Source of the DNA: Martelella alba
Lineage (GTDB): Bacteria > Pseudomonadota > Alphaproteobacteria > Rhizobiales > Rhizobiaceae
NCBI RefSeq assembly: GCF_006516955.1
Contig: NZ_VHLG01000001.1
Location: forward strand, 620,001-684,000
Direction of reading: 5' to 3'
Length of the DNA: 64,000 nucleotides
Under the pieces are notes generated by a model. That model searched no databases. It was not told where the DNA came from and saw only the letters and a list, made by a program, of their open reading frames with translations. Shown piece after piece: positions 1 through 64,000 of this stretch (positions are counted from its first letter, which is position 1; every line of letters begins with the position of its first letter). Both the position numbers and the translations under genes were made by a program.

Positions 1-1567
1 GCGGACTGCCCCTCTCGCCTGTCACGCGGCTGAAGACAGGATTATCCTGATTGGGAACAACTTCCCCACCAGGATCCTCCGGCGCTTCCTTGACGCTGGA
101 ATTGTCCGCTGTGATAACGACCGGCGCATTTCCGGTCGATCCGCTGAAGACGAACTGATAAACGAGGAACACAGCGACCGCGACGACACCGACAAAGGCA
201 AGGCCGGCCAGGACCAGCTGTCCCACCCCACGCAAGGGGCCGAAATAAAACTCACGCTCTTCATCGTCGTGGTCACCGCCATGATCCGCCGTATCACCAA
301 TCCGCTGGCGGCGCATGGCTTCGGACTGGCTGAGCGCACGGCGGAAGTCATCTTCCAGTACCGATTCGATGTCATCGTCATAAATGGCCTCGCCCGCGCG
401 TGCGGCACCTGCTGCGGCCGCGGCGGCCATCGGCGGCTGCGCCTGTGGCTCACGCGGCTGCTGACGAAGCGGATTGGCCAGGCCATGTTCAGCACCGAGA
501 ACATCATCAAGGTCATCATCCAGACCGTATTCATAGGCCGGAGCAGCCATGCGTTCATGCTCGGGATCATGTTCCGGCAGGTCCGGCAGGTCCATCTCGG
601 TCACGGGCTGGGGCAGCTCTTCCGGGGCAACCAGCGCGGCAGGATCGAAAACATCATCACGACTGAGTGCCGCTTCCTCGATCGGGTCTTCCGGCCCGGC
701 CGGCTCTTCGGCCATCGACAGATCATCGAGCTCGAAATCGGAAAGCTCCTTGGCAAGCTCATCCAGATCAAGGTCGAGTTCATCGTGACGCCGCGCCTCA
801 GCCGGTGCCGCAGGTGAAGGCTGAGCTGGCTCTGACACGGGTGCAGCCGGCTCCTGCGGACGGCTTGCCTGTGTGGGGGAATGCACCACGTCAACAGGCG
901 CCGCCACCGTCGCACGCCATCCCGGTTCACCGAAGCTGGCACCACCATAGGAGGGAGACTGGGGGACCGTCTGGGGGGCAAAAGCCGGTTCTTCGACTGG
1001 CAAGGGATCTGCCGGGCGCGGTGTGGCCGGCTCCTGCGGCGTCGCTCGTCCATAATCCGGTTCGGCGAAAAGGTCCTGTTCAAACGTACTCTGCGGCCTC
1101 TGATCGAAGCGCGGCTCTGCCTGATGCGGCGGCTCTGCAGCAAACGGGCTGCGATCCGGAACGAAGGATACCGGCTCCGGTTCGGCCTCAGGCTCGGGGA
1201 GATCGAACTGGCCCATGGACATTTCCAGCTCATCGGCTAGCATGTCATCACTGTAATCGTCAAAACCGGATCCCGTTTCAACGGGCCCTGTTTCAGACGG
1301 CCGGCTGACCGGCTGCTGCAGAGGGATCGATGATGCCGGCGGAGCAGGCTGTGACGGCTGCCCATTATCCGGAGCCACGCCCGGCGTGGTGACACGTTCG
1401 AATTCACGCAGCAATTCATCCGCGAGGTCGTCCTGACCGGAGGGAGCATCCGTCCGGGCTGGCTGGTCGTCTGGCGCTATCAGCCTTGCCAGCTCGGCAA
1501 AGGGATCATCCGGCGACAAATCACCGAAATTGCCACGCGACCGGTCTGGGTTGTTCTTATCTGCCAT
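1..1567 (-). CDS. SPOR-type cell-envelope protein (C-terminus outside window)
   Basis: The reading frame is open from the ATG at 1567 to the window edge (522 codons seen). Residues 1 to about 440 are long, acidic and rich in Pro, Glu, Ala and Asp, as expected of a disordered cytoplasmic region. One hydrophobic segment lies near residues 447-468, followed by what looks like a periplasmic linker. The gene follows argS by 63 bp on the same strand. In rhizobia the gene after argS typically encodes such a bitopic protein ending in a SPOR (peptidoglycan-binding, septum-localising) domain. That domain would lie beyond the edge and is inferred from position and architecture, not seen. No gene symbol is justified. 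Confidence 0.7.
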   Translation of the reverse strand, partial: MADKNNPDRSRGNFGDLSPDDPFAELARLIAPDDQPARTDAPSGQDDLADELLREFERVTTPGVAPDNGQPSQPAPPASSIPLQQPVSRPSETGPVETGSGFDDYSDDMLADELEMSMGQFDLPEPEAEPEPVSFVPDRSPFAAEPPHQAEPRFDQRPQSTFEQDLFAEPDYGRATPQEPATPRPADPLPVEEPAFAPQTVPQSPSYGGASFGEPGWRATVAAPVDVVHSPTQASRPQEPAAPVSEPAQPSPAAPAEARRHDELDLDLDELAKELSDFELDDLSMAEEPAGPEDPIEEAALSRDDVFDPAALVAPEELPQPVTEMDLPDLPEHDPEHERMAAPAYEYGLDDDLDDVLGAEHGLANPLRQQPREPQAQPPMAAAAAAGAARAGEAIYDDDIESVLEDDFRRALSQSEAMRRQRIGDTADHGGDHDDEEREFYFGPLRGVGQLVLAGLAFVGVVAVAVFLVYQFVFSGSTGNAPVVITADNSSVKEAPEDPGGEVVPNQDNPVFSRVTGERGSP

Positions 1568-1630
1568 TCGTTTCCACCACGCATGCCCATCCACCCGACA
1601 TATCGGGTGGCGGGCAGATTTGAACCGATA

Positions 1631-3391
1631 TTACCGCATTTCGAGCGGTGCCTCCGTCCCCGTCAATGCGAGACCGGACTTCAATACCGCAGCCACAGCG
1701 GCCACAAGACCTAGCTTTGCGATGCTGGATTGTCGGTCTTCGTCATTAATAAATCGTAATTGCGGTTTTTCCTTACCTTTATTCCAGTGAGCGTGGAAAT
1801 GAGACGCCAGGTCATAAAGGTAGAACGCAATCCGGTGTGGCTCATAAGCAAGCGCTGCGGCCTCAACCACCCGGGGATATTCCGCGACTTTGGCAATAAG
1901 ACGGATTTCATCCGGATCGTCAATGGATTCTGCCGCTGTATTTGCCAGAACCTCTGTCGACAGATCGATATCACCGAACACTTCCCGAGCCTGACGAAAC
2001 ACCGACATGCAGCGCGCATGGGCATATTGCACATAGAAGACCGGATTGTCTTTTGACTGCTCGGTGACCTTGGCAAAATCGAAGTCAAGCGGCTCGCTGT
2101 TCTTGCGATAGAGCATCATGAAGCGAACGGAATCGCGCCCGACCTCGTCAACGACTTCGCGCAGCGTCACGAAATCGCCCGAGCGCTTCGACATCTTCAC
2201 TTCTTCGCCGTCACGCATCAGCTTGACCAGCTGGCAAAGCAGCACGGTCAGCTTGGACTGATCGCCCGAAACCGCCTTGGCAACGGCTTCCAGCCGCTTC
2301 ACATAACCACCGTGATCGGCACCCAGGACGTAAATCATCTCCTGGAAACCGCGGTCGAACTTGTCCTTGAAATAGGCCACATCAGCGGCAAAATAGGTAT
2401 AGCTGCCGTCGGATTTCTCCAGCGGACGATCAATATCATCGCCAACTTCGGTCGAGCGAAACAGCGTCTGTTCGCGATCTTCCCACTCCTCAGGCACCTG
2501 CCCCTTTGGCGGCGGCAGCGTTCCCTTATAGACGAAGCCCTTGAAAGTCAGCGCATTGATGGCGCCGCGAATGGCGGCCGCGTCATCGGCATGCAGCGTG
2601 CGTTCCGAAAAGAACACGTCGTGATGCACGTTCAGCGCATCAAGATCCTCACGGATCATCGCCATCATGGCGGCGATCGCACGATCCTTGACCAGCGGCA
2701 TCCACTCATCTTCCGGCATCTGCCGAAGGCTGGCGGCGAATTCCTCTGCCAGCGCCTTGCCCACCGGCACAAGATAGTCACCGGGGTAAAGTCCCGCTGG
2801 GATGGTGCCGATATCCTCGCCCAGTGCCTCGCGGTAACGCATGTAAACCGAGCGGGCCAGAACATCGATCTGCGCGCCGGCGTCGTTGATGTAATATTCC
2901 TTGGTCACATCATAGCCGGCATAGCCGAGAAGATTGGCAAGCGCATCACCGACGACCGCACCGCGGCAATGGCCGACATGCATGGGGCCGGTCGGATTGG
3001 CCGAAACATATTCGACATTGATCTTGCGGTTCGCTCCGAGCGGGCTGCGGCCGAAATCCTCCCCCTCACGGATCGCGGTTTTGAGCAGGTTCTGCCAATA
3101 GGCCACCGAAAGGCGGATATTGATAAAGCCCGGGCCGGCAACCGTCACTTCGGCAATATCGTCATCCGCGCTCAGGACAGCCGAAATCTCGGCGGCGAGA
3201 TCACGCGGCTTCAGCCCCAGCGGCTTGGACAGCACCAGCGCAGCATTGGTCGACACGTCGCCATGGCTCGGATCACGCGGCGGTTCTACTGCAACGCGGG
3301 AAAAATCCAGCGCAACGGCCTGGTCGCGGATCATCGGCATTGCCTTCAGCCGCGTTTCAATTCTCTGTTGGAAATCGGTAAAGAGGTTCAT
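1631..3391 (-). CDS. argS: Arginyl-tRNA synthetase
   Basis: This class I aminoacyl-tRNA synthetase charges tRNA-Arg with arginine in the cytoplasm. The 586-aa product has the usual length for the family. It carries the HIGH-type motif HVGH at residues 138-141 inside the conserved stretch [14 protein letters not shown], and the KMSKS-type loop KMSKRSG at 399-405. The N-terminal 100 residues fit the ArgRS Add-1 domain and the C-terminal third fits the DALR anticodon-binding domain. It lies 56 bp downstream of dgt and 63 bp upstream of the SPOR-type gene, all on the minus strand, so the three may be co-transcribed. Nothing is missing or broken. Confidence 0.97.
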
Positions 3392-3447
3392 AGCTGTCTT
3401 CCATGGGCGCCAGATTCAGCACGAAACGCCCCTTGTTTTGGGCGCTC

Positions 3448-4665
3448 CTAGCGCAATTCGGGGGTGTGGTCAAACAAGCGCTGATGCGTGCGGATCGCAT
3501 AAGTGTCTGTCATTCCGGCCAGATAGTCCGAAACATGGCGCGCAAGCTGAAGCTTGGACAGGTCCTGAAGCCCCTCGCTCCAGTGATGATTGCCCATCAA
3601 AGCCGGATCGGCCATATAGGCATCAAACAGATCTGCAACGATCTCCGCTGCAGCGCGGCGGATCGCCATGATATCGGGATGCCGGTAGATCCGGGAGAAC
3701 AGCATGGCTTTGATCTGCCTGTCCACGGCCATCATGTCGGGGGAAAAGAAAGCAATCGTCTCACCGGCATGGCGCACGTCATCAGCACTTTTCGGAACGA
3801 CCTTGCGAAGCTGCTCCTGTGAAAAACCGATCACATCCTCGACCATGCGGGTGATCTGCCGGCGCATGACCTCATTGGTGAAACGGCTTTTCTCAAGCCC
3901 TGGATAACGATCATGCACTTCGCGCATCAGCCCTGCGAGAAACGGCACGTCTTCCAGCATTTCAAATGTCAGGAAACCGGCGCGCAGACCATCGTCAATA
4001 TCATGCGTATTATAGGCGATATCATCCGAAACGGCGGCAACCTGGGCCTCGAGGCTGGCATGGCTTGCAAGCCACAGGTCGTGCCGCGTACTGTAATCCA
4101 CGATAGGCTGCGGCACGGGGCCCTTGATACCTTGGCCCTTAGCATCCATCAACGGACCATTATGCTTCACCAGACCCTCAAGGGTTTCCCAGGTCAGATT
4201 GATACCGTCAAATTCGGCATAGCGATGTTCCAGCTTGGTCACAATCCGCAGCGACTGGGCATTGTGATCGAAGCCACCGAAGGGCGCCATCTTCTCATGC
4301 AGCGCATCCTCACCGGTATGACCAAAGGGCGTGTGGCCGAAATCATGCACCAGTGCCACACCCTCGGCGAGATCTTCATCCAGCCGCAGCGCGCGTGCCA
4401 GGGCTCGGGCCACCTGGGCCACCTCGATCGTATGGGTCAGACGGGTACGATAGTGATCATCATCCTGGCCGATAAACACCTGGGTCTTGTGCTTCAACCG
4501 GCGAAAGGCCGTGGTATGAATGATCCGGTCACGATCCCGCTGGAAATCGGATCGCGTCAGACTGCCCGCCTCCGCGACCAGCCGGCCGCGCCCGGTCCAT
4601 GGATCGCAGGCATAAGCGGCGCGCGCAACATCACCAAATCCAAGCGCCTTGCTATCGATGCTCAT
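3448..4665 (-). CDS. dgt: Deoxyguanosinetriphosphate triphosphohydrolase-like protein
   Basis: This HD-domain dNTP triphosphohydrolase cleaves dNTPs to the deoxynucleoside and triphosphate, and may adjust dNTP pools. The chosen start is the ATG at 4665 ([10 protein letters not shown]), giving 405 aa. An upstream in-frame extension to 4722 looks unlike a protein and is rejected. Metal-binding residues of the HD superfamily are visible: the TRLTHTIEV histidine near residue 78 and the HD pair at 107-108 in [13 protein letters not shown]. Length and motifs fit the type-2 dGTPase-like proteins common next to argS and erpA in rhizobia. It is divergent from erpA; the true substrate range cannot be read from sequence. 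Confidence 0.93.
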
Positions 4666-4850
4666 AGGTCTCGCTCTCAGCCAAAATAACGGCACGACAA
4701 TGGCGCAAACGCAATCGCCCATTGACGGCGTAACGCGCCGTTCTTAACTAAGTTTAGAGTGCTTTGAAAGGTGCGACGGGCTTTCTTTGGCCTGCCCTTC
4801 CTGCAGCAATGGCGAAAGACGCCGGCAAGACCCTCTTCAGGAGATCTGAT

Positions 4851-5183
4851 ATGGACACGCAAACCGTAACACTTTCCGATGCAGCAGCCAGACGCATCGC
4901 CACCATTATTGCCGGCGAGACTGACAAACATGCCCTGCGCGTATCCGTCGAGGGCGGTGGCTGCTCCGGCTTTTCCTACAAGTTTGATCTCGTCGCAGGA
5001 CCGGAAGAGGACGACCTGGTGATCGAGAAAGCCGATGCGATGGTGCTGATCGATAGCATGTCGCTCATCTATATGGCCGGCTCGGAGATTGACTTCGTCG
5101 ACAATCTGCTCGGTCAATCCTTCAAGATAGAAAACCCAAATGCAGTTGCCAGCTGCGGCTGCGGCACAAGCTTCGCAATCTAA
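4851..5183 (+). CDS. erpA: A-type iron-sulfur cluster carrier ErpA/IscA family
   Basis: This small scaffold/carrier inserts Fe-S clusters into apo-proteins in the cytoplasm. The start is the ATG at 4851, preceded by AGGAG, giving 110 aa. The three conserved ligand cysteines are present: Cys38 in GGGCSGFSY and Cys102/Cys104 in the C-terminal SCGCGTSF. It is divergent from dgt. The same window carries the large Fe-S enzyme complex I and the BolA/glutaredoxin pair, which act in the same supply route, although they are far away. The erpA symbol reflects common annotation of this locus in rhizobia; IscA or SufA are possible alternative family names. The stop codon lies in a short tandem repeat, described separately. 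Confidence 0.9.
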   Translation: MDTQTVTLSDAAARRIATIIAGETDKHALRVSVEGGGCSGFSYKFDLVAGPEEDDLVIEKADAMVLIDSMSLIYMAGSEIDFVDNLLGQSFKIENPNAVASCGCGTSFAI

Positions 5184-5209
5184 AACAAAGCTTTCTAAAA
5201 CAAAGCTTT
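5180..5209. repeat. Perfect 15-bp tandem duplication over the erpA stop codon
   Basis: The 15-mer CTAAAACAAAGCTTT occurs twice head to tail (5180-5194 and 5195-5209), with the TAA of erpA inside the first copy. The unit contains the palindrome AAAGCTTT. It looks like a recent slippage or duplication event that places a second in-phase TAA 15 bp downstream. Confidence 0.9.
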
Positions 5210-5223
5210 GCCATCAAATACTA

Positions 5224-5258
5224 ACGCCGCAGCGAGACACCACTGCGGCGTTTCTGTT
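5224..5258 (+). terminator. Rho-independent terminator after erpA
   Basis: A perfect 9-bp stem (ACGCCGCAG at 5224-5232 with CTGCGGCGT at 5243-5251) is followed by a T-rich tail. A second perfect 8-bp hairpin (5265-5272 with 5282-5289) lies just downstream of the convergent permease gene and could serve the minus strand. Confidence 0.75.
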
Positions 5259-5299
5259 TGCAATGCAGCCGGCAATTTCCACCGGCTGCCTCTGCTGGA

Positions 5300-6670
5300 T
5301 CAGCTTTCCTTCAGCGCCTTGCCAGCGTTCTCGGGAATGACCAGCGACATGATGATTGCCGAAAGACCAGAAAGGGTGATGGGCGTTGCGAAAACCTTCT
5401 GGATGATATCCGGCATGTGCTGCATGGCATTCGGCACCAGCGTCACGCCAAGGCCGAGGCCGAACGAAACCGCCATGATATAGACCTTGCGGTGATCAAT
5501 CGGCTCCGAGGCCAGAATACGGATGCCGGCAACCGCGATCGATCCGAACAGCACAACAGTTGCGCCACCGAGAACAGGCTTCGGCACCAGCAGGAAGGCA
5601 CCGCCGATGATCGGGAAGAAGCCAAGCACAACCAGAATGCCGGCGATATAGAAACCGACGTGGCGGCTTGCCACACCGGTCATCTGGATGACACCGTTAT
5701 TCTGACTGAAGGTAGTGTTCGGGAAGGTGCAGAAAATCGCAGCGATACCGGAATTGATACCATCGGCCAGCACACCGCCCTTGACGCGGTTCAGATAGAC
5801 ATCCCCTTGAGTCGGTTCACCAGAAATGACGGAATTCGCTGTCAGATCGCCGGTCGTCTCAATGGCCGTGATCAGATAGACAAAGGCAATCGGGATGAAG
5901 AGCCCGAGATCGAAATTGATGCCGAATTTAAACGGAACCGGAACAGCGAAGACCGCCTGCGTTCCCAGTTTTGAAAAATCCACCATGCCCAGAAATGCGG
6001 AAATGATGAACCCGGCAACAAGCCCGAGCATGATGGCAGCGATGCGAATCATGGGATGCTTGTTGAATGAAAGCGCGACAATAACCGCAACAACGATCAA
6101 TCCGAGCAGGATATTCACCGGATCACCAAAGCTCTCTCCAGCACCGGCGCCACCGGCAAAATCGGTAAAGCCGGACTTCACCAGGCTGAGGCCGATCACG
6201 GTGATGACAATCCCGGTGACCGTCGGTGTAACGATCCGCCCCATTTTGGTGATGAACTGGCTGAGAATGATTTCGACAAGGCAGCCGACAAGGCAAAGTC
6301 CGAAAATCATTGCCAGAATATCCTCCGGCGTGCCGCCACGGTTCTTGACGGCGAAGCCTGCCGCCAGAATGACCGAGAGGAAGGCGAAACTGGTTCCCTG
6401 CACACTCAGCAGGCCTGAACCGACCGGACCAAGCCGATAGCACTGAATAAAGGTTGCCACGCCCGAGACGAACAGAGACATCGAGATCAGATAGGGTACA
6501 TGCTGCCCAAGCCCCAATGCGCCGCCGATGATAAGAGTTGGCGTTACAATGCCGATAATACTGGCCAGAATATGCTGGATGGCCGCCAGAAAGGATGCCC
6601 CGGGTGATGGAACATCATTCAACTTGTAAATGATATGGTGGTGTCCGCTTGTCGCGTTCTCATCTGCCAT
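5300..6670 (-). CDS. NCS2-family xanthine/urate permease
   Basis: This inner-membrane nucleobase:cation symporter of the NAT/NCS2 family is predicted to import xanthine or urate. The start is the ATG at 6670 (MADENATSG), preceded by AGGAAAAGAG, giving 456 aa; a longer upstream frame is leader. About 12-14 hydrophobic segments are visible. The TM8 motif ETTGDLTANS and the NAT signature SQNNGVIQMTGVASR match the XanQ/UacT-type group rather than uracil (UraA) permeases. The choice between xanthine and urate is not settled. It converges with erpA and has a long untranslated upstream region with two hairpins next to the ribosome-binding site, which suggests RNA-level control. Confidence 0.88.
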   Translation of the reverse strand: MADENATSGHHHIIYKLNDVPSPGASFLAAIQHILASIIGIVTPTLIIGGALGLGQHVPYLISMSLFVSGVATFIQCYRLGPVGSGLLSVQGTSFAFLSVILAAGFAVKNRGGTPEDILAMIFGLCLVGCLVEIILSQFITKMGRIVTPTVTGIVITVIGLSLVKSGFTDFAGGAGAGESFGDPVNILLGLIVVAVIVALSFNKHPMIRIAAIMLGLVAGFIISAFLGMVDFSKLGTQAVFAVPVPFKFGINFDLGLFIPIAFVYLITAIETTGDLTANSVISGEPTQGDVYLNRVKGGVLADGINSGIAAIFCTFPNTTFSQNNGVIQMTGVASRHVGFYIAGILVVLGFFPIIGGAFLLVPKPVLGGATVVLFGSIAVAGIRILASEPIDHRKVYIMAVSFGLGLGVTLVPNAMQHMPDIIQKVFATPITLSGLSAIIMSLVIPENAGKALKES

Positions 6671-6760
6671 GTCGTTCTCTTTTCCTGCGGCCTGGCCGCG
6701 TATAACCCCTGAGTGGATACAACCAATAAGAAGCAATAACCATGCCACAAAATAGACACA
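6671..6760 (-). promoter_or_regulatory. Structured 5' leader of the xanthine/urate permease gene
   Basis: Reading towards the gene, a hairpin can form between GTAT (6717-6720) and ATAC (6700-6703) with inner CC/GG pairs. It is followed directly by a compact GC-rich hairpin at 6687-6699 (GCGGC stem, 3-nt loop). The Shine-Dalgarno AGGAAAAGAG starts two to three bases after that stem. This geometry fits translational control. A riboswitch is an inference; the known NMT1 xanthine riboswitch class occurs at such genes in proteobacteria, but I could not match its consensus from memory. Confidence 0.35.
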
Positions 6761-7271
6761 CTTAACCCAGCCAAGACCATAATATATATATTTCAATATC
6801 TTACGGCTACGCCCTCATATCAGATCCGCCTCATGAATCTAGTTGCACAAAACAATGGACGCAATCTTTGAAACCCAGCACAGTTTTAAGGCAACCTTGG
6901 GTGAATGGAAGATCGTGAACGCCCACAATAGCAGCAATGCATCGCCCCGCTCCGTAGCGGCGAATGACATCTCAAGGTCAACGCGCTTTGCCGCCAACGC
7001 TCAAGTGACAGCAAACCGAATGGCTAAACGCGTAACATGTTCAAAGAGAAGCCTTTGAAATATGGTGAAAAAAGCTTTCAAGACGCTGTTTCCACCTGTC
7101 CTTCGCGATGTTTTTGCGGCAAAAGTCAGTGTGAACTCGAACCGCCAGGAAGTCAGGTGACGCGGCGATTAGCGCATGCAAAGATCGTCCTAGCCCAAGG
7201 CAGGAACTGAACGATCAACGCAGATGGTTCGCCCGATTGCCTGAAAAAACAGCAAAAGGCAGGAAATTTCG
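6761..7271. other. Intergenic region between permease leader and xth
   Basis: About 510 bp between divergent genes. It holds an AT-rich run (6780-6800) that may contain the permease promoter. A 71-codon plus-strand frame at 6843-7058 has no convincing ribosome-binding site and an unnatural composition. I see no RNA gene or repeat here. Confidence 0.5.
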
Positions 7272-8063
7272 ATGAGGGTAGCGACCTGGAACATCAACGG
7301 CATCAAAGCGCGGCTGGAAAATCTTCTGGTCTGGCTCGAAGCAGCCAAGCCCGACATCGCCTGCCTTCAGGAGATAAAGTCGGTCGATGAGGCCTTCCCG
7401 CGCGAGGCGATAGAGGCACTGGGCTATCACGTTGAAACGCATGGTCAAAAAGGGTTCAACGGCGTCGCGATACTGTCGCTGAACCGCCCTGATGACATTA
7501 TCCGGGGCCTGCCCGGCGACGAGACCGACGAACAGGCCCGCTTCATTGAAGCGAGCTTTTCCGTCAAAGGCGGATCGATACGCATCGGCTGCCTCTACCT
7601 GCCCAATGGCAACCCGGTCGAGACCGAGAAATACCCCTATAAGCTGGCATGGATGGACCGCCTCGAACGCCATGCGGCAAGCAGGCAGGCATTTGAAGAA
7701 GCATATATCCTGGCTGGTGACTATAATGTCATCCCGACGCCCGAAGACTGCTACGACCCTGCCGCCTGGGCAAAGGACGCGCTGTTTTTGCCGGAGACAC
7801 GACAAGCCTATCGCCGTCTGCTGTCACTCGGGCTGACCGACGCCATCGCAGCCAGCGGGGATACGCCCGGGCGCTATACTTTCTGGGACTATCAGGCAGG
7901 AGCGTGGCCCAGGAACAACGGAATCCGTATCGATCACATGCTGCTATCGCCGGAATGCGCCGACAGGCTGCAAAGCGTCATGATCGACAAGGACACACGC
8001 AGCTGGGAGCGCCCGTCAGATCACGTGCCAGTCATATGCGAACTGCAATACGAATTCGCCTGA
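7272..8063 (+). CDS. xth: Exodeoxyribonuclease III / AP endonuclease
   Basis: This EEP-superfamily nuclease cleaves 5' of abasic sites and removes 3'-blocking groups in base excision repair. The 263-aa product starts at the ATG at 7272 behind GGCAGGAAA. Family motifs are visible: WNINGIKAR with Asn near residue 7, the metal-binding QEIK (Glu34), the GDYNVIP box, and the terminal SDHVP with its catalytic His. It converges with exoR on the opposite strand. Length and motifs are normal. The neighbourhood (erpA upstream, exoR downstream) is typical for Rhizobiaceae. Confidence 0.95.
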   Translation: MRVATWNINGIKARLENLLVWLEAAKPDIACLQEIKSVDEAFPREAIEALGYHVETHGQKGFNGVAILSLNRPDDIIRGLPGDETDEQARFIEASFSVKGGSIRIGCLYLPNGNPVETEKYPYKLAWMDRLERHAASRQAFEEAYILAGDYNVIPTPEDCYDPAAWAKDALFLPETRQAYRRLLSLGLTDAIAASGDTPGRYTFWDYQAGAWPRNNGIRIDHMLLSPECADRLQSVMIDKDTRSWERPSDHVPVICELQYEFA

Positions 8064-8097
8064 ACCACCCGGCATCTTTACCGCATAAAGCTTTTGC

Positions 8098-8883
8098 TCA
8101 GGGATTGCTGGTCGAAAGGTTCTGCGCCAGTGCGATCGCACCACGGCGGTCCTTTTCGTCCACAATCGAGAAGGACTTCTCCTGCAAATCCCGCATCCAG
8201 GCACAGTCCGATGGTTTGCACAGATTGGTTGCTGCTGTCATGTAAGCCAGACCAAGCACCGACTGGCCCTCATTGAAGATGAGATTTCCAAACACCGCCA
8301 TCGCGCCGATATTGCCATTCACGCGGGCAAGATTGAGCCACTTTTTGGCCAGCTTGACGTTTTTGTCACCGCCCTCGCCGTTCAAAATCATCTGCGCGAG
8401 CTGAAACTGCGCTTCGGCATTGCCGAAAACAGAGGCAGCCTGAAAATAGAGCTGACGCGCTTCCGAAAGGTCCTGCTTCACGGGACTGCCTGGAATGCCG
8501 ATCTTGTAATATTTCGCCAGAGCCATCAGTGCGTTCACATAATAGCCGGTATCCTCAGACCCTGGCTCTACATCCTGATTGACGATTTCAGCGAAATATC
8601 TGAAAGCCTCATAATCATCTTCCGGAACGCCATCGCCAAAAGCATACATATTGGCAAGCGCCCAGCGTGACCCAGTATGTCCCTTCTCGGCAGCGTAGCG
8701 ATAAGCTTCAATTGCCTTTGTCTTGTCGCCACTCTTATAGGCTTCGAAACCGAATTTGAAGAGATCAAACCGGCCCGAATCCTTCGGGACATCTGACTTG
8801 ATGTCAAAACCGAAAGCATTGCTGGCCGTCATGGCAACGAAGCCGCCAATGACAAGCAAAACAGCCGCTGATTTCAATCGCAT
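8098..8883 (-). CDS. exoR: Periplasmic Sel1-repeat regulator ExoR
   Basis: ExoR is the periplasmic repressor of the ExoS/ChvI two-component system, which controls succinoglycan, motility and host invasion in rhizobia. The chosen start, the ATG at 8883 (MRLKSAAVLL), gives 261 aa with a signal peptide ending near NAFG; upstream TTG/GTG starts to 8934 cannot be excluded because GGAG directly abuts this ATG. The body contains Sel1-like helical repeats, for example AIEAYRYAAEKGHTGSRWAL and EAQFQLAQMILNGEGG. The match to Sinorhizobium/Agrobacterium ExoR from memory is strong, including the SRWALANMYAFGDG block. It converges with xth. Confidence 0.9.
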   Translation of the reverse strand: MRLKSAAVLLVIGGFVAMTASNAFGFDIKSDVPKDSGRFDLFKFGFEAYKSGDKTKAIEAYRYAAEKGHTGSRWALANMYAFGDGVPEDDYEAFRYFAEIVNQDVEPGSEDTGYYVNALMALAKYYKIGIPGSPVKQDLSEARQLYFQAASVFGNAEAQFQLAQMILNGEGGDKNVKLAKKWLNLARVNGNIGAMAVFGNLIFNEGQSVLGLAYMTAATNLCKPSDCAWMRDLQEKSFSIVDEKDRRGAIALAQNLSTSNP

Positions 8884-9272
8884 CTCCAAGACCGTAACTC
8901 TACCAATCTTCCAGGACACCAAATCTGAACACAACGCCTAACCGGCGCGAAACGACGTCACATAACTACTTTTCCGGTCCAGTAAACCATCCAAGTCTCA
9001 TGTCTTTGAACTTCAGTTTCATTATCCATTCGCTTGCACCTATTTTGTGGCGGGAAATGGACTTTTTCGCTAAGGCGACCTTATGAAATTCCGTAGCCAA
9101 ATGCTGTGACCAAACAGCCACAGTGCGAGATCCGCTGGCAAAATGGTGAATAATGAGTGGCGTTCAAGATCGCTCAGGCACGGTCTGGCGAAAGAATAAT
9201 GAGGAATGCTACCACCGCCGAGAATGGCTGTTGCGCAGCGATGAAAGCCTGTTTAAAACGCAGGCAGAAACT
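8884..9272. other. Intergenic region upstream of exoR and of tRNA-Leu
   Basis: About 390 bp, which must hold the exoR promoter (minus) and the tRNA-Leu promoter (plus). I could not recognise clear -35/-10 pairs, repeats or a further gene. Confidence 0.5.
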
Positions 9273-9358
9273 GCGGACGTGGCGAAACTGGTAGACGCAA
9301 GGGACTTAAAATCCCTCAACCTTTGGTTATGCGGGTTCGAGCCCCGCCGTCCGCACCA
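9273..9358 (+). tRNA. tRNA-Leu (anticodon TAA)
   Basis: The 86-nt gene has a 7-bp acceptor stem (GCGGACG with CGTCCGC) and an anticodon stem-loop with TAA in CTTAAAA. It has a long variable arm as required for tRNA-Leu, a GGTTCGAGCC T-arm and an encoded CCA end (9356-9358). It reads UUA codons, which are rare in this GC-rich genome. Confidence 0.97.
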
Positions 9359-9672
9359 ATTTTTCTCCACATTGTCGCCCGCCAACCGAGGCGAACATTC
9401 CAGATTGAGCTTTCCCCCGCCCCCCCCGCAGAAAGCCATCTCAATCAATCGGAATTCCACGCGGAACCCGTTTCGGACGGGAGCAGTTTTCCCAGCCAGC
9501 CCTTCACTGTCGAGACGGCGCCATTTCCTGTCAAAAGGAGGGCTCGCCGATCCGAACCGCCTCCGCATCGACAAGGGAAAACGTTCGAAAACAGAGTGAT
9601 ACATCTGTCCGGGACCACGATGTATCAACAGTTCTGAGCCAACAATCTTTCTTGGCGACAGCACAAAACGAG
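9359..9672. other. Gap between tRNA-Leu and the porin terminator
   Basis: About 310 bp with no convincing gene. A long minus-strand frame here runs antisense through the tRNA and is a shadow. It contains a C-rich tract at about 9414-9428. Confidence 0.5.
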
Positions 9673-9697
9673 AAAAGCCCGGCATAGCCGGGCTTTT
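9673..9697 (-). terminator. Rho-independent terminator of the porin gene
   Basis: A perfect hairpin AAAAGCCCGGC-ATA-GCCGGGCTTTT lies 22 bp past the porin stop codon. The flanking A/T runs make it potentially bidirectional. Confidence 0.9.
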
Positions 9698-9718
9698 CCG
9701 TCAATCAACAACTGTCGA

Positions 9719-10774
9719 TTAGAAGTCGCGCTGCAGACGGAACCAGCCGCCGAAAGCATCGCCGATCGGATCGGGAAGGTCAGCGTAACGCAGGTTCAGC
9801 TTAGCGTGGAAACCATCAACGATGGTGTAGTCGAACAGAGCACCGGCTTCCCAGTAATCCTTGTCCGAGATACCGTCGGCCTTGGCAGTGGTCCACTGTA
9901 CAGCAGGGGTGATGGTGAGCTTGTCGGTTGCTTTCAGAGCGTAACCGGCAGCAACAGCCCATTCGCTGTAGAGGTTGTCAGGCTTGGTGTAGCCAGTACC
10001 CGAGAACCAGCTGAAGCTGTTAGCATAGGCGTTGAAGCCCGAGCTGTACTGAGCGCCGAGGTTCAGGCTGCCCGGTCCAAGAGCGAACGCGCTCATCAGG
10101 CGGAGCGAACCGTCTTCGTTGTAGGTGTCATAACCACCGTCCAACTTCATGCCAACGCCACCAGCCTTGAAACCAACGCGGCCAGAAACGCCGAGCTTGG
10201 CCATGTCGTTGTTGCCGGTGTAGTCAACCATATCAGGCGTCAGTGCATCCACCGACAGGCCAGCTACGTAGCCGTCGCCGAGGAAAACATAACGGATCGA
10301 GTTGAACTTGGTGTTACCCGACAGGTGGTCGATTTCACCGATCAGACCTTCATCCCAATACGAGGTGAAGTAACCAGCCTGGAAACCGCCCAAGCCCAAA
10401 TAGGTCTGGTCGAGCTCAACCTTGGAAGACGTACCGTCGCCATAAGCATAGGCGTTCAGTTCGATATCGCCGGTCAGAACACCGAGTTCCGTGTCGGTCT
10501 TCGAGCTAACAGCCAGGTGAGCCTTCGTGAAGACGTCCCAGGCAGCCTGATCCGACGGAGAGGTTACGAAATCAACCTGGAAACGGACATAACCACCGAT
10601 GTCGAGGCAGGTTTCAGTACCCGGAATGTAGAAATAACCCTTGCCGAAAGCGTCGCAAACTTCGACATAGTTGGTAGCAACCGGCTCTACAACAACGACC
10701 GGATCGGCAGCGTAAGCGCCGGAAGCTGCTGCAACAGCGGCAGCGGAGCCAAGAAGAAGGCTCTTAACGTTCAT
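9719..10774 (-). CDS. Outer-membrane porin, Porin_2 (RopA/Omp2b) family
   Basis: This is a general-diffusion beta-barrel porin of the outer membrane. The start is the ATG at 10774, behind a strong GGAGG, giving 351 aa. The signal peptide is MNVKSLLLGSAAAVAAASGAYA with cleavage near residue 22. The mature N-terminus has the two-cysteine loop seen in rhizobial/Brucella porins (VCDAFGKGYF to ETCLDIGGYVRFQVDF). The sequence then alternates as amphipathic strands and ends in FRLQRDF, with the terminal aromatic needed for barrel assembly. The gene stands alone with its own terminator and a very long upstream region. RopA is the likely rhizobial name, but paralogues are common, so no symbol is assigned. 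Confidence 0.93.
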   Translation of the reverse strand: MNVKSLLLGSAAAVAAASGAYAADPVVVVEPVATNYVEVCDAFGKGYFYIPGTETCLDIGGYVRFQVDFVTSPSDQAAWDVFTKAHLAVSSKTDTELGVLTGDIELNAYAYGDGTSSKVELDQTYLGLGGFQAGYFTSYWDEGLIGEIDHLSGNTKFNSIRYVFLGDGYVAGLSVDALTPDMVDYTGNNDMAKLGVSGRVGFKAGGVGMKLDGGYDTYNEDGSLRLMSAFALGPGSLNLGAQYSSGFNAYANSFSWFSGTGYTKPDNLYSEWAVAAGYALKATDKLTITPAVQWTTAKADGISDKDYWEAGALFDYTIVDGFHAKLNLRYADLPDPIGDAFGGWFRLQRDF

Positions 10775-11493
10775 AATGACCTCCAAAAAAGGTTTTAAGC
10801 GGGTCTGGGATTTTCGCCGAGGCGTTCCCTGCCCCATCCCCTGGTTGAAAGAAGATTGGGCATATCCGCCCTCGCTTCCGAAGATGAACATACAAGACAG
10901 GATCATGTTCGCAATCACGAAACGCGTTTGTGGCGGCCAACCAAAGCACCTTCCTGCCCCCCTGTTGCCAATCGGCAACAAAATCACGCATGGACCGGCC
11001 AAATCTTTACAAAAGGTAAACAATTCCGGGCCTATGGCGTCACATCCCGCGTGTCAGAAACACCTCAAATTCCGGAATTTTGCCTGATTTCGCGCCCCTG
11101 CACCGTCATGACACTGGCACCGATGGTGAAATCTTGCCGCTCGAAATGCTGTGAAACCACGAATCTGCACAGCAAAAAACTGGCCATGATTCGGTAATAA
11201 AGTGGAAACAAACGGCAGATCGGCAAACAGCTGACCTGCCGTAGAAGTGACATACAGGCCCTCACACTGTGACCGCCCCCGGATGCTCACATACAAAGTC
11301 CGGAAAGCGCATCACAAGCCACTGCTGCGCAACTTACGTGAATGAAACATCCCAAACGATATCCTGAAGGGAAGCAGCCCCTAGAATCGCTACAACAACG
11401 TCCAGATCCGCTTCTGCTGCCGAAACGACGCACACAGCCACCGTCTGTGCGCAGTCACCTTTAGTAAAGGCCGCCGCGCGGACATCAAGTCTG
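10775..11493. other. Long untranslated region upstream of the porin gene
   Basis: About 720 bp between the porin start and the dnaE terminator. It must contain the porin promoter and probably an extended leader. Short frames on both strands here have no ribosome-binding sites and look random. No repeat was recognised. Confidence 0.5.
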
Positions 11494-11524
11494 AAAAAGG
11501 AGCCAGGCATCTCGCCTGCAGCTC
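11494..11524 (-). terminator. Rho-independent terminator of dnaE
   Basis: On the minus strand GAGC-TG-CAGGC pairs with GCCTG-GCTC and is followed by CTTTTTC. It lies 14 bp past the dnaE stop codon. Confidence 0.8.
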
Positions 11525-11537
11525 TGCTAAGGCAATG

Positions 11538-14500
11538 CTAGACCAACTCAACATCGACAACGCCGTTCACGGTGCGCATAGCCGATGCGACCTCGGGCGA
11601 AAGACGATAGGTACCCGGTAGCTCGATCTCGATCTCACGCCGTCCTTCGGCCTGGATGAGAACGAAAGAAACAAGCCCATCGCCATTGTCATTAAGATAA
11701 CGCGCGAATGAAGCGATCGGGGAGTCCCCCCGGATAAAGACACGCATGGCCTTTTGTTGACGAACAGATTCTTCCTCGAGCGATTGAACAGTCTGAATGC
11801 GCAGACCAATACCCTCAGGCCTCATCTCAGCGGCCACTGTTATGACAACAGACACGCCAGGCTCAAGAAGATCGCGATACTGATAAAGCGCCTCGGAAAA
11901 GAGCACCCCCTCGAACTGGCCCGTGGAATCGGAAAAGGCCACGATACCCATCCGGTTGCCTGTCTTGGTCTTACGCTCCTGACGCCCGACAACGGTACCG
12001 GCAAGCCTCCCCCTGTCAGCTCCATTTTTTACAGACTGCGAAAAATCCGAAAAACTCTGAACACGCATTTTCGCCAACAGGTCCTTATAGGCATCAAGCG
12101 GATGTGCTGTCTGATAATAGCCCAGAACCTGAAATTCCCGCATCAAACGTTCAGAATCCGGCAGCGGTGTGAACTCCGGCAATATGATCTGCTCATCAGC
12201 AACCAGATTGCCGAAGATATCGGCCTGTCCGCTGCGCTTGTCATCCTGGCTACGCTGCGCGAAACCAAGCAACCGGTCCATCCCCGCCAGCAAGGCAGCG
12301 CGCGGCTGTCCAAAACAATCGAGCGCACCAGCACAGATCAGACTTTCGAGAACCCTGCGATTGACCATTTTCGGATCAATACGTCGGCAGAAATCCTCAA
12401 GAGAAGCAAAAGGTCGGTCGCCGCGCATCTCAACGATATGCTCAACCGCAGCATCGCCCACCCCCTTAATGGCCGCCAGAGCATAAAAAATGCAGTTACC
12501 ACCGGTCTCGAAGCGACGAAAGCTGGTTTGCACCGATGGCGCCACCACCTCTATGCCCAACCGTCGGGCGTCATGGCGGAAATCGTTCAGCTTCTCACTG
12601 TTCGCCATATCGAATGTCATGGTTGCAGCAAGGAATTCACAAGGATAATGCGCTTTCAGAAATGCCGTGTGATAGGAAACAATGGCATAGGCGGCGGCGT
12701 GCGATTTGTTGAAGCCATAATTGGCGAATTTGGCCAGCAGGTCGAAGATTTCATCAGCCCGTTTCTTCTGGACACCGCGTTCCACCGCTCCCTCGACAAA
12801 ACGAACACGCTGCTTGTCCATCTGCTCCTTGATCTTCTTGCCCATCGCGCGGCGCAGAAGGTCAGCTTCGCCCAGCGAATAGCCGGATAGCACCTGCGCG
12901 ACCTGCATCACCTGCTCCTGGTAGATGATAACGCCTTGCGTTTCTGCCAGGAGGTGGTCGATCAGAGGGTGAATGGACTCAATCTCTTCCTCACCATGCT
13001 TACGCGCATTATAGACAGGAATATTCTCCATTGGCCCTGGGCGATAGAGTGCCACCAGCGCGATCAGGTCCTCAATCCGGTCCGGCTGCATGCCGATCAG
13101 AGCCTTGCGCATACCCGCGCTTTCAACCTGAAACACACCAACCGTTTCACCACGCGCAAGCATCTCATAGGTTTCGCGGTCGTCGAGCGGAACGGTTGCA
13201 AGATCGATCCGCGTCCCACTTTTGGCGATATAATCCACGGCCGTTTTCAAAACGGTCAGCGTTTTCAAGCCGAGAAAGTCGAACTTCACCAGCCCCGCCT
13301 GCTCAACCCACTTCATATTAAACTGAGTGACCGGCATGTCAGAGCGCGGATCGCGATACATCGGAACAAGACGGGAAAGCGGCCGATCACCAATCACGAT
13401 ACCTGCAGCATGGGTGGAAGCATGTCGATAAAGCCCTTCGATCTTCTGGGCAATAGCGAGCAGACGAGCCACAACTGGCTCCTCCTCAGCGGCCTCCTGC
13501 AACTTGGGTTCATCTTCAATTGCCTTGGAGAGCGGCACGGGCGCTGCGGGATTGTTCGGCACCAATTTACAGATACGATCCACCTGCCCATAAGGCATTT
13601 CCAGCACGCGACCGACATCGCGCAAGGCCGCACGCGCCTGCAGCGAACCGAAAGTGATGATCTGCGCAACCTGCTCGCGGCCATATTTGCGCTGAACATA
13701 ATGAATAACCTCTTCCCGACGCTCTTGGCAGAAGTCGATATCAAAGTCCGGCATCGAGACACGCTCAGGATTGAGGAAGCGCTCGAACAGAAGTGAAAAG
13801 CGCAGCGGATCGACATCCGTAATGGTCAGCGCATAGGCAACCAGCGAGCCAGCACCGGATCCGCGCCCCGGACCGACCGGAATATCGTGCTCCTTTGCCC
13901 ATTTGATAAAGTCAGAAACGATCAGGAAGTACCCTGGAAACTTCATCCCCTCGATGATGTCGAGTTCATATTCCAGTCGCTCAAGATAATCTTCGTGACT
14001 ATGCCCCTTCGACAAGCCGATATGCGCAATCCGGTTCTCAAGCCCCTCACGCGCCTGTCGCCGCAATTCAGCCGCTTCGGCCTTTTCCGCCTCATCAGGA
14101 TGTTCGGAAGCGCCGGTAAATCGCGGAAGGATCGGGCCGCGCGTATCGAGAACGAAGCTGCAGCGCCTGGCGATCTCAACAGTATTGTCCACCGCCTCGG
14201 GCAGATCTTCGAAGAGCGCCACCATCTCCTTCTGGCTCTTCACATAATGATCCGGCGTCAGGCGGAAACGTGTATCGTCAGAGACAATGGCGTTATGAGC
14301 CACCGCCATCAGTGCGTCATGCGCTTCGAAATCATCCCGCGTTGGAAAAAACGCCTCATTGGTTGCCACCACCGGCAATTCATAACGATAAGCCAGTTCC
14401 AGCATATGCCGCTCATGAGCGCGATCATAATTCCCATGGCGCTGTAATTCGACATAAAGCCGATCGCCGAAAATCCGCTTCAACCGCAAAAGGCGCTCTT

Positions 14501-15029
14501 CCGCCCGATCGGCAGCCCCCCCTGCTATCGCCTCATCGACCGGACCACCTGAAGCACCGGTCAAAACGATCAGCCCCTCGCAGAATTCCTCAACCCAGCT
14601 GATTTTCACCGACAGGGCTTCATGTCCAGATCCCGTCAGATAAGCCCGGCTGACAAGCGCCATCAAATTGGCGTAGCCGGCGTCATTGCTGACCAGAAGC
14701 ACTATCGACGGCAGCTTGGCGACGATATGGGGTGCCTTGCGTTCGCCTGCCTCCCCATCCTCCATATCAATCGAAAGCTGGCAACCAAGGATCGGCTGCA
14801 GCCCTTCACCGATTGCCTTTTGCGAAAATTCGAGCGCAGAAAACAGATTATTCGTATCAGTGATGGCAATAGCCGGCTGCTCATCCTTAAGCGCAAGTTT
14901 AAGAACAGACTTAAGAGGCAGCGCCCCCTCTAGCAGCGAATAGGCTGAATGCGTCCGAAGATGGATGAACTGAACCTTGCCGGGTCTTTCAGATTTACTC
15001 ACCAGCTCACTCGTCATTTCCGCCACCAT
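11538..15029 (-). CDS. dnaE: DNA polymerase III alpha subunit (replicative DnaE1)
   Basis: This C-family polymerase is the catalytic subunit of the replicative holoenzyme. The product is 1163 aa from the ATG at 15029, with an alternative ATG at 15017. An N-terminal PHP domain begins at HLRTHSAYSLLEGA (from about residue 24). The palm motif PDFDIDF with two catalytic aspartates lies near residue 425, preceded by GPGRGSGAGSLVAYAL. The helix-hairpin-helix and OB-fold segments follow, the latter around AGTVVGRQERKTKTGNR. Length and content fit DnaE1, not the shorter SOS mutagenesis polymerase DnaE2/ImuC. A LexA-controlled peptide gene lies 97 bp upstream on the same strand, so read-through from an SOS promoter is possible. 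Confidence 0.96.
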   Translation of the reverse strand: MVAEMTSELVSKSERPGKVQFIHLRTHSAYSLLEGALPLKSVLKLALKDEQPAIAITDTNNLFSALEFSQKAIGEGLQPILGCQLSIDMEDGEAGERKAPHIVAKLPSIVLLVSNDAGYANLMALVSRAYLTGSGHEALSVKISWVEEFCEGLIVLTGASGGPVDEAIAGGAADRAEERLLRLKRIFGDRLYVELQRHGNYDRAHERHMLELAYRYELPVVATNEAFFPTRDDFEAHDALMAVAHNAIVSDDTRFRLTPDHYVKSQKEMVALFEDLPEAVDNTVEIARRCSFVLDTRGPILPRFTGASEHPDEAEKAEAAELRRQAREGLENRIAHIGLSKGHSHEDYLERLEYELDIIEGMKFPGYFLIVSDFIKWAKEHDIPVGPGRGSGAGSLVAYALTITDVDPLRFSLLFERFLNPERVSMPDFDIDFCQERREEVIHYVQRKYGREQVAQIITFGSLQARAALRDVGRVLEMPYGQVDRICKLVPNNPAAPVPLSKAIEDEPKLQEAAEEEPVVARLLAIAQKIEGLYRHASTHAAGIVIGDRPLSRLVPMYRDPRSDMPVTQFNMKWVEQAGLVKFDFLGLKTLTVLKTAVDYIAKSGTRIDLATVPLDDRETYEMLARGETVGVFQVESAGMRKALIGMQPDRIEDLIALVALYRPGPMENIPVYNARKHGEEEIESIHPLIDHLLAETQGVIIYQEQVMQVAQVLSGYSLGEADLLRRAMGKKIKEQMDKQRVRFVEGAVERGVQKKRADEIFDLLAKFANYGFNKSHAAAYAIVSYHTAFLKAHYPCEFLAATMTFDMANSEKLNDFRHDARRLGIEVVAPSVQTSFRRFETGGNCIFYALAAIKGVGDAAVEHIVEMRGDRPFASLEDFCRRIDPKMVNRRVLESLICAGALDCFGQPRAALLAGMDRLLGFAQRSQDDKRSGQADIFGNLVADEQIILPEFTPLPDSERLMREFQVLGYYQTAHPLDAYKDLLAKMRVQSFSDFSQSVKNGADRGRLAGTVVGRQERKTKTGNRMGIVAFSDSTGQFEGVLFSEALYQYRDLLEPGVSVVITVAAEMRPEGIGLRIQTVQSLEEESVRQQKAMRVFIRGDSPIASFARYLNDNGDGLVSFVLIQAEGRREIEIELPGTYRLSPEVASAMRTVNGVVDVELV

Positions 15030-15125
15030 TCATCGCCCGACCAATCCACACCAGATTCCTTGCTCGTTATTTAGCCCAGTCGACAAACGGCCCGCAATGA
15101 CGCCGCTGAAAAATCCAGAACAAAT

Positions 15126-15212
15126 TTAGAACGATGCCAGGACAATAGAGACACTCGCAACGAGCAGGGCGATTGAAGTGAAAGCGGCGACATCACGTAG
15201 TAAATCGGTCAT
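15126..15212 (-). CDS. 28-aa LexA-controlled single-pass membrane peptide
   Basis: This short ORF has an ATG at 15212, a near-perfect Shine-Dalgarno AGGAGGG 6 bp upstream and a TAA stop at 15126-15128. It begins MTDLLRD, continues with a roughly 20-residue hydrophobic stretch (from about Val8) and ends VLASF, so it should be a one-pass inner-membrane peptide with a short charged N-terminus. Its promoter carries a LexA box between -35 and -10. The architecture (SOS-induced, under 30 aa, single membrane segment) resembles Caulobacter SidA, a 29-aa division inhibitor acting on FtsW/FtsN. Homology to SidA is not claimed; the functional parallel is an inference. dnaE follows 97 bp downstream. Confidence 0.72.
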   Translation of the reverse strand: MTDLLRDVAAFTSIALLVASVSIVLASF

Positions 15213-15240
15213 CGGACCCTCCTGTTTTGGCTATGTATTA

Positions 15241-15269
15241 TTTATGTTCCCTTTATGTTCTACCGTCAA
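15241..15269 (-). promoter_or_regulatory. SOS promoter: LexA box within a -35/-10 pair
   Basis: On the minus strand, TTGACG (15264-15269) is separated by 17 bp from CATAAA (15241-15246), a good sigma-70-type pair. The direct repeat GTTC-N7-GTTC (plus 15246-15249 and 15257-15260; GAAC-N7-GAAC on minus), the known LexA operator of alphaproteobacteria, fills the spacer and touches the -10. Bound LexA would block RNA polymerase. The transcript start would fall about 20 nt before the ATG at 15212. Confidence 0.8.
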
Positions 15270-16111
15270 TATATTTTTTGGCGATTCCATCCCGGAGAAT
15301 GACAGGATTCTCGATAATGCCGCCGCGTTTCGGATGCAGCTTGCGGGAGAAAAAATATTATCTAACTGTTTTTGTTCCATAATATCAATTCAATCCCAAC
15401 ATGAGCACACGCCGGACAGAGGCTAAGAAAATTCGAACGGCGGCAAACGTCACCGCGACATAGGCGGGCGGCACGCGGACGGACGCAACACATCGAAGCC
15501 CGTATCTCTCGCCCTGGCACGCACTTGGGCACACTGCCCGCCCCGGAGCAGCTTGCGACATGAAAAGGCAGTTCATGGTGTATGGATGAGTAGCTGCCGC
15601 CTCATGCGCACCACCGGAACGGCACCAAAGGGCGCGCCGTCGACAACGGCATTGAATAGGCTCTTATGCACCTCCTAAGCGCGCCAGCCATTCCCTCACC
15701 GGCCCAGCGAACCCATACAACACCACTGTCCTTCCCTGCAGCTTTCCAGGCTGAAACCTTTATGCGCTCTAAAACGCCACGGCAGCACCGTTAGCCAACC
15801 CGCAGTCATGCCGATATGATAAGGTTACAACCCGGATCTGACATGAAACAGGTCAAGTATTCAACTAGAAAGCCGAACAAGCCGCCACGCCAGCACACCC
15901 TCCGTCTGGCGGCTACATTACTGCTCTGACCAGCTTAGTACACCCCGCTCAACCAATCGAAATCAATGCTAGGAATAATCACCCCACAACCTTGGAGAGG
16001 CGGTCGGCACTGAAGCCGTGCAGCATCTTTTTGTCATCATACGCGCGGAAACTTCGTCAAAATATTACAAGTTTATATCCAATATATATTATCAGCCAAC
16101 ACTCCAGACGG
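15270..16111. other. Gene-poor region upstream of the SOS promoter
   Basis: About 840 bp without a supportable gene. A 63-codon minus-strand frame (15385-15576) and a 27-codon plus-strand frame (15299-15382) were weighed and rejected. The composition is uneven and the region could contain decayed mobile DNA, but no intact transposase or terminal repeat was seen. Confidence 0.5.
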
Positions 16112-16141
16112 AAAAACCTGCCCCGGACACGCGGAGCAGGC
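16112..16141 (-). terminator. Rho-independent terminator of the 91-aa orphan gene
   Basis: On the minus strand CCTGCTCCG pairs with CGGGGCAGG (9 bp, one G-U pair) and is followed by TTTTTC. It starts about 24 bp past the stop codon of the small gene at 16165-16440 and supports that gene as a real transcription unit. Confidence 0.8.
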
Positions 16142-16164
16142 TTCTTAAAACAGGAGTCTATACC

Positions 16165-16440
16165 TCAGACATGCTTTTTGGCCCCGTCCTGCCCCTCATA
16201 CTGATCGCGAAAACGATCAATGATGGTCATCAGGGCCTCACGCTTGGATTGGCATGCTGTCTCACGCCCGTATTTCTCGATAAAATCGGCCTGATCGGTC
16301 GTAATGACCGTCGAAAGACTGGTCAGCCCACGTTCCTTGAAAGACCTTCTGAAGTTCCGCATGTAGCGGTTCCATGCGGCACGCTCTTCATCAGAACGCT
16401 CGATTTTTCTCGATCTGCTATCCAGTTCACTATGGCTCAT
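16165..16440 (-). CDS. Small orphan protein, 91 aa, possibly DNA-binding
   Basis: I do not recognise this family. The start is taken at the ATG at 16440 (MSHSELDSRSRK), with GGGGGT about 6 bp upstream; a 15-codon upstream extension is less likely. The product is highly charged and predicted helical, with a basic N-terminal half (RNYMRNF-like, FRRSFKERG) and the segment LTSLSTVITTDQADFIEKYGR. That spacing of a short strand followed by helices is reminiscent of ribbon-helix-helix or antitoxin-like regulators, but this is only a resemblance. It stands alone between AT-rich DNA upstream and its own terminator, in a region that looks acquired. Confidence 0.6.
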   Translation of the reverse strand: MSHSELDSRSRKIERSDEERAAWNRYMRNFRRSFKERGLTSLSTVITTDQADFIEKYGRETACQSKREALMTIIDRFRDQYEGQDGAKKHV

Positions 16441-16920
16441 TCGATACCCCCTATCTAGTTTGAGCGAAATTTCGTCGTTCAACACAGTCCTGTTGCCCGC
16501 GACGCCTCAACTATATTACAATATTCTACAATTTAAAGCAAAAATGGTGACTTTTTTGGGGCGATGTTTACATCATAAACCCAAAATTAACTTATTTATG
16601 CTGAGTAATTACAAGCAAATATAGCTTAGACTATAAATAATACAAAAAAACATTACCTATCGACCGGCAAGCTATCAGCATGCCTCCCCCCGTTTAATCG
16701 TAAGTAAATATTCCTATAAGACGTGTCTTCACTACCAGAAAAACAATTTTGGGTTGATTTCAGCTTGCGCGTCGAGAGACCACACCTTTTCCGTGCTTCA
16801 TTTAGAACAATAACACCTATGGTCGTCTAAACTCTAGCTTTGAGCTTGGGAATTGTTTCCGATCTGGAGAGCCGTACACCAAGGTAGGGTTGCAAAATAT
16901 GGGGGCATAAAGCGGTCAGA
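16441..16920. other. AT-rich gene-free stretch
   Basis: About 480 bp, with 16500-16760 clearly richer in A and T than the flanking chromosome (runs such as TATATTACAATATTCTACAA). It probably includes the promoter of the 91-aa gene. No ORF or known RNA was seen. The base composition suggests horizontally acquired DNA. Confidence 0.5.
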
Positions 16921-16998
16921 TTGCATCCTGTCGACAGTCAGACGTCGGCGAGCACAGCACCTCGACCGTCTTGACGACGGACTAACACTCGGATGCAA
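16921..16998. other. 78-bp cloverleaf-like inverted-repeat element
   Basis: A perfect 8-bp outer stem (TTGCATCC 16921-16928 with GGATGCAA 16991-16998) encloses three hairpins. They are CGAC 16932-16935 with GTCG 16944-16947, CGAG 16949-16952 with CTCG 16961-16964, and CCGTC 16966-16970 with GACGG 16976-16980. Size and branching resemble a tRNA, but there is no TTCRA T-loop or plausible anticodon arm. It lies 33 bp past the lolD stop. It could be an RNA element in the lolD 3' end or a recombination/protein-binding site. Confidence 0.4.
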
Positions 16999-17031
16999 GT
17001 AAATTAGGTCAACAGTCGGTGATTGGCCTGC

Positions 17032-17712
17032 TCAAGCGGCGGCGACAGTGCCATCCTGTAACGTGACGCGTCGGTCCATACGCGCGGCAAGGTCCAGATT
17101 GTGGGTCGCAATCAAGGCGGCAAGACCCGACTGCCGCACCAATGCTTCCAATGCCTCGAACACATATCCGGCCGTACCAGGGTCAAGATTCCCGGTTGGC
17201 TCATCTGCAAGAAGCAGACTCGGTGCATTGGCGACGGCACGCGCAATAGCAACCCGCTGCTGCTCACCGCCTGAAAGTTCCGCCGGACGATGATCGGCGC
17301 GATGACTGATTTTTAGATAATCGAGCATCTGTTCAGCCCGTTCGCTTGCGTCTTTACGTGAAAGACCGGCAATCAACTGAGGCAGCATGATATTCTCAAG
17401 TGCGGAGAATTCCGGCAGCAGATGATGAAACTGATAAACAAAGCCAATGTCATTGCGCCGAAGCGCAGTTCGGCTGTCATCAGAAAGGTCCGCCGCATTG
17501 CGCCCGTTGATGATCACTTCGCCCGCCGTTGGCTGCTCCAACAGCCCGGCGATCTGCAACAAGGTCGACTTGCCTGTACCAGACGGCGCCACCAGCGCCA
17601 CCATTTCGCCAGGCTGCAGGGTAAAATCAGCGCCCTTGAGCACATGAAGCAGGGATTCCCCCTGCCCGTAATCCTGCCGAATGCCCTTCAGGACAAGTGC
17701 CGGTCTGGCCAT
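17032..17712 (-). CDS. lolD: Lipoprotein-releasing ABC transporter ATP-binding protein LolD
   Basis: LolD is the cytoplasmic ATPase of the LolCDE complex, which extracts outer-membrane lipoproteins from the inner membrane. The start is the ATG at 17712 ([10 protein letters not shown]) with AGGTAGG upstream; an alternative ATG at 17739 would overlap lolC. The 226-aa product has Walker A (APSGTGKST), the signature LSGGEQQR, Walker B with [12 protein letters not shown], and the H-loop THNLD. The Walker A first glycine is Ala, as in other LolD/MacB-type ATPases. It follows lolC by 19 bp and is surely co-transcribed with it and proS. Confidence 0.94.
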
Positions 17713-17731
17713 CACGCCTACCTCTTTTTGG

Positions 17732-19033
17732 TTATTCATAACGCAGCGCCTGTACCGGATCGAGGCGCGAGGCCCGCCATGCCGGGAAGATCGTCGCAAT
17801 GAAGGACAGGGTCAGCGCCATGACAACCACGGTCACGGTTTCGCCCCAGCTCATTTCAGCCGGCAGCGTGCTCAGGAAATAGAGCTGCGGATCAAACAGC
17901 ACGGTTCCGGAAATCCAGGAGAAAAACTCGCGGATCGATTCGATATTCAGGCAGACCACCACGCCAAGGATCACACCGGCAAACGTGCCGACCACACCGA
18001 TTGCCGCGCCAGTCATAAAGAAGATCCGCATAATAGCCCCGGACGTCGCCCCCATGGTGCGCAAAATGGCGATGTCTGGCCCTTTATCCTTCACCAGCAT
18101 GATCAGACCGGAAATGATGTTGAGCGCGGCCACGATCACGATGAGCGTCAGGATCATGAACATCACATTCCGCTCGACCTCAAGCGCAGTGAAGAAGGTC
18201 CTGTTGTTCTGACGCCAGTCCGACATCAAAACCTCTTCTCCGGCAGCACTGCGGAGATCGGGAATGACCTGATCGACCTCATCAGGATTTGTCAGAAAAA
18301 CCTCGATACTCTGCACTGTGTCGCCAGCGTTGAAATAGGCCTGCGCCTGCTCCAGCGGCATGAACACGATGGAAGCATCATATTCCGACATGCCGATTTC
18401 GAAAATACCGGAGATCGTATAGGCCTTGACCCGCGGATTGACCCCCATGGGCGTCACATCGCCTTCCGGCGAGATCAGCGTGATCTTGTCCCCGACATAA
18501 AGGCCGAGGCTTGCCGCCATGCGCGAGCCGATCAGAACGCCGCTGCCGGCGGCGTAACCGACCATATCGCCTTCAATGATGTGATCGGAAACCGTGGTGA
18601 GCTTGGTCAGATCCTCCGGCCGGACACCGCGCACCAGCGCGCCCGAACCGGCACCCTGTCTGCCGGAAACCAGCGCCTGCCCTTCGACCAGCGGAAAGGC
18701 AAGCTTCACCCCCTTCACAGCCTCAAGCCGTTTCGACAGGGCATCATAGTCCTTGAAGGGATCACCCGCCGGCAGCACAACCACATGGCCATTGATCCCG
18801 AGAATACGGGTCACAAGCTCGGAGCGGAACCCGTTCATCACCGCCATGACGATGATAAGCGTGGCAACACCCAACATGATGCCGATGAAGGAAAAGCCTG
18901 CAATCACCGAAATGAACGCTTCCTTGCGGCGCGAACGCAGATAGCGCCAGGCCACCATGCGCTCGAACACGGAGAAGGGCCGCGCGGTCGGCGGAAGGTC
19001 AGGCATTGCCTCTTGCGTCTCGGTCGCGGCCAT
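17732..19033 (-). CDS. lolC: Lipoprotein-releasing permease LolC/LolE family
   Basis: This is the inner-membrane subunit of the lipoprotein release complex. The 433-aa product starts at the ATG at 19033 behind GGGAGA. It has the family layout: a cytoplasmic N-terminus with [16 protein letters not shown]1 at [20 protein letters not shown], a periplasmic domain of roughly 230 residues, then three C-terminal TM segments with the FtsX-type core. Only one such gene is present here, as in many alphaproteobacteria where a single LolC/E-type (LolF-like) protein probably forms a homodimer. It lies 16 bp downstream of proS and 19 bp upstream of lolD. Confidence 0.93.
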
Positions 19034-19049
19034 TCAGTATGTCTCCCTG

Positions 19050-20375
19050 TCAGCTCTGGGTCAGCTTGGCAATCGCCGCCTCAAGCGTCATTGTCTCACG
19101 TTCGCCGGTCTTGCGGTCCTTGATCTCGACCTCACCATTGGCAACGCCACGCGGCCCGACGACCACCTGAACCGGCACGCCAATAAGATCGGCAGTGGCG
19201 AATTTTCCACCAGCCCGCTCGTCAGTGTCATCCAGGAGCACGTCCTTGCCGGCATTTCCAAGTGTTTCGTAAAGCCTGTCGGCCACACCGTCACAGGCGC
19301 CGTCACCAGCCTTCATGTTGATGATCACGACATCGAAAGGCGCGACCGACTGAGGCCAGATGATTCCGGCATCGTCATGTGATGCTTCGACAATGGCGGG
19401 AACAAGGCGGGTCGGCCCGATACCATATGACCCCATATGGACAGCATGTTCCTTGCCATCAGGCCCCTGAACCTTCGCCCCCATCGGCTCGGAATATTTC
19501 GTGCCGAAATAGAAGATGTGGCCAACTTCGATACCGCGCGCCGACAGGCGCTCAGCTTCGGGGATCGCATTGAAAGCGTCTGCATCATGCATTTCATCGG
19601 TCGCAGCATAAAGCGAAGTCCACTGGTCGAACACGCCCTGCAGCGTTTCAACGCTGTCGAAATCAATATCAGCCGACGGAATGTTGAAATTGACGAAATC
19701 GCGATGGCAGAACACTTCCGATTCACCGGTGTCGGCCAGGATAATGAATTCATGGCTGAGATTACCACCGATGGGGCCTGTATCAGCGCGCATCGGAATG
19801 GCACGCAGACCAAGCCGGTCAAAGGTGCGCAGATAGGCGGTGAACATCTTGCGATAGGAATGCTCGGCTCCCTCACGCGTCAGATCGAAGGAATAGGCAT
19901 CCTTCATCATGAATTCGCGTGAGCGCATCGTGCCGAAACGCGGGCGGATCTCGTCACGGAACTTCCACTGGATATGGTAGAGGTTGAGCGGGATCTGCTT
20001 GTAGGACTTCACATAGGAGCGAAAGATCTCGGTGATCATTTCCTCATTGGTCGGTCCGTAGAGCATGGGGCGCTCCTGCCGGTCGACGATACGCAGCATT
20101 TCCTTGCCATAGGCCTCATAGCGGCCGCTTTCCATCCACAGATCGGCGGACTGCATGGTCGGCATCAACAACTCTACAGCGCCGGAGCGGTTCTGCTCCT
20201 CGCGGATGATGTTGTTGACCTTGTCCAGCACGCGCTTGCCCAGCGGCAGCCAGGAATAAATGCCCTGGGAATGCTGGCGGATCATGCCGGCCCTGAGCAT
20301 GAAGCGATGAGAGACGATTTCGGCTTCCTTGGGCGTTTCCTTCAGGATCGGCAGGAAATAACGGGAAAGGCGCAT
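19050..20375 (-). CDS. proS: Prolyl-tRNA synthetase, short alphaproteobacterial form
   Basis: This class II synthetase charges tRNA-Pro. The start is taken at the ATG at 20375 ([10 protein letters not shown], the usual N-terminus in rhizobia), giving 441 aa; an ATG at 20390 adds five residues. Class II motifs are visible: motif 2 region [28 protein letters not shown] (split here, residues about 140-167) and motif 3 [14 protein letters not shown]. It is about 130 residues shorter than E. coli ProRS because the internal editing (INS) domain is missing, a known feature of the group, so mis-charged Ala-tRNA-Pro must be cleared by a separate deacylase. It leads the proS-lolC-lolD operon. Confidence 0.95.
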
Positions 20376-20390
20376 GGATACTGCTTTCAT

Positions 20391-20620
20391 TGGCTGACAC
20401 CCGCCTCACGCGGGAATCGTTTGACACCGGTAAAATCCGGGCTTCCTTGTAGCGACTTCCACAGCAAAATTAAAGCAGAAGCGACGCTGATCGACAGATC
20501 GTTCAAGCCCTTTGACGCCCCGCTTGACAAAGCACGGTTTCAAGAAACGTTTCAGAAACACGCCCCCTGCTTGTCAATGAAAAAAACTTCTCGACTGTCG
20601 CATTTTTGCAAAAAAACCGG
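20391..20620. other. Divergent promoter region between proS and the sRNA unit
   Basis: About 230 bp holding the presumed proS promoter (minus). No gene was seen. A plus-strand TTGACA occurs near 20524 without a matching -10. Confidence 0.45.
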
Positions 20621-20654
20621 GTGACAAGGCTTAAATCGTAGGCTAGTTTAAGCC

Positions 20655-20804
20655 CATAAAACAGGCAGGGAGCTTAAATTCTTGCCTTTTATTCGCGGTC
20701 AAGTCTTGGGAGGATGGATCTAGGCGCGCTCGTTCGCAGCCCCGGTAACGGTACGGATCACGCGATACTTGTAAAACAAGGCCTTTAGGGCCTTGTTTTT
20801 TTTT
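20655..20804 (+). ncRNA. Trans-encoded sRNA, probably alpha-r9 (Smr9C-like) family
   Basis: A transcription unit with no ORF lies between proS and the DUF1467 gene. A promoter fits just upstream: GTGACA near 20621-20626, a 17-bp spacer and CTAGTT/TAGTTT near 20643-20649. It ends in a perfect terminator (AAAACAAGGCC with GGCCTTGTTTT and a run of nine T). From the predicted start to the last T it is about 150 nt. In Sinorhizobium the Smr9C (alpha-r9) sRNA of about this length lies between proS and the homologue of this DUF1467 gene. The family assignment rests on synteny and size from memory, not on an alignment. Confidence 0.72.
20773..20804 (+). terminator. Rho-independent terminator of the sRNA
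   Basis: A perfect 11-bp stem (20773-20783 with 20789-20799), 5-nt loop TTTAG and T tract (20796-20804). There is no upstream protein gene on this strand within 5 kb, so it must end an RNA transcript. Confidence 0.92.
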
Positions 20805-20871
20805 GTACGACCGCAAAAGCCAGCCTGCAGGTTATGTGCCAGTTCCGTGACACGGCGATGACAGCCATCGG

Positions 20872-21132
20872 CTACCAGAACAGACCGGCAAATCTATCGA
20901 AGTCGTAGCCGAATTTGACAGTGACCATCCACCAAACAACAAAAATCACAAAAGCGATTGCCGAGGTCCAGCCAAGAACCCGCAGCGGCCGGAAGCGATG
21001 CGGCGCACTTTCGGCCGTTCCGGGCACCACCTCGCCGGCCTCATCCTGGGTTTTCAGGCCGAAAGGCAGAACCGCAAATAAAACCACCCACCAGATAATG
21101 AAATAGACGGCAAAGGCCGAAAACAGCGACAT
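20872..21132 (-). CDS. DUF1467 family small membrane protein
   Basis: The start is the ATG at 21132 (MSLFSAFAVYF) behind GGAGGAG, giving 86 aa; a longer upstream frame runs into the interspersed repeat and is not real. Two hydrophobic segments are visible, near residues 4-24 and 57-77, with a hydrophilic connecting loop containing a conserved-looking LPFGLKTQDEAGEVVPGT. This matches the DUF1467 family found beside rnj and proS in rhizobia. The function is unknown; an inner-membrane location is predicted. It lies between the sRNA and a palindromic repeat. Confidence 0.88.
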   Translation of the reverse strand: MSLFSAFAVYFIIWWVVLFAVLPFGLKTQDEAGEVVPGTAESAPHRFRPLRVLGWTSAIAFVIFVVWWMVTVKFGYDFDRFAGLFW

Positions 21133-21210
21133 CTCTCCTCCCGGTTTGGTGAGGATTATGCCAGCCCGGCAAGCCCCTGTCACATCATGCTTTATCGTCC
21201 CGACAAATGG

Positions 21211-21474
21211 AAAAGCCCGACGCGGATGCGCCGGGCTCAGGTTACTGACAAACCTTACCGCTTTTTCTGACGTCATGCCTGTGCTTGGTCCACAGGCATC
21301 CAGCCGACGCGCGTCCGCGCGGCGAAAAGACTTGTCTACTCGATGCCTTTTGAAGCTGGATCCCCGTGGACCAAGCACGGGGATGACGACGGAGGGAGGG
21401 GCTGTGCCACCTCAAACATGCAAAATGAATGGCCTGGTCAGCAATCTGGGCCCGACGCGGATGCGCCGGGCTTG
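21211..21474. repeat. Palindromic interspersed repeat, copy 1 (RIME/MITE-like)
   Basis: A roughly 260-bp element bounded by imperfect terminal inverted repeats of about 38 bp (AAGCCCGACGCGG to ACTGAC at 21212-21249, inverted at 21437-21474). The core (about 21243-21450) matches the element at 51782-52027, including CTGTGCTTGGTCCACAGGCA and the CCCCGTGGACCAAGCACGGGG palindrome region. The tips carry a direct repeat, GCCCGACGCGGATGCGCCGG (21214 and 21451 onward). It has no ORF and resembles the mosaic intergenic elements of Rhizobiaceae. Confidence 0.85.
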
Positions 21475-21510
21475 TCGATCTCACATAGAATGCGACTGCA
21501 CGTCCGGGGA

Positions 21511-23181
21511 TCAGACTTTGACCACAAAGACGGTCACCACCGGCTTCTTGCCCCAGCACTCATTGGCAGCGGCGCGGACCGACCGGCGCACGGCCTCCTT
21601 GACCATGGCAAGATCCTTGCGCCGCGAGCGTGGAATGCTTTCAACCGCACCAAGCACGGCATCAAACAGTACGTCTTCCATCTTCTCGTCTTCATCGTCG
21701 AAGGCAGGAAGGCCGATCGGCACGACCTCCGGGTCACCGCGAAACTCGAATTTCTGATCCAGCACGAGATTGACCGCGACATGACCGACAAAGGAGAGCT
21801 TGCGGCGATCACCGACGCCGATCGTGTCATAATCGGCAATCAGCTTGCCATCCTTGAAAATCCGGCCGGCCTCGACATGGTCGATCACCTCCGGGTCGCC
21901 GGGCGCGAGGCGTAACATATCTCCGTTACGCACACGCGGCACCTTGGCAATGCCGCACTGCGCAGCAAGCTCGGCCTGCGCACTCAGATGCGCAGCCTCA
22001 CCATGCACCGGCACCAGAATTTCGGGCCGCACCCAGTCATACATCTGCTTCAGTTCACTGCGGCGCGGATGGCCCGACACATGAACGAGCGCTTCAGCAT
22101 CGGTCAGAATATGCACGCCCTGCTCGATCAGGCCGTTCTTGATATCCTGAATGGCCTTTTCATTGCCGGGAATAGCGCGCGAGGAAAACACCACCAGATC
22201 ACCGGCGGCAAGCGAGATATTGCGCATCTCATCACGGGAAAGCTTGGCAAGTGCAGCGCGGCTTTCGCCCTGCGAACCCGTCAGGATCGCAACCACTTTC
22301 TCACGCGGCATATAGCCGAACTCATCCTCATCAACGAAGGGCTTGATGCCCTCCATCAAACCGATATCACGCGCAACCTCGACAGCCCGCTTCAGCGAAG
22401 AGCCGAGCAGCAGAACCTCGCGTCCCGCCTCTTCGGCCGCACGTGCGATCGAGCGGATACGGCCGATATTGGAGGAAAATGTGGTCAGCGCCACCCGGCC
22501 CTCGGCATTTTCGATCACCTGACGCAGGCTTGCCGAAACTTCCATCTCCGTCGGCGAAACACCGTCACGCATGGCATTGGTGCTGTCGCACATCAGCGCC
22601 AGCACGCCTTCATCACCAAGCGCACGGAAACGCGCTTCATCCGTCATAGGCCCGAGCGAGGGCGCAAGATCAATCTTCCAGTCGCCGGTATGGATCACGG
22701 CGCCCAGCGGCGTTCGGATACACAGCGACATCGGCTCAGGGATCGAATGGTTGACGGCGACCGCCTCGACTTCGAACGGTCCGGCATTGATCGTGTCACC
22801 GGCCTTGAAGATCGTCACCGGCAATTCACCGCGTGTCCCTTCATAAGCGCGCTTGGATTCCAGCAGCCCGGCCGTAAACGGCGAAGCATAGATCGGAACA
22901 TTGAGACCCGGCCAGAGATCATTGATCGCGCCGAAATGATCCTCATGCGCATGCGTAATGATCATGGCCTTCAGCCGGGAACGATTTTCGCGCACGAATT
23001 CGATATCCGGCAGCACCAGATCGACACCGGGCAGGTCGGGACCGGGGAAGGTCACACCGCAATCAACCATGATCCACTGGCGATCCTTCGCCGGGCCGTA
23101 GCCATAAAGCGCGAGGTTCATACCGATCTCGCCCAGGCCGCCCAGCGGCAGGAAAACCAGTTCTGCGTTATTGTCTGCCAT
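21511..23181 (-). CDS. rnj: Ribonuclease J
   Basis: This metallo-beta-lactamase/beta-CASP ribonuclease has 5'-exonuclease and endonuclease activity and matures rRNA and mRNA. The 556-aa product starts at the ATG at 23181. The zinc motif HAHEDH is at residues 77-82; further motifs are PEPMSLCIRTPLGAVIHTGDWKID (as separate blocks around 150-175), the beta-CASP region with SSRAIPGNEK, and VPVHGEAAH. Length and motifs fit RNase J1-type proteins, which in alphaproteobacteria coexist with RNase E. It overlaps no neighbour and follows birA by 17 bp, so it is likely the distal end of the nuo-birA transcription block. Confidence 0.94.
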   Translation of the reverse strand: MADNNAELVFLPLGGLGEIGMNLALYGYGPAKDRQWIMVDCGVTFPGPDLPGVDLVLPDIEFVRENRSRLKAMIITHAHEDHFGAINDLWPGLNVPIYASPFTAGLLESKRAYEGTRGELPVTIFKAGDTINAGPFEVEAVAVNHSIPEPMSLCIRTPLGAVIHTGDWKIDLAPSLGPMTDEARFRALGDEGVLALMCDSTNAMRDGVSPTEMEVSASLRQVIENAEGRVALTTFSSNIGRIRSIARAAEEAGREVLLLGSSLKRAVEVARDIGLMEGIKPFVDEDEFGYMPREKVVAILTGSQGESRAALAKLSRDEMRNISLAAGDLVVFSSRAIPGNEKAIQDIKNGLIEQGVHILTDAEALVHVSGHPRRSELKQMYDWVRPEILVPVHGEAAHLSAQAELAAQCGIAKVPRVRNGDMLRLAPGDPEVIDHVEAGRIFKDGKLIADYDTIGVGDRRKLSFVGHVAVNLVLDQKFEFRGDPEVVPIGLPAFDDEDEKMEDVLFDAVLGAVESIPRSRRKDLAMVKEAVRRSVRAAANECWGKKPVVTVFVVKV

Positions 23182-23198
23182 CAGGCATTTATTCCAAT

Positions 23199-23957
23199 TC
23201 AGGTTCCAAAGAAGACATCGCCGGCCGCGAAGACGCGCATACCTTCCTGTGTTTCGAGCATCAGCATGCCGCTGTCATCAATGCCGGCGAAGCGGCCGGA
23301 CACGCGGTCATGCAATAAATTGACGGTGATTGCCTCACCAATGCCGCAGGCATGCCTGCGCCAGCTTTCGACCGTTTCCCTTATACCCTTTCCGCAATTC
23401 CAGACAGTCAATTCGATCGACATGGCGGCGAACAGGTGGGCAAACAGCATTTCCGGATCTGCGCCAGGCGCATAATCACGCAATCTTGCGGTGGGATAGG
23501 CACTCATTTCGGGAGCAAAACCGACATTGATGCCGATACCGATGACGATCGCATTGCGCCCATCCGGCAACTGCTCCGCTTCCAGCAGAATGCCCGCAAT
23601 CTTGTTGCGGGCGATCAATACATCATTTGGCCACTTGATTTCAACTGGTCCGGAAATTCCCGTGGCGGCGGCCAGCACCGCCTGGCGCACGGCAAGCGCC
23701 ACGGCAAGCGGCAGCGAAGCAATATCTTCAAAAGGTGCCGGATCAATTAAAAGAAGCGAGGCATAAAGATTGCCCCGCTCCGAAATCCATTGCCGTCCGC
23801 GCCGTCCGCGTCCGCCCGTCTGACGGGCAGCGGTAATCCACAAACCGCCCGGGTCTCCGGCCCGCGCCCGGCGCATGGCTTCGCTATTGGTCGAATCCAC
23901 CTCGTCCAGCGCTTCGTGACGCATGGCCTCGAAGGCTGGCATTGCATGTTGCTGCAT
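23199..23957 (-). CDS. birA: Biotin--acetyl-CoA-carboxylase ligase
   Basis: This enzyme activates biotin as biotinyl-AMP and transfers it to the carrier lysine of biotin-dependent carboxylases. The 252-aa product has the ligase core only and lacks the N-terminal winged-helix DNA-binding domain of E. coli BirA, so it should not be a repressor. Motifs seen are STNSEAMRRA, the biotin-AMP loop GGRGRRGRQW, and KWPNDVLI. The ATG at 23957 directly abuts the nuoN stop (23958-23960), so translation is coupled to the nuo operon. The linkage of birA to nuoN is conserved in rhizobia. Confidence 0.93.
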   Translation of the reverse strand: MQQHAMPAFEAMRHEALDEVDSTNSEAMRRARAGDPGGLWITAARQTGGRGRRGRQWISERGNLYASLLLIDPAPFEDIASLPLAVALAVRQAVLAAATGISGPVEIKWPNDVLIARNKIAGILLEAEQLPDGRNAIVIGIGINVGFAPEMSAYPTARLRDYAPGADPEMLFAHLFAAMSIELTVWNCGKGIRETVESWRRHACGIGEAITVNLLHDRVSGRFAGIDDSGMLMLETQEGMRVFAAGDVFFGT

Positions 23958-25418
23958 CTAGAACAGCGCCGCAGCAGCAGCCGAAGCAGCCGCATCAAGC
24001 GAACCACCGAAGACCAGATAACCAATCGCGAACAGACCGGACAGGCCGTAGACGAAGCGCAGTTCACCGGCAACGCGGGCAAACTCGACCGTCGGCTCAT
24101 CGAACCACATGACCTTGACCACCCGAAGATAGTAAAAGGCTGCAACGACTGAAGCCAGAATACCGATGATGGCGAAGACGTAGAGCTGGGCTTCCATCGC
24201 CGCCAGGAAGACGAAATACTTGGCGAAGAAACCAGCCAGCGGCGGAATGCCCGCAAGCGAGAACATCAGCGTCGTCAGGACCACCGCCATGACTGGCTTG
24301 GTCGAGGCAAGACCGGCGAGATCATCGATATTCTCGACATTGCCGCCTTCCTTGAGCCGCATCGCCATGATGATGGCAAAGGTGCCGAGTGTCATGAAGA
24401 TGTAGATCGCCATGTAAAGGACGACGCTGCGAACGCCCAGTTCCGAACCACCGGCAAGACCGAGAAGCGCGTAACCCATATGAGTGATCGAGGAATAGGC
24501 CATCATCCGCTTGATATTGCGCTGGCCAATGGCGGCAAAGGCGCCGAGCAGCATCGAGCAGAGCGAGATAAAGATGATGATCTGACGCCATTCGAAAAAG
24601 GCCGGTGCAAAGGCTTCCATCAAAATGCGGATGATGATCGCCATTGCGGCAACCTTCGGCGCGGAGGCAAAGAAGGCCGTGACCGGCGTCGGCGCACCTT
24701 CATAGACGTCAGGCGTCCACATGTGGAACGGAACGGCGGAAATCTTGAACGAGATACCCGCCAGCACAAAAACCATGCCGAAGATGAAGCCGAGATTCAT
24801 CGCTCCATTGTCAAGCTGGCTGGCGATGCCGGAAAAGCCGATATTGCCGGTAAAGCCGTAGATCAGCGACATGCCGTAAAGCAGCATGCCCGAGGCCAGC
24901 GAACCGAGAACGAAATATTTCAGCCCTGCTTCCGTCGATCTGAGGCTGTCGCGATTGATCGCTGCAATGATGTAGAGCGGGAACGACATCAGCTCCAGCC
25001 CCATATAGAAGGCCAGAAGATCGTTTGCCGAGATCAGCAGCATCATGCCGACGCTGGAAAGCAGCATCAGCACCGGATATTCGAAACGGTCCTGATAATC
25101 CGGCTCTTCATGGCCCACCGACATGACGAGTGCCAGCGCCGTCGCGATCAGCGCCAGAACCTTCATGAACGAGGTGAAGGCCGAAAAGCTCAGCGATCCG
25201 CTGAAAGCTTCCACCGGCCCATCGCCAAGCATGACCTTGGTCTGGCCGATAACCCAGCCCGCCGCCACAATGATCAACGCCACAGACAGGGCGTTGATGG
25301 TTGGTCCACTTTTCCGGCCGGCAAAGACGCCGATCATCAACAGGACCATCGCCCCGATCGCCAGGATCAACTCCGGCATGATCAGTTTCAGACTTTGAAT
25401 GAGAAGTTCCGAGGTCAT
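23958..25418 (-). CDS. nuoN: NADH-quinone oxidoreductase subunit N
   Basis: This is one of three antiporter-like proton-pumping subunits of the complex I membrane arm. The start is the ATG at 25418 ([10 protein letters not shown]), giving 486 aa; a TTG two codons earlier is less likely. About 14 hydrophobic helices are visible. The discontinuous-helix regions with conserved lysines are around [20 protein letters not shown] and [18 protein letters not shown]. It is the last nuo gene, 17 bp after nuoM and adjacent to birA. Confidence 0.96.
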
Positions 25419-25435
25419 GTCCAAAAGATCCTGTA

Positions 25436-26947
25436 TCAGTATGTCGGCAGCGCGATCTGCTTGGTGGATTCCAGCACAGCATCATAATGCTGCACGATCT
25501 GCTGCACCGATCCGCGCATCATGTCGAAGATCGGCGACGGGAAGAAGCCGAAGAAGATGACAAGAGCCGCGAGCGGATAGAGCACCAGTTTTTCGCGTGT
25601 CGACAGATCCAGAAGGGCCTTGAGGCTCTCCTTCTCCAGCGCGCCGAAAATGACCCGGCGATAAAGCCACAGCGTATAGGCGGCCGACAGAACCACGCCC
25701 GTTGCCGCGAAAACCGCGACCCAGGTGTTGATCTGGAAGACGCCGATGACGGTGAGGAATTCGCCGACGAAGCCGGATGTTCCCGGCAGACCGACATTCG
25801 CCATGGCGAAGATCATGAAGATCACAGCGAATTTCGGCATGTTGTTCACGAGGCCGCCATAGGCCGCAATCTCACGCGTATGCATCCGGTCATATATGAC
25901 ACCGATACAGAAGAACAGCGCGCCCGAAACGATACCATGCGACAGCATCAGGAAGATCGAGCCCTCGATACCCTCGGTCGTTGCCGAGAACATGCCCATG
26001 GTGACGAAGCCCATATGCGCAATCGACGAATAGGCCACCATCTTTTTCATGTCCGTTTGCATCAGCGCCACGAGCGAGGCGTAGATGATGGCGATGATCG
26101 ACATGGCGAAAATGATCGGCGCAAAAGCCCAGGAAGCATCCGGGAACATCGGCATCGAATAGCGCAGAACACCAAAGCCGCCGAGCTTCAACAGAACACC
26201 GGCCAGAACGCCGGATGCCGCGGTCGGCGCTTCCACGTGGGCATCCGGCAGCCAGGTATGGACCGGCCACATCGGCATCTTGACCGCGAAGGATGCGAAG
26301 AAACCGAGGAACAGCCAGTATTCCATGTTGATCGGGAAATTATACTGCAGCAGCACCGGCACGCTGGTCGTGCCCGTGACCCAGTACATCGCCATGATCG
26401 ACAGCAGCATGAAAACCGAACCGGCCAGCGTGTAGAGGAAGAACTTCATCGACGCATAGACGCGGCGTTCATGCCCCCAGATACCGATCACCAGATACAT
26501 CGGGATCAGACCGGCTTCGAAGAAGACATAGAACATCACGATATCGAGCGAGACGAATACGCCGATAATCAGCGTTTCCAGCACCAGGAAGGCAATCATA
26601 TAGGCCTTCACGCGCTCATTGATCGCTTCCCAGGATGCCAGGATACAGAACGGCATCAAGATCGTCGTGAGCATGATGAACAGGATCGAAATCCCGTCAA
26701 TGCCCATATGATAGCCGATCCCCGTGCCGAGCCAGGGGTGATCCTCGATCATCTGGAAGTTCGGGTTCGAAGAATCGAACTTGATCCAGATGATCACCGA
26801 AACGACGAAGGTGAACAGCGTCGTCAGAAGCGCAACATTGCGAATGTTTCGCAAGCCTGCCTCGTTGTCATCGCGCGTGAACAGGATCAGCGCTACACCA
26901 ACCAGCGGCAGGAAGGTGACCGTGGAAAGAATTGGCCAATCGCTCAT
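25436..26947 (-). CDS. nuoM: NADH-quinone oxidoreductase subunit M
   Basis: This antiporter-like membrane subunit of complex I has 503 aa and about 14 transmembrane helices. Conserved blocks are visible: [17 protein letters not shown] with the helix-5 Glu, [20 protein letters not shown] and [18 protein letters not shown]. The ATG at 26947 overlaps the nuoL stop by one base (TAATG), giving translational coupling. The start is therefore well fixed. Confidence 0.97.
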
Positions 26948-28947
26948 TACTGCGCTCCTCCGAGCATCATCCAGGTTACAAGTGCGGCAACGCCGATCAG
27001 CATCGCAAACGCGTAGTGATAGACATAGCCGGACTGCAGTTTCACGACGCGTTTTGTGACGCCGCTAACCCCGGCGGCAATACCATCAGGACCGAAGCGG
27101 TCGATGACGCCGATATCGCCCTTCTTCCAGAAGAAGTTGCCAAGCCGCTTGGCCGCGCGAACGAAGAGGAAGTCATACAATTCGTCGAAATACCACTTGT
27201 TGAGAAGGAAGGCGTAAAGCTTCGGGAAGGCTTCCGCCAGCGCCTTGGCCGAAGACGGCTTCAGCAGGTACATGTAAATCGCAACGACCGTGCCAGCCAG
27301 CATCGCCACAAACGGGCTCAGCTTGACCCATTCGGGAACCTCTTCGTGAAGTTCCAGAATTTCATTGTGCTGCGAGGTAAACAGGGCGCCCTTCCAGAAG
27401 GCGTCGTAATCATGCCCGTAGAAGAAGGGCAGGAAGAAGTAACCGGCAAACAGCGCACCGATCGACAGCAGCACCAGCGGCAGCAGCATCACCCAGGGTG
27501 ATTCATGGGCGTGGTGCATGACATCCGCCGAGGCACGGGCCTTGCCGAAGAAGGTCATGAAGATCAGGCGCCAGGAATAAAAGGCGGTGAAGGCAGCGGC
27601 AATCACCAGCATCCAGAAGGAGAAGCTGGCCAGCGAGCTTGATGACACATAAGCCGATTCGATGATCGCATCCTTGGAGAAGAAGCCCGATGCGCCGATG
27701 ACGGTTCCGGGAATACCGGCGCCGGTGATGGCCAGCGTGCCGATGATCATCGCCCAGAAGGTGACCGGGATGTGCTTTCTCAAGCCACCCATGCGGCGCA
27801 TGTCCTGATCGCCGGAGACGGCGTGAATGACCGAGCCGGCCGCAAGGAACAGCAGCGCCTTGAAGAAGGCATGGGTGAACAGATGGAACACGGCAGCACC
27901 GTAGGCCCCTGCCCCGAGTGCGGCAAACATGTAGCCCAGCTGCGAACAGGTCGAATAGGCAATGACACGCTTGATATCATTCTGCACCAGACCGATCGTC
28001 GCCGCGAAAAAGGCGGTGATCGAGCCGATCAGCGTGATGAAGGTCAGCGCATCCGGCGACAGTTCATAAAGCGGTGACATGCGGGCGACGAGGAAGACGC
28101 CAGCCGTGACCATGGTCGCGGCATGGATAAGAGCCGAAACAGGCGTCGGGCCTTCCATCGCATCCGGCAGCCATGTGTGCAGCAGGAACTGCGCGGACTT
28201 ACCCATGGCACCCATGAACAGAAGCAGGCAGATCACGGTAATGGCCTGCTGGACATCAAGATGGAACCAAAGGAAGTTCAGCACGGCCTGATGATCACCG
28301 CCCGCCTCACCATGAGAGGCAAGCTCGCGGGCACCGGCGAAGATCGGATCGAAATTGATCGTGTGCGAAAGGAAGAACAGACCCGCCATGCCGAGCAGGA
28401 AACCGAAGTCACCAACGCGGTTGACGATGAAGGCCTTGATGGCGGCCGCGCAGGCAGACGGCTTCTTGTACCAGAAGCCGATCAACAGATAGGAGGCGAG
28501 ACCAACGCCCTCCCAGCCGAAGAACATCTGCAGCAGGTTGTCGGCGGTCACCAGCGACAGCATCGCAAAGGTGAACAGCGACAGATAGGCAAAGAAGCGC
28601 GGGCGATGCGGATCGTCATGCATATAGCCGACGGAATAAAGATGCACGAGGCAGGATACGGTGTTGACCACGACCAGCATGACTGCCGTCAGCGTATCGA
28701 TCCTCAGTCCCCAGTCTGCCTGAACGCCGCCGGACGAGACCCAGTTCATGATCGGAACATGGATGACGAAGCCCGGTTCAGACGTCAGGAAGCCCACCGA
28801 AATGAACACCCACCAGGACAGGATGGCCGCGACCAGCATGAAGGCGATGGTGACCAGTTCCGAGGCCTTTGCGCCCATACGCGTACCGAAAAGCCCGGTG
28901 ATCAGAAAGCCAAGAAGCGGCAGGAAAATGATGAGTTTGTAGATCAT
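26947..28947 (-). CDS. nuoL: NADH-quinone oxidoreductase subunit L
   Basis: The distal antiporter-like pump subunit of complex I, with the long lateral helix at its C-terminus. The 666-aa length is typical. Blocks visible are [39 protein letters not shown] and [20 protein letters not shown]. The last 100 residues contain the amphipathic lateral helix and final TM segment ([20 protein letters not shown]). It starts 7 bp after nuoK and overlaps nuoM by one base. Confidence 0.97.
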
Positions 28948-28954
28948 CGCGCGT

Positions 28955-29263
28955 TCAGCCCTTCATCATGTTGACGTCTTCGACGGCGATCGAACCGCGA
29001 TTTCGATAGAAGACCACCAGAATTGCCAGACCGATGGCCGCTTCGGCTGCCGCGACCGTCAGAATGAAAAGGGCAAATACCTGTCCGACCATATCATGCA
29101 GAAACGCCGAGAAAGCGATCATGTTGAGGTTGACCGACAGCAGGATGAGCTCGATGGACATGAGTATGATGATGACGTTCTTTCGGTTCAGAAAGATCCC
29201 GAAAACGCCGATGGTAAAAAGAATGGCACTAACCGTAAGGTAGTGGGAAAGTCCGATTTCCAT
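28955..29263 (-). CDS. nuoK: NADH-quinone oxidoreductase subunit K
   Basis: This small three-helix membrane subunit of complex I has 102 aa. The conserved glutamates that form part of the proton path are present in the second and third helices ([16 protein letters not shown] and [20 protein letters not shown]). It lies 38 bp after nuoJ and 7 bp before nuoL, in the standard nuo order. Confidence 0.96.
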
Positions 29264-29301
29264 TGCCTTGTCCTTGGTCCCGTTTCCCTGCTCTTAAATT
29301 C

Positions 29302-29916
29302 TCAGAGGCCCTGCCCGGGCTTCACCTTGACTGCCTCATGCGCACTGTGACGCGTGCGGGCAACCTGCTTGGCGATGTCCTGGCGCTTGACGTCGGTCCG
29401 ATGCTTCAGCGTCAGCACGATCGCTCCGATCATGGCAACGAGAAGGATAAGGCCGGCAACCTGGAAGAAGTAAGCATAGTGAGTATAAATGATGTCACCG
29501 AGTGCGGCGGCACTGGACTTGTCGGCCAGGTCCGGCATCGGCATCGTAATATTGCCGGAAAGCTCCGGCGAAATCATCGTGCCACCCACCACAATGATCA
29601 GTTCAGCCAGAAGCGCGACACCGATCAGCGCACCGATCGGCGCGTAGCGCAGGAGCCCTGACCTAAGCTCGGAAAAGTCGATATCCAGCATCATCACGAC
29701 GAAGAGGAACAGCACCGCCACAGCGCCGACATAGACGACCAGCAGCAGCAGGCCGAGATATTCCGCACCGGCAATGATGAACAGTGCCGCAGCATTGACG
29801 AACACCGTGATCAGAAACAACACCGAATGAACGGGGTTTTTCGCCACGATCACCATCAGCGCCGAAGCCACCGCGATAAACGCGAAGATATAGAAAAAAA
29901 GAGCCTGGAGACCCAT
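29302..29916 (-). CDS. nuoJ: NADH-quinone oxidoreductase subunit J
   Basis: This five-helix membrane subunit of complex I has 204 aa from the ATG at 29916 (MGLQALFFYI); the 14-codon upstream extension is untranslated spacer. The third helix carries the conserved LLLVVYVGAVAVLFLFVVMML segment with the pi-bulge glycine/tyrosine. After helix five the hydrophilic tail (TLKHRTDVKRQDIAKQVART) is of rhizobial length. A 114-bp gap separates it from nuoI, with no ORF in it. Confidence 0.95.
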   Translation of the reverse strand: MGLQALFFYIFAFIAVASALMVIVAKNPVHSVLFLITVFVNAAALFIIAGAEYLGLLLLVVYVGAVAVLFLFVVMMLDIDFSELRSGLLRYAPIGALIGVALLAELIIVVGGTMISPELSGNITMPMPDLADKSSAAALGDIIYTHYAYFFQVAGLILLVAMIGAIVLTLKHRTDVKRQDIAKQVARTRHSAHEAVKVKPGQGL

Positions 29917-30030
29917 GGTGGTGCCTTTTCTTCGTGAGTATTCCCGGAAAGTCCGCACGGGCGAACCCTCCTCCCTCGATCTCAGTTTCCGGCCGGTGCT
30001 TCATTGCCACCGCCCGGCTTGTCATTTGCC

Positions 30031-30522
30031 TCAGCGGTAAGGCGCGTCCATCGCAATGTTGCGGGCAATTTCCCGCTCCCAGCGATCGCCATTGTTCAAA
30101 AGCCGCTGCTTGTCATAGTAAAGTTCTTCGCGCGTCTCGGTGGCGAACTCAAAATTCGGCCCCTCGACGATCGCCTCAACCGGGCATGCTTCCTGGCAGA
30201 AACCACAATAGATGCACTTCACCATGTCGATGTCGTAACGCACCGTGCGGCGGGTACCGTCATTGCGGCGCGGACCGGCTTCAATGGTGATCGCCTGAGC
30301 AGGACAGATCGCCTCGCACAGCTTGCAGGCAATGCAGCGCTCCTCACCGTTCGGATAACGGCGCAGCGCATGTTCGCCACGGAAGCGCGGGCTCACAGGT
30401 CCCTTTTCAAAGGGATAGTTCACCGTCGACTTCGGACTGAAAAAATACCGCATCGTCAGGAAGAAAGCCGAAACGAATTCCTTCAAAAACAGCGCGTTGA
30501 AAGCCTGAGTTACAGAACTCAT
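30031..30522 (-). CDS. nuoI: NADH-quinone oxidoreductase subunit I
   Basis: This peripheral-arm subunit holds the two [4Fe-4S] clusters N6a and N6b that lead electrons to NuoB. The product is 163 aa. Both ferredoxin motifs are intact: [16 protein letters not shown] and [16 protein letters not shown]. An N-terminal amphipathic helix ([19 protein letters not shown]) anchors it to the membrane. It lies 38 bp after nuoH. Confidence 0.97.
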
Positions 30523-30560
30523 TTAAAAATCTCCCATATGGCGCTTCTCATCCGCCATCA

Positions 30561-31604
30561 TCATGCCCATCCCGTCAGCTTGACCACGAAGGCCACGATC
30601 ACGACCATTGCCAGCGACAGCGGCAGGAACACCTTCCAGCCGAGACGCATCAGCTGGTCATAGCGGTAGCGCGGCACGAATGCCTTCACCATGCCGAACA
30701 TGAAGAAGACCAGGCAAAGCTTCAGCACGAACCAGATCACGCCCGGGATCCAGTTCAGCACGGCGATATCGACGATCGGCAGCCAGCCACCGAGGAACAA
30801 CGTCGTCGTCATGCCGCACATCAGCGTGATGGCAGCATATTCACCAAGCATGAACATCATGTACGGGGTCGAGCCATATTCGACCATGTAGCCGGCCACC
30901 AGTTCCGATTCCGCTTCCGGCAGATCGAAGGGAGGACGGTTGGTTTCAGCCAGCGCCGAGATGAAGAAGACGATGAACATCGGGAACAGCGCCAGCCAGT
31001 TCCAGTCGAGGAACGAATTGGGCAGGCCCAGCATCGTGCCAAGACCATCCTTCTGGGCATAGACGATATCCGTCAGGTTCAGCGAACCGACCGTCAGCAG
31101 CACGGTGATGATCACCAGACCGATCGAGACTTCGTAGGACACCATCTGGGCTGCCGAACGCAGCGCGCCAAGGAAGGCATATTTGGAGTTGGATGCCCAG
31201 CCGCCCATGATCACGCCGTAAACCTCAAGCGAGGAAATGGCGAAGATATAAAGGATGCCGAGATTGATGTTGGCAACCGCCCAGCCATCGGCCACCGGCA
31301 CAACAGCCCAGGTGGCCAACGCCAGCGTAACGGACACAAGCGGCGCCAGAAGGAAGACGACCTTGTCGGCACTGGCCGGAATGATCGGTTCCTTGAACAC
31401 GAATTTCAACAGGTCGGCGAAGGACTGCCACAGGCCGAACGGACCGACGACATTCGGGCCGCGGCGCATTTGCACCGCCGCCCAGATCTTCCGGTCAGCC
31501 AGAAGCAGGAAGGCGATGCCGACAAGCAGGATCACGAGCAGCAGCAGCGATTCGCCGATCATGATCAGCGCGGGCCAGAGATAGGTCGAAAGAAAAGATC
31601 CCAT
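30561..31604 (-). CDS. nuoH: NADH-quinone oxidoreductase subunit H
   Basis: This eight-helix membrane subunit lines the quinone chamber of complex I. The product is 347 aa. Conserved quinone-site blocks are visible: [33 protein letters not shown], and the acidic loop [21 protein letters not shown] (broken across residues about 213-233). It starts 10 bp after the nuoG stop and is normal in length. Confidence 0.97.
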
Positions 31605-31614
31605 TGTTCAGTCC

Positions 31615-33696
31615 TTACTCCGCCGCAGCCTTGAAATTGTTGCGGGCCAGAGCCGAGCACTCGGCCATGACCTTTGACGCCCGGGCAATCGGGTTGGTGA
31701 GGTAGAAATCCTTCACCGGCGAGAAAAACGCCCCCTGCCCCAGCGAACCACCTTTGGCCGCAACAGCATCGATATCTCCGGCATCCCCTTCCGCAATCGT
31801 ATCAAGTGCGGCCATATGGGGATAGTCCGCATAAAGTTTTGCCCTCAGCTGGTCCAGCGAATCAAAGGGCAGCGTCTTGCCGAGGATGGCAGAAAGCGCC
31901 CTGAGGATCGCCCAGTCTTCACGCGCATCGCCCGGCGCAAAGCCAGCACGGCTGTTCATCTGCACCCGGCCCTCGGTATTGACCCAGGTGCCTGACTTTT
32001 CCGTATATGCCGCGCCTGGCAGAATGACATCGGCCGCCATCGCGCCGGCATCGCCATGGCTGCCGATATAGACGGTGAAGCCAGCTTTCTTGGTTGAGAA
32101 ATCCATCTCATCCGCACCAAGCAGGAACAGAACATCCATCGCATCGAGCATTTGAGCCGCCGTTGCACCACCCTCGCCCGGCACGAAGCCGAGATCCAGA
32201 GCACCGACGCGACCCGCCGCTGTATGCAGAACGGCAAAGCCGTTCCAGTTCGTCTCAACGGCACCAACCGCCTTCGCCAGTTCGGCAGCCTTGGCGAGAA
32301 CCGCCATGCCGTCCGGTCCCATCAGCGCGCCCTGACCAATCATGATCATCGGGCGTTTTGCTTCCTTTAGCTTATCAAGGAAGGCCAATTCACCTGCGGC
32401 GAGCGCGGCGAGCGTATCAGCACCTGCGCCGAGATAATCATAGCCATAACGCAGATCGACATTCTCACCGATCACACCGACCGGGAAATTGCCACGACGC
32501 CAGTGCTTGCGGATCCGGGCATTGAGAACGGCAGCCTCATGACGCGGATCGGCTCCGATGATCAGCAATGCGTCGGCCTCTTCAATCCCGGCAATCGTCG
32601 GGTTGAAGATATAGCTTGCACGGCCGAGCGAGGGATCAAGCGCCGTTCCATCCTGGCGACAGTCGGTATTGACCGAGCCGAGCGAAGCCATCAGCTGCTT
32701 CAGCGCATAGACTTCCTCAACCGAGGCAAGATCACCCGCAATTGCGCCGATCTTGGCAGCATCGACACCATTCATCGCCGCCTTGATGGCGGCAAAGGCA
32801 TCACCCCAGCTTGCTGGCTGCAACCGGCCCTGAACGCGCACATAGGGCGTATCAATGCGCTGGGTCTTCAGACCATCCCAGATGTAGCGGGTCTTGTCGG
32901 AGATCCACTCCTCGTTCACATCCTCATTGACGCGGGGCAGCACACGCATGACTTCACGGCCACGCGTATCGACGCGGATCGCCGAGCCAAGCGCGTCCAT
33001 GACGTCGATCGATTCGGTCTTGTTCAGCTCCCACGGCCGGGCGGTAAACGCAAAAGGCTTGGAGGTCAGCGCGCCGACCGGGCAGAGATCAACAACATTG
33101 CCCTGAAGTTCCGAGGTCATGGCCTGTTCGAGATAGGTGGTAATCTCGGCATCCTCGCCGCGCCCGATCAGTCCCAGCTCGGAAATACCGGCCACTTCGG
33201 TGGTGAAGCGAACGCAGCGCGTGCAGTGAATGCAGCGGTTCATGACGGTCTTGACCAGCGGGCCGATATATTTGTTCTCAACCGCGCGCTTGTCTTCGCG
33301 GTAGCGCGATGCATCGATACCGAAGGCCATGGCCTGGTCCTGCAGATCGCACTCGCCGCCCTGGTCACAGATCGGGCAATCCAGCGGATGGTTGATGAGC
33401 AGGAACTCCATCACCCCTTCGCGTGCCTTCTTGACCATCGGCGTCTTGGTGTAGATTTCCGGCAGCGATCCGTCCGGCCCGCCGCGAATATCACGCACCC
33501 CCATGGCGCAGGAGGCTGCCGGCTTCGGCGGCCCGCCCTTCACCTGGATGAGGCACATGCGGCAATTGCCCGCGATCGACAGCCGCTCGTGAAAGCAGAA
33601 GCGCGGAATCTCGGCGCCGGCCGCTTCCGCTGCCTGCATCAGCGTAAAGTGGTCGGGAACCTCGATTTCCTTGCCGTCAACAATCAGTTTAGCCAT
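31615..33696 (-). CDS. nuoG: NADH-quinone oxidoreductase subunit G
   Basis: The largest hydrophilic subunit of complex I (693 aa), carrying one [2Fe-2S] and several [4Fe-4S] clusters. N-terminal ferredoxin-like Cys motifs are visible ([19 protein letters not shown]), then the His/Cys cluster region [14 protein letters not shown] and the N4 motif [11 protein letters not shown]. The C-terminal two thirds are a molybdopterin-oxidoreductase-like fold without cofactor. Length matches alphaproteobacterial and mitochondrial 75-kDa subunits, and the extra N7 cluster of E. coli NuoG is absent, as expected for this group. An 83-bp gap separates it from nuoF. Confidence 0.96.
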
Positions 33697-33779
33697 TTTA
33701 TCTTTCCCGCTTTGCCAGCTTTCACACCGGCTCGAATCCTGTTTCCACCGCCCGCGCCCGACCGGGGCAGCAGATATCT

Positions 33780-35084
<1,305 letters not shown>

Positions 35085-35093
35085 GCTTCACTC

Positions 35094-36056
35094 CTATCGC
35101 GGCTTCTTGCCGAAGACTTTTTCATATTCATCCGGGCCGCCCTTGGCCAGAACACCGGCCTGACGCACCCATTCATCGCGGGTGATGCGCGCACCGAGCT
35201 TGAACGTGTCGCCAACCCAGGCAACTTCCGCCGGCGTCCAGGCGGCGATCTGCGCGAAGGTGTAAACCCCGATACCATTGAGCAGCGAGGCAGCCTTCGG
35301 GCCGACACCAGCGATCAATTCCAGATCATCAGGTGTTTCCGGAACAGTTTCGGCTGCCGGTGGACGGCTACCCGCAGCCGAAGCCATGGCTTCTTCCGAT
35401 CCGGCATCCTCGTCAACTTCCTCGTCAGCTGCCTGATCTTCCGTGCCGTCATCAATCAATGCTGTAAAGCCGCCTTCCGGGGCGCTGTACCAGCGATCAA
35501 TCTGCGGGCCGGGCTTGATCTCGCTCCCCTTGCCTGCCTCGAAGGCATCAATGATTTCTTCCAGCCGCTCCGGCGTCAGATCCTCGTAACTATCCTTGAA
35601 GATCATCACCATCGGCGCATTGGCACAGGCACCCTGACATTCGACTTCTTCCCAGGACAGCGTACCCTCGGCATTCGGTTCGAACGCGTGTTCATTGATC
35701 TTGCGCTTGCACACCGAAATCAGCTCACCGGCGCCACGCAGCATGCAGGGCGTCGTGCCGCAAACCTGGACATGGGCTTTGGTTCCAACCGGCTTCAGCT
35801 GGAACTGGGTGTAGAAGGTGGCGATCTCAAGCACGCGGATCTGCGCCATGGACAGCATTTCCGCGACCTTTTCGATCGCAGCCCGCGTCACCCATCCATC
35901 CTGCTCCTGCGCCCGCATCAAAAGCGGAATCACAGCGGATTGCTGGCGACCGGCAGGATATTTGTTGATCGTGGCCTCGGCCCAGACAGCATTTTCCGCG
36001 TTGAAGGAAAATTCCGGCGGCTGGACGGCTTCATCGGCTAGACGGCGAACAGACAT
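35094..36056 (-). CDS. nuoE: NADH-quinone oxidoreductase subunit E with C-terminal extension
   Basis: The N-terminal 200 residues are the thioredoxin-like NuoE/24-kDa subunit with the N1a [2Fe-2S] ligands CGTTPC and CQGACANAP. The full product is 320 aa against about 165-240 in most bacteria. The extra part is an acidic, low-complexity linker (about 205-245) followed by a helix-hairpin-helix-like domain with DLELIAGVGPKAASLLNGIG and a final lysine-rich tail. This extension is seen in rhizobial NuoE proteins; its role is unknown. The gene sits between nuoD (116-bp gap) and nuoF (9 bp). Confidence 0.95.
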   Translation of the reverse strand: MSVRRLADEAVQPPEFSFNAENAVWAEATINKYPAGRQQSAVIPLLMRAQEQDGWVTRAAIEKVAEMLSMAQIRVLEIATFYTQFQLKPVGTKAHVQVCGTTPCMLRGAGELISVCKRKINEHAFEPNAEGTLSWEEVECQGACANAPMVMIFKDSYEDLTPERLEEIIDAFEAGKGSEIKPGPQIDRWYSAPEGGFTALIDDGTEDQAADEEVDEDAGSEEAMASAAGSRPPAAETVPETPDDLELIAGVGPKAASLLNGIGVYTFAQIAAWTPAEVAWVGDTFKLGARITRDEWVRQAGVLAKGGPDEYEKVFGKKPR

Positions 36057-36172
36057 GCTTTCTCACACCTCTTCAGAGGTTGGCATTGGTGCTTCCGGCA
36101 GGCATGCGATCCGGCCCCGGGCCGGACGGCGACAGCTGGAAACAATCATCGAAAACGAAACGCAACCACACA

Positions 36173-37363
36173 TTACCGGTCAACCTCCCCGAACACGATG
36201 TCGAGCGTGCCGATAATGGCAGTCACGTCGGCAAGCAGATGTCCCTTGGACAGGAAATCCATGGCGGACAGATGGGCGAAACCCGGCGCGCGGATCTTGC
36301 AGCGATAGGGTTTGTTGGACCCGTCGGAAACGAGATAGACGCCGAATTCGCCCTTGGGCGCCTCAACGGCGGCATAAACCTCGCCTTCCGGCACGTGGTA
36401 CCCTTCAGTGTAAAGCTTGAAGTGGTGGATCAGCGCTTCCATCGAACGCTTCATCTGGCCGCGCTTCGGCGGCACAATCTTGCCGTCCATCGACGAGAAC
36501 GGACCGGACTTTTCAGCGCCAAGAAGGCGATCAACGCATTGCTGCATGATCTTGACGGACTGACGCATCTCTTCAATCCGCACGACCCAGCGATCATAGC
36601 AATCACCGTGTTTGCCAACGATGACATCGAAATCAAGATCCGAATAGCACTCGTAAGGCTGTGCACGACGCAGATCCCAGGCCGCACCGGAACCGCGCAC
36701 CATGACGCCGGAAAAGCCCCAGCTAAAGGCATCTTCGGCCGAGATCACGCCAATATCGACATTACGCTGCTTGAAAATACGGTTTTCGGCCAGCAGCGCC
36801 TCAATATCGTTGAGCCTGGGCGGAAACTGCTCACACCATTTGCCGATATCCTCGACCAACTCATGCGGCAGATCCTGATGAACACCGCCGGGACGGAAAT
36901 AGGCGGAATGCATGCGCGCACCGCAGGCACGCTCATAAAACACCATCAGCTTTTCGCGCTCTTCAAACCCCCAGAGCGGCGGCGTCAGTGCGCCGACATC
37001 CATCGCCGCCGTCGTGGCATTGAGGAGATGATTGAGAACACGGCCCATTTCGGAGTAGAGCACGCGAATCAGCTGTCCGCGCGGCGGAATATCGACGCCC
37101 AGCAGCTTTTCCACGGCAAGCGCGAAAGCATGCTCCTGATTCATCGGCGCCACATAATCGAGACGGTCGAAATAGGGAACGGCCTGCAGATAGGTCTTGG
37201 TCTCGATCAGCTTCTCGGTACCGCGATGCAGAAGCCCGATATGCGGGTCGACGCGTTCCACGATTTCGCCATCAAGTTCGAGTACCAAACGCAGAACGCC
37301 GTGCGCGGACGGGTGCTCTGGTCCGAAATTGATCGTGAAGTTGCGAACGTTATGTTCAGTCAT
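36173..37363 (-). CDS. nuoD: NADH-quinone oxidoreductase subunit D
   Basis: This 49-kDa-type subunit forms the quinone-binding site with NuoB. The start is the ATG at 37363 ([10 protein letters not shown]), giving 396 aa; a TTG two codons earlier is rejected. Conserved blocks are visible: [21 protein letters not shown] with the quinone-site His, [14 protein letters not shown], and the C-terminal [12 protein letters not shown]. NuoC and NuoD are separate genes, unlike the fused form in enterobacteria. Confidence 0.97.
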
Positions 37364-37430
37364 GGTCAACGCGCTCCGCGTTCATTGAATTTCCATCCCA
37401 GTCGCTCCCGCGGGGGAGCATCTCATTCAC

Positions 37431-38030
37431 TCAGCCGCTGGCCTTCTCGTCGCCGGGAAGGATATATTCAGGCCCCTCCCAGGGACTGAGGAAATCGAAA
37501 CTGCGAAATTCCTGCTTCAGCTCAACAGGCTCATAAATCACACGCTTGGCTTCTTCATCATAGCGCAGTTCGACAAAGCCCGTCGTCGGGAAGTCCTTGC
37601 GCAGCGGGTGCCCCTCAAAACCGTAATCCGTCAGGATCCGGCGCAGATCCGGGTGACCGCTGAAGGGAACGCCGTACATGTCCCAAGTTTCGCGCTCATA
37701 CCAATCAGCGCCGGGAAACACCGACGTGATTGACGGCACGACCTCATCTTCGGCGACCTGCAGCTTGATGCGGATACGAAGGTTCTGAGTCGGCGACAAC
37801 AGATGGTAGACAACGTCGAAGCGCTTCTCACGCTGCGGCCAGTCGACCCCGCAAATATCCGTGATCGAAACAAAGGCGCACTGGCCGTCGTCACGCAGGA
37901 ATTTGGCAACATCAACGATCGCACCCGGCGTGGTGAAGAGCGTCAGCTCCTCATACTCCACCTTGGCGTCGGTAACGCCATCACAGACTTCCCGGATATG
38001 GGTCGCCAGCTCGTTCAAGACTTCACTCAT
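37431..38030 (-). CDS. nuoC: NADH-quinone oxidoreductase subunit C
   Basis: This 30-kDa-type peripheral-arm subunit has 199 aa. The family signature is present as [20 protein letters not shown] followed by [17 protein letters not shown] (residues about 119-155). It begins 17 bp after the nuoB stop and ends 67 bp before nuoD. Nothing unusual was seen. Confidence 0.96.
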
Positions 38031-38047
38031 CGGCTCTCTCCCCGGCC

Positions 38048-38626
38048 TTACCGCTCAATTGTACCGGTGCGGCGAATCTTCTTCTGCAGCAGAAGCACGC
38101 CATAAAGCAGCGCCTCTGCCGTGGGGGGACAGCCGGGAACATAGATATCCACCGGCACGACACGGTCACAGCCGCGCACGACGGAATAGGAATAATGGTA
38201 ATAGCCGCCGCCATTGGCGCAGGAACCCATCGAGATCACATAGCGCGGCTCGGGCATCTGGTCGTAGACCTTCCTGAGCGCGGGCGCCATCTTGTTGGTG
38301 AGGGTTCCGGCGACAATCATCACATCGGACTGTCGCGGTGAGGCACGCGGCGCAAAGCCGAAGCGCTCGCAGTCATAGCGCGGCATCGACATCTGCATCA
38401 TCTCGACCGCGCAGCAGGCAAGACCGAACTGCATCCACATCAGTGAGCCGGTACGCGCCCAGGTGATCAGCTCATCCGTGGAGGTAACGAGGAAGCCCTT
38501 GTCGGCAAGCTCGTTGTTGATCTCGCCAAAATAGGGATCATTGGCGCCGACCGGCTTGCCGGTCGAGGGATCGATAACGCCCTTGGGCTGAGGGGCCACC
38601 AGTGTCTCGTTCTGGTTCACTCCCAT
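38048..38626 (-). CDS. nuoB: NADH-quinone oxidoreductase subunit B
   Basis: This subunit carries the terminal N2 [4Fe-4S] cluster that reduces quinone. The start is the ATG at 38626 ([10 protein letters not shown]), giving 192 aa; it overlaps the end of nuoA by 10 bp. Cluster ligands are visible in [23 protein letters not shown] and [14 protein letters not shown]. The longer upstream frame overlaps nuoA and is not used. Confidence 0.96.
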
Positions 38627-38982
38627 TCCAGCGCTCCCTTCTTCCATTCGTAGACAAAGCCGATTGTCAGAACCAGCAGAAAGATCATCATCGACCAGAA
38701 GCCAAACCAGCCGATATCGCCGAAGGACACAGCCCACGGAAACAGGAAGGCAACTTCAAGATCGAAGATAATGAACAAGATCGCCACAAGATAGAATCGG
38801 ATGTCGAACTTCATGCGGGCGTCATCGAATGCGTTGAAGCCGCATTCATACGCGGAAAGTTTTTCCGGATCCGGCGCTTTGAACGCCACCGCAAAAGGCG
38901 CAATCATCAGCGCAAGGCCAATAATCAGACAGATGGCGATAAAAATAACGATCGGAATATAGGAACTGAGCAACTCAGCCAT
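38617..38982 (-). CDS. nuoA: NADH-quinone oxidoreductase subunit A
   Basis: This three-helix membrane subunit of complex I has 121 aa and is the first gene of the operon. The conserved loop [20 protein letters not shown] between helices 1 and 2 is present, with the ubiquinone-site Cys in ECG. The nuo promoter must lie in the region 38983-39350. Confidence 0.96.
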
Positions 38983-39357
38983 TTCAATCCCCTTGCCGGT
39001 TCACAAACGTCCAAGGATGGTCCCATCCACGATAAACCGGGCGACCCAAAATTGATAGATGTTGAGCAGTGGTTAGCGCAGCCGTGGCCTCGGCGCAAGC
39101 CATCCTGACAGCGAATCGCGAATGGCCTGTCACCTTTATGGACACCCCGGCAGTCATCTTCGCGTGTTTTTTACCGACAGGTCAGTCGGTTTCGCGGCTT
39201 CACAGCGAATTGACGCATGGCATGTTGCGATGCCGGTGGAAAACATGAAAAACGACAGTTTCGTCCCCGGAGAGCTCAGAAGCGAGAGACTCACATCGAA
39301 GCGGGCAAGGCGAAAAACCGGAATGAATAGGAAGACTTGGAGGTTTGGGAAATGAAA
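38983..39357. other. nuo promoter region and gap to tRNA-Asp
   Basis: About 375 bp upstream of nuoA. A plus-strand 77-codon frame (39122-39355) has no ribosome-binding site and is rejected. A short inverted repeat resembling a TetR operator is listed separately. No clear nuo promoter pair was recognised. Confidence 0.45.
39173..39190. promoter_or_regulatory. Inverted repeat resembling a TetR-family operator
   Basis: ACCGAC-AGGTCA-GTCGGT is a perfect 6-bp inverted repeat with a 6-bp centre, the shape common for TetR-family regulators. It lies about 190 bp upstream of nuoA and no regulator gene is nearby. The function is unproven. Confidence 0.3.
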
Positions 39358-39434
39358 TGGCGCGAGTGACGGGGCTCGAACCCGCGACCTCCGGCGTGAC
39401 AGGCCGGCACTCTAACCAGCTGAGCTACACCCGC
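39358..39434 (-). tRNA. tRNA-Asp (anticodon GTC), copy 1
   Basis: The 77-nt gene has acceptor GCGGGTG paired with CACTCGC, D-arm TAGCTCAGCTGGTTAGAG, anticodon GTC in CTGTCAC, T-arm GCGGGTTCGAGCCCCGT, discriminator G and an encoded CCA. It is identical to copy 2, which lies 282 bp upstream on the same strand. Confidence 0.97.
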
Positions 39435-39651
39435 GCATTTGTTCGCCTTTTCTTTTCGATCCGGCGTTGGCGAGTGGTTAGCCCAGCCGCGCGCAGGAAG
39501 CAAGCCACCCCAATTAAGTTTTCCAAAAAGAATGTGATTCCGACGACTTTTTTTTGATTTTTTTCGGCACGCCCAACCGCTGGTTCCGCACGCGATATCA
39601 AAGAACCTGCGGCACCCTGCCCGCCTTGACCGAAAGGCCTTGCAGTGAAAC

Positions 39652-39690
39652 AGCAAAAAGCCAGCCTGGGATTTCCCATGCCAGCTTAAA
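39652..39690 (-). terminator. Terminator after tRNA-Asp copy 2
   Basis: On the minus strand GCTGGCATGGGA pairs with TCCCAGGCTGGC (one mismatch, two G-U) and is followed by TTTTT. It lies between the two tRNA-Asp genes, so copy 1 probably has its own promoter. Confidence 0.65.
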
Positions 39691-39716
39691 AACAGACCAT
39701 ATATATAGAAAAGAAA

Positions 39717-39793
39717 TGGCGCGAGTGACGGGGCTCGAACCCGCGACCTCCGGCGTGACAGGCCGGCACTCTAACCAGCTGAGCTACACCCGC
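39717..39793 (-). tRNA. tRNA-Asp (anticodon GTC), copy 2
   Basis: A 77-nt gene identical to copy 1 at 39358-39434, with anticodon GTC and an encoded CCA. The identity extends a few bases beyond each end (GAAATGG and GCGCATTT), which marks a duplication. Confidence 0.97.
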
Positions 39794-40091
39794 GCATTTT
39801 GCCTTTTTCACTTTCGAACCGGTTCTTTCGAGCGGCTCACCGTGTGGCGTGAGCGGCTGATTAAGGGGTTCACGTGGGATAGTCAAGCGGCTTCTATCGG
39901 AATTTTGAAGTTTTTGTTTCAGTGCATCATGCCAGCTAGAAAAACCGGGAGAGCGCAAAAGACGGGTAGGTTAGCGCTTACATGACACCAAAGGCCCTCG
40001 GTTAAACGTTCCGTGCTTGCACACTGTCCTTTTTTACGTGAAGCATGGGCGCGAAAAACACGATGAAACATATTTCCGGAGAAGACACCCC

Positions 40092-41078
40092 ATGAATGCG
40101 TGGCGCAAATCCGCCCTGCTTGGCATTGCCCTTTTGCTGTCGAATGCGATGACAGCGTCAGCCCAGACGGCGGGCAATGCTTTTGCGGACGAGGCCGCTG
40201 CAGCCCAGAGACAGGGGGAGCCGCTTGCCGGCCTCCTCTCCTCCAGTCCCGACGTGGCCGGGGCGCAATTGCGCAGTCTGGCCGAAGCGGCCCCTAATCG
40301 CTACGTGCTGCTGCTGCAGCAATTTCTGAGCGCTGAAGGCTTCTACAGTGGCACGGCCAGCACCATTCTTGACGTGCCGACGATTCGGGCGCTGTTCAGC
40401 TTCTGTGACCGCGCCGGCATAGGCGCTGCCTGCCTGAACGGTCCCCTCTTGCCCGCCACGGCTGAAGCACTCGGCAAGGCGATCGTCGCAGCACCGGGCC
40501 AGGCCGCATCCGCGTTGACAGGGATGACACCCGCTGCGCCAACGCGGAAAGAATCTGCCGAACCACCGCGCACCGAATCAATGTCGAGCCGCGCACCGGA
40601 AGATCCGGCGGCAGACTGGCTCGGCCAGTCGGGCAATCAGGATGGCATCACTTTCAAGGCCAGCCGACCGGACAAACAGGAAATCCGCTTTCATCTTAAC
40701 GGCACAGCCAGTCGAAGCGGCGTCGGCACGCTCTACCTTGCAGGCCGAACCGATAATCCCGCCCAAAAAGGCGAGACCTGGCAATTGCAAGCGAGAATCA
40801 CGCTTGATGACACCGATGGCCCGCAACGTTGGCTGATCACCCAGATGTCACTTTTCGACAAGAACGGACGCTTCATTGCACCGCTCGATCAGGACGCTTT
40901 CACCCTTTCACCCGGCAAACCATCTGCGGATATCGACCTCAAGGGCACAATCTCCCAGGAAAATGCCGCCTTCATCCGAACCATGATCGGCTTCTCCTAT
41001 GGCGAGGGAGAAGCAATCAATCTTGATTTCTCCATTCAGACACCGGGCATCGAAAAGACCGATGCTGCGGGCAATTAG
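40092..41078 (+). CDS. Exported protein of unknown function
   Basis: I do not recognise a named family. The start is the ATG at 40092 behind CCGGAGAAG, giving 328 aa. A signal peptide is clear (MNAWRKSALL, hydrophobic core GIALLL, cleavage near ASA-Q at 24). Residues about 70-135 (YVLLLQQFLSAEGFYSG to CLNGPLLPATAEALGKAI) look like a small helical repeat, vaguely like peptidoglycan-binding modules. A Pro/Glu/Ser-rich linker (about 160-200) leads to a beta-rich C-terminal domain (about 205-320). It is predicted periplasmic. It lies between tRNA genes and is a single-gene unit. Confidence 0.8.
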   Translation: MNAWRKSALLGIALLLSNAMTASAQTAGNAFADEAAAAQRQGEPLAGLLSSSPDVAGAQLRSLAEAAPNRYVLLLQQFLSAEGFYSGTASTILDVPTIRALFSFCDRAGIGAACLNGPLLPATAEALGKAIVAAPGQAASALTGMTPAAPTRKESAEPPRTESMSSRAPEDPAADWLGQSGNQDGITFKASRPDKQEIRFHLNGTASRSGVGTLYLAGRTDNPAQKGETWQLQARITLDDTDGPQRWLITQMSLFDKNGRFIAPLDQDAFTLSPGKPSADIDLKGTISQENAAFIRTMIGFSYGEGEAINLDFSIQTPGIEKTDAAGN

Positions 41079-41178
41079 TGGGCGAACAGCTTCACTTGTG
41101 CAAAAAAACTGAAAAAAAGCGCAAGGACCCTCTTGCGGTTTGTCTCGGTTCCGCATATTTCACCTCCACCAACGCGGC

Positions 41179-41254
41179 GGGCGATTAGCTCAGTTGGTAG
41201 AGCGCCTCGTTTACACCGAGGATGTCGGGAGTTCGAGCCTCTCATCGCCCACCA
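41179..41254 (+). tRNA. tRNA-Val (anticodon TAC)
   Basis: The 76-nt gene has acceptor GGGCGAT paired with ATCGCCC, D-arm TAGCTCAGTTGGTAGAG, anticodon TAC in a CCTCG-stem loop, a GAGTTCGAGCCTC T-arm and an encoded CCA. An A/T hairpin (ACCATTTTT with AAAAATGGT) follows at once and may act in termination. Confidence 0.97.
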
Positions 41255-41459
41255 TTTTTCTTCCAAAAAAAATGGTTTTCATTCCCCGCCTTTTATCTGG
41301 GCCTTCAGTGGTTTTATGCTGAAAGCAGGCCTCCAGGGGTTTCCTCGCGTCAATTTAATCGATTTTATCTATTGGTGCAGCAAGCGCTGCCAGCAATTCA
41401 ACATTGTGACAGCGCCGACATTGCCGTATTCTCGACAGAACATCGGGAGGAGGAAACTG

Positions 41460-41684
41460 ATGTCACGCTACCAATGTGCAGACTGCAATATGCAGCAGGA
41501 TACAGGTACCGTTTGCCGTCAATGTGGAAGCTACAACATGAAAGCGCTGGAACGGCATAACATTGCCGACAGTGATACACCGCCAGCTGCAGCAAACTCT
41601 TCACTGCAACAGAATCTGCCAATCTGGCTGTCACTGGCGGCCATTGTGAGCTTCACGACTTATATGCTGGTCTTTCATATGTAA
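41460..41684 (+). CDS. Small zinc-ribbon membrane protein, 74 aa
   Basis: The start is the ATG at 41460 (MSRYQCADCN) behind the strong GGGAGGAGGAAA, which fixes it over a longer upstream frame that runs through the tRNA. Two CxxC knuckles (Cys6/Cys9 and Cys19/Cys22) form a plausible zinc ribbon. A polar linker follows, then one C-terminal membrane segment (about residues 52-72, IWLSLAAIVSFTTYMLVF). The topology is tail-anchored with a cytoplasmic zinc ribbon. I know of no assigned function. It converges with the HlyU-family gene and shares its terminator. Confidence 0.78.
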   Translation: MSRYQCADCNMQQDTGTVCRQCGSYNMKALERHNIADSDTPPAAANSSLQQNLPIWLSLAAIVSFTTYMLVFHM

Positions 41685-41717
41685 AAGGCGAGAACCGCAG
41701 TCGCGGTCTCGCCTTAC
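41684..41717 (-). terminator. Hairpin between convergent genes, likely bidirectional terminator
   Basis: AAGGCGAG-A-ACCGC pairs with GCGGT-CTCGCCTT (13 bp with one bulge). On the minus strand it is followed by TTTTAC, fitting termination of the HlyU-family gene; it could also end the zinc-ribbon gene. Confidence 0.7.
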
Positions 41718-41800
41718 AAACATTCAGATTGGCCTGGCAGGGGTGCCCCATAGACCGGACACATATTCGGCAGCCACACTTCGTCGGCCGGATTGTACCG

Positions 41801-42127
41801 TCAGGCCGTGCGGTTTTTCTCGCCATCGGAAAACAGCGACCGGCCATTCTGCTCGACAATCTGCTTTCCCTTTTTCAGGCTCCATTCGATCGCCTCGTCC
41901 TGCGACGCGAACAGGTCAGCACGAATAAACGTGCGCACCAGCGTCTCGTCGCCGACTTCCTTTTCGATCCGCCCCTTCAGCCGATACTGCGTTCCCTCGC
42001 GCACCGGCTCGGCGAAGATAATGCAATCCTCGTGGACGATCGACTGTACCGCCTGATCATTTTCCTTGCCGCCGCTGCTGGCGCCACCGGAAAACATCGA
42101 GCCGAGTTTCGAGAAAAACGATGCCAT
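41801..42127 (-). CDS. HlyU family protein
   Basis: The start is the ATG at 42127 (MASFFSKLGS) with AAGGAG upstream, giving 108 aa. The central part (YRLKGRIEKEVGDETLVRTFIRADLFASQDEAIEWSL, split about residues 50-87) matches the HlyU family of small proteins. Vibrio HlyU is a different, ArsR-type regulator; the Pfam HlyU family carries this name by association, so transcription control should not be assumed. It is preceded by ilvA on the same strand (117-bp gap) and is probably an independent unit. Confidence 0.75.
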   Translation of the reverse strand: MASFFSKLGSMFSGGASSGGKENDQAVQSIVHEDCIIFAEPVREGTQYRLKGRIEKEVGDETLVRTFIRADLFASQDEAIEWSLKKGKQIVEQNGRSLFSDGEKNRTA

Positions 42128-42243
42128 GCCTTTACTCCTTTTATCTCTTACATATCCGATCACGTGCAGCCGCGCCAGCCCGGCAACGTCCAACAAAGCG
42201 CACGATCCCTTGTACGCTGCGTCGTTTCAAAGGACGCTCACAT

Positions 42244-43509
42244 CTAGATGATCAGATTCGCCAGCACCTCATTTTCAGTAATATCCTGATAGCGCAGCCC
42301 CGCTGCATCGATCTTGTCAAACAGGGCCGCGAAATTTTCAGCTCGTGTTGATTCGATGCCAATCAGGATCGAACCGAAATTGCGAGCAGACTTCTTCAAA
42401 TATTCGAACCGGGCAATATCATCCTCCGGCCCCAGCAGATTGAGGAAATCGCGCAAGGCACCGGGACGCTGCGGCAACCGGAGAATCAGATATTTCTTGA
42501 GCCCGGCATAGCGCATCGCCCGCTCCTTCACATCGGGCAGGCGTTCGAAATCAAAATTTCCGCCGGAGACAACGACCACAATCCGCCGTCCCGCCACCTG
42601 CCCCGCAGGCAGAAGCGACAATGCCGTCAGCGCGAGAGCACCGGCCGGTTCCAGCACCACGCCTTCGACATTCAGCATTTCGGTCATGGTGACGCAGATC
42701 GCATTTTCAGGCACGAGCATCACCTGATCCGGGGAAAACCGTTTCAGCGCAGCAAAATTGGCCTCACCGATACGGGCGACGGCCGCGCCATCAACGAAGT
42801 TGTCAACCTCCTCCAGCCCGACAATGGCACCGGCTTCCAGCGAACGCTTGAGGCTGGGCGCGCCCGAAGGCTCGCAGAACAGGAAATCCTCTTCTGGCAT
42901 CGTTTCCGAGAAATAGCCGGTGATACCGGCTGCAAGCCCGCCGCCGCCAACAGGAATGACGACGAGATCGGGTTTGCCGCCCTGTTCCGGCCAGAAATCC
43001 TCGATCTCGGCAGCGACCGTTGCCTGTCCCTCGATAATGTCGGCATCATCAAAAGGCGGCACCATGATACCGTTATGTTCCGTGACGAATCGACGTGCAG
43101 CGGCATAACAGACATCGAAAATATCGCCGACCAGCTCGATGCGGATATTATCGCCGCCAAAAGTACGGGTTTTGTCGATTTTTTGCTGTGGCGTCGTCAC
43201 CGGCATGAAGATGACACCCTTCACGCCGAAATGTCGGCAGCAATAGGCAAAGCCCTGGGCGTGATTCCCGGCAGACGCACATGCAAAAACTTTTGTTCCG
43301 CTCTCGCGCGTCATCGCCTTGCGCATAAAATTAAACGCGCCGCGAATCTTATAGGAACGAACCGGCGTCAGGTCCTCACGTTTCAGGTATATCTCGGCAC
43401 CAAAATGGTTGCTGAGGTGGGCGTTCAGCTGCAGTGGCGTCGGTTCCAAGATCGCCCTGAGCGCGTCCCTGGCGGCAATAACCTCGTTGCGCATTGTCGT
43501 CGTTCCCAT
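42244..43509 (-). CDS. ilvA: Threonine ammonia-lyase (biosynthetic)
   Basis: This PLP enzyme deaminates threonine to 2-oxobutanoate, the first step of isoleucine synthesis. The 421-aa product starts at the ATG at 43509. The PLP lysine lies in RSYKIRGAF (Lys54), the phosphate loop is VIPVGGGGLAAG, and the C-terminal 85 residues form a single ACT-like regulatory domain (KKYLILRLPQRPGALRDFL). It is shorter than E. coli IlvA, which has two ACT-like domains, but matches the rhizobial form. It is divergent from trkH with overlapping 5' regions (about 90 bp between starts). Confidence 0.93.
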   Translation of the reverse strand: MGTTTMRNEVIAARDALRAILEPTPLQLNAHLSNHFGAEIYLKREDLTPVRSYKIRGAFNFMRKAMTRESGTKVFACASAGNHAQGFAYCCRHFGVKGVIFMPVTTPQQKIDKTRTFGGDNIRIELVGDIFDVCYAAARRFVTEHNGIMVPPFDDADIIEGQATVAAEIEDFWPEQGGKPDLVVIPVGGGGLAAGITGYFSETMPEEDFLFCEPSGAPSLKRSLEAGAIVGLEEVDNFVDGAAVARIGEANFAALKRFSPDQVMLVPENAICVTMTEMLNVEGVVLEPAGALALTALSLLPAGQVAGRRIVVVVSGGNFDFERLPDVKERAMRYAGLKKYLILRLPQRPGALRDFLNLLGPEDDIARFEYLKKSARNFGSILIGIESTRAENFAALFDKIDAAGLRYQDITENEVLANLII

Positions 43510-43597
43510 TGAGTTTGTCGTCCCCTCCCGCTATGGCATAGCTTGGAGTAGCAACAAAGCCCGTTTGTCACGCCAGACTGGCCAGGGAAACGTCCAC

Positions 43598-45052
43598 TTG
43601 AACGCCACACTCTTCAGATCCGCCCTTTATATTGCGGCGATATGCGGCCTTTATCTGGCTGCAGCCATGTTCGTGCCGGCCATGGCCGACCTTTATTACG
43701 CGAGCCCGGACTGGCAGGTTTTTGCCATGTGCGGCTTCATGGTCGGCGGCATCAGTGCAGTGACCGCCGTTGCCATGCGCGGCAAGCCGCCGCCGTTTTC
43801 GCGGCGGCTCGGCTTTTTTCTGGTTAATCTGCTCTGGTGCGTATTCGCACTGGTCGGAGCCATCCCGCTCTATGTGGCGCATAAGGAACTGACCTTCGCC
43901 CAGGCGATCTTCGAATCGGTTTCGGCGATCACCACCACCGGCTCAACCGTGTTATCGGGGCTCGATCACACGCCGCCGGGTCTGTTGATCTGGCGTTCGC
44001 TGCTGCAATGGATGGGCGGCATCGGCATTGTCGCGCTCGGTCTTTTCATCCTGCCATTCCTCCGCATTGGCGGCATGGCCTTCTTCAAGATGGAATCATC
44101 GGATACGGGCGACAAGCCTTTCGCCCGCATGGCAAGTTTCACCCGCGCCTTCCTCGGCATTTATATCGGAATCACGGTTTTATGCGCGATCGCCTATGAC
44201 ATTGCCGGCATGTCGCATTTTGATGCGATAAACCACGCTTTCACCACTGTTGCGACGGGCGGATTTTCCACCCATGACGCATCATTCGGCTATTTCCATT
44301 CGCAAACGATCGACTGGATCGGCACGTTTTTCATGACGATCTGCAGCCTGCCCTTCTCGATCCTGATCCTGTTTGTCGTCCGTGGCCGGCTTGATTCGCT
44401 GCGCGATCCGCAGATCATGCTGTTCCTGCTCTATCTCGCAGGCGCCGCCATGCTGATCGCCATCTTCGTCACGCTTGAGGGGAAGATGCCATTCGGTGAG
44501 GCGCTGACGCAGAGCTTCTTCAGCGTCGCCTCGATCGTGTCGACGACAGGTTTCGCCGCTTCCGACTACACGGCATGGGGCAATTTCGTCATCATCGTCG
44601 TGCTTTTCCTCACATTCATGGGCGGCTGTTCAGGATCGACGGCCGGCGGCATCAAGTCCTATCGCTTTCTGATCATCTTCAACATGCTGCAGACCGGCAT
44701 GAAACGGCTGATCTATCCCAATGCGGTCTATTCGGTGCGCTATGGCAAGCTGACCGTCGATGCGGAAACCCAGCGCGCCGTGGCCATGTTCTTCTGCGCC
44801 TATATGCTGCTATGGGCCTTCGGCAGCATGATCATGGGCGCCATGGGCTATGATCTGGTCACGGCCACATCATCAGTGCTCACAGCGCTTTCAAATGTCG
44901 GCCCGGGGCTGGGCAATATCGTTGGCCCATCCGGCAATTTTTCGAGCTTCCACGATCCCGAGCTTTATCTCCTGTCACTTATGATGCTGCTTGGCCGTCT
45001 GGAAATCCTCACTGTCATGGTGATCCTGATGCCAATGTACTGGCGCGGCTGA
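43598..45052 (+). CDS. trkH: Trk-type potassium uptake channel subunit TrkH
   Basis: This inner-membrane potassium transporter works with cytoplasmic TrkA. The start is taken as TTG at 43598 (LNATLFRSAL), with AGGGAAA 7 bp upstream and alignment with the usual TrkH N-terminus; no suitable ATG exists. This gives 484 aa. Four pore-loop repeats with selectivity-filter glycines are visible: TTTGSTVLSG, TTVATGGFST, VSTTGFAASD and LSNVGPGLGN. A GCSGSTAGGIKSYR loop is also present. About ten transmembrane segments are seen. No trkA is in the window. Confidence 0.92.
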   Translation: MNATLFRSALYIAAICGLYLAAAMFVPAMADLYYASPDWQVFAMCGFMVGGISAVTAVAMRGKPPPFSRRLGFFLVNLLWCVFALVGAIPLYVAHKELTFAQAIFESVSAITTTGSTVLSGLDHTPPGLLIWRSLLQWMGGIGIVALGLFILPFLRIGGMAFFKMESSDTGDKPFARMASFTRAFLGIYIGITVLCAIAYDIAGMSHFDAINHAFTTVATGGFSTHDASFGYFHSQTIDWIGTFFMTICSLPFSILILFVVRGRLDSLRDPQIMLFLLYLAGAAMLIAIFVTLEGKMPFGEALTQSFFSVASIVSTTGFAASDYTAWGNFVIIVVLFLTFMGGCSGSTAGGIKSYRFLIIFNMLQTGMKRLIYPNAVYSVRYGKLTVDAETQRAVAMFFCAYMLLWAFGSMIMGAMGYDLVTATSSVLTALSNVGPGLGNIVGPSGNFSSFHDPELYLLSLMMLLGRLEILTVMVILMPMYWRG

Positions 45053-45182
45053 GAACTGTGGATTGAGACCATTTGCTGGCCCTAAAGGCCCGTCCGGGCG
45101 GGAATTTCCGTTCGCGTCCCGGGCGATCTTGGGCTATTGAAACGACAAACGAAGTGTAAACAAAGCGGGACCGCGGAACCTG

Positions 45183-47417
<2,235 letters not shown>

Positions 47418-47463
47418 AACCGACCTGGTCTGAAAAGGCACGATATAACAAGGAGACTGAACC

Positions 47464-47697
47464 ATGGCGATGACGGCTGGCGACATTGAAGACATGATCA
47501 AGGCGGGGATTCCCGGTGCAAAGGTCACCATCCGCGACCTTGCCGGCGACGGCGATCATTTCGCCGCAGAAGTCGTGGCCGAGGCTTTTCGCGGCAAGAC
47601 CCGCGTGCAGCAGCATCAGATGGTCTATGATGCGCTTCAGGGCAATATGGGCGATGTGCTGCACGCCCTTGCGCTCCAGACCTCCGCTCCGGCGTGA
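47464..47697 (+). CDS. bolA: BolA/IbaG family protein
   Basis: This small protein binds a [2Fe-2S] cluster with a CGFS-type glutaredoxin and takes part in iron and Fe-S control. The 77-aa product starts at the ATG at 47464 behind AAGGAGA. Conserved features are the ligand His in DHFAAEVVAEAF (an HF pair in the usual position) and the helix RVQQHQMVYDALQG with the invariant His. The matching monothiol glutaredoxin gene is 695 bp downstream, so the two partners are neighbours. It shares an operon with purL. Confidence 0.93.
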   Translation: MAMTAGDIEDMIKAGIPGAKVTIRDLAGDGDHFAAEVVAEAFRGKTRVQQHQMVYDALQGNMGDVLHALALQTSAPA

Positions 47698-47714
47698 ACT
47701 GCCGGCGTGAACTG
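47689..47714. repeat. Perfect 13-bp tandem duplication over the bolA stop codon
   Basis: CCGGCGTGAACTG is repeated head to tail at 47689-47701 and 47702-47714. The bolA TGA lies in the first copy and the second copy directly precedes the ATG of the next gene. Confidence 0.9.
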
Positions 47715-48272
47715 ATGGTGCAGCGGAAACTGTGTCCAATCGCAGCCTCCGCTGCCCTTCTCGCGGCGTTTTTCGTACAACCGGCTTCGGCAGAAACCAT
47801 CTGTCACGCCAATGATCGCTTTCGCGTCGCCGTTCAACCCAATCATGATACGCCTGGCGAACACTTTTCGGTCACGCCAGTCAGCCCAGAAACAAGGGGC
47901 TCACCCTGTCGATTTGCAGACGGCCGGAATGCCGTCATGATCGGATCGGACGATGAGCCTTTATGGTTCGCCCAGCTTGCTGGTGGCTTTCTCATCACAA
48001 CACGTTCGACCGGGCCTCAGGCGGATCTGGTGGTGTTTCAACTGACCGACGGACAAAAGATTCTCGACCGACCCGCCGACGATTTTTCGCTGGATGGCGA
48101 CATGCTCACCTTCTGGCAGCGCATGCGGCCGGCAAAACCGGATGAATGTCAGGCTCTGGAAGAGGAAGAAAAGGCGGGGCTTTCGATTGTCATCGAGACA
48201 CAAATCCGCTTTGATCTCGGCACGCTGGCCACTCTGGAGACCGGTGAACACCGCTGCGAAGCAGTGCAGTAA
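47715..48272 (+). CDS. Small exported protein of unknown function
   Basis: I do not recognise the family. The start is taken as the ATG at 47715 (MVQRKLCPIA), giving 185 aa; an in-frame GTG at 47694 overlaps the bolA stop and would add seven residues. A signal peptide is clear (hydrophobic AASAALLAAFFVQ, cleavage near ASA-E at about 26). Four cysteines in the mature part could pair. There is no lipobox. It lies between bolA and grxD, but nothing links its function to them except position. No strong ribosome-binding site precedes the ATG, so coupling to bolA is likely. Confidence 0.75.
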   Translation: MVQRKLCPIAASAALLAAFFVQPASAETICHANDRFRVAVQPNHDTPGEHFSVTPVSPETRGSPCRFADGRNAVMIGSDDEPLWFAQLAGGFLITTRSTGPQADLVVFQLTDGQKILDRPADDFSLDGDMLTFWQRMRPAKPDECQALEEEEKAGLSIVIETQIRFDLGTLATLETGEHRCEAVQ

Positions 48273-48391
48273 CATGACGAAAGCCACCATCATGCCCGCA
48301 CCTTCTTGCCCAAAAGACGGATGCGCCATATATAGTATTTAACAAATCTCAGGCCGGCGGGCCTTGAACCCGCTGTGAAAGGATCATTTTC

Positions 48392-48727
48392 ATGAGTGAT
48401 ATTCTTGACGCCATCAAGAGCGAAGTCGACAGCAATGACGTCGTGCTGTTCATGAAGGGAACGCCGCAGTTCCCGCAATGCGGCTTCTCCGGTCAGGTCG
48501 TTCAGATCCTCGACTATCTTGGCGTCGACTATAAAGGCATCAATGTGCTTGCCGATGGCGACCTGCGTCAGGGTATCAAGGATTTTTCCAACTGGCCGAC
48601 CATTCCGCAGCTCTATGTGAAGGGTGAATTCATCGGCGGTTGCGACATCGTGCGCGAAATGTTCCAGGCTGGCGAATTGCAGGAATTCATGGGATCCAAA
48701 GGCATCACGGTCAGCGGCGCTGCCTGA
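48392..48727 (+). CDS. grxD: Monothiol glutaredoxin, CGFS type (Grx4)
   Basis: This protein carries [2Fe-2S] clusters, alone or with BolA, and supplies Fe-S proteins. The 111-aa product starts at the ATG at 48392 behind GAAAGGA. The CGFS active site is at residues 30-33 in [12 protein letters not shown]. The glutathione-binding motif [19 protein letters not shown] is complete. It is followed by a GC-rich hairpin (48766-48795). Confidence 0.95.
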
Positions 48728-48765
48728 GACCTGACCCCTTCTCAAACTGCAAGACCATGACCTGA

Positions 48766-48795
48766 CTGCCGCCTCGTTTTTCAACCTGGCGGCAG
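48766..48795 (+). terminator. Hairpin after grxD
   Basis: A perfect 8-bp stem (CTGCCGCC 48766-48773 with GGCGGCAG 48788-48795) with a 14-nt loop, followed by AACGTTATTT. The tail is only weakly T-rich, so termination may be partial. Confidence 0.5.
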
Positions 48796-48821
48796 AACGT
48801 TATTTCCGTTCCGGGAACGGC

Positions 48822-49030
48822 ATGGCTGATAAAGCCCTGTCACAAAAAGACGGCCATAAGGGCCGCAACAAGAAAATATCGGCCCCGGCATCCTCAGACA
48901 TCAGCCGGACGCCCGAGACTATTGAATGGCGTATCGGATGGATGCGCCGGGATGCGGTTCCTGGGGGGAGCCACCGGATCTATTGCAAAGAGATCAACAA
49001 AGGGCGCTGTGCCAAACAGCGCCTTGTTTT
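48822..49030 (+). ncRNA. Candidate small RNA or attenuator leader before the first MFS gene
   Basis: About 210 nt between grxD and the first MFS exporter, with several hairpins (CGGCC around 48851-48865, GGTTCC with GGAGCC near 48955-48972) and a good terminator at its end. An open frame runs through it into the MFS gene, but a terminator inside a coding region and the poor composition argue against translation. It may be a free sRNA or an attenuator controlling the exporter. The 5' end is a guess. Confidence 0.35.
49003..49030 (+). terminator. Rho-independent terminator 16 bp before the first MFS start
   Basis: GGCGCTGT (49003-49010) pairs with ACAGCGCC (49016-49023) over a GCCAA loop, followed by TTGTTTT. 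The GTG start of the exporter is at 49047. Confidence 0.75.
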
Positions 49031-49046
49031 GCCTTGGGATATTTCA

Positions 49047-50297
49047 GTGACTGACACGACACAAAGAATCTCGCCTGCTGCCCATCTGGCGCCCGGAAAA
49101 TGGGAACTGGTCGCCATGATGGCCATGCTGATGGCGCTCAATGCACTGGCCATCGACATCATGCTGCCCGGCCTGCAGCAGATCGGTGCCTCAATGGGGG
49201 TCGAGGATGAAAACAGCCGCCAGTTCATCGTCACCGCCTATGTTTTCGGCTTCGGCGTTGCACAGATCGCCTATGGACCGATTTCGGACCGCTTCGGCCG
49301 CAAGAAGCCGCTTCTTGTCGGCCTTGCCATCTATTTCATCGGCGCCGTGCTCTGCGTCTTCTCGCCAAGCTTCGGCATGCTGCTGGCCGTGCGCTTCTTC
49401 CAGGGCCTGGGCGCTGCGGCAACCCGCGTCATCTCGGTTTCGGTTGTCCGCGATCTGCATGGCGGCCGCGCCATGGCCGAAATCATGTCGCTGATCATGA
49501 TGGTCTTCATGATCGTGCCGATCATCGCCCCCTCGCTCGGCCAGGTCATCATGATTTTCGGCGAATGGCACCTGATCTTCTTCTTCCTTGGCGCAGCCGC
49601 CCTTATCAACATTGTCTGGATATCCCTTCGCCTGCCGGAAACGCAGCACCCGGAAGATGTGACCCCGCTGACGCCCAAGGCTGTCGGCCACAGCTTCTAT
49701 CTGGTTCTGTCAAACCGTACGGCGCTGTTCTACACGCTGGCGACCACTTTCATCATGGGCTGCATCTTCGGTTTCGTCACCTCGGCCCAGCAGGTCTTTG
49801 TCGAGGTCTTCGGTCTTGGCACGCTGTTCCCGCTGGCCTTTGCCGGCGTCGGCGTGGTCATGGCAACCTCTTCGCTGCTGAACTCCCGCATCGTCGGCAA
49901 GCTCGGCATGCGCCGTCTCTCCCACGCGGCGATGATCGGCTTTGCCGTCACCAACGGCATCTGGCTGGTACTCGATCTGATCTTCGGCGGAACCATGCCC
50001 TTCGCCCTGTTCTACATCATCTTCCTTGCCGCATGGTTCCAGTTCGGCTGGATCGGGGCGAACTTCAACTCGCTGGCAATGGAACCGCTCGGCCACGTCG
50101 CCGGTGCTGCCTCCTCCATTCTCGGCTTTGCCTCGACGGCGGGTTCGGCACTGCTGGGAAGCTTTATCGGCCTGTCTTACAACGGCACCACCACGCCGAT
50201 GATCACCGGCTTTTTCATCTTTGCCGTGATCGCGCTGGTGATGACGCTGATCGCCGAGAAGGGCAAACTGTTCCAACCGCATAACCAGCCGGTCTGA
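49047..50297 (+). CDS. Bcr/CflA-type MFS drug exporter, first copy
   Basis: This is a predicted proton-driven multidrug exporter with 12 TM segments. The start is taken as the GTG at 49047 (VTDTTQRISP) with GGGA upstream, giving 416 aa, because the upstream frame contains a terminator. The antiporter-type motif A between TM2 and TM3 is GPISDRFGRKKPLLVG, and TM1 has the family block LNALAIDIMLPGLQQIG. It is a clear paralogue of the gene at 50528-51772, with many identical blocks (VEDENSRQFIVTAYV, VVRDLHGGR/IVRDLYGGR). Substrates are unknown. Confidence 0.9.
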   Translation: MTDTTQRISPAAHLAPGKWELVAMMAMLMALNALAIDIMLPGLQQIGASMGVEDENSRQFIVTAYVFGFGVAQIAYGPISDRFGRKKPLLVGLAIYFIGAVLCVFSPSFGMLLAVRFFQGLGAAATRVISVSVVRDLHGGRAMAEIMSLIMMVFMIVPIIAPSLGQVIMIFGEWHLIFFFLGAAALINIVWISLRLPETQHPEDVTPLTPKAVGHSFYLVLSNRTALFYTLATTFIMGCIFGFVTSAQQVFVEVFGLGTLFPLAFAGVGVVMATSSLLNSRIVGKLGMRRLSHAAMIGFAVTNGIWLVLDLIFGGTMPFALFYIIFLAAWFQFGWIGANFNSLAMEPLGHVAGAASSILGFASTAGSALLGSFIGLSYNGTTTPMITGFFIFAVIALVMTLIAEKGKLFQPHNQPV

Positions 50298-50382
50298 GAC
50301 CGGTTCCGGCCGGCTGGCGGCGATAGTTGAACTCCGTCAATTCCGCTGCCGATGGCGAGGCTTCAGAGATATAAAACAACCC

Positions 50383-50418
50383 GCTACCGGCCGCTATCAC
50401 AACGGCCGGTAGCTTTTT
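50383..50418 (+). terminator. Strong rho-independent terminator between the MFS paralogues
   Basis: A perfect 11-bp stem GCTACCGGCCG with CGGCCGGTAGC, 9-nt loop, then TTTTT. It separates the two exporter genes, so the second probably has its own promoter in 50420-50500. Confidence 0.93.
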
Positions 50419-50527
50419 CAGCGGATATAATATGCTATGAAGAGGCACCGGATGCGCGGCACTGCCCCATTTACCGGTCCCCCTTCACCCCGGAGGCGCG
50501 ATTGCGTGCCTTCTCCAGGAATGAGCC

Positions 50528-51772
50528 ATGACTGAAAACACAGCCGCCGCTGCAAGGCCAACCATGTCCAAATGGGAGGTCGTGGTGATGATGGCATTCC
50601 TGATGGCGCTCAACGCGCTCGCCATCGACATCATGCTGCCCGGCCTTCAGCAGATCGGCGCCTCGCTCGGCGTTGAGGATGAAAACAGCCGGCAGTTCAT
50701 CGTTACCGCCTATGTGCTTGGCATGGGCTTCGCCCAGCTGTTTTTCGGTCCGCTTTCCGACCGTTTCGGCCGCAAGCTGCCGCTTCTGGCCGGCATTATT
50801 ATCTATCTGGCCGGATCACTAACGGCGGCGATTGTGCCGAGCTTCACGATGATGCTGGTGATCCGCTTTATTCAGGGCGTCGGCTCCGCCTCCACCCGCG
50901 TCATCTCCATCTCCATCGTCCGTGACCTCTATGGCGGCCGCAAGATGGCCGAGGTCATGTCGCTGGTGATGATGGTCTTCATGATCATTCCGATCCTGGC
51001 GCCGACCATCGGCCAGTCGATCCTGTTCGTCGGCGAATGGCATCTCATCTTTCTGTTTCTGGCGCTTTTTTCGGCGGCGATGTTCCTGTGGGTTCTGATC
51101 CGGCTGCCCGAGACGCTCAATCCGAGAGATGTGCGTGAATTCAGTGTTGCCTCGGTGGCGCGCGGTTTCATCATGGTTCTGTCAAACCGCACCGCAGCGC
51201 TCTACATTCTGGCGGCAACCCTCATTCAGGGCTGCATGTTCGGCTATATCACCTCCGCCCAGCAGATCTACATCGAGGTGTTCGGCATCGGCACGCTGTT
51301 CCCGATCGCCTTTGCCGGGATTGGCGTCGTCATGTCCGCATCGGCGCTTGCCAATTCGCGCATGGTTGGCAAATTCGGCATGCGCCGCCTGTCACAGACA
51401 GCCTTGATCGGTTTCGTCGCCACGATGGCGCTCTGGCTGGTCCTCGATCTCGCCTTTGACGGGCACATGCCGTTCGTTCTGTTCTACGCGCTGTTTGCGA
51501 TCGGCTGGTTCCAGTATGGCTGGCTCGGCGCCAACATCAACACCATGGCAATGGAACCGCTCGGTCACATCGCCGGCATCGGCTCTTCAGTCCTCGGCTT
51601 TACCGGCACGGCGGGATCCGCCCTGCTTGGGTCGCTGGTCGGCCTGTCCTTCAACGGCACGACAACACCGCTGATCACCGGCTTTTTCTGCTTTGGCCTG
51701 GCCACGCTTGTGGTGGTGGTGATCGCCGAGCGCGGCAAGCTGTTCCAGCCGCATAACCCGGCGGCAGAATAA
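50528..51772 (+). CDS. Bcr/CflA-type MFS drug exporter, second copy
   Basis: A second 12-TM exporter of 414 aa, starting at the ATG at 50528 with AGGA upstream. Motif A is GPLSDRFGRKLPLLAG. The N-terminal half and the C-terminal TM11-12 block (LLGSLVGLSFNGTTTP) are very close to the first copy, while the central part differs more. The arrangement indicates tandem duplication followed by divergence. A terminator lies between the two genes, so they may respond to different signals. The next feature downstream is a palindromic repeat. Confidence 0.9.
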   Translation: MTENTAAAARPTMSKWEVVVMMAFLMALNALAIDIMLPGLQQIGASLGVEDENSRQFIVTAYVLGMGFAQLFFGPLSDRFGRKLPLLAGIIIYLAGSLTAAIVPSFTMMLVIRFIQGVGSASTRVISISIVRDLYGGRKMAEVMSLVMMVFMIIPILAPTIGQSILFVGEWHLIFLFLALFSAAMFLWVLIRLPETLNPRDVREFSVASVARGFIMVLSNRTAALYILAATLIQGCMFGYITSAQQIYIEVFGIGTLFPIAFAGIGVVMSASALANSRMVGKFGMRRLSQTALIGFVATMALWLVLDLAFDGHMPFVLFYALFAIGWFQYGWLGANINTMAMEPLGHIAGIGSSVLGFTGTAGSALLGSLVGLSFNGTTTPLITGFFCFGLATLVVVVIAERGKLFQPHNPAAE

Positions 51773-51781
51773 AAAATCGCT

Positions 51782-52027
51782 GCCATCGCGGCGGCGGCCC
51801 AGACTGTTGGCAAACCTCTCCTCTTCTTCGGGCGTCATGCCTGTGCTTGGTCCACAGGCATCCAGCCGACGCGCGTCTGCGCGGCGAAAGAACTTCTCGA
51901 TTGAATGCCTTATAAATCTGGATCCCCGTGACAAGCACGGGGATGACGACGGAGGGAGGCGCTACTCCACCTCCAACATGCAATCTGAATGACTTTGTCA
52001 GCAGCCTGAAGCCGCCGCCGCCATGGC
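51782..52027. repeat. Palindromic interspersed repeat, copy 2 (RIME/MITE-like)
   Basis: A roughly 245-bp element between an exporter gene and the convergent IMPase gene. Its imperfect terminal inverted repeats of about 33 bp run from GCCATCGCGGCGGCGGCCCAG (51783 on) and invert at 51994-52027. The inner 200 bp match copy 1 at 21211-21474, including TGTGCTTGGTCCACAGGCAT and GGATCCCCGTG. The tips differ (GGCGGC repeats here, CGACGCGGATGCG in copy 1). No ORF. Confidence 0.85.
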
Positions 52028-52095
52028 CGCGGCCTTTTCGTCTCTGAACCGCAGTTTCGCCCGACGCATTGGCCGCCAGGGTGCATGCCTGGGGG

Positions 52096-52923
52096 CTAAA
52101 GCGTAAAGACCTTCTGGCGCAGTTCCTGCCAGCTTTCCCTGTCCGGCGCCCCAAGCAGACCGCCTTCGATATGCGATGGCAAATAGGGCGAACCATCATA
52201 GCGGGCGATATAGGCACCGGCCTCCTGCCCCATCAAAACACCCGCCAGGTGGTCCCAGGGCATGATCTTGAAATAGGTGAAGAAGTGCAGCCCGCCCGAG
52301 GCAAAGGCGCGATACTCAACGGCAGCGCAGCGATAGCTCGCGGCGAAGCGCACCTTGGCAAGATTGGCCAGCAGGCCGGCGCGCTCATCGCCCGGCATGA
52401 AGGCGATGGATGCGGCACCAAGCATCTGCTCAAGCGGCACGGGGTCAGCGACCTTCATGCGCTGGGCTGTACCGTCGGCGCGCTTCAGCCAGGTACCGCT
52501 CCCCTTTTCGGCCATCATGAAATCATCGCCCATCGGGTCATAGATCAGGCCCGCAACGGTCTCGCCCTTTTCGACGATCGCCATCATGACGCCATAGGCG
52601 GAAATGCCATTGGCGAAATTGAACGTGCCGTCGATCGGATCGACGACAACGGCAAGTTCGGCATCCTGCAGCTTTTCGAGCAGTGACGGATCGGCGGCAA
52701 CACCTTCTTCGCCGACGAAACTGGCACCGGGCAGGATCTTAGCGACACCCGCCTTGATCACCCGTTCAGCGCCGGTATCGGCCACGGTGACCAGATCGCT
52801 CGGCTCAGACTTTTCGGCGACCTCGTCCGTTGCAAGTCTGCGGAAACGCGGCAGGATCTCTTCTCTGGCCGCACGGCGCATCAGCGCCGAAAGCTGATCG
52901 AGTGTGTCGGATGTGATCGTCAT
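52096..52923 (-). CDS. Inositol monophosphatase family protein
   Basis: This Mg-dependent phosphatase of the IMPase/FBPase/CysQ superfamily has 275 aa from the ATG at 52923 (MTITSDTLDQ). Metal-binding motifs are visible: GEEGVAADP (Glu), DPIDGTFNFANG (the DPIDGT signature) and PWDHLAGVLMGQEAGA. The substrate (myo-inositol-1-phosphate, histidinol phosphate or another) cannot be told from sequence; similar rhizobial genes sit next to rpsD. It is divergent from rpsD and convergent with the second MFS gene. Confidence 0.88.
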   Translation of the reverse strand: MTITSDTLDQLSALMRRAAREEILPRFRRLATDEVAEKSEPSDLVTVADTGAERVIKAGVAKILPGASFVGEEGVAADPSLLEKLQDAELAVVVDPIDGTFNFANGISAYGVMMAIVEKGETVAGLIYDPMGDDFMMAEKGSGTWLKRADGTAQRMKVADPVPLEQMLGAASIAFMPGDERAGLLANLAKVRFAASYRCAAVEYRAFASGGLHFFTYFKIMPWDHLAGVLMGQEAGAYIARYDGSPYLPSHIEGGLLGAPDRESWQELRQKVFTL

Positions 52924-53046
52924 CGGAAAAACCCTTTGCTTGAAATTGATGGAAGCTTTATGCCTCCCGGCGCAGCGTCCGTCCACGCTTAAGCGGCAGA
53001 AATGGCGCGCAATCGCGGATTAACCCCGTCTGTCGCCCCGGGCGAG

Positions 53047-53075
53047 TTGACAATTCGGCCGATCCCGACTATGTC
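53047..53075 (+). promoter_or_regulatory. Promoter of rpsD
   Basis: TTGACA (53047-53052), a 17-bp spacer and TATGTC (53070-53075) form a near-consensus housekeeping promoter. It implies a leader of about 170 nt before the rpsD ATG. Confidence 0.65.
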
Positions 53076-53081
53076 CGCCCG

Positions 53082-53251
53082 AACGCTGGCTGTAGCTGGC
53101 GTCTTAACTGACATGTCCCGTGGTTTTCCGGGCGCTTTCGATCCGTGAAAACCTGTCAGGCCTATTCCGAAAGGACAGGCCAGAGGAGGGCGTGTTTCCT
53201 TCCATGCCGGTTCGATACGGGCCGGCTGAACACTTTTGATAAGGAAATACG
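53082..53251 (+). promoter_or_regulatory. Long 5' leader of rpsD
   Basis: About 170 nt with pairing potential, for example CCTGTC (53152-53157) with GACAGG (near 53173-53179). Ribosomal protein S4 represses its own operon through a leader structure in enterobacteria and Bacillus; whether this stand-alone rpsD does the same is an inference. Confidence 0.35.
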
Positions 53252-53869
53252 ATGAGCAAGCGCGAATCGTCCAAGCATAAAATTGACCGCCGTATGGGCG
53301 AAAACATCTGGGGCCGTCCGAAGTCCCCGGTGAACCGCCGCGAATATGGCCCCGGCCAGCATGGCCAGCGCCGCAAGGGCAAGCTGTCGGACTTCGGTGT
53401 GCAGCTGCGCGCCAAGCAGAAGCTGAAGGGCTATTACGGCGAGCTGCGTGAAAAGCAGTTCCACGCAATCTTCGTTGAAGCCAACCGCCGCAAGGGTGAC
53501 ACCGGTGAAAACCTGGTCGGCCTGCTGGAAAGCCGCCTCGACGCCATCGTTTACCGCGCCAAGTTCGTGCCGACGGTCTTTGCAGCCCGTCAGTTCGTCA
53601 ACCACGGCCACGTTACCGTCAACGGTACCCGCGTCAACATCGGTTCCTACCGCTGCAAGCCGGGCGACGTTATCGAAATCCGTGAGCGCTCCAAGCAGCT
53701 TGCTTCCGTTCTTGAAGCCACCCAGCTCGCAGAACGCGATGTTCCGGATTACGTTGAAGTTGACCACAACAAGATGGTTGCGACCTTCGTACGGGTTCCG
53801 GCTCTTGCCGACATCCCCTACGCGGTCATCATGGAACCGAATCTGGTCGTCGAATTCTATTCGCGCTGA
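53252..53869 (+). CDS. rpsD: 30S ribosomal protein S4
   Basis: S4 nucleates 30S assembly by binding 16S rRNA. The 205-aa product starts at the ATG at 53252 behind TAAGGAAA. The N-terminal region ([19 protein letters not shown]) and the S4 RNA-binding domain ([34 protein letters not shown], split near residues 90-125) are typical. It lacks the zinc-binding cysteines of some S4 proteins. The gene stands alone with its own promoter and terminator rather than in the alpha operon. Confidence 0.97.
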
Positions 53870-53892
53870 TTTCTTCAGCAACCGATTTGTGG

Positions 53893-53918
53893 AAAGCCGC
53901 CCCTCCGGGCGGCTTTTT
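53893..53918 (+). terminator. Rho-independent terminator of rpsD
   Basis: AAAGCCGCCC-CTCC-GGGCGGC-TTTTT, a perfect GC-rich stem with 4-nt loop and T run, 24 bp past the stop. Confidence 0.93.
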
Positions 53919-53979
53919 CAGTTTCCAGCTCTGCGCTCCTGCGCAATGATCGGCCGGACGCGAACCCCGGGAGCATCGC

Positions 53980-54906
53980 ATGGATCTTCAACATCTGGTC
54001 GATGATATCGTTGGCGAATTGTCGCCACGCCTCGGTGAAGGTGCGGTCGCCAACTACATTCCAGAACTCGCCAAGGTCGACCCGATGCAGCTCGGGATCG
54101 CCATCACCACGGTTGACGGAACCACCTATCGCGCCGGCGATGCAGATATCTCCTTCTCGATCCAGAGTATTTCCAAGGTCTTCATGCTGACGCTGGCTCT
54201 CGGCAAGACTGGCGAAGCGATCTGGAAACGGGTTGGACGCGAACCTTCGGGCTCGGCCTTCAATTCGATTGTCCAGCTGGAACATGAACACGGCATTCCG
54301 CGCAATCCCTTCATCAATGCCGGCGCCATCGTTGTCACCGACATTGTGCTTGCCGGTCACAAGCCGCGCGAAGCCATTGGCGAATTCCTGCATTTCATGC
54401 GGTTCCTGGCCGATGACGAAACCATCGTCATCGATGAGAAAGTGGCCCGCTCGGAGCAGCATACCGGCTTTCGCAATTTCGCGCTCGGCGACTTCATGCG
54501 TTCCTTCGGCAATCTCGTCCACCCGACCGAGCTGACCCTCGGCGTCTATTTTCATCAATGCGCACTGGCGATGAACTGCGTTCAGCTCTCCCATGCCGGG
54601 CTATTCCTCGCCAATCGCGGCACCAATCCGATCACCGGCCTATCGGTTGTCTCGCCGCGCAGGGCACGCCGCATCAATGCGCTGATGCTGACCTGTGGCC
54701 ATTATGACGGATCGGGTGATTTCGCCTATCGTGTCGGTCTGCCAGGCAAGTCGGGCGTCGGCGGCGGCATTCTCGCAATTGCGCCTGGCAAGGCCTCGAT
54801 TGCGGTCTGGTCACCCGGCCTCAACGAAGTCGGCAATTCCGCCCTTGGTGCCGATGCGCTGGAAATGCTGGCCGCGCGCACCGGCTGGTCGGTATTCGGC
54901 ACTTGA
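53980..54906 (+). CDS. glsA: Glutaminase A
   Basis: This serine-dependent glutaminase hydrolyses glutamine to glutamate and ammonia. The 308-aa product starts at the ATG at 53980 behind GGGAG. The catalytic SxxK motif is in [10 protein letters not shown] (Ser63, Lys66). Other family blocks are [11 protein letters not shown] and [14 protein letters not shown]. It lies 57 bp upstream of ttcA on the same strand. Length is normal. Confidence 0.94.
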
Positions 54907-54963
54907 TCTTGACGCTCTGACAGGGCATTTGCCTCGATGAGAAAAGCGACGGCGGAGTGAAGC

Positions 54964-55851
54964 ATGGACCTGATGACGCAAATCGATGGAAGCGGCGAGA
55001 GTGAAGACGGCAGTTCACCGGCCATCTTTGCCGATGCGCCCTCTTCCGTCTCTTTCAACAAGCTGCGCAAGCGGCTGATCCGCCAGGTTCGTCAGGCAAT
55101 TGCTGATTTCGACATGCTTAAAGGCCAGAAGCGCTGGCTGGTAGCGCTTTCCGGCGGCAAGGACAGCTACGGGCTGCTTGCCGTGCTGATGGATCTGAAA
55201 TGGCGTGGCCTCTTGCCGGTCGAGCTTGTTGCCTGCAATCTCGATCAGGGCCAGCCGAATTATCCAAAGCATATTCTGCCGGACTATCTGGAAAAGATCG
55301 GTGTGCGCTACCGGATCGAATATCAGGATACCTATTCGATCGTCACCGACAAGCTCGCCCCCGGCTCGACCTATTGCTCGCTTTGCTCAAGGCTGAGGCG
55401 CGGCCATCTCTATCGCGTCGCCCGCGAAGAAGGCTGCGATGCGCTGGTGCTCGGCCATCACCGTGAAGACATTCTCGAAACCTTCTTCATGAACCTGTTT
55501 CATGGCGGCAAGCTTGCCACCATGCCGGCCAAGCTCCTGAACGACGAAGGCGATCTGATGGTATTGCGTCCGCTCGCCTATGCGGCGGAAGACGATCTCG
55601 CCAAATTCGCCGAAGCCATGACATTCCCGATCATTCCCTGCGACCTCTGCGGCTCGCAGGACGGTTTGCAGCGCAATGCGATGAAGGCAATGCTCGCCGA
55701 TATGGAAGCCCGCATGCCCGGCCGCAAGGAGGTCATGCTGCGCGCACTCGGCCACGCCAATCCCTCGCATCTGCTCGATCCGAAAATCTTCGATTTTTCA
55801 GCGCTGACAACTGAAAAGGCCGCTGGAAGCCCCCTTTCCGACCGCGAGTGA
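54964..55851 (+). CDS. ttcA: tRNA 2-thiocytidine biosynthesis protein TtcA
   Basis: TtcA is an Fe-S, ATP-dependent enzyme that thiolates cytidine-32 of certain tRNAs. The 295-aa product has the PP-loop [10 protein letters not shown] (about residues 62-71). The CxxC cluster motif is in [11 protein letters not shown] and a further cluster Cys lies in [14 protein letters not shown]. It starts 57 bp after glsA. In this group it is a member of the TtcA type with central CxxC motifs. It converges with the zeta-toxin-family gene, 9 bp apart. Confidence 0.93.
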
Positions 55852-55860
55852 TCTGCGCGG

Positions 55861-56853
55861 CTATCGCGCCTGATATGAGCCGCCAAGGTCCGGCAAGGCA
55901 TCAAAGAGCGAACGATATTCCCGCGGGGTGATTTCGCGATCCACCAGGTTCACGAACATCTGGCGAAATGCCGCACTGTTGCTTTTGAAATTTTCGCTTT
56001 CAAAATGAATCCCGTTTCGGTCGAGTATGACCGCACGGCGAATCTGGTCTGCCAGTTTCAGCGCGTGAAGCTCGGAAATGCAGTTGCGATACAGCGCAAA
56101 CCGCTCTCGATTGCCGGCATCGGTCTGCTTTCGCGGCCCATCCTGATGCGTATTCTTGAACCCATCCGGCGCTGCCGCCAGCGCGGCGCGCTGTTTCTCG
56201 TAGCGCACGTAAGTCGATAGCCGGCTGATTGTACCCGGTGTAGCAAGCACCCAGAGATCGACAGTCTTGAACCGTTCGCCCAGCATTTTCGGAAGCTGCC
56301 GTTCAGCACTGTCTCGTGGCAGCGTATGTTCGAACACGACATTGCGTCCCTCCGCGACTGCGGCGTCAAGCACGGCCACGCGCATTGCACTGGCAAAGCC
56401 GTATACCTCCATCATCGCTGGATGGGAGAAAGGCGCATCATAGCCTTTGGTGGTCAGCTCATAATAATTCGGGTGATACGTCATCAGTGCGTCATTGCTG
56501 ACATTGACACACCCCTCAGTCCCGAAGCGTTGCCGGGCCAGATCCAAAGCAGACGATTTCCCGGCTCCGGGTTGCCCGGCAAGCAGCACGAAAGACGGCT
56601 TCTCAACGCGGCTGCTGCCGGCAAACAGATCCGGCTTGATACTATTTTCAAAAATGCCCTGCGCCTCATCCGGCGTGAGCTGGGTGAAGTTTCCGCCTTC
56701 CCCCGCTTTGACATTACCTGTTTCGAAGAAAGTCGGCTGTGAATGACAGCGTCTGATCCGCCGCGCAGCGCCACCACAATCCTGCGCAGACAACTGGCGT
56801 TCGCCGATCTGGCCACATGGCGGCCGATTTTGACCGTTCGGGATTGAAAACAT
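55861..56853 (-). CDS. Orphan zeta-toxin family kinase
   Basis: The core (about residues 57-240) is a P-loop kinase of the zeta-toxin family, which phosphorylates UDP-N-acetylglucosamine and blocks cell-wall synthesis. Walker A is LLAGQPGAGKSSAL (about 92-105). A basic-residue segment RNVVFEHTLPRDSAERQLP follows and fits the substrate-binding region, and STYVRYEKQR fits the lid. The first 55 residues are Cys- and Arg-rich and unlike the family, so the true start may be later than the ATG at 56853; no good ribosome-binding site decides it. No epsilon-type antitoxin gene was found on either side. It could be a chromosomal stand-alone kinase or a degraded toxin-antitoxin locus. Confidence 0.8.
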   Translation of the reverse strand: MFSIPNGQNRPPCGQIGERQLSAQDCGGAARRIRRCHSQPTFFETGNVKAGEGGNFTQLTPDEAQGIFENSIKPDLFAGSSRVEKPSFVLLAGQPGAGKSSALDLARQRFGTEGCVNVSNDALMTYHPNYYELTTKGYDAPFSHPAMMEVYGFASAMRVAVLDAAVAEGRNVVFEHTLPRDSAERQLPKMLGERFKTVDLWVLATPGTISRLSTYVRYEKQRAALAAAPDGFKNTHQDGPRKQTDAGNRERFALYRNCISELHALKLADQIRRAVILDRNGIHFESENFKSNSAAFRQMFVNLVDREITPREYRSLFDALPDLGGSYQAR

Positions 56854-57212
56854 TGAGGGCCTCTGTCAATTTTCGCAGCTTGTTTCAGGCCAGATGGATG
56901 GCAACAACGCCAAAATACCTGACGGAGGACAGATAACATCCGGTTCAGTTAAGATCTTATCGAAAATTATTTGCCGCACCGCATCACCGGCTGCAGCTAA
57001 GCCCCGTAGCCGCTTTTGAAACCAGATAGCCGGCGCATTTTTCGATGAGAAAACATTGCGTCTTGGGTCTGCTTTCGATCATTCCATTGTGACAGAACAA
57101 TTATTTATTTCGCCCGGCGTTAACAAAACAAACCGATTTGGACGCTTGAGCCTTGCCGTTTCCAATTTGCAATGCGAAAAAGCCGTAACCATCAAGCATT
57201 GGAGGTGACGAC
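56854..57212. other. Intergenic region between zeta-family gene and gnd
   Basis: About 360 bp of divergent upstream DNA, AT-rich in 56940-57140. No antitoxin-like ORF of normal composition was found in any frame. It must contain the gnd promoter. Confidence 0.5.
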
Positions 57213-58649
57213 GTGGAAAAGGCTGAAATCGGATTGATCGGGCTCGGTGTCATGGGCTCGAATCTCGCCCTTAACATCGCCGAAAAAGGCAACAAGATTG
57301 CCGTTTACAATCGCACCGTCGACAAGACACGCGCTTTTTATAACAATGCAGGCGCGCTTGCCGACCAGATCATCCCGACAGAGACCCTTTCGGATTTCGT
57401 GGCAGCCATTCGTCCGCCGCGTCCGATCATCATCATGATCAAGGCCGGTGAGGCCGTGGATCAGGAAATCGAAAAGCTGCGCCCCTATCTTGGTAACGGT
57501 GACATCCTCATCGATGCCGGCAACGCCAATTTCCACGATACGCGCCGCCGTTTCCAGGAGCTGGACGGCACCGGCCTGACCTTTATCGGGATGGGCGTAT
57601 CCGGTGGTGAAGAAGGTGCGCGCCACGGCCCCTCCATCATGGTTGGCGGTACAGAAGATTCCTACAAGCGTGTCGAGAAGGTCCTGACCTCGATCTCGGC
57701 CAAATATGCCGAAGATCCCTGCTGCGCATGGCTGGGTCCGGATGGTGCGGGCCATTTCGTCAAAACCGTCCATAACGGCATCGAATATGCCGACATGCAG
57801 ATGATTGCCGAGATCTACGGCGTCCTGCGTGACGGCCTGAAGATGAGCGCGCCTGAAATCGCCCATATCTTCGGCGAGTGGAACCACGGTCGCCTCAATT
57901 CCTTCCTGATCGAGATCACCGAGAAGGTGCTGCTGGCAACCGATCCGCATACCGGCGCACATATGCCGGATGTCATTGTTGATGCAGCAGGCCAGAAAGG
58001 CACCGGCCGCTGGTCGGTCATCGAGGCCCAGCAGCTTGCCATCCCGGCAACCGCCATTGAAGCCGCCGTTGCCGCGCGGTGCCTGTCTTCCATGCGTGAC
58101 GAACGCAAGGATGCAGAACATCTGTTCGGCAAGAACAATCTCGAATTTGCCATCGCCCCTGGCCCCTGGCTGAACAAGGATCTGGAACTGGCTTTGTTTG
58201 CCGCCAAGATCGCTGCATATGCACAGGGCTTTGCAGTCATGGCCGGCGCTTCGAAGGAATTCGGCTGGAACCTGCCAATGCCGGAAATTGCCCGCATCTG
58301 GCGCGCGGGCTGCATCATCCGCTCGCAGTTCCTCGATGAAATCACCAAGGCCTTCACCGAGACGCCGGATGTGCCGAACCTGATCGTCACGCCTGCCTTC
58401 TCGGCCATGGTCAAGGAAAGCCTGCCGTCGCTGCGCCGCATTGTTTCGGCTTCCACGGCCGCAGGAATTCCGGTTCCGGGCCTCGCCTCGGCGCTCACCT
58501 ATTTCGACGCCTATCGTCAGGGCCGCGGCACTGCCAACCTGATCCAGGCCCAGCGCGACTTCTTCGGCGCGCATGGCTTCGATCGCCTCGATGGTCTCGA
58601 CGTGCATCACGGCCCCTGGGGCTCGGGTGCCAGCGCCGAACGCGGCTGA
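57213..58649 (+). CDS. gnd: 6-phosphogluconate dehydrogenase (decarboxylating)
   Basis: This enzyme oxidises 6-phosphogluconate to ribulose 5-phosphate with NADP in the pentose phosphate pathway. The start is the GTG at 57213 (VEKAEIGLIG) with GGAGG 7 bp upstream, giving 478 aa. The Rossmann motif GLGVMGSNLA is at residues about 10-19, the AYNRT-type specificity loop is VYNRTVDK, and the catalytic lysine/asparagine lie in KTVHNGIEYADMQ. The GxGxxG and the length fit the long homodimeric form. It stands alone with a strong terminator. Confidence 0.95.
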   Translation: MEKAEIGLIGLGVMGSNLALNIAEKGNKIAVYNRTVDKTRAFYNNAGALADQIIPTETLSDFVAAIRPPRPIIIMIKAGEAVDQEIEKLRPYLGNGDILIDAGNANFHDTRRRFQELDGTGLTFIGMGVSGGEEGARHGPSIMVGGTEDSYKRVEKVLTSISAKYAEDPCCAWLGPDGAGHFVKTVHNGIEYADMQMIAEIYGVLRDGLKMSAPEIAHIFGEWNHGRLNSFLIEITEKVLLATDPHTGAHMPDVIVDAAGQKGTGRWSVIEAQQLAIPATAIEAAVAARCLSSMRDERKDAEHLFGKNNLEFAIAPGPWLNKDLELALFAAKIAAYAQGFAVMAGASKEFGWNLPMPEIARIWRAGCIIRSQFLDEITKAFTETPDVPNLIVTPAFSAMVKESLPSLRRIVSASTAAGIPVPGLASALTYFDAYRQGRGTANLIQAQRDFFGAHGFDRLDGLDVHHGPWGSGASAERG

Positions 58650-58673
58650 GCATTTCCCTATCAAAAGACATTG

Positions 58674-58702
58674 GCGGCGGCTGTTTCAGCCGCCGCTTTT
58701 TT
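58674..58702 (+). terminator. Rho-independent terminator of gnd
   Basis: GCGGCGGCTG (58674-58683) pairs perfectly with CAGCCGCCGC (58687-58696), followed by TTTTTT. Confidence 0.95.
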
Positions 58703-58830
58703 ATGCTTGCAGGTTTTTCGTTGACCATGACAGGTCATTTTCCGAAATTCGGTTCGTGAGACCTGCCGCATCGCCCGATTGCGGCAATCAACCCGTCGCG
58801 GCCCCTTACCCGCACTGACAGGAGATCCGG

Positions 58831-59181
58831 ATGCGGCACAGCCTGCCCCTCATCCTTATTGCAACCTCACTTGCCGGATGCACCCAGCGACCGGACAGGC
58901 TGGAGCCGATAGCCATCCCGCCATCGCAGTATCAGGACTTGAGCTGCGACGAGCTGACAAAGCTTTACACCGAGACACACGACAGGCTTGATCAGCTCGT
59001 CGCATCGCAAAACCAGGCGATTGTTGGGGATGTGCGGATTTTCGGCGCCAATATCGGCACAGTCACCAATCCGGAGAAACAAAATCTTTCCAGTGACATC
59101 CGCCTATCCATGGGGCGCGTGAACGCCATCGACTACACGATGCGCCGGAAAACCTGCACCCTGCCCAAGGGCGAAAGCTGA
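58831..59181 (+). CDS. Small lipoprotein, 116 aa
   Basis: The start is the ATG at 58831 behind CAGGAGAT. The signal peptide ends in the lipobox LAGC with Cys17 as lipidation site; residue 18 is Thr, so sorting to the outer membrane through Lol is expected. The mature part is polar with a helical segment (DELTKLYTETHDRLDQLVASQNQ). I do not recognise the family; it resembles metal/redox-type small lipoproteins only in size. It converges with a diguanylate cyclase gene. Confidence 0.85.
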   Translation: MRHSLPLILIATSLAGCTQRPDRLEPIAIPPSQYQDLSCDELTKLYTETHDRLDQLVASQNQAIVGDVRIFGANIGTVTNPEKQNLSSDIRLSMGRVNAIDYTMRRKTCTLPKGES

Positions 59182-59222
59182 TCGGCCTGCAGAGAGAGCG
59201 GGCAAATGTCACAATCAAGCCG

Positions 59223-60347
59223 CTAGAGGCCGGGCGTGAAAAGAATGACCCGGTTCCGCCCCGCGCCCTTGGCCTCATAAAGCGCCCGGTCAGCGCGTTT
59301 CAGCACATCATAGATGGACTCATGGCCATCAACCGAGCCCGCAACACCGGCGCTGGCTGCGACGGAAACCACGCCCGAATCCAGCATGAACGGCTCCTCG
59401 CAGATGCGCTCGCGGATATTTTCCGCCACGCGCTGCGCCTGATCACTGGAGGTCGCGGGCATCACCACGGCGATTTCCTCGCCACCATAACGCACGACAA
59501 AGTCACTGCGGCGCATTCTGGTTTCGATAATCGATGCCACCCGCGACAGCACCAGATCGCCGGCAGCATGGCCATGGGTATCATTCAGCCGCTTGAAGTG
59601 GTCAATGTCGAAGAGAATAACGGCAAAGCGCTCCCCTGCTAGAGACGGCTCTGCCCGCCACCGGGCCGAGATTGCCTCCAGATAGCGCCGATTGTGCAGC
59701 CGCGTCAGCGGATCAAGCGAGGCCTCACGTTTGAAATCGGCAAATTCCTGCTCAAGCCGATCCTCTGATGCAAGTGCATAGCCAATCAGCACGGTTCCGA
59801 GCAGATTGCGCAGCACCATGGCCACCCCCGCCTCATGCAGAAAAGGTAGAATGACCGCTCTGGGCAGAAACAGCAGACTGACCATGCTGAACGAAAGCAT
59901 AAGACCGAGGAGCGCCAGTCCCGGAAGGTCTCGCCTGCGGTCGGAAAGATGCGCATAGACAAGGGCAATGAGGGCTGAAAGAACAATACCGACAACGCCG
60001 GACAGCGCACCGGCGCCGCCTGAATAAACGCGGTAGATGATCGTCGCCGCTGCACAGATGACAGCAGCCGAGACCCCGCCGAAAAGCGCAGCAAGTGCGA
60101 CCATGACGCCGCGCAGATCGACAACCACGCCCGGCGCCAGAACCACGGGATCAATCATGACAATCAACGCACCGATGGCAAAGACAAAACCAATGGCTGG
60201 TCCGGTCCAGAAAATCGGCAGCGCAGAACGGCGGATCACGCGGTAGATCAAAATGACCAGGGCGGCGATACCAACCTTCTCCAACAGCAGGATCATCAGA
60301 TCGAGATTGGCAATCATCGCTGCATTATGCTCCATTAAGCGGATCAA
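59223..60347 (-). CDS. Membrane diguanylate cyclase with 5TM-LYT-type sensor
   Basis: This is a predicted c-di-GMP synthase at the inner membrane. The start is uncertain (ATG at 60347, 60335 or 60317), giving up to 374 aa. Five to six TM segments occupy residues about 10-195; the block GPAIGFVFAIGALIVMIDPV then DLRGVMVALAALFGG resembles the 5TMR-LYT sensor module. The GGDEF domain starts near 215 (DPLTRLHNRRYLE). The active-site motif is GGEEI, a functional-type variant, and the inhibitory I-site RRSD lies five residues upstream of it, so product inhibition is expected. Confidence 0.88.
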   Translation of the reverse strand: MIRLMEHNAAMIANLDLMILLLEKVGIAALVILIYRVIRRSALPIFWTGPAIGFVFAIGALIVMIDPVVLAPGVVVDLRGVMVALAALFGGVSAAVICAAATIIYRVYSGGAGALSGVVGIVLSALIALVYAHLSDRRRDLPGLALLGLMLSFSMVSLLFLPRAVILPFLHEAGVAMVLRNLLGTVLIGYALASEDRLEQEFADFKREASLDPLTRLHNRRYLEAISARWRAEPSLAGERFAVILFDIDHFKRLNDTHGHAAGDLVLSRVASIIETRMRRSDFVVRYGGEEIAVVMPATSSDQAQRVAENIRERICEEPFMLDSGVVSVAASAGVAGSVDGHESIYDVLKRADRALYEAKGAGRNRVILFTPGL

Positions 60348-60595
60348 ACTCCTGAAGCGTCAGCTTGCAAGAAACATCTCCGCACCATATTCCGCTTACG
60401 CATAGAATGACATGGACGGCCACCCTTTGTCAGCAATGTTGTCATAGCCGACTGCAGAGCGGAAATCCAAGGGTGACCGAATGCAGTCGATTGATTACAT
60501 TGCTGGTCTGCCCCTTGGCTCTAGTCAAAACGTCATTTTTGTCGCAACGATTGACCGACGCAACTCATGCCCACTGCTCCAGGAGCCATACCCTC

Positions 60596-61285
60596 ATGAA
60601 TGAGACTGTTTTCGCCCGCCCGTTCTGCCCGGAATTGCCGGTTCTGGGGCTTGATGCTGTCTTTCCGGTACGGCGGATCTACTGCGTCGGCCGCAATTAC
60701 GCCGCGCACGCCGTTGAAATGGGCCATGATCCCAACCGTGAGGCACCGTTTTTCTTCCAGAAAAACCCGGATAATCTGGTCCTTCCGGGCGATAATTTCC
60801 CCTATCCGCCCCTGTCCAGCGATGTCCATCATGAGATCGAGTCCTATGTCGCGCTTTCTTCAGGCGGCCGCGATATTCCCGTCGATCAGGCCCTTGAATG
60901 CGTCTACGGTTACGGCATTGCGGTGGATTTCACCCGCCGCGACCTGCAGCAGATCGCCAAGGACAAGGGGCGCCCCTGGGAAATGGGCAAGGCGTTTGAG
61001 CATTCTGCGCCCGCTTCGCCAATCACCCGCGCCAGCGTCATCGGCCATCCCGCTTCCGGCGACATCTGGCTGGAGGTGAACGGCAAGCGGGTTCAGACTG
61101 GCAATCTCGATCAGATGATCTGGAAAGTCCCGGAAATCATCGCCGAACTCTCACGCTATATTGAGCTTGCCGCCGGAGACGTTATCCTGACAGGCACGCC
61201 GTCCGGTGTCGGCCCTGTCCAGCGGGGTGACCGCCTCGTCGGACATATTGAAGGTATCGCCGATCTCAGCTTCAGCGTGATCTGA
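60596..61285 (+). CDS. Fumarylacetoacetate hydrolase family protein
   Basis: This is an FAH-superfamily enzyme, possibly a fumarylpyruvate or acylpyruvate hydrolase. The start is the ATG at 60596 (MNETVFARPF) behind CCAGGAG, giving 229 aa; an upstream 77-codon extension is not real. The metal-binding acidic residues are in VHHEIESYVAL, and other blocks are VGRNYAAHAVEMG and GDVILTGTPSGVGPV. The exact substrate is not known. It is 24 bp upstream of the gamma-carbonic-anhydrase-like gene and probably co-transcribed with it and the following diguanylate cyclase. Confidence 0.87.
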   Translation: MNETVFARPFCPELPVLGLDAVFPVRRIYCVGRNYAAHAVEMGHDPNREAPFFFQKNPDNLVLPGDNFPYPPLSSDVHHEIESYVALSSGGRDIPVDQALECVYGYGIAVDFTRRDLQQIAKDKGRPWEMGKAFEHSAPASPITRASVIGHPASGDIWLEVNGKRVQTGNLDQMIWKVPEIIAELSRYIELAAGDVILTGTPSGVGPVQRGDRLVGHIEGIADLSFSVI

Positions 61286-61309
61286 CACGAAAGCCACGGG
61301 AGGAAAGAG

Positions 61310-61846
61310 ATGACACTTTATGCGCTTGGAGATCGACGCCCGAAACTCCCTGCAACGGGGCGGTACTGGATCGCGCCTGATGCGGATGTTATCGGCGATG
61401 TGATTATCGGCGAAGATGTCGGGATCTGGTTTTCTGCCGTGCTGCGTGGCGATAATGAACCGATCACCATTGGCACGGGCAGCAATATTCAAGACGGCGT
61501 CATGATCCATACGGATATGGGATCACCGGCGGTAATCGGCAAAAACTGCACGATTGGCCATCACGCTATCATCCATGGCTGCAGCATCGGCGACACGTCG
61601 TTGATCGGCATGGGGGCGACGATCCTCAACGGTGCGAAGATCGGCAATAATTGCCTCGTGGGCGCCAACGCGCTCGTTACCGAGGGCAAGGTTTTCCCTG
61701 ATCGGAGCCTGATCGTCGGCACCCCCGCCAAGGCTGTTCGGCTCCTGGATGACGAAGCCGTGGCGGCATTGGCCCGCTCTGCGGAAAATTACATTGCCAA
61801 CTGGCAGCGCTTTGCGCGCGATCTGACACCAATCACGGAAGTCTGA
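61310..61846 (+). CDS. Gamma-carbonic-anhydrase-like left-handed beta-helix protein
   Basis: A hexapeptide-repeat protein of the gamma-CA/CaiE/YrdA group, 178 aa, starting at the ATG at 61310 behind GGGAGGAAAG. The repeats run from about residue 20 to 125 (IGDVIIGEDVGIWFSAVLRGD, then IGTGSNIQDGVMIHTDMG). The three metal histidines of the family are present in VMIHTD and GHHAIIHG. Whether it hydrates CO2 or is a ferripyochelin-binding-type relative is open. It is followed three bases later by a diguanylate cyclase, so translation is coupled. Confidence 0.9.
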   Translation: MTLYALGDRRPKLPATGRYWIAPDADVIGDVIIGEDVGIWFSAVLRGDNEPITIGTGSNIQDGVMIHTDMGSPAVIGKNCTIGHHAIIHGCSIGDTSLIGMGATILNGAKIGNNCLVGANALVTEGKVFPDRSLIVGTPAKAVRLLDDEAVAALARSAENYIANWQRFARDLTPITEV

Positions 61847-61849
61847 GGC

Positions 61850-63121
61850 ATGCCAACCACTTTGGGCCAGCGACTGTCCCCCAAGGACCGTGAACGCGAC
61901 CGCATGATCGAGGAAAGCCTGACAGCGGGCTATTGCATGTTCGGCTTTCCCAAACCGCTTGAAACGCTCTACACCCAGCGTCGCCATGTGGAAAACCGTC
62001 GGCAATTCATCGCTGCGGCACTGTTTTCGGTTCTGCTTTACTGCTGCTTCGGCGCGGTCGACATCATTTTTCGGCCTGAACTCATGACCCAGTTGCTGGA
62101 AATCCGCCTGGTCTTTGTGAGCTATTGTGCTGCCGGAATCGCCACGATCATGCTGCGCCCGGCAAATATGCTGCTCCCCGGCCTGTTTTCCTTTTTTGGC
62201 ATTACCCTCGCAAGCCTTTGCGCCGGGATGATGATGTGGCTACCCGGCAATCCAATCGCGGTCTATGAAGCCTACGTCTTCATCCTGATGGCCGTTATCG
62301 CCAATATCGCCCTGCCTTTGAGTGCCCCTGTCGCAGCGCTGTCAACCCTGTGCAATTTCCTTATTGCCTGCCTTTTCGTGCTCGGTGATCATGATCTGGT
62401 GCCGCATGAACAGGTGTCTCCACTGATCTATCTGGCGGCGACCAGCGCGCTCACGGTGTTTGCCAATAACAGGCTCAATAATGCCGATCGCCGGGCCTTT
62501 CTGTTCTATCTGCGTGAGAAAACCTATGCCGAATATCTGTCGACCGAAAATGAGGCGCTGAGCCAGATCTCGCGCACCGACACGTTGACCGGTATCGCCA
62601 ACCGGCGCAGCTTCAATGGCTTCCTGCAGAAAAGCTGGCAGACAGCTCTGGAACGCAATCAGTCACTTGCATTGCTGATGATCGATATCGACCGGTTCAA
62701 GCAGTTCAACGACAATTACGGCCATCCTGCCGGCGATGAATGCCTGCAGCTGGTCGCAGGCGCCATTGCCGAGGCCACCAATAGCCGGGATGAACTGGCC
62801 GCACGCCTCGGCGGCGAGGAATTCGCCATCATTCTGTCTGGCGGCAATGCGGTGACTGCGAAAATCACGGCAGAGCGTATTCATGCCCGAATTGCGGCCC
62901 TCTCGATCGCCAATCACGAAGGCGTAGACGGAAGGTTGACCGTCAGTGTCGGCATCGCGGTCATGATCCCTCGAGGAGAGGCCGCAGATAGCGCCTCACT
63001 CATTGCAGAGGCCGACAGGGCGCTTTATGCAGCCAAACAGGCTGGCCGCAACAGAACTGAATTCGGCGCGCAGACACAAGATGGCGAGCAGGAGACACAG
63101 GCCATCACGACAGCCATTTAG
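61850..63121 (+). CDS. Membrane diguanylate cyclase
   Basis: This is a predicted c-di-GMP synthase of 423 aa. Residues about 50-230 hold six or seven TM segments (for example AALFSVLLYCCFGAVDIIF and YEAYVFILMAVIANIALPL) of a MASE-type sensor. The GGDEF domain begins near 243 (DTLTGIANRRSFN). The active motif GGEEF is intact, but the position of the I-site carries SRDE instead of RxxD, so product inhibition may be absent. The gene starts three bases after the gamma-CA-like stop and its stop overlaps the end of zur on the other strand. Confidence 0.9.
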   Translation: MPTTLGQRLSPKDRERDRMIEESLTAGYCMFGFPKPLETLYTQRRHVENRRQFIAAALFSVLLYCCFGAVDIIFRPELMTQLLEIRLVFVSYCAAGIATIMLRPANMLLPGLFSFFGITLASLCAGMMMWLPGNPIAVYEAYVFILMAVIANIALPLSAPVAALSTLCNFLIACLFVLGDHDLVPHEQVSPLIYLAATSALTVFANNRLNNADRRAFLFYLREKTYAEYLSTENEALSQISRTDTLTGIANRRSFNGFLQKSWQTALERNQSLALLMIDIDRFKQFNDNYGHPAGDECLQLVAGAIAEATNSRDELAARLGGEEFAIILSGGNAVTAKITAERIHARIAALSIANHEGVDGRLTVSVGIAVMIPRGEAADSASLIAEADRALYAAKQAGRNRTEFGAQTQDGEQETQAITTAI

Positions 63122-63522
63122 CTGTCGTCCCGGCATTTCTCGCACAAGCCGCGAATCTCGATTGTCATCTTTTCCGGCTTGAAGCCCTTTTTCCGGGCCA
63201 CACCAACAAGCGCGTCCTCCACCTCATGAGCGTGAAATTCGATCACCGTCTTGCAGCTCTCGCAGATGGCAAAGGCCGTCATGCCGTGCCGGCAGCAATC
63301 CTCTTCGGGATGGGCACAGGCAACGAAGGCATTCATGCTTTCAAGCCGATGGACAAGTCCGAATTCCGTCAGCTTGTCGAGCGCGCGATAGACCTGAAGC
63401 GGCGCCTTGAAGCCGTCATTGCGCAGCTGATCAAGAATCGTGTAGGCGCTCATCGGCTCATGCCGGTGCGAAAGACAATCGAGGACCAGCGACTGATTCC
63501 GTGTCAGTTTTGCCATTGTCAT
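63118..63522 (-). CDS. zur: Zinc uptake regulator Zur (Fur family)
   Basis: Zur represses zinc uptake genes when zinc is sufficient. The 134-aa product starts at the ATG at 63522 (MTMAKLTRN) or at 63516. The winged helix (residues about 7-70) includes LKAPLQVYRALDKLTEFGLVHRLE-type recognition elements (here GFKAPLQVYRALDKLTE). Zinc-site residues follow: HPEEDCCRH, CESC and CEKC near the C-terminus. The gene starts one base after the znuB stop in the znu operon. Its coding end overlaps the diguanylate cyclase stop by 3-4 bp. Confidence 0.92.
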   Translation of the reverse strand: MTMAKLTRNQSLVLDCLSHRHEPMSAYTILDQLRNDGFKAPLQVYRALDKLTEFGLVHRLESMNAFVACAHPEEDCCRHGMTAFAICESCKTVIEFHAHEVEDALVGVARKKGFKPEKMTIEIRGLCEKCRDDS

Positions 63523-63523
63523 C

Positions 63524-64000
63524 TCAATCCCCTTCCCTTGTCTTCATTTTCACCAACCCGCCGACCGGCAGCAATGTCACCATGAACAGGACAACGGCTG
63601 CAACCACGATGGATGGTCCCGACGGTGTATCATAATAGAGCGAGGCATAAAGCCCGCCAATGACCGCGATCACGCCAATCAGCGCTGCGGCAACCGCCAT
63701 GGCCTCCGGTGTGCGTGTCAGCCGTCTTGCGCTGGCCGCTGGAATGATCAGCAGCGAGGTGATCAACATGATACCGACGATTTTCATGGCAATTGCAATC
63801 ACCAGCGCCATCAGCAGCATGAAGACGAATCGCGTTGTCTCCGGCCGCAATCCCTCGGCTTGGGCGATCTCGGTGGAAACCGTGGCCGCCAGAAGCGGCC
63901 GCCACAAAAGCGCAATGCCCAAAAGCACAACGGCTCCGCCGATCCACACAACCGTGATGTCAGCCCGCGTGACCGAAAGAATATCGCCAAAGAGAAAGCT
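63524..64000 (-). CDS. znuB: Zinc ABC transporter permease ZnuB (N-terminus cut off)
   Basis: Only the C-terminal 158 residues are in the window, the frame being open to position 64000. It has four or more TM segments typical of the ABC-3 family. Visible blocks are TTRFVFMLLMALVIAIAMKIV, GIMLITSLLIIPAASARRL and the final LLPVGGLVKMKTREGD. With zur directly after it (one base between) this is the usual znuC-znuB-zur order of rhizobia, with znuA and znuC outside view. Zinc specificity is inferred from the neighbour Zur; manganese permeases belong to the same family. Confidence 0.9.
   Translation of the reverse strand, partial: SFLFGDILSVTRADITVVWIGGAVVLLGIALLWRPLLAATVSTEIAQAEGLRPETTRFVFMLLMALVIAIAMKIVGIMLITSLLIIPAASARRLTRTPEAMAVAAALIGVIAVIGGLYASLYYDTPSGPSIVVAAVVLFMVTLLPVGGLVKMKTREGD

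Follow-up and report, generated by a model that had tools for sequence, protein, structure and literature searches.

A predicted 28-amino-acid membrane peptide encoded upstream of dnaE in Rhizobiaceae, a probable ortholog of the Caulobacter division inhibitor SidA

Division inhibitors and small ORFs near dnaE in earlier work

In Caulobacter crescentus, cell division is inhibited during the SOS response by SidA, a 29-aa inner-membrane peptide that is SOS-induced, contacts FtsW and also interacts with FtsN in two-hybrid assays (PMC4211646). The filamentation of cells without LexA has been ascribed to sidA (PMC12700426), the gene is designated CCNA_02004 (PMC10769358), and a contact of SidA with TM7 of FtsW was predicted in 2026, not with high confidence (PMC13396833). 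A second damage-induced membrane division inhibitor of Caulobacter, DidA, differs in having 71 aa, being SOS-independent and driven by DriD, and binding FtsN (PMC4211646). No description of a rhizobial SidA was found in the literature searched.

The dnaE gene has its own place in the SOS literature. In C. crescentus, where it is designated CC1926 (PMC1839093; CC and CCNA numbers belong to different systems), dnaE was earlier reported to be SOS-regulated and was also recovered by the regulon analysis of PMC3323433, a study of LexA regulons in alphaproteobacteria with several chromosomes, the regulon sections of which make no mention of a small ORF before dnaE. In Sinorhizobium meliloti, sORF25, a small ORF detected by Ribo-seq, lies in the 5′-UTR of dnaE1 and has been named among possible uORFs (PMC10117765). 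No function is given for it, and LexA, SOS and SidA are absent from the main text of that paper, as far as the text was available.

The 28-codon ORF, its promoter and their conservation

The window, i.e., the whole 64-kb stretch of Martelella alba DNA that was analysed and to which all plain coordinates refer, carries dnaE on its minus strand (11538..15029, ATG at 15029), recognised as DNA polymerase III alpha by Pfam DNA_pol3_alpha, PHP and finger domains and by TIGR00594 (1192 bits). On the same strand, 96 bp upstream (97 bp in the earlier note, which had the position and strand right), lies an ORF of 28 codons (15126..15212) with its ATG at 15212 and its stop codon TAA at 15128-15126, the product of which, MTDLLRDVAAFTSIALLVASVSIVLASF, contains the single hydrophobic stretch claimed for it. 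The minus-strand promoter elements reported in that note were all confirmed by re-reading the sequence: a -35 element TTGACG (15264..15269), a -10-like element CATAAA (15241..15246) 17 nt away, and a Shine-Dalgarno sequence AGGAGGG (15217..15223), at the place of which relatives have a purine-rich stretch before the start. A LexA-type operator GAAC-N7-GAAC, GAACATAAAGGGAAC (15246..15260, minus strand; GTTC-N7-GTTC when read on the plus strand), lies 48 bp before the ATG, takes up most of the spacer and overlaps CATAAA by one base, the first of that element. The promoter is not listed by a generic sigma-70 scan because CATAAA does not have the final T that the scan requires. Some 1.8 kb separate the ORF from its upstream neighbour, an ABC transporter ATPase (17032..17799, minus strand, Pfam ABC_tran), presumably LolD-like, which is preceded by a MacB/FtsX-type permease (MacB_PCD and FtsX matches in the next ORF) and, beyond both, by a class II tRNA synthetase.

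For comparison, 30 dnaE-linked loci were kept from 61 relatives and joined with 80 named loci (the best 80 of 373), among which the nearest relative is Martelella sp. HB161492, of the same genus by grouping. Of the 110 loci, 97 entered the count of conservation (L001-L017 and L031-L110, the window included), two genomes occurring twice (L002 = L031, L013 = L044), and the more distant L018-L030 were covered by the separate ORF-plus-box test described below. The start codon was picked by the position of an R-D/E motif, and the stop codon was not chosen. Upstream of dnaE, each of these 97 Rhizobiaceae-level loci carries an ORF that starts with ATG, contains the motif and is exactly 28 codons long, with 79 distinct DNA versions encoding 49 distinct peptides among them; loss of the ORF in close relatives that keep the box, the observation which the earlier note had set against its own proposal, occurs in none of them. 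The ratio pN/pS is 0.36 in frame vs 0.95 and 3.29 in the shifted frames, entropy is highest at codon position 3 (1.26) and lower at positions 1 (0.73) and 2 (0.22), and all three stop codons are in use. Between the window and its nearest species 15 of the 28 codons differ, and just 4 residues. Since the codon-position pattern, the pN/pS values and the variety of stop codons all indicate selection at the protein level, the sequences argue firmly that the ORF is a real gene whose peptide is under purifying selection. Neither Pfam nor NCBIfam matched the window peptide or a Rhizobium peptide searched alongside it, in keeping with a length that is probably too short for standard family models.

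The promoter is conserved together with the ORF. A perfect GAAC-N7-GAAC is found 46-49 bp before the ATG at 80 of the 97 loci and a box with one mismatch at 48-49 bp at the remaining 17, including eight with Neorhizobium names. Among 91 distinct promoter sequences, the TTGAC four bases before the box is retained as T in 91, T in 88, G in 88, A in 79 and C in 77, and the first four positions of CATAAA as C in 91, A in 91, A or T in 89 and A in 88. In most of these promoters the second GAAC is followed at 11 bp by AAAC, a third half-site that is degenerate in the window; its conservation suggests that operators may overlap here. A further feature not mentioned in the earlier note is a second perfect GTTC-N7-GTTC (15118..15132, minus strand) that spans the stop codon of the ORF. 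Of the genus loci examined (L001-L013, L031 and L044), just L001 and the nearest species (L002 = L031) share it in perfect form, within a run of identical bases, and it may represent either chance or a lineage-specific second LexA operator.

The pairing of ORF and box was evaluated with a fixed test, which asks for an ORF that encodes 24-48 aa, including a hydrophobic stretch, and for a box 28-62 bp before its start. With the 80 named Rhizobiaceae loci, 66 passed with a perfect box and all 80 with at most one mismatch, as compared with none and one, respectively, on the reverse strand and with averages of 0.1 and 0.3 over ten dinucleotide shuffles. Over all groups of loci the reverse strands gave no perfect case and one in total with one mismatch, and shuffle means ranged from 0 to 0.3 per group. 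The occurrence of a hydrophobic ORF with a box at the right distance is thus not due to chance.

The motif alone is not rare, with two occurrences of GTTC-N7-GTTC in the window vs 1.66 expected; genome-wide there are 136, vs 96 for the pattern read backwards. Among 100 of the 136 sites, 18 of the more A/T-rich boxes were fetched with their surroundings, and ORFs were scanned beside 10 of them. LexA and UvrA account for two of the ten neighbours, and two more are a polymerase with IMS domains, here called imuB-like, and a protein of the Mg-chelatase/ChlI type, here called comM-like. The remaining six comprise a glyoxalase, a DNA adenine methylase, a radical SAM protein and three ORFs that matched no family. 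The motif thus marks expected SOS genes among chance sites in this genome, which supports its reading as a LexA operator. The consensus of Caulobacter is likewise GTTCN7GTTC (PMC12700426). As a side observation, the radical SAM ORF that adjoins one of these sites (L214:1184-2393) may correspond to splB, which PMC3323433 names as LexA-regulated.

Relation to the Caulobacter peptide and distribution in the class

Caulobacter genomes were recognised by RpoA. The best PDB match of RpoA from the present genome is 7ye1, which we take to be a Caulobacter chain, and this chain is found at 100% identity in four genomes (G278, G297, G331 and G335). MipZ was also considered as a bridge to Caulobacter and rejected, none of its six family matches here (best E 1.4e-9) being taken for MipZ itself. 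Thirty Caulobacteraceae genomes were chosen, 29 of which gave a dnaE match. In the four Caulobacter genomes (L195, L196, L198 and L204) a hydrophobic ORF of 29 aa stands directly upstream of dnaE, preceded by one perfect and two one-mismatch LexA-type boxes. From its length, its box and the locus tag we infer that this ORF is sidA; the literature searched yielded no direct statement of the genomic position of sidA or of the SidA sequence.

When the 49 rhizobial peptides were aligned by hhalign with 25 distinct Caulobacteraceae peptides (from 27 of the 29 loci), the two profiles matched from Met to Met with a probability of 83 and a score of 22.7. The match covers 18 columns and the peptide is short and hydrophobic, for which reason the case for homology leans to a large extent on synteny and the box. 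None of 200 column shuffles scored as well (best 18.4), and the reversed profile scored 6.5. Provided that the Caulobacter ORF is SidA, the likeness to SidA comprises length (28 vs 29 aa), one hydrophobic helix, an R-D/E pair before the helix, a LexA-type box and the place directly upstream of dnaE. In most Caulobacteraceae the peptide has an FVWM-type core and follows several box-like sites in tandem, whereas the rhizobial peptides read MTDxxRDxAAF, contain the tryptophan of that core in 0 of 49 cases and mostly follow one perfect box at 46-49 bp together with a degenerate third half-site. DidA, which is likewise a damage-induced membrane division inhibitor, was rejected as the identity of the window peptide, DidA being about 71 aa long and SOS-independent and the window peptide having 28 aa and a LexA-type box.

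We therefore consider it quite probable that the ORF represents sidA in rhizobia, as an ortholog of the Caulobacter gene, and that its product delays division during SOS. A SidA of about 29 aa with a single transmembrane helix has its counterpart in a peptide of 28 aa with one hydrophobic stretch, a predicted helix; the LexA operator of its promoter has one in the conserved, predicted box at 48 bp; and both homology to the Caulobacter peptide and the position upstream of dnaE are indicated by the alignments and loci described above. The earlier proposal of an SOS-controlled SidA-like peptide thus gains from the conservation of box and promoter and from the homology and synteny with the Caulobacter 29-aa peptide. 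At the level of sequence, the gene, its operator and promoter, their conservation and the relation to the Caulobacter peptide are established; SOS induction, membrane insertion and FtsW/N as the target are presumed for this species. On this reading, the promoter would be kept off by LexA occupying the box, which lies between the -35 and -10 elements. Upon damage, activated RecA would lead to cleavage of LexA and thus to production of the single-helix peptide, which would enter the inner membrane and hold the late divisome (FtsW/FtsI/FtsN) inactive until repair is done. Read-through from this promoter into dnaE, which the earlier note allowed for, may occur as well, no convincing terminator standing between the two. 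The ORF is, then, a concrete candidate for the SOS division stop in rhizobia and some other alphaproteobacteria, and would extend SidA from Caulobacter to a family recognised by position, box and, within or near Rhizobiaceae, by profile.

The ORF-plus-box arrangement at dnaE is found beyond the window family as well, although many alphaproteobacterial genomes do not have it. Of 37 genomes of the family, 27 carry it with a perfect box and 30 when one mismatch is allowed, seven lacking it; the corresponding figures are 10 and 11 of 23 loci from other families of the order (12 lacking it) and 9 and 9 of 30 loci from other orders (21 lacking it), the latter picked by hand mostly from larger genomes. 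In Caulobacteraceae 21 of 29 loci pass with a perfect box and 27 with one mismatch, and one that fails the filter (L185) nevertheless has a 29-aa ORF with two perfect boxes.

Profile searches reach less far. On the present genome, a rhizobial profile that includes the window peptide itself finds that peptide (E 3.1e-11) as the only match at E up to 1. Profile A1, built from 24 peptides, was run on the 61 relatives, 31 of which together gave 32 matches at E up to 1e-3. Of these matches 28 lie 99-583 bp before the dnaE match, many of the peptides being in the profile. In the 24 relatives that belong to the order but not to the family it gave no match at this threshold (best 0.0016, G049). With a wider class profile of 26 peptides (A4), 13 of 142 genomes had a match at E up to 0.05. 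Eight of these matches reach E up to 1e-3, all 79-289 bp before the dnaE match, and the other five (E 0.0026 to 0.043) are away from dnaE. Four of the eight, in G063, G069, G123 and G199, are absent from the profile, G063 and G199 belonging to one genus and G123 having a congener in the profile; TTGACA and perfect boxes accompany the peptides of G063, G123 and G199, and the G069 peptide (L121) has a perfect box and a GTG start. Of the nine other-order loci passing the ORF-plus-box test, five (L113, L119, L127, L163 and L167) go unrecognised by the class-wide profile, which leaves the layout as the one sign of kinship there.

Alternative explanations and copies away from dnaE

In two genomes, G027 (L225, C1:2976676) and G019 (L226, C25:223008), the peptide is encoded away from dnaE with a perfect box at 48 bp and TTGAC ahead of it, while the stretch before dnaE in the same genomes fails the ORF-plus-box test. 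These relocated copies represent the box-ORF unit occurring without dnaE. Because the promoter and box move with the peptide, the peptide is not simply a leader of dnaE, and the box serves the peptide.

An alternative worth weighing is that of an SOS membrane toxin comparable to TisB or DinQ, which would depolarise the membrane and slow growth without the divisome as its target. Both E. coli peptides are small SOS-induced membrane peptides, and size class and LexA control match TisB. Neither of them is known to be linked to dnaE. DinQ, too, is an SOS-regulated single-transmembrane peptide (PMC3567139). The homology and shared position with the dnaE-linked peptide of Caulobacter count against a toxin. 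As weak evidence, no Rfam family that could represent an antisense RNA partner reaches its gathering score in 14900-17800, and a generic scan lists no opposite-strand promoter-like site within about 500 bp upstream of the ORF, the nearest starting at 15792. We regard this explanation as unlikely.

Even less probable in our judgement is that the ORF is a leader (uORF) tuning dnaE, with the box being there for dnaE. It would fit the naming of sORF25 among possible uORFs (PMC10117765), the listing of C. crescentus dnaE as SOS-regulated (PMC3323433) and the finding of no convincing terminator between the 28-aa ORF and dnaE. A leader peptide would, however, be expected always in cis to dnaE, which is not the case in the two genomes with relocated TTGAC-box-ORF units; box-free relatives of the peptide occur in prophage-like regions (see below), and the peptide sequence is conserved, yet its distance from stop codon to dnaE anchor varies from 133 to 392 nt. 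The C. crescentus dnaE box of PMC3323433 is presumably the box discussed here, and dnaE was probably listed as LexA-controlled on account of the box of the peptide, so that the box which regulon work assigned to dnaE acquires an alternative owner. Likewise, sORF25, a translated small ORF in the dnaE1 5′-UTR and thus in the place of the window peptide, is most likely the same gene and would gain a possible function.

A damage-induced accessory subunit of some other membrane complex is about as improbable, or slightly more so. Many small single-helix proteins are subunits of this kind; against this, LexA-type control is conserved, and the sole homologous system of known function is a division inhibitor, if the Caulobacter ORF is SidA (PMC4211646). 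Lastly, a chance ORF behind a LexA box serving dnaE alone can be practically dismissed, short ORFs being common (137 of at least 20 aa overlap 10 kb) but this one showing a coding pattern, conservation at 97 of 97 loci, relocated copies, class-wide profile matches at dnaE and an association with the box that the controls do not reproduce.

No box stands within 200 bp of the other SidA-like copies unlinked to dnaE, which are a second copy in G028 (L224/L230, C27:37437), one in G020 (L227/L231, C37:51337) and two weaker ones in G003 (E 0.018; L228, L229 and L232, C17:50531 and C18:27258). Ten neighbouring ORFs in all were scanned against PHROGs. Exonuclease VIII and RecT-like genes adjoin the G028 copy (2 of 3 ORFs scanned), an HNH endonuclease gene is near that of G020 (1 of 3), and Mu-type transposition and ParB-like genes adjoin those of G003, where the matches concern contig C17 only (transposase, DNA transposition protein, ParB-like protein and alcohol dehydrogenase; 4 of 4). 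Among the ORFs searched with the wider profile, the G028 peptide (E 6e-10) and the G003 C17 peptide (7e-8) were recovered, and the G020 peptide was left unsupported (0.038). Judging from these neighbourhoods, the G028 and G003 copies look prophage-borne, that of G020 less surely so, and the box-free copies may possibly act as phage division blockers. Tentatively, and with rather less than even confidence, we suggest that SidA-type peptides are an old, widespread SOS division checkpoint of alphaproteobacteria, located before dnaE and mistaken for dnaE regulation, of which temperate phages captured LexA-free copies as division blockers beside recombination or Mu-type transposition genes.

Among the peptides searched against PHROGs, the Caulobacter one alone gave a match, a weak one (E 0.26). 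Two prophage peptides found no counterpart in phage records by tblastn, a weak search with the low-complexity filter on. When viral contigs were scanned with an alignment of the Rhizobium type, 91 pattern matches came up, none of which was confirmed. Among the ORFs searched in RR1-B, RcapMu and RcWaterboi, three Mu-like phages covered over their first 14 kb, none reached the inclusion threshold of the profile. The two Mu-like Rhodobacter phages, RcapMu and RcWaterboi, each contain a hydrophobic ORF of 44 aa (L234:3888-4022 and L235:2543-2677), which, without a profile match, shows a comparable layout in that it sits between early regulator and ParB-like genes.
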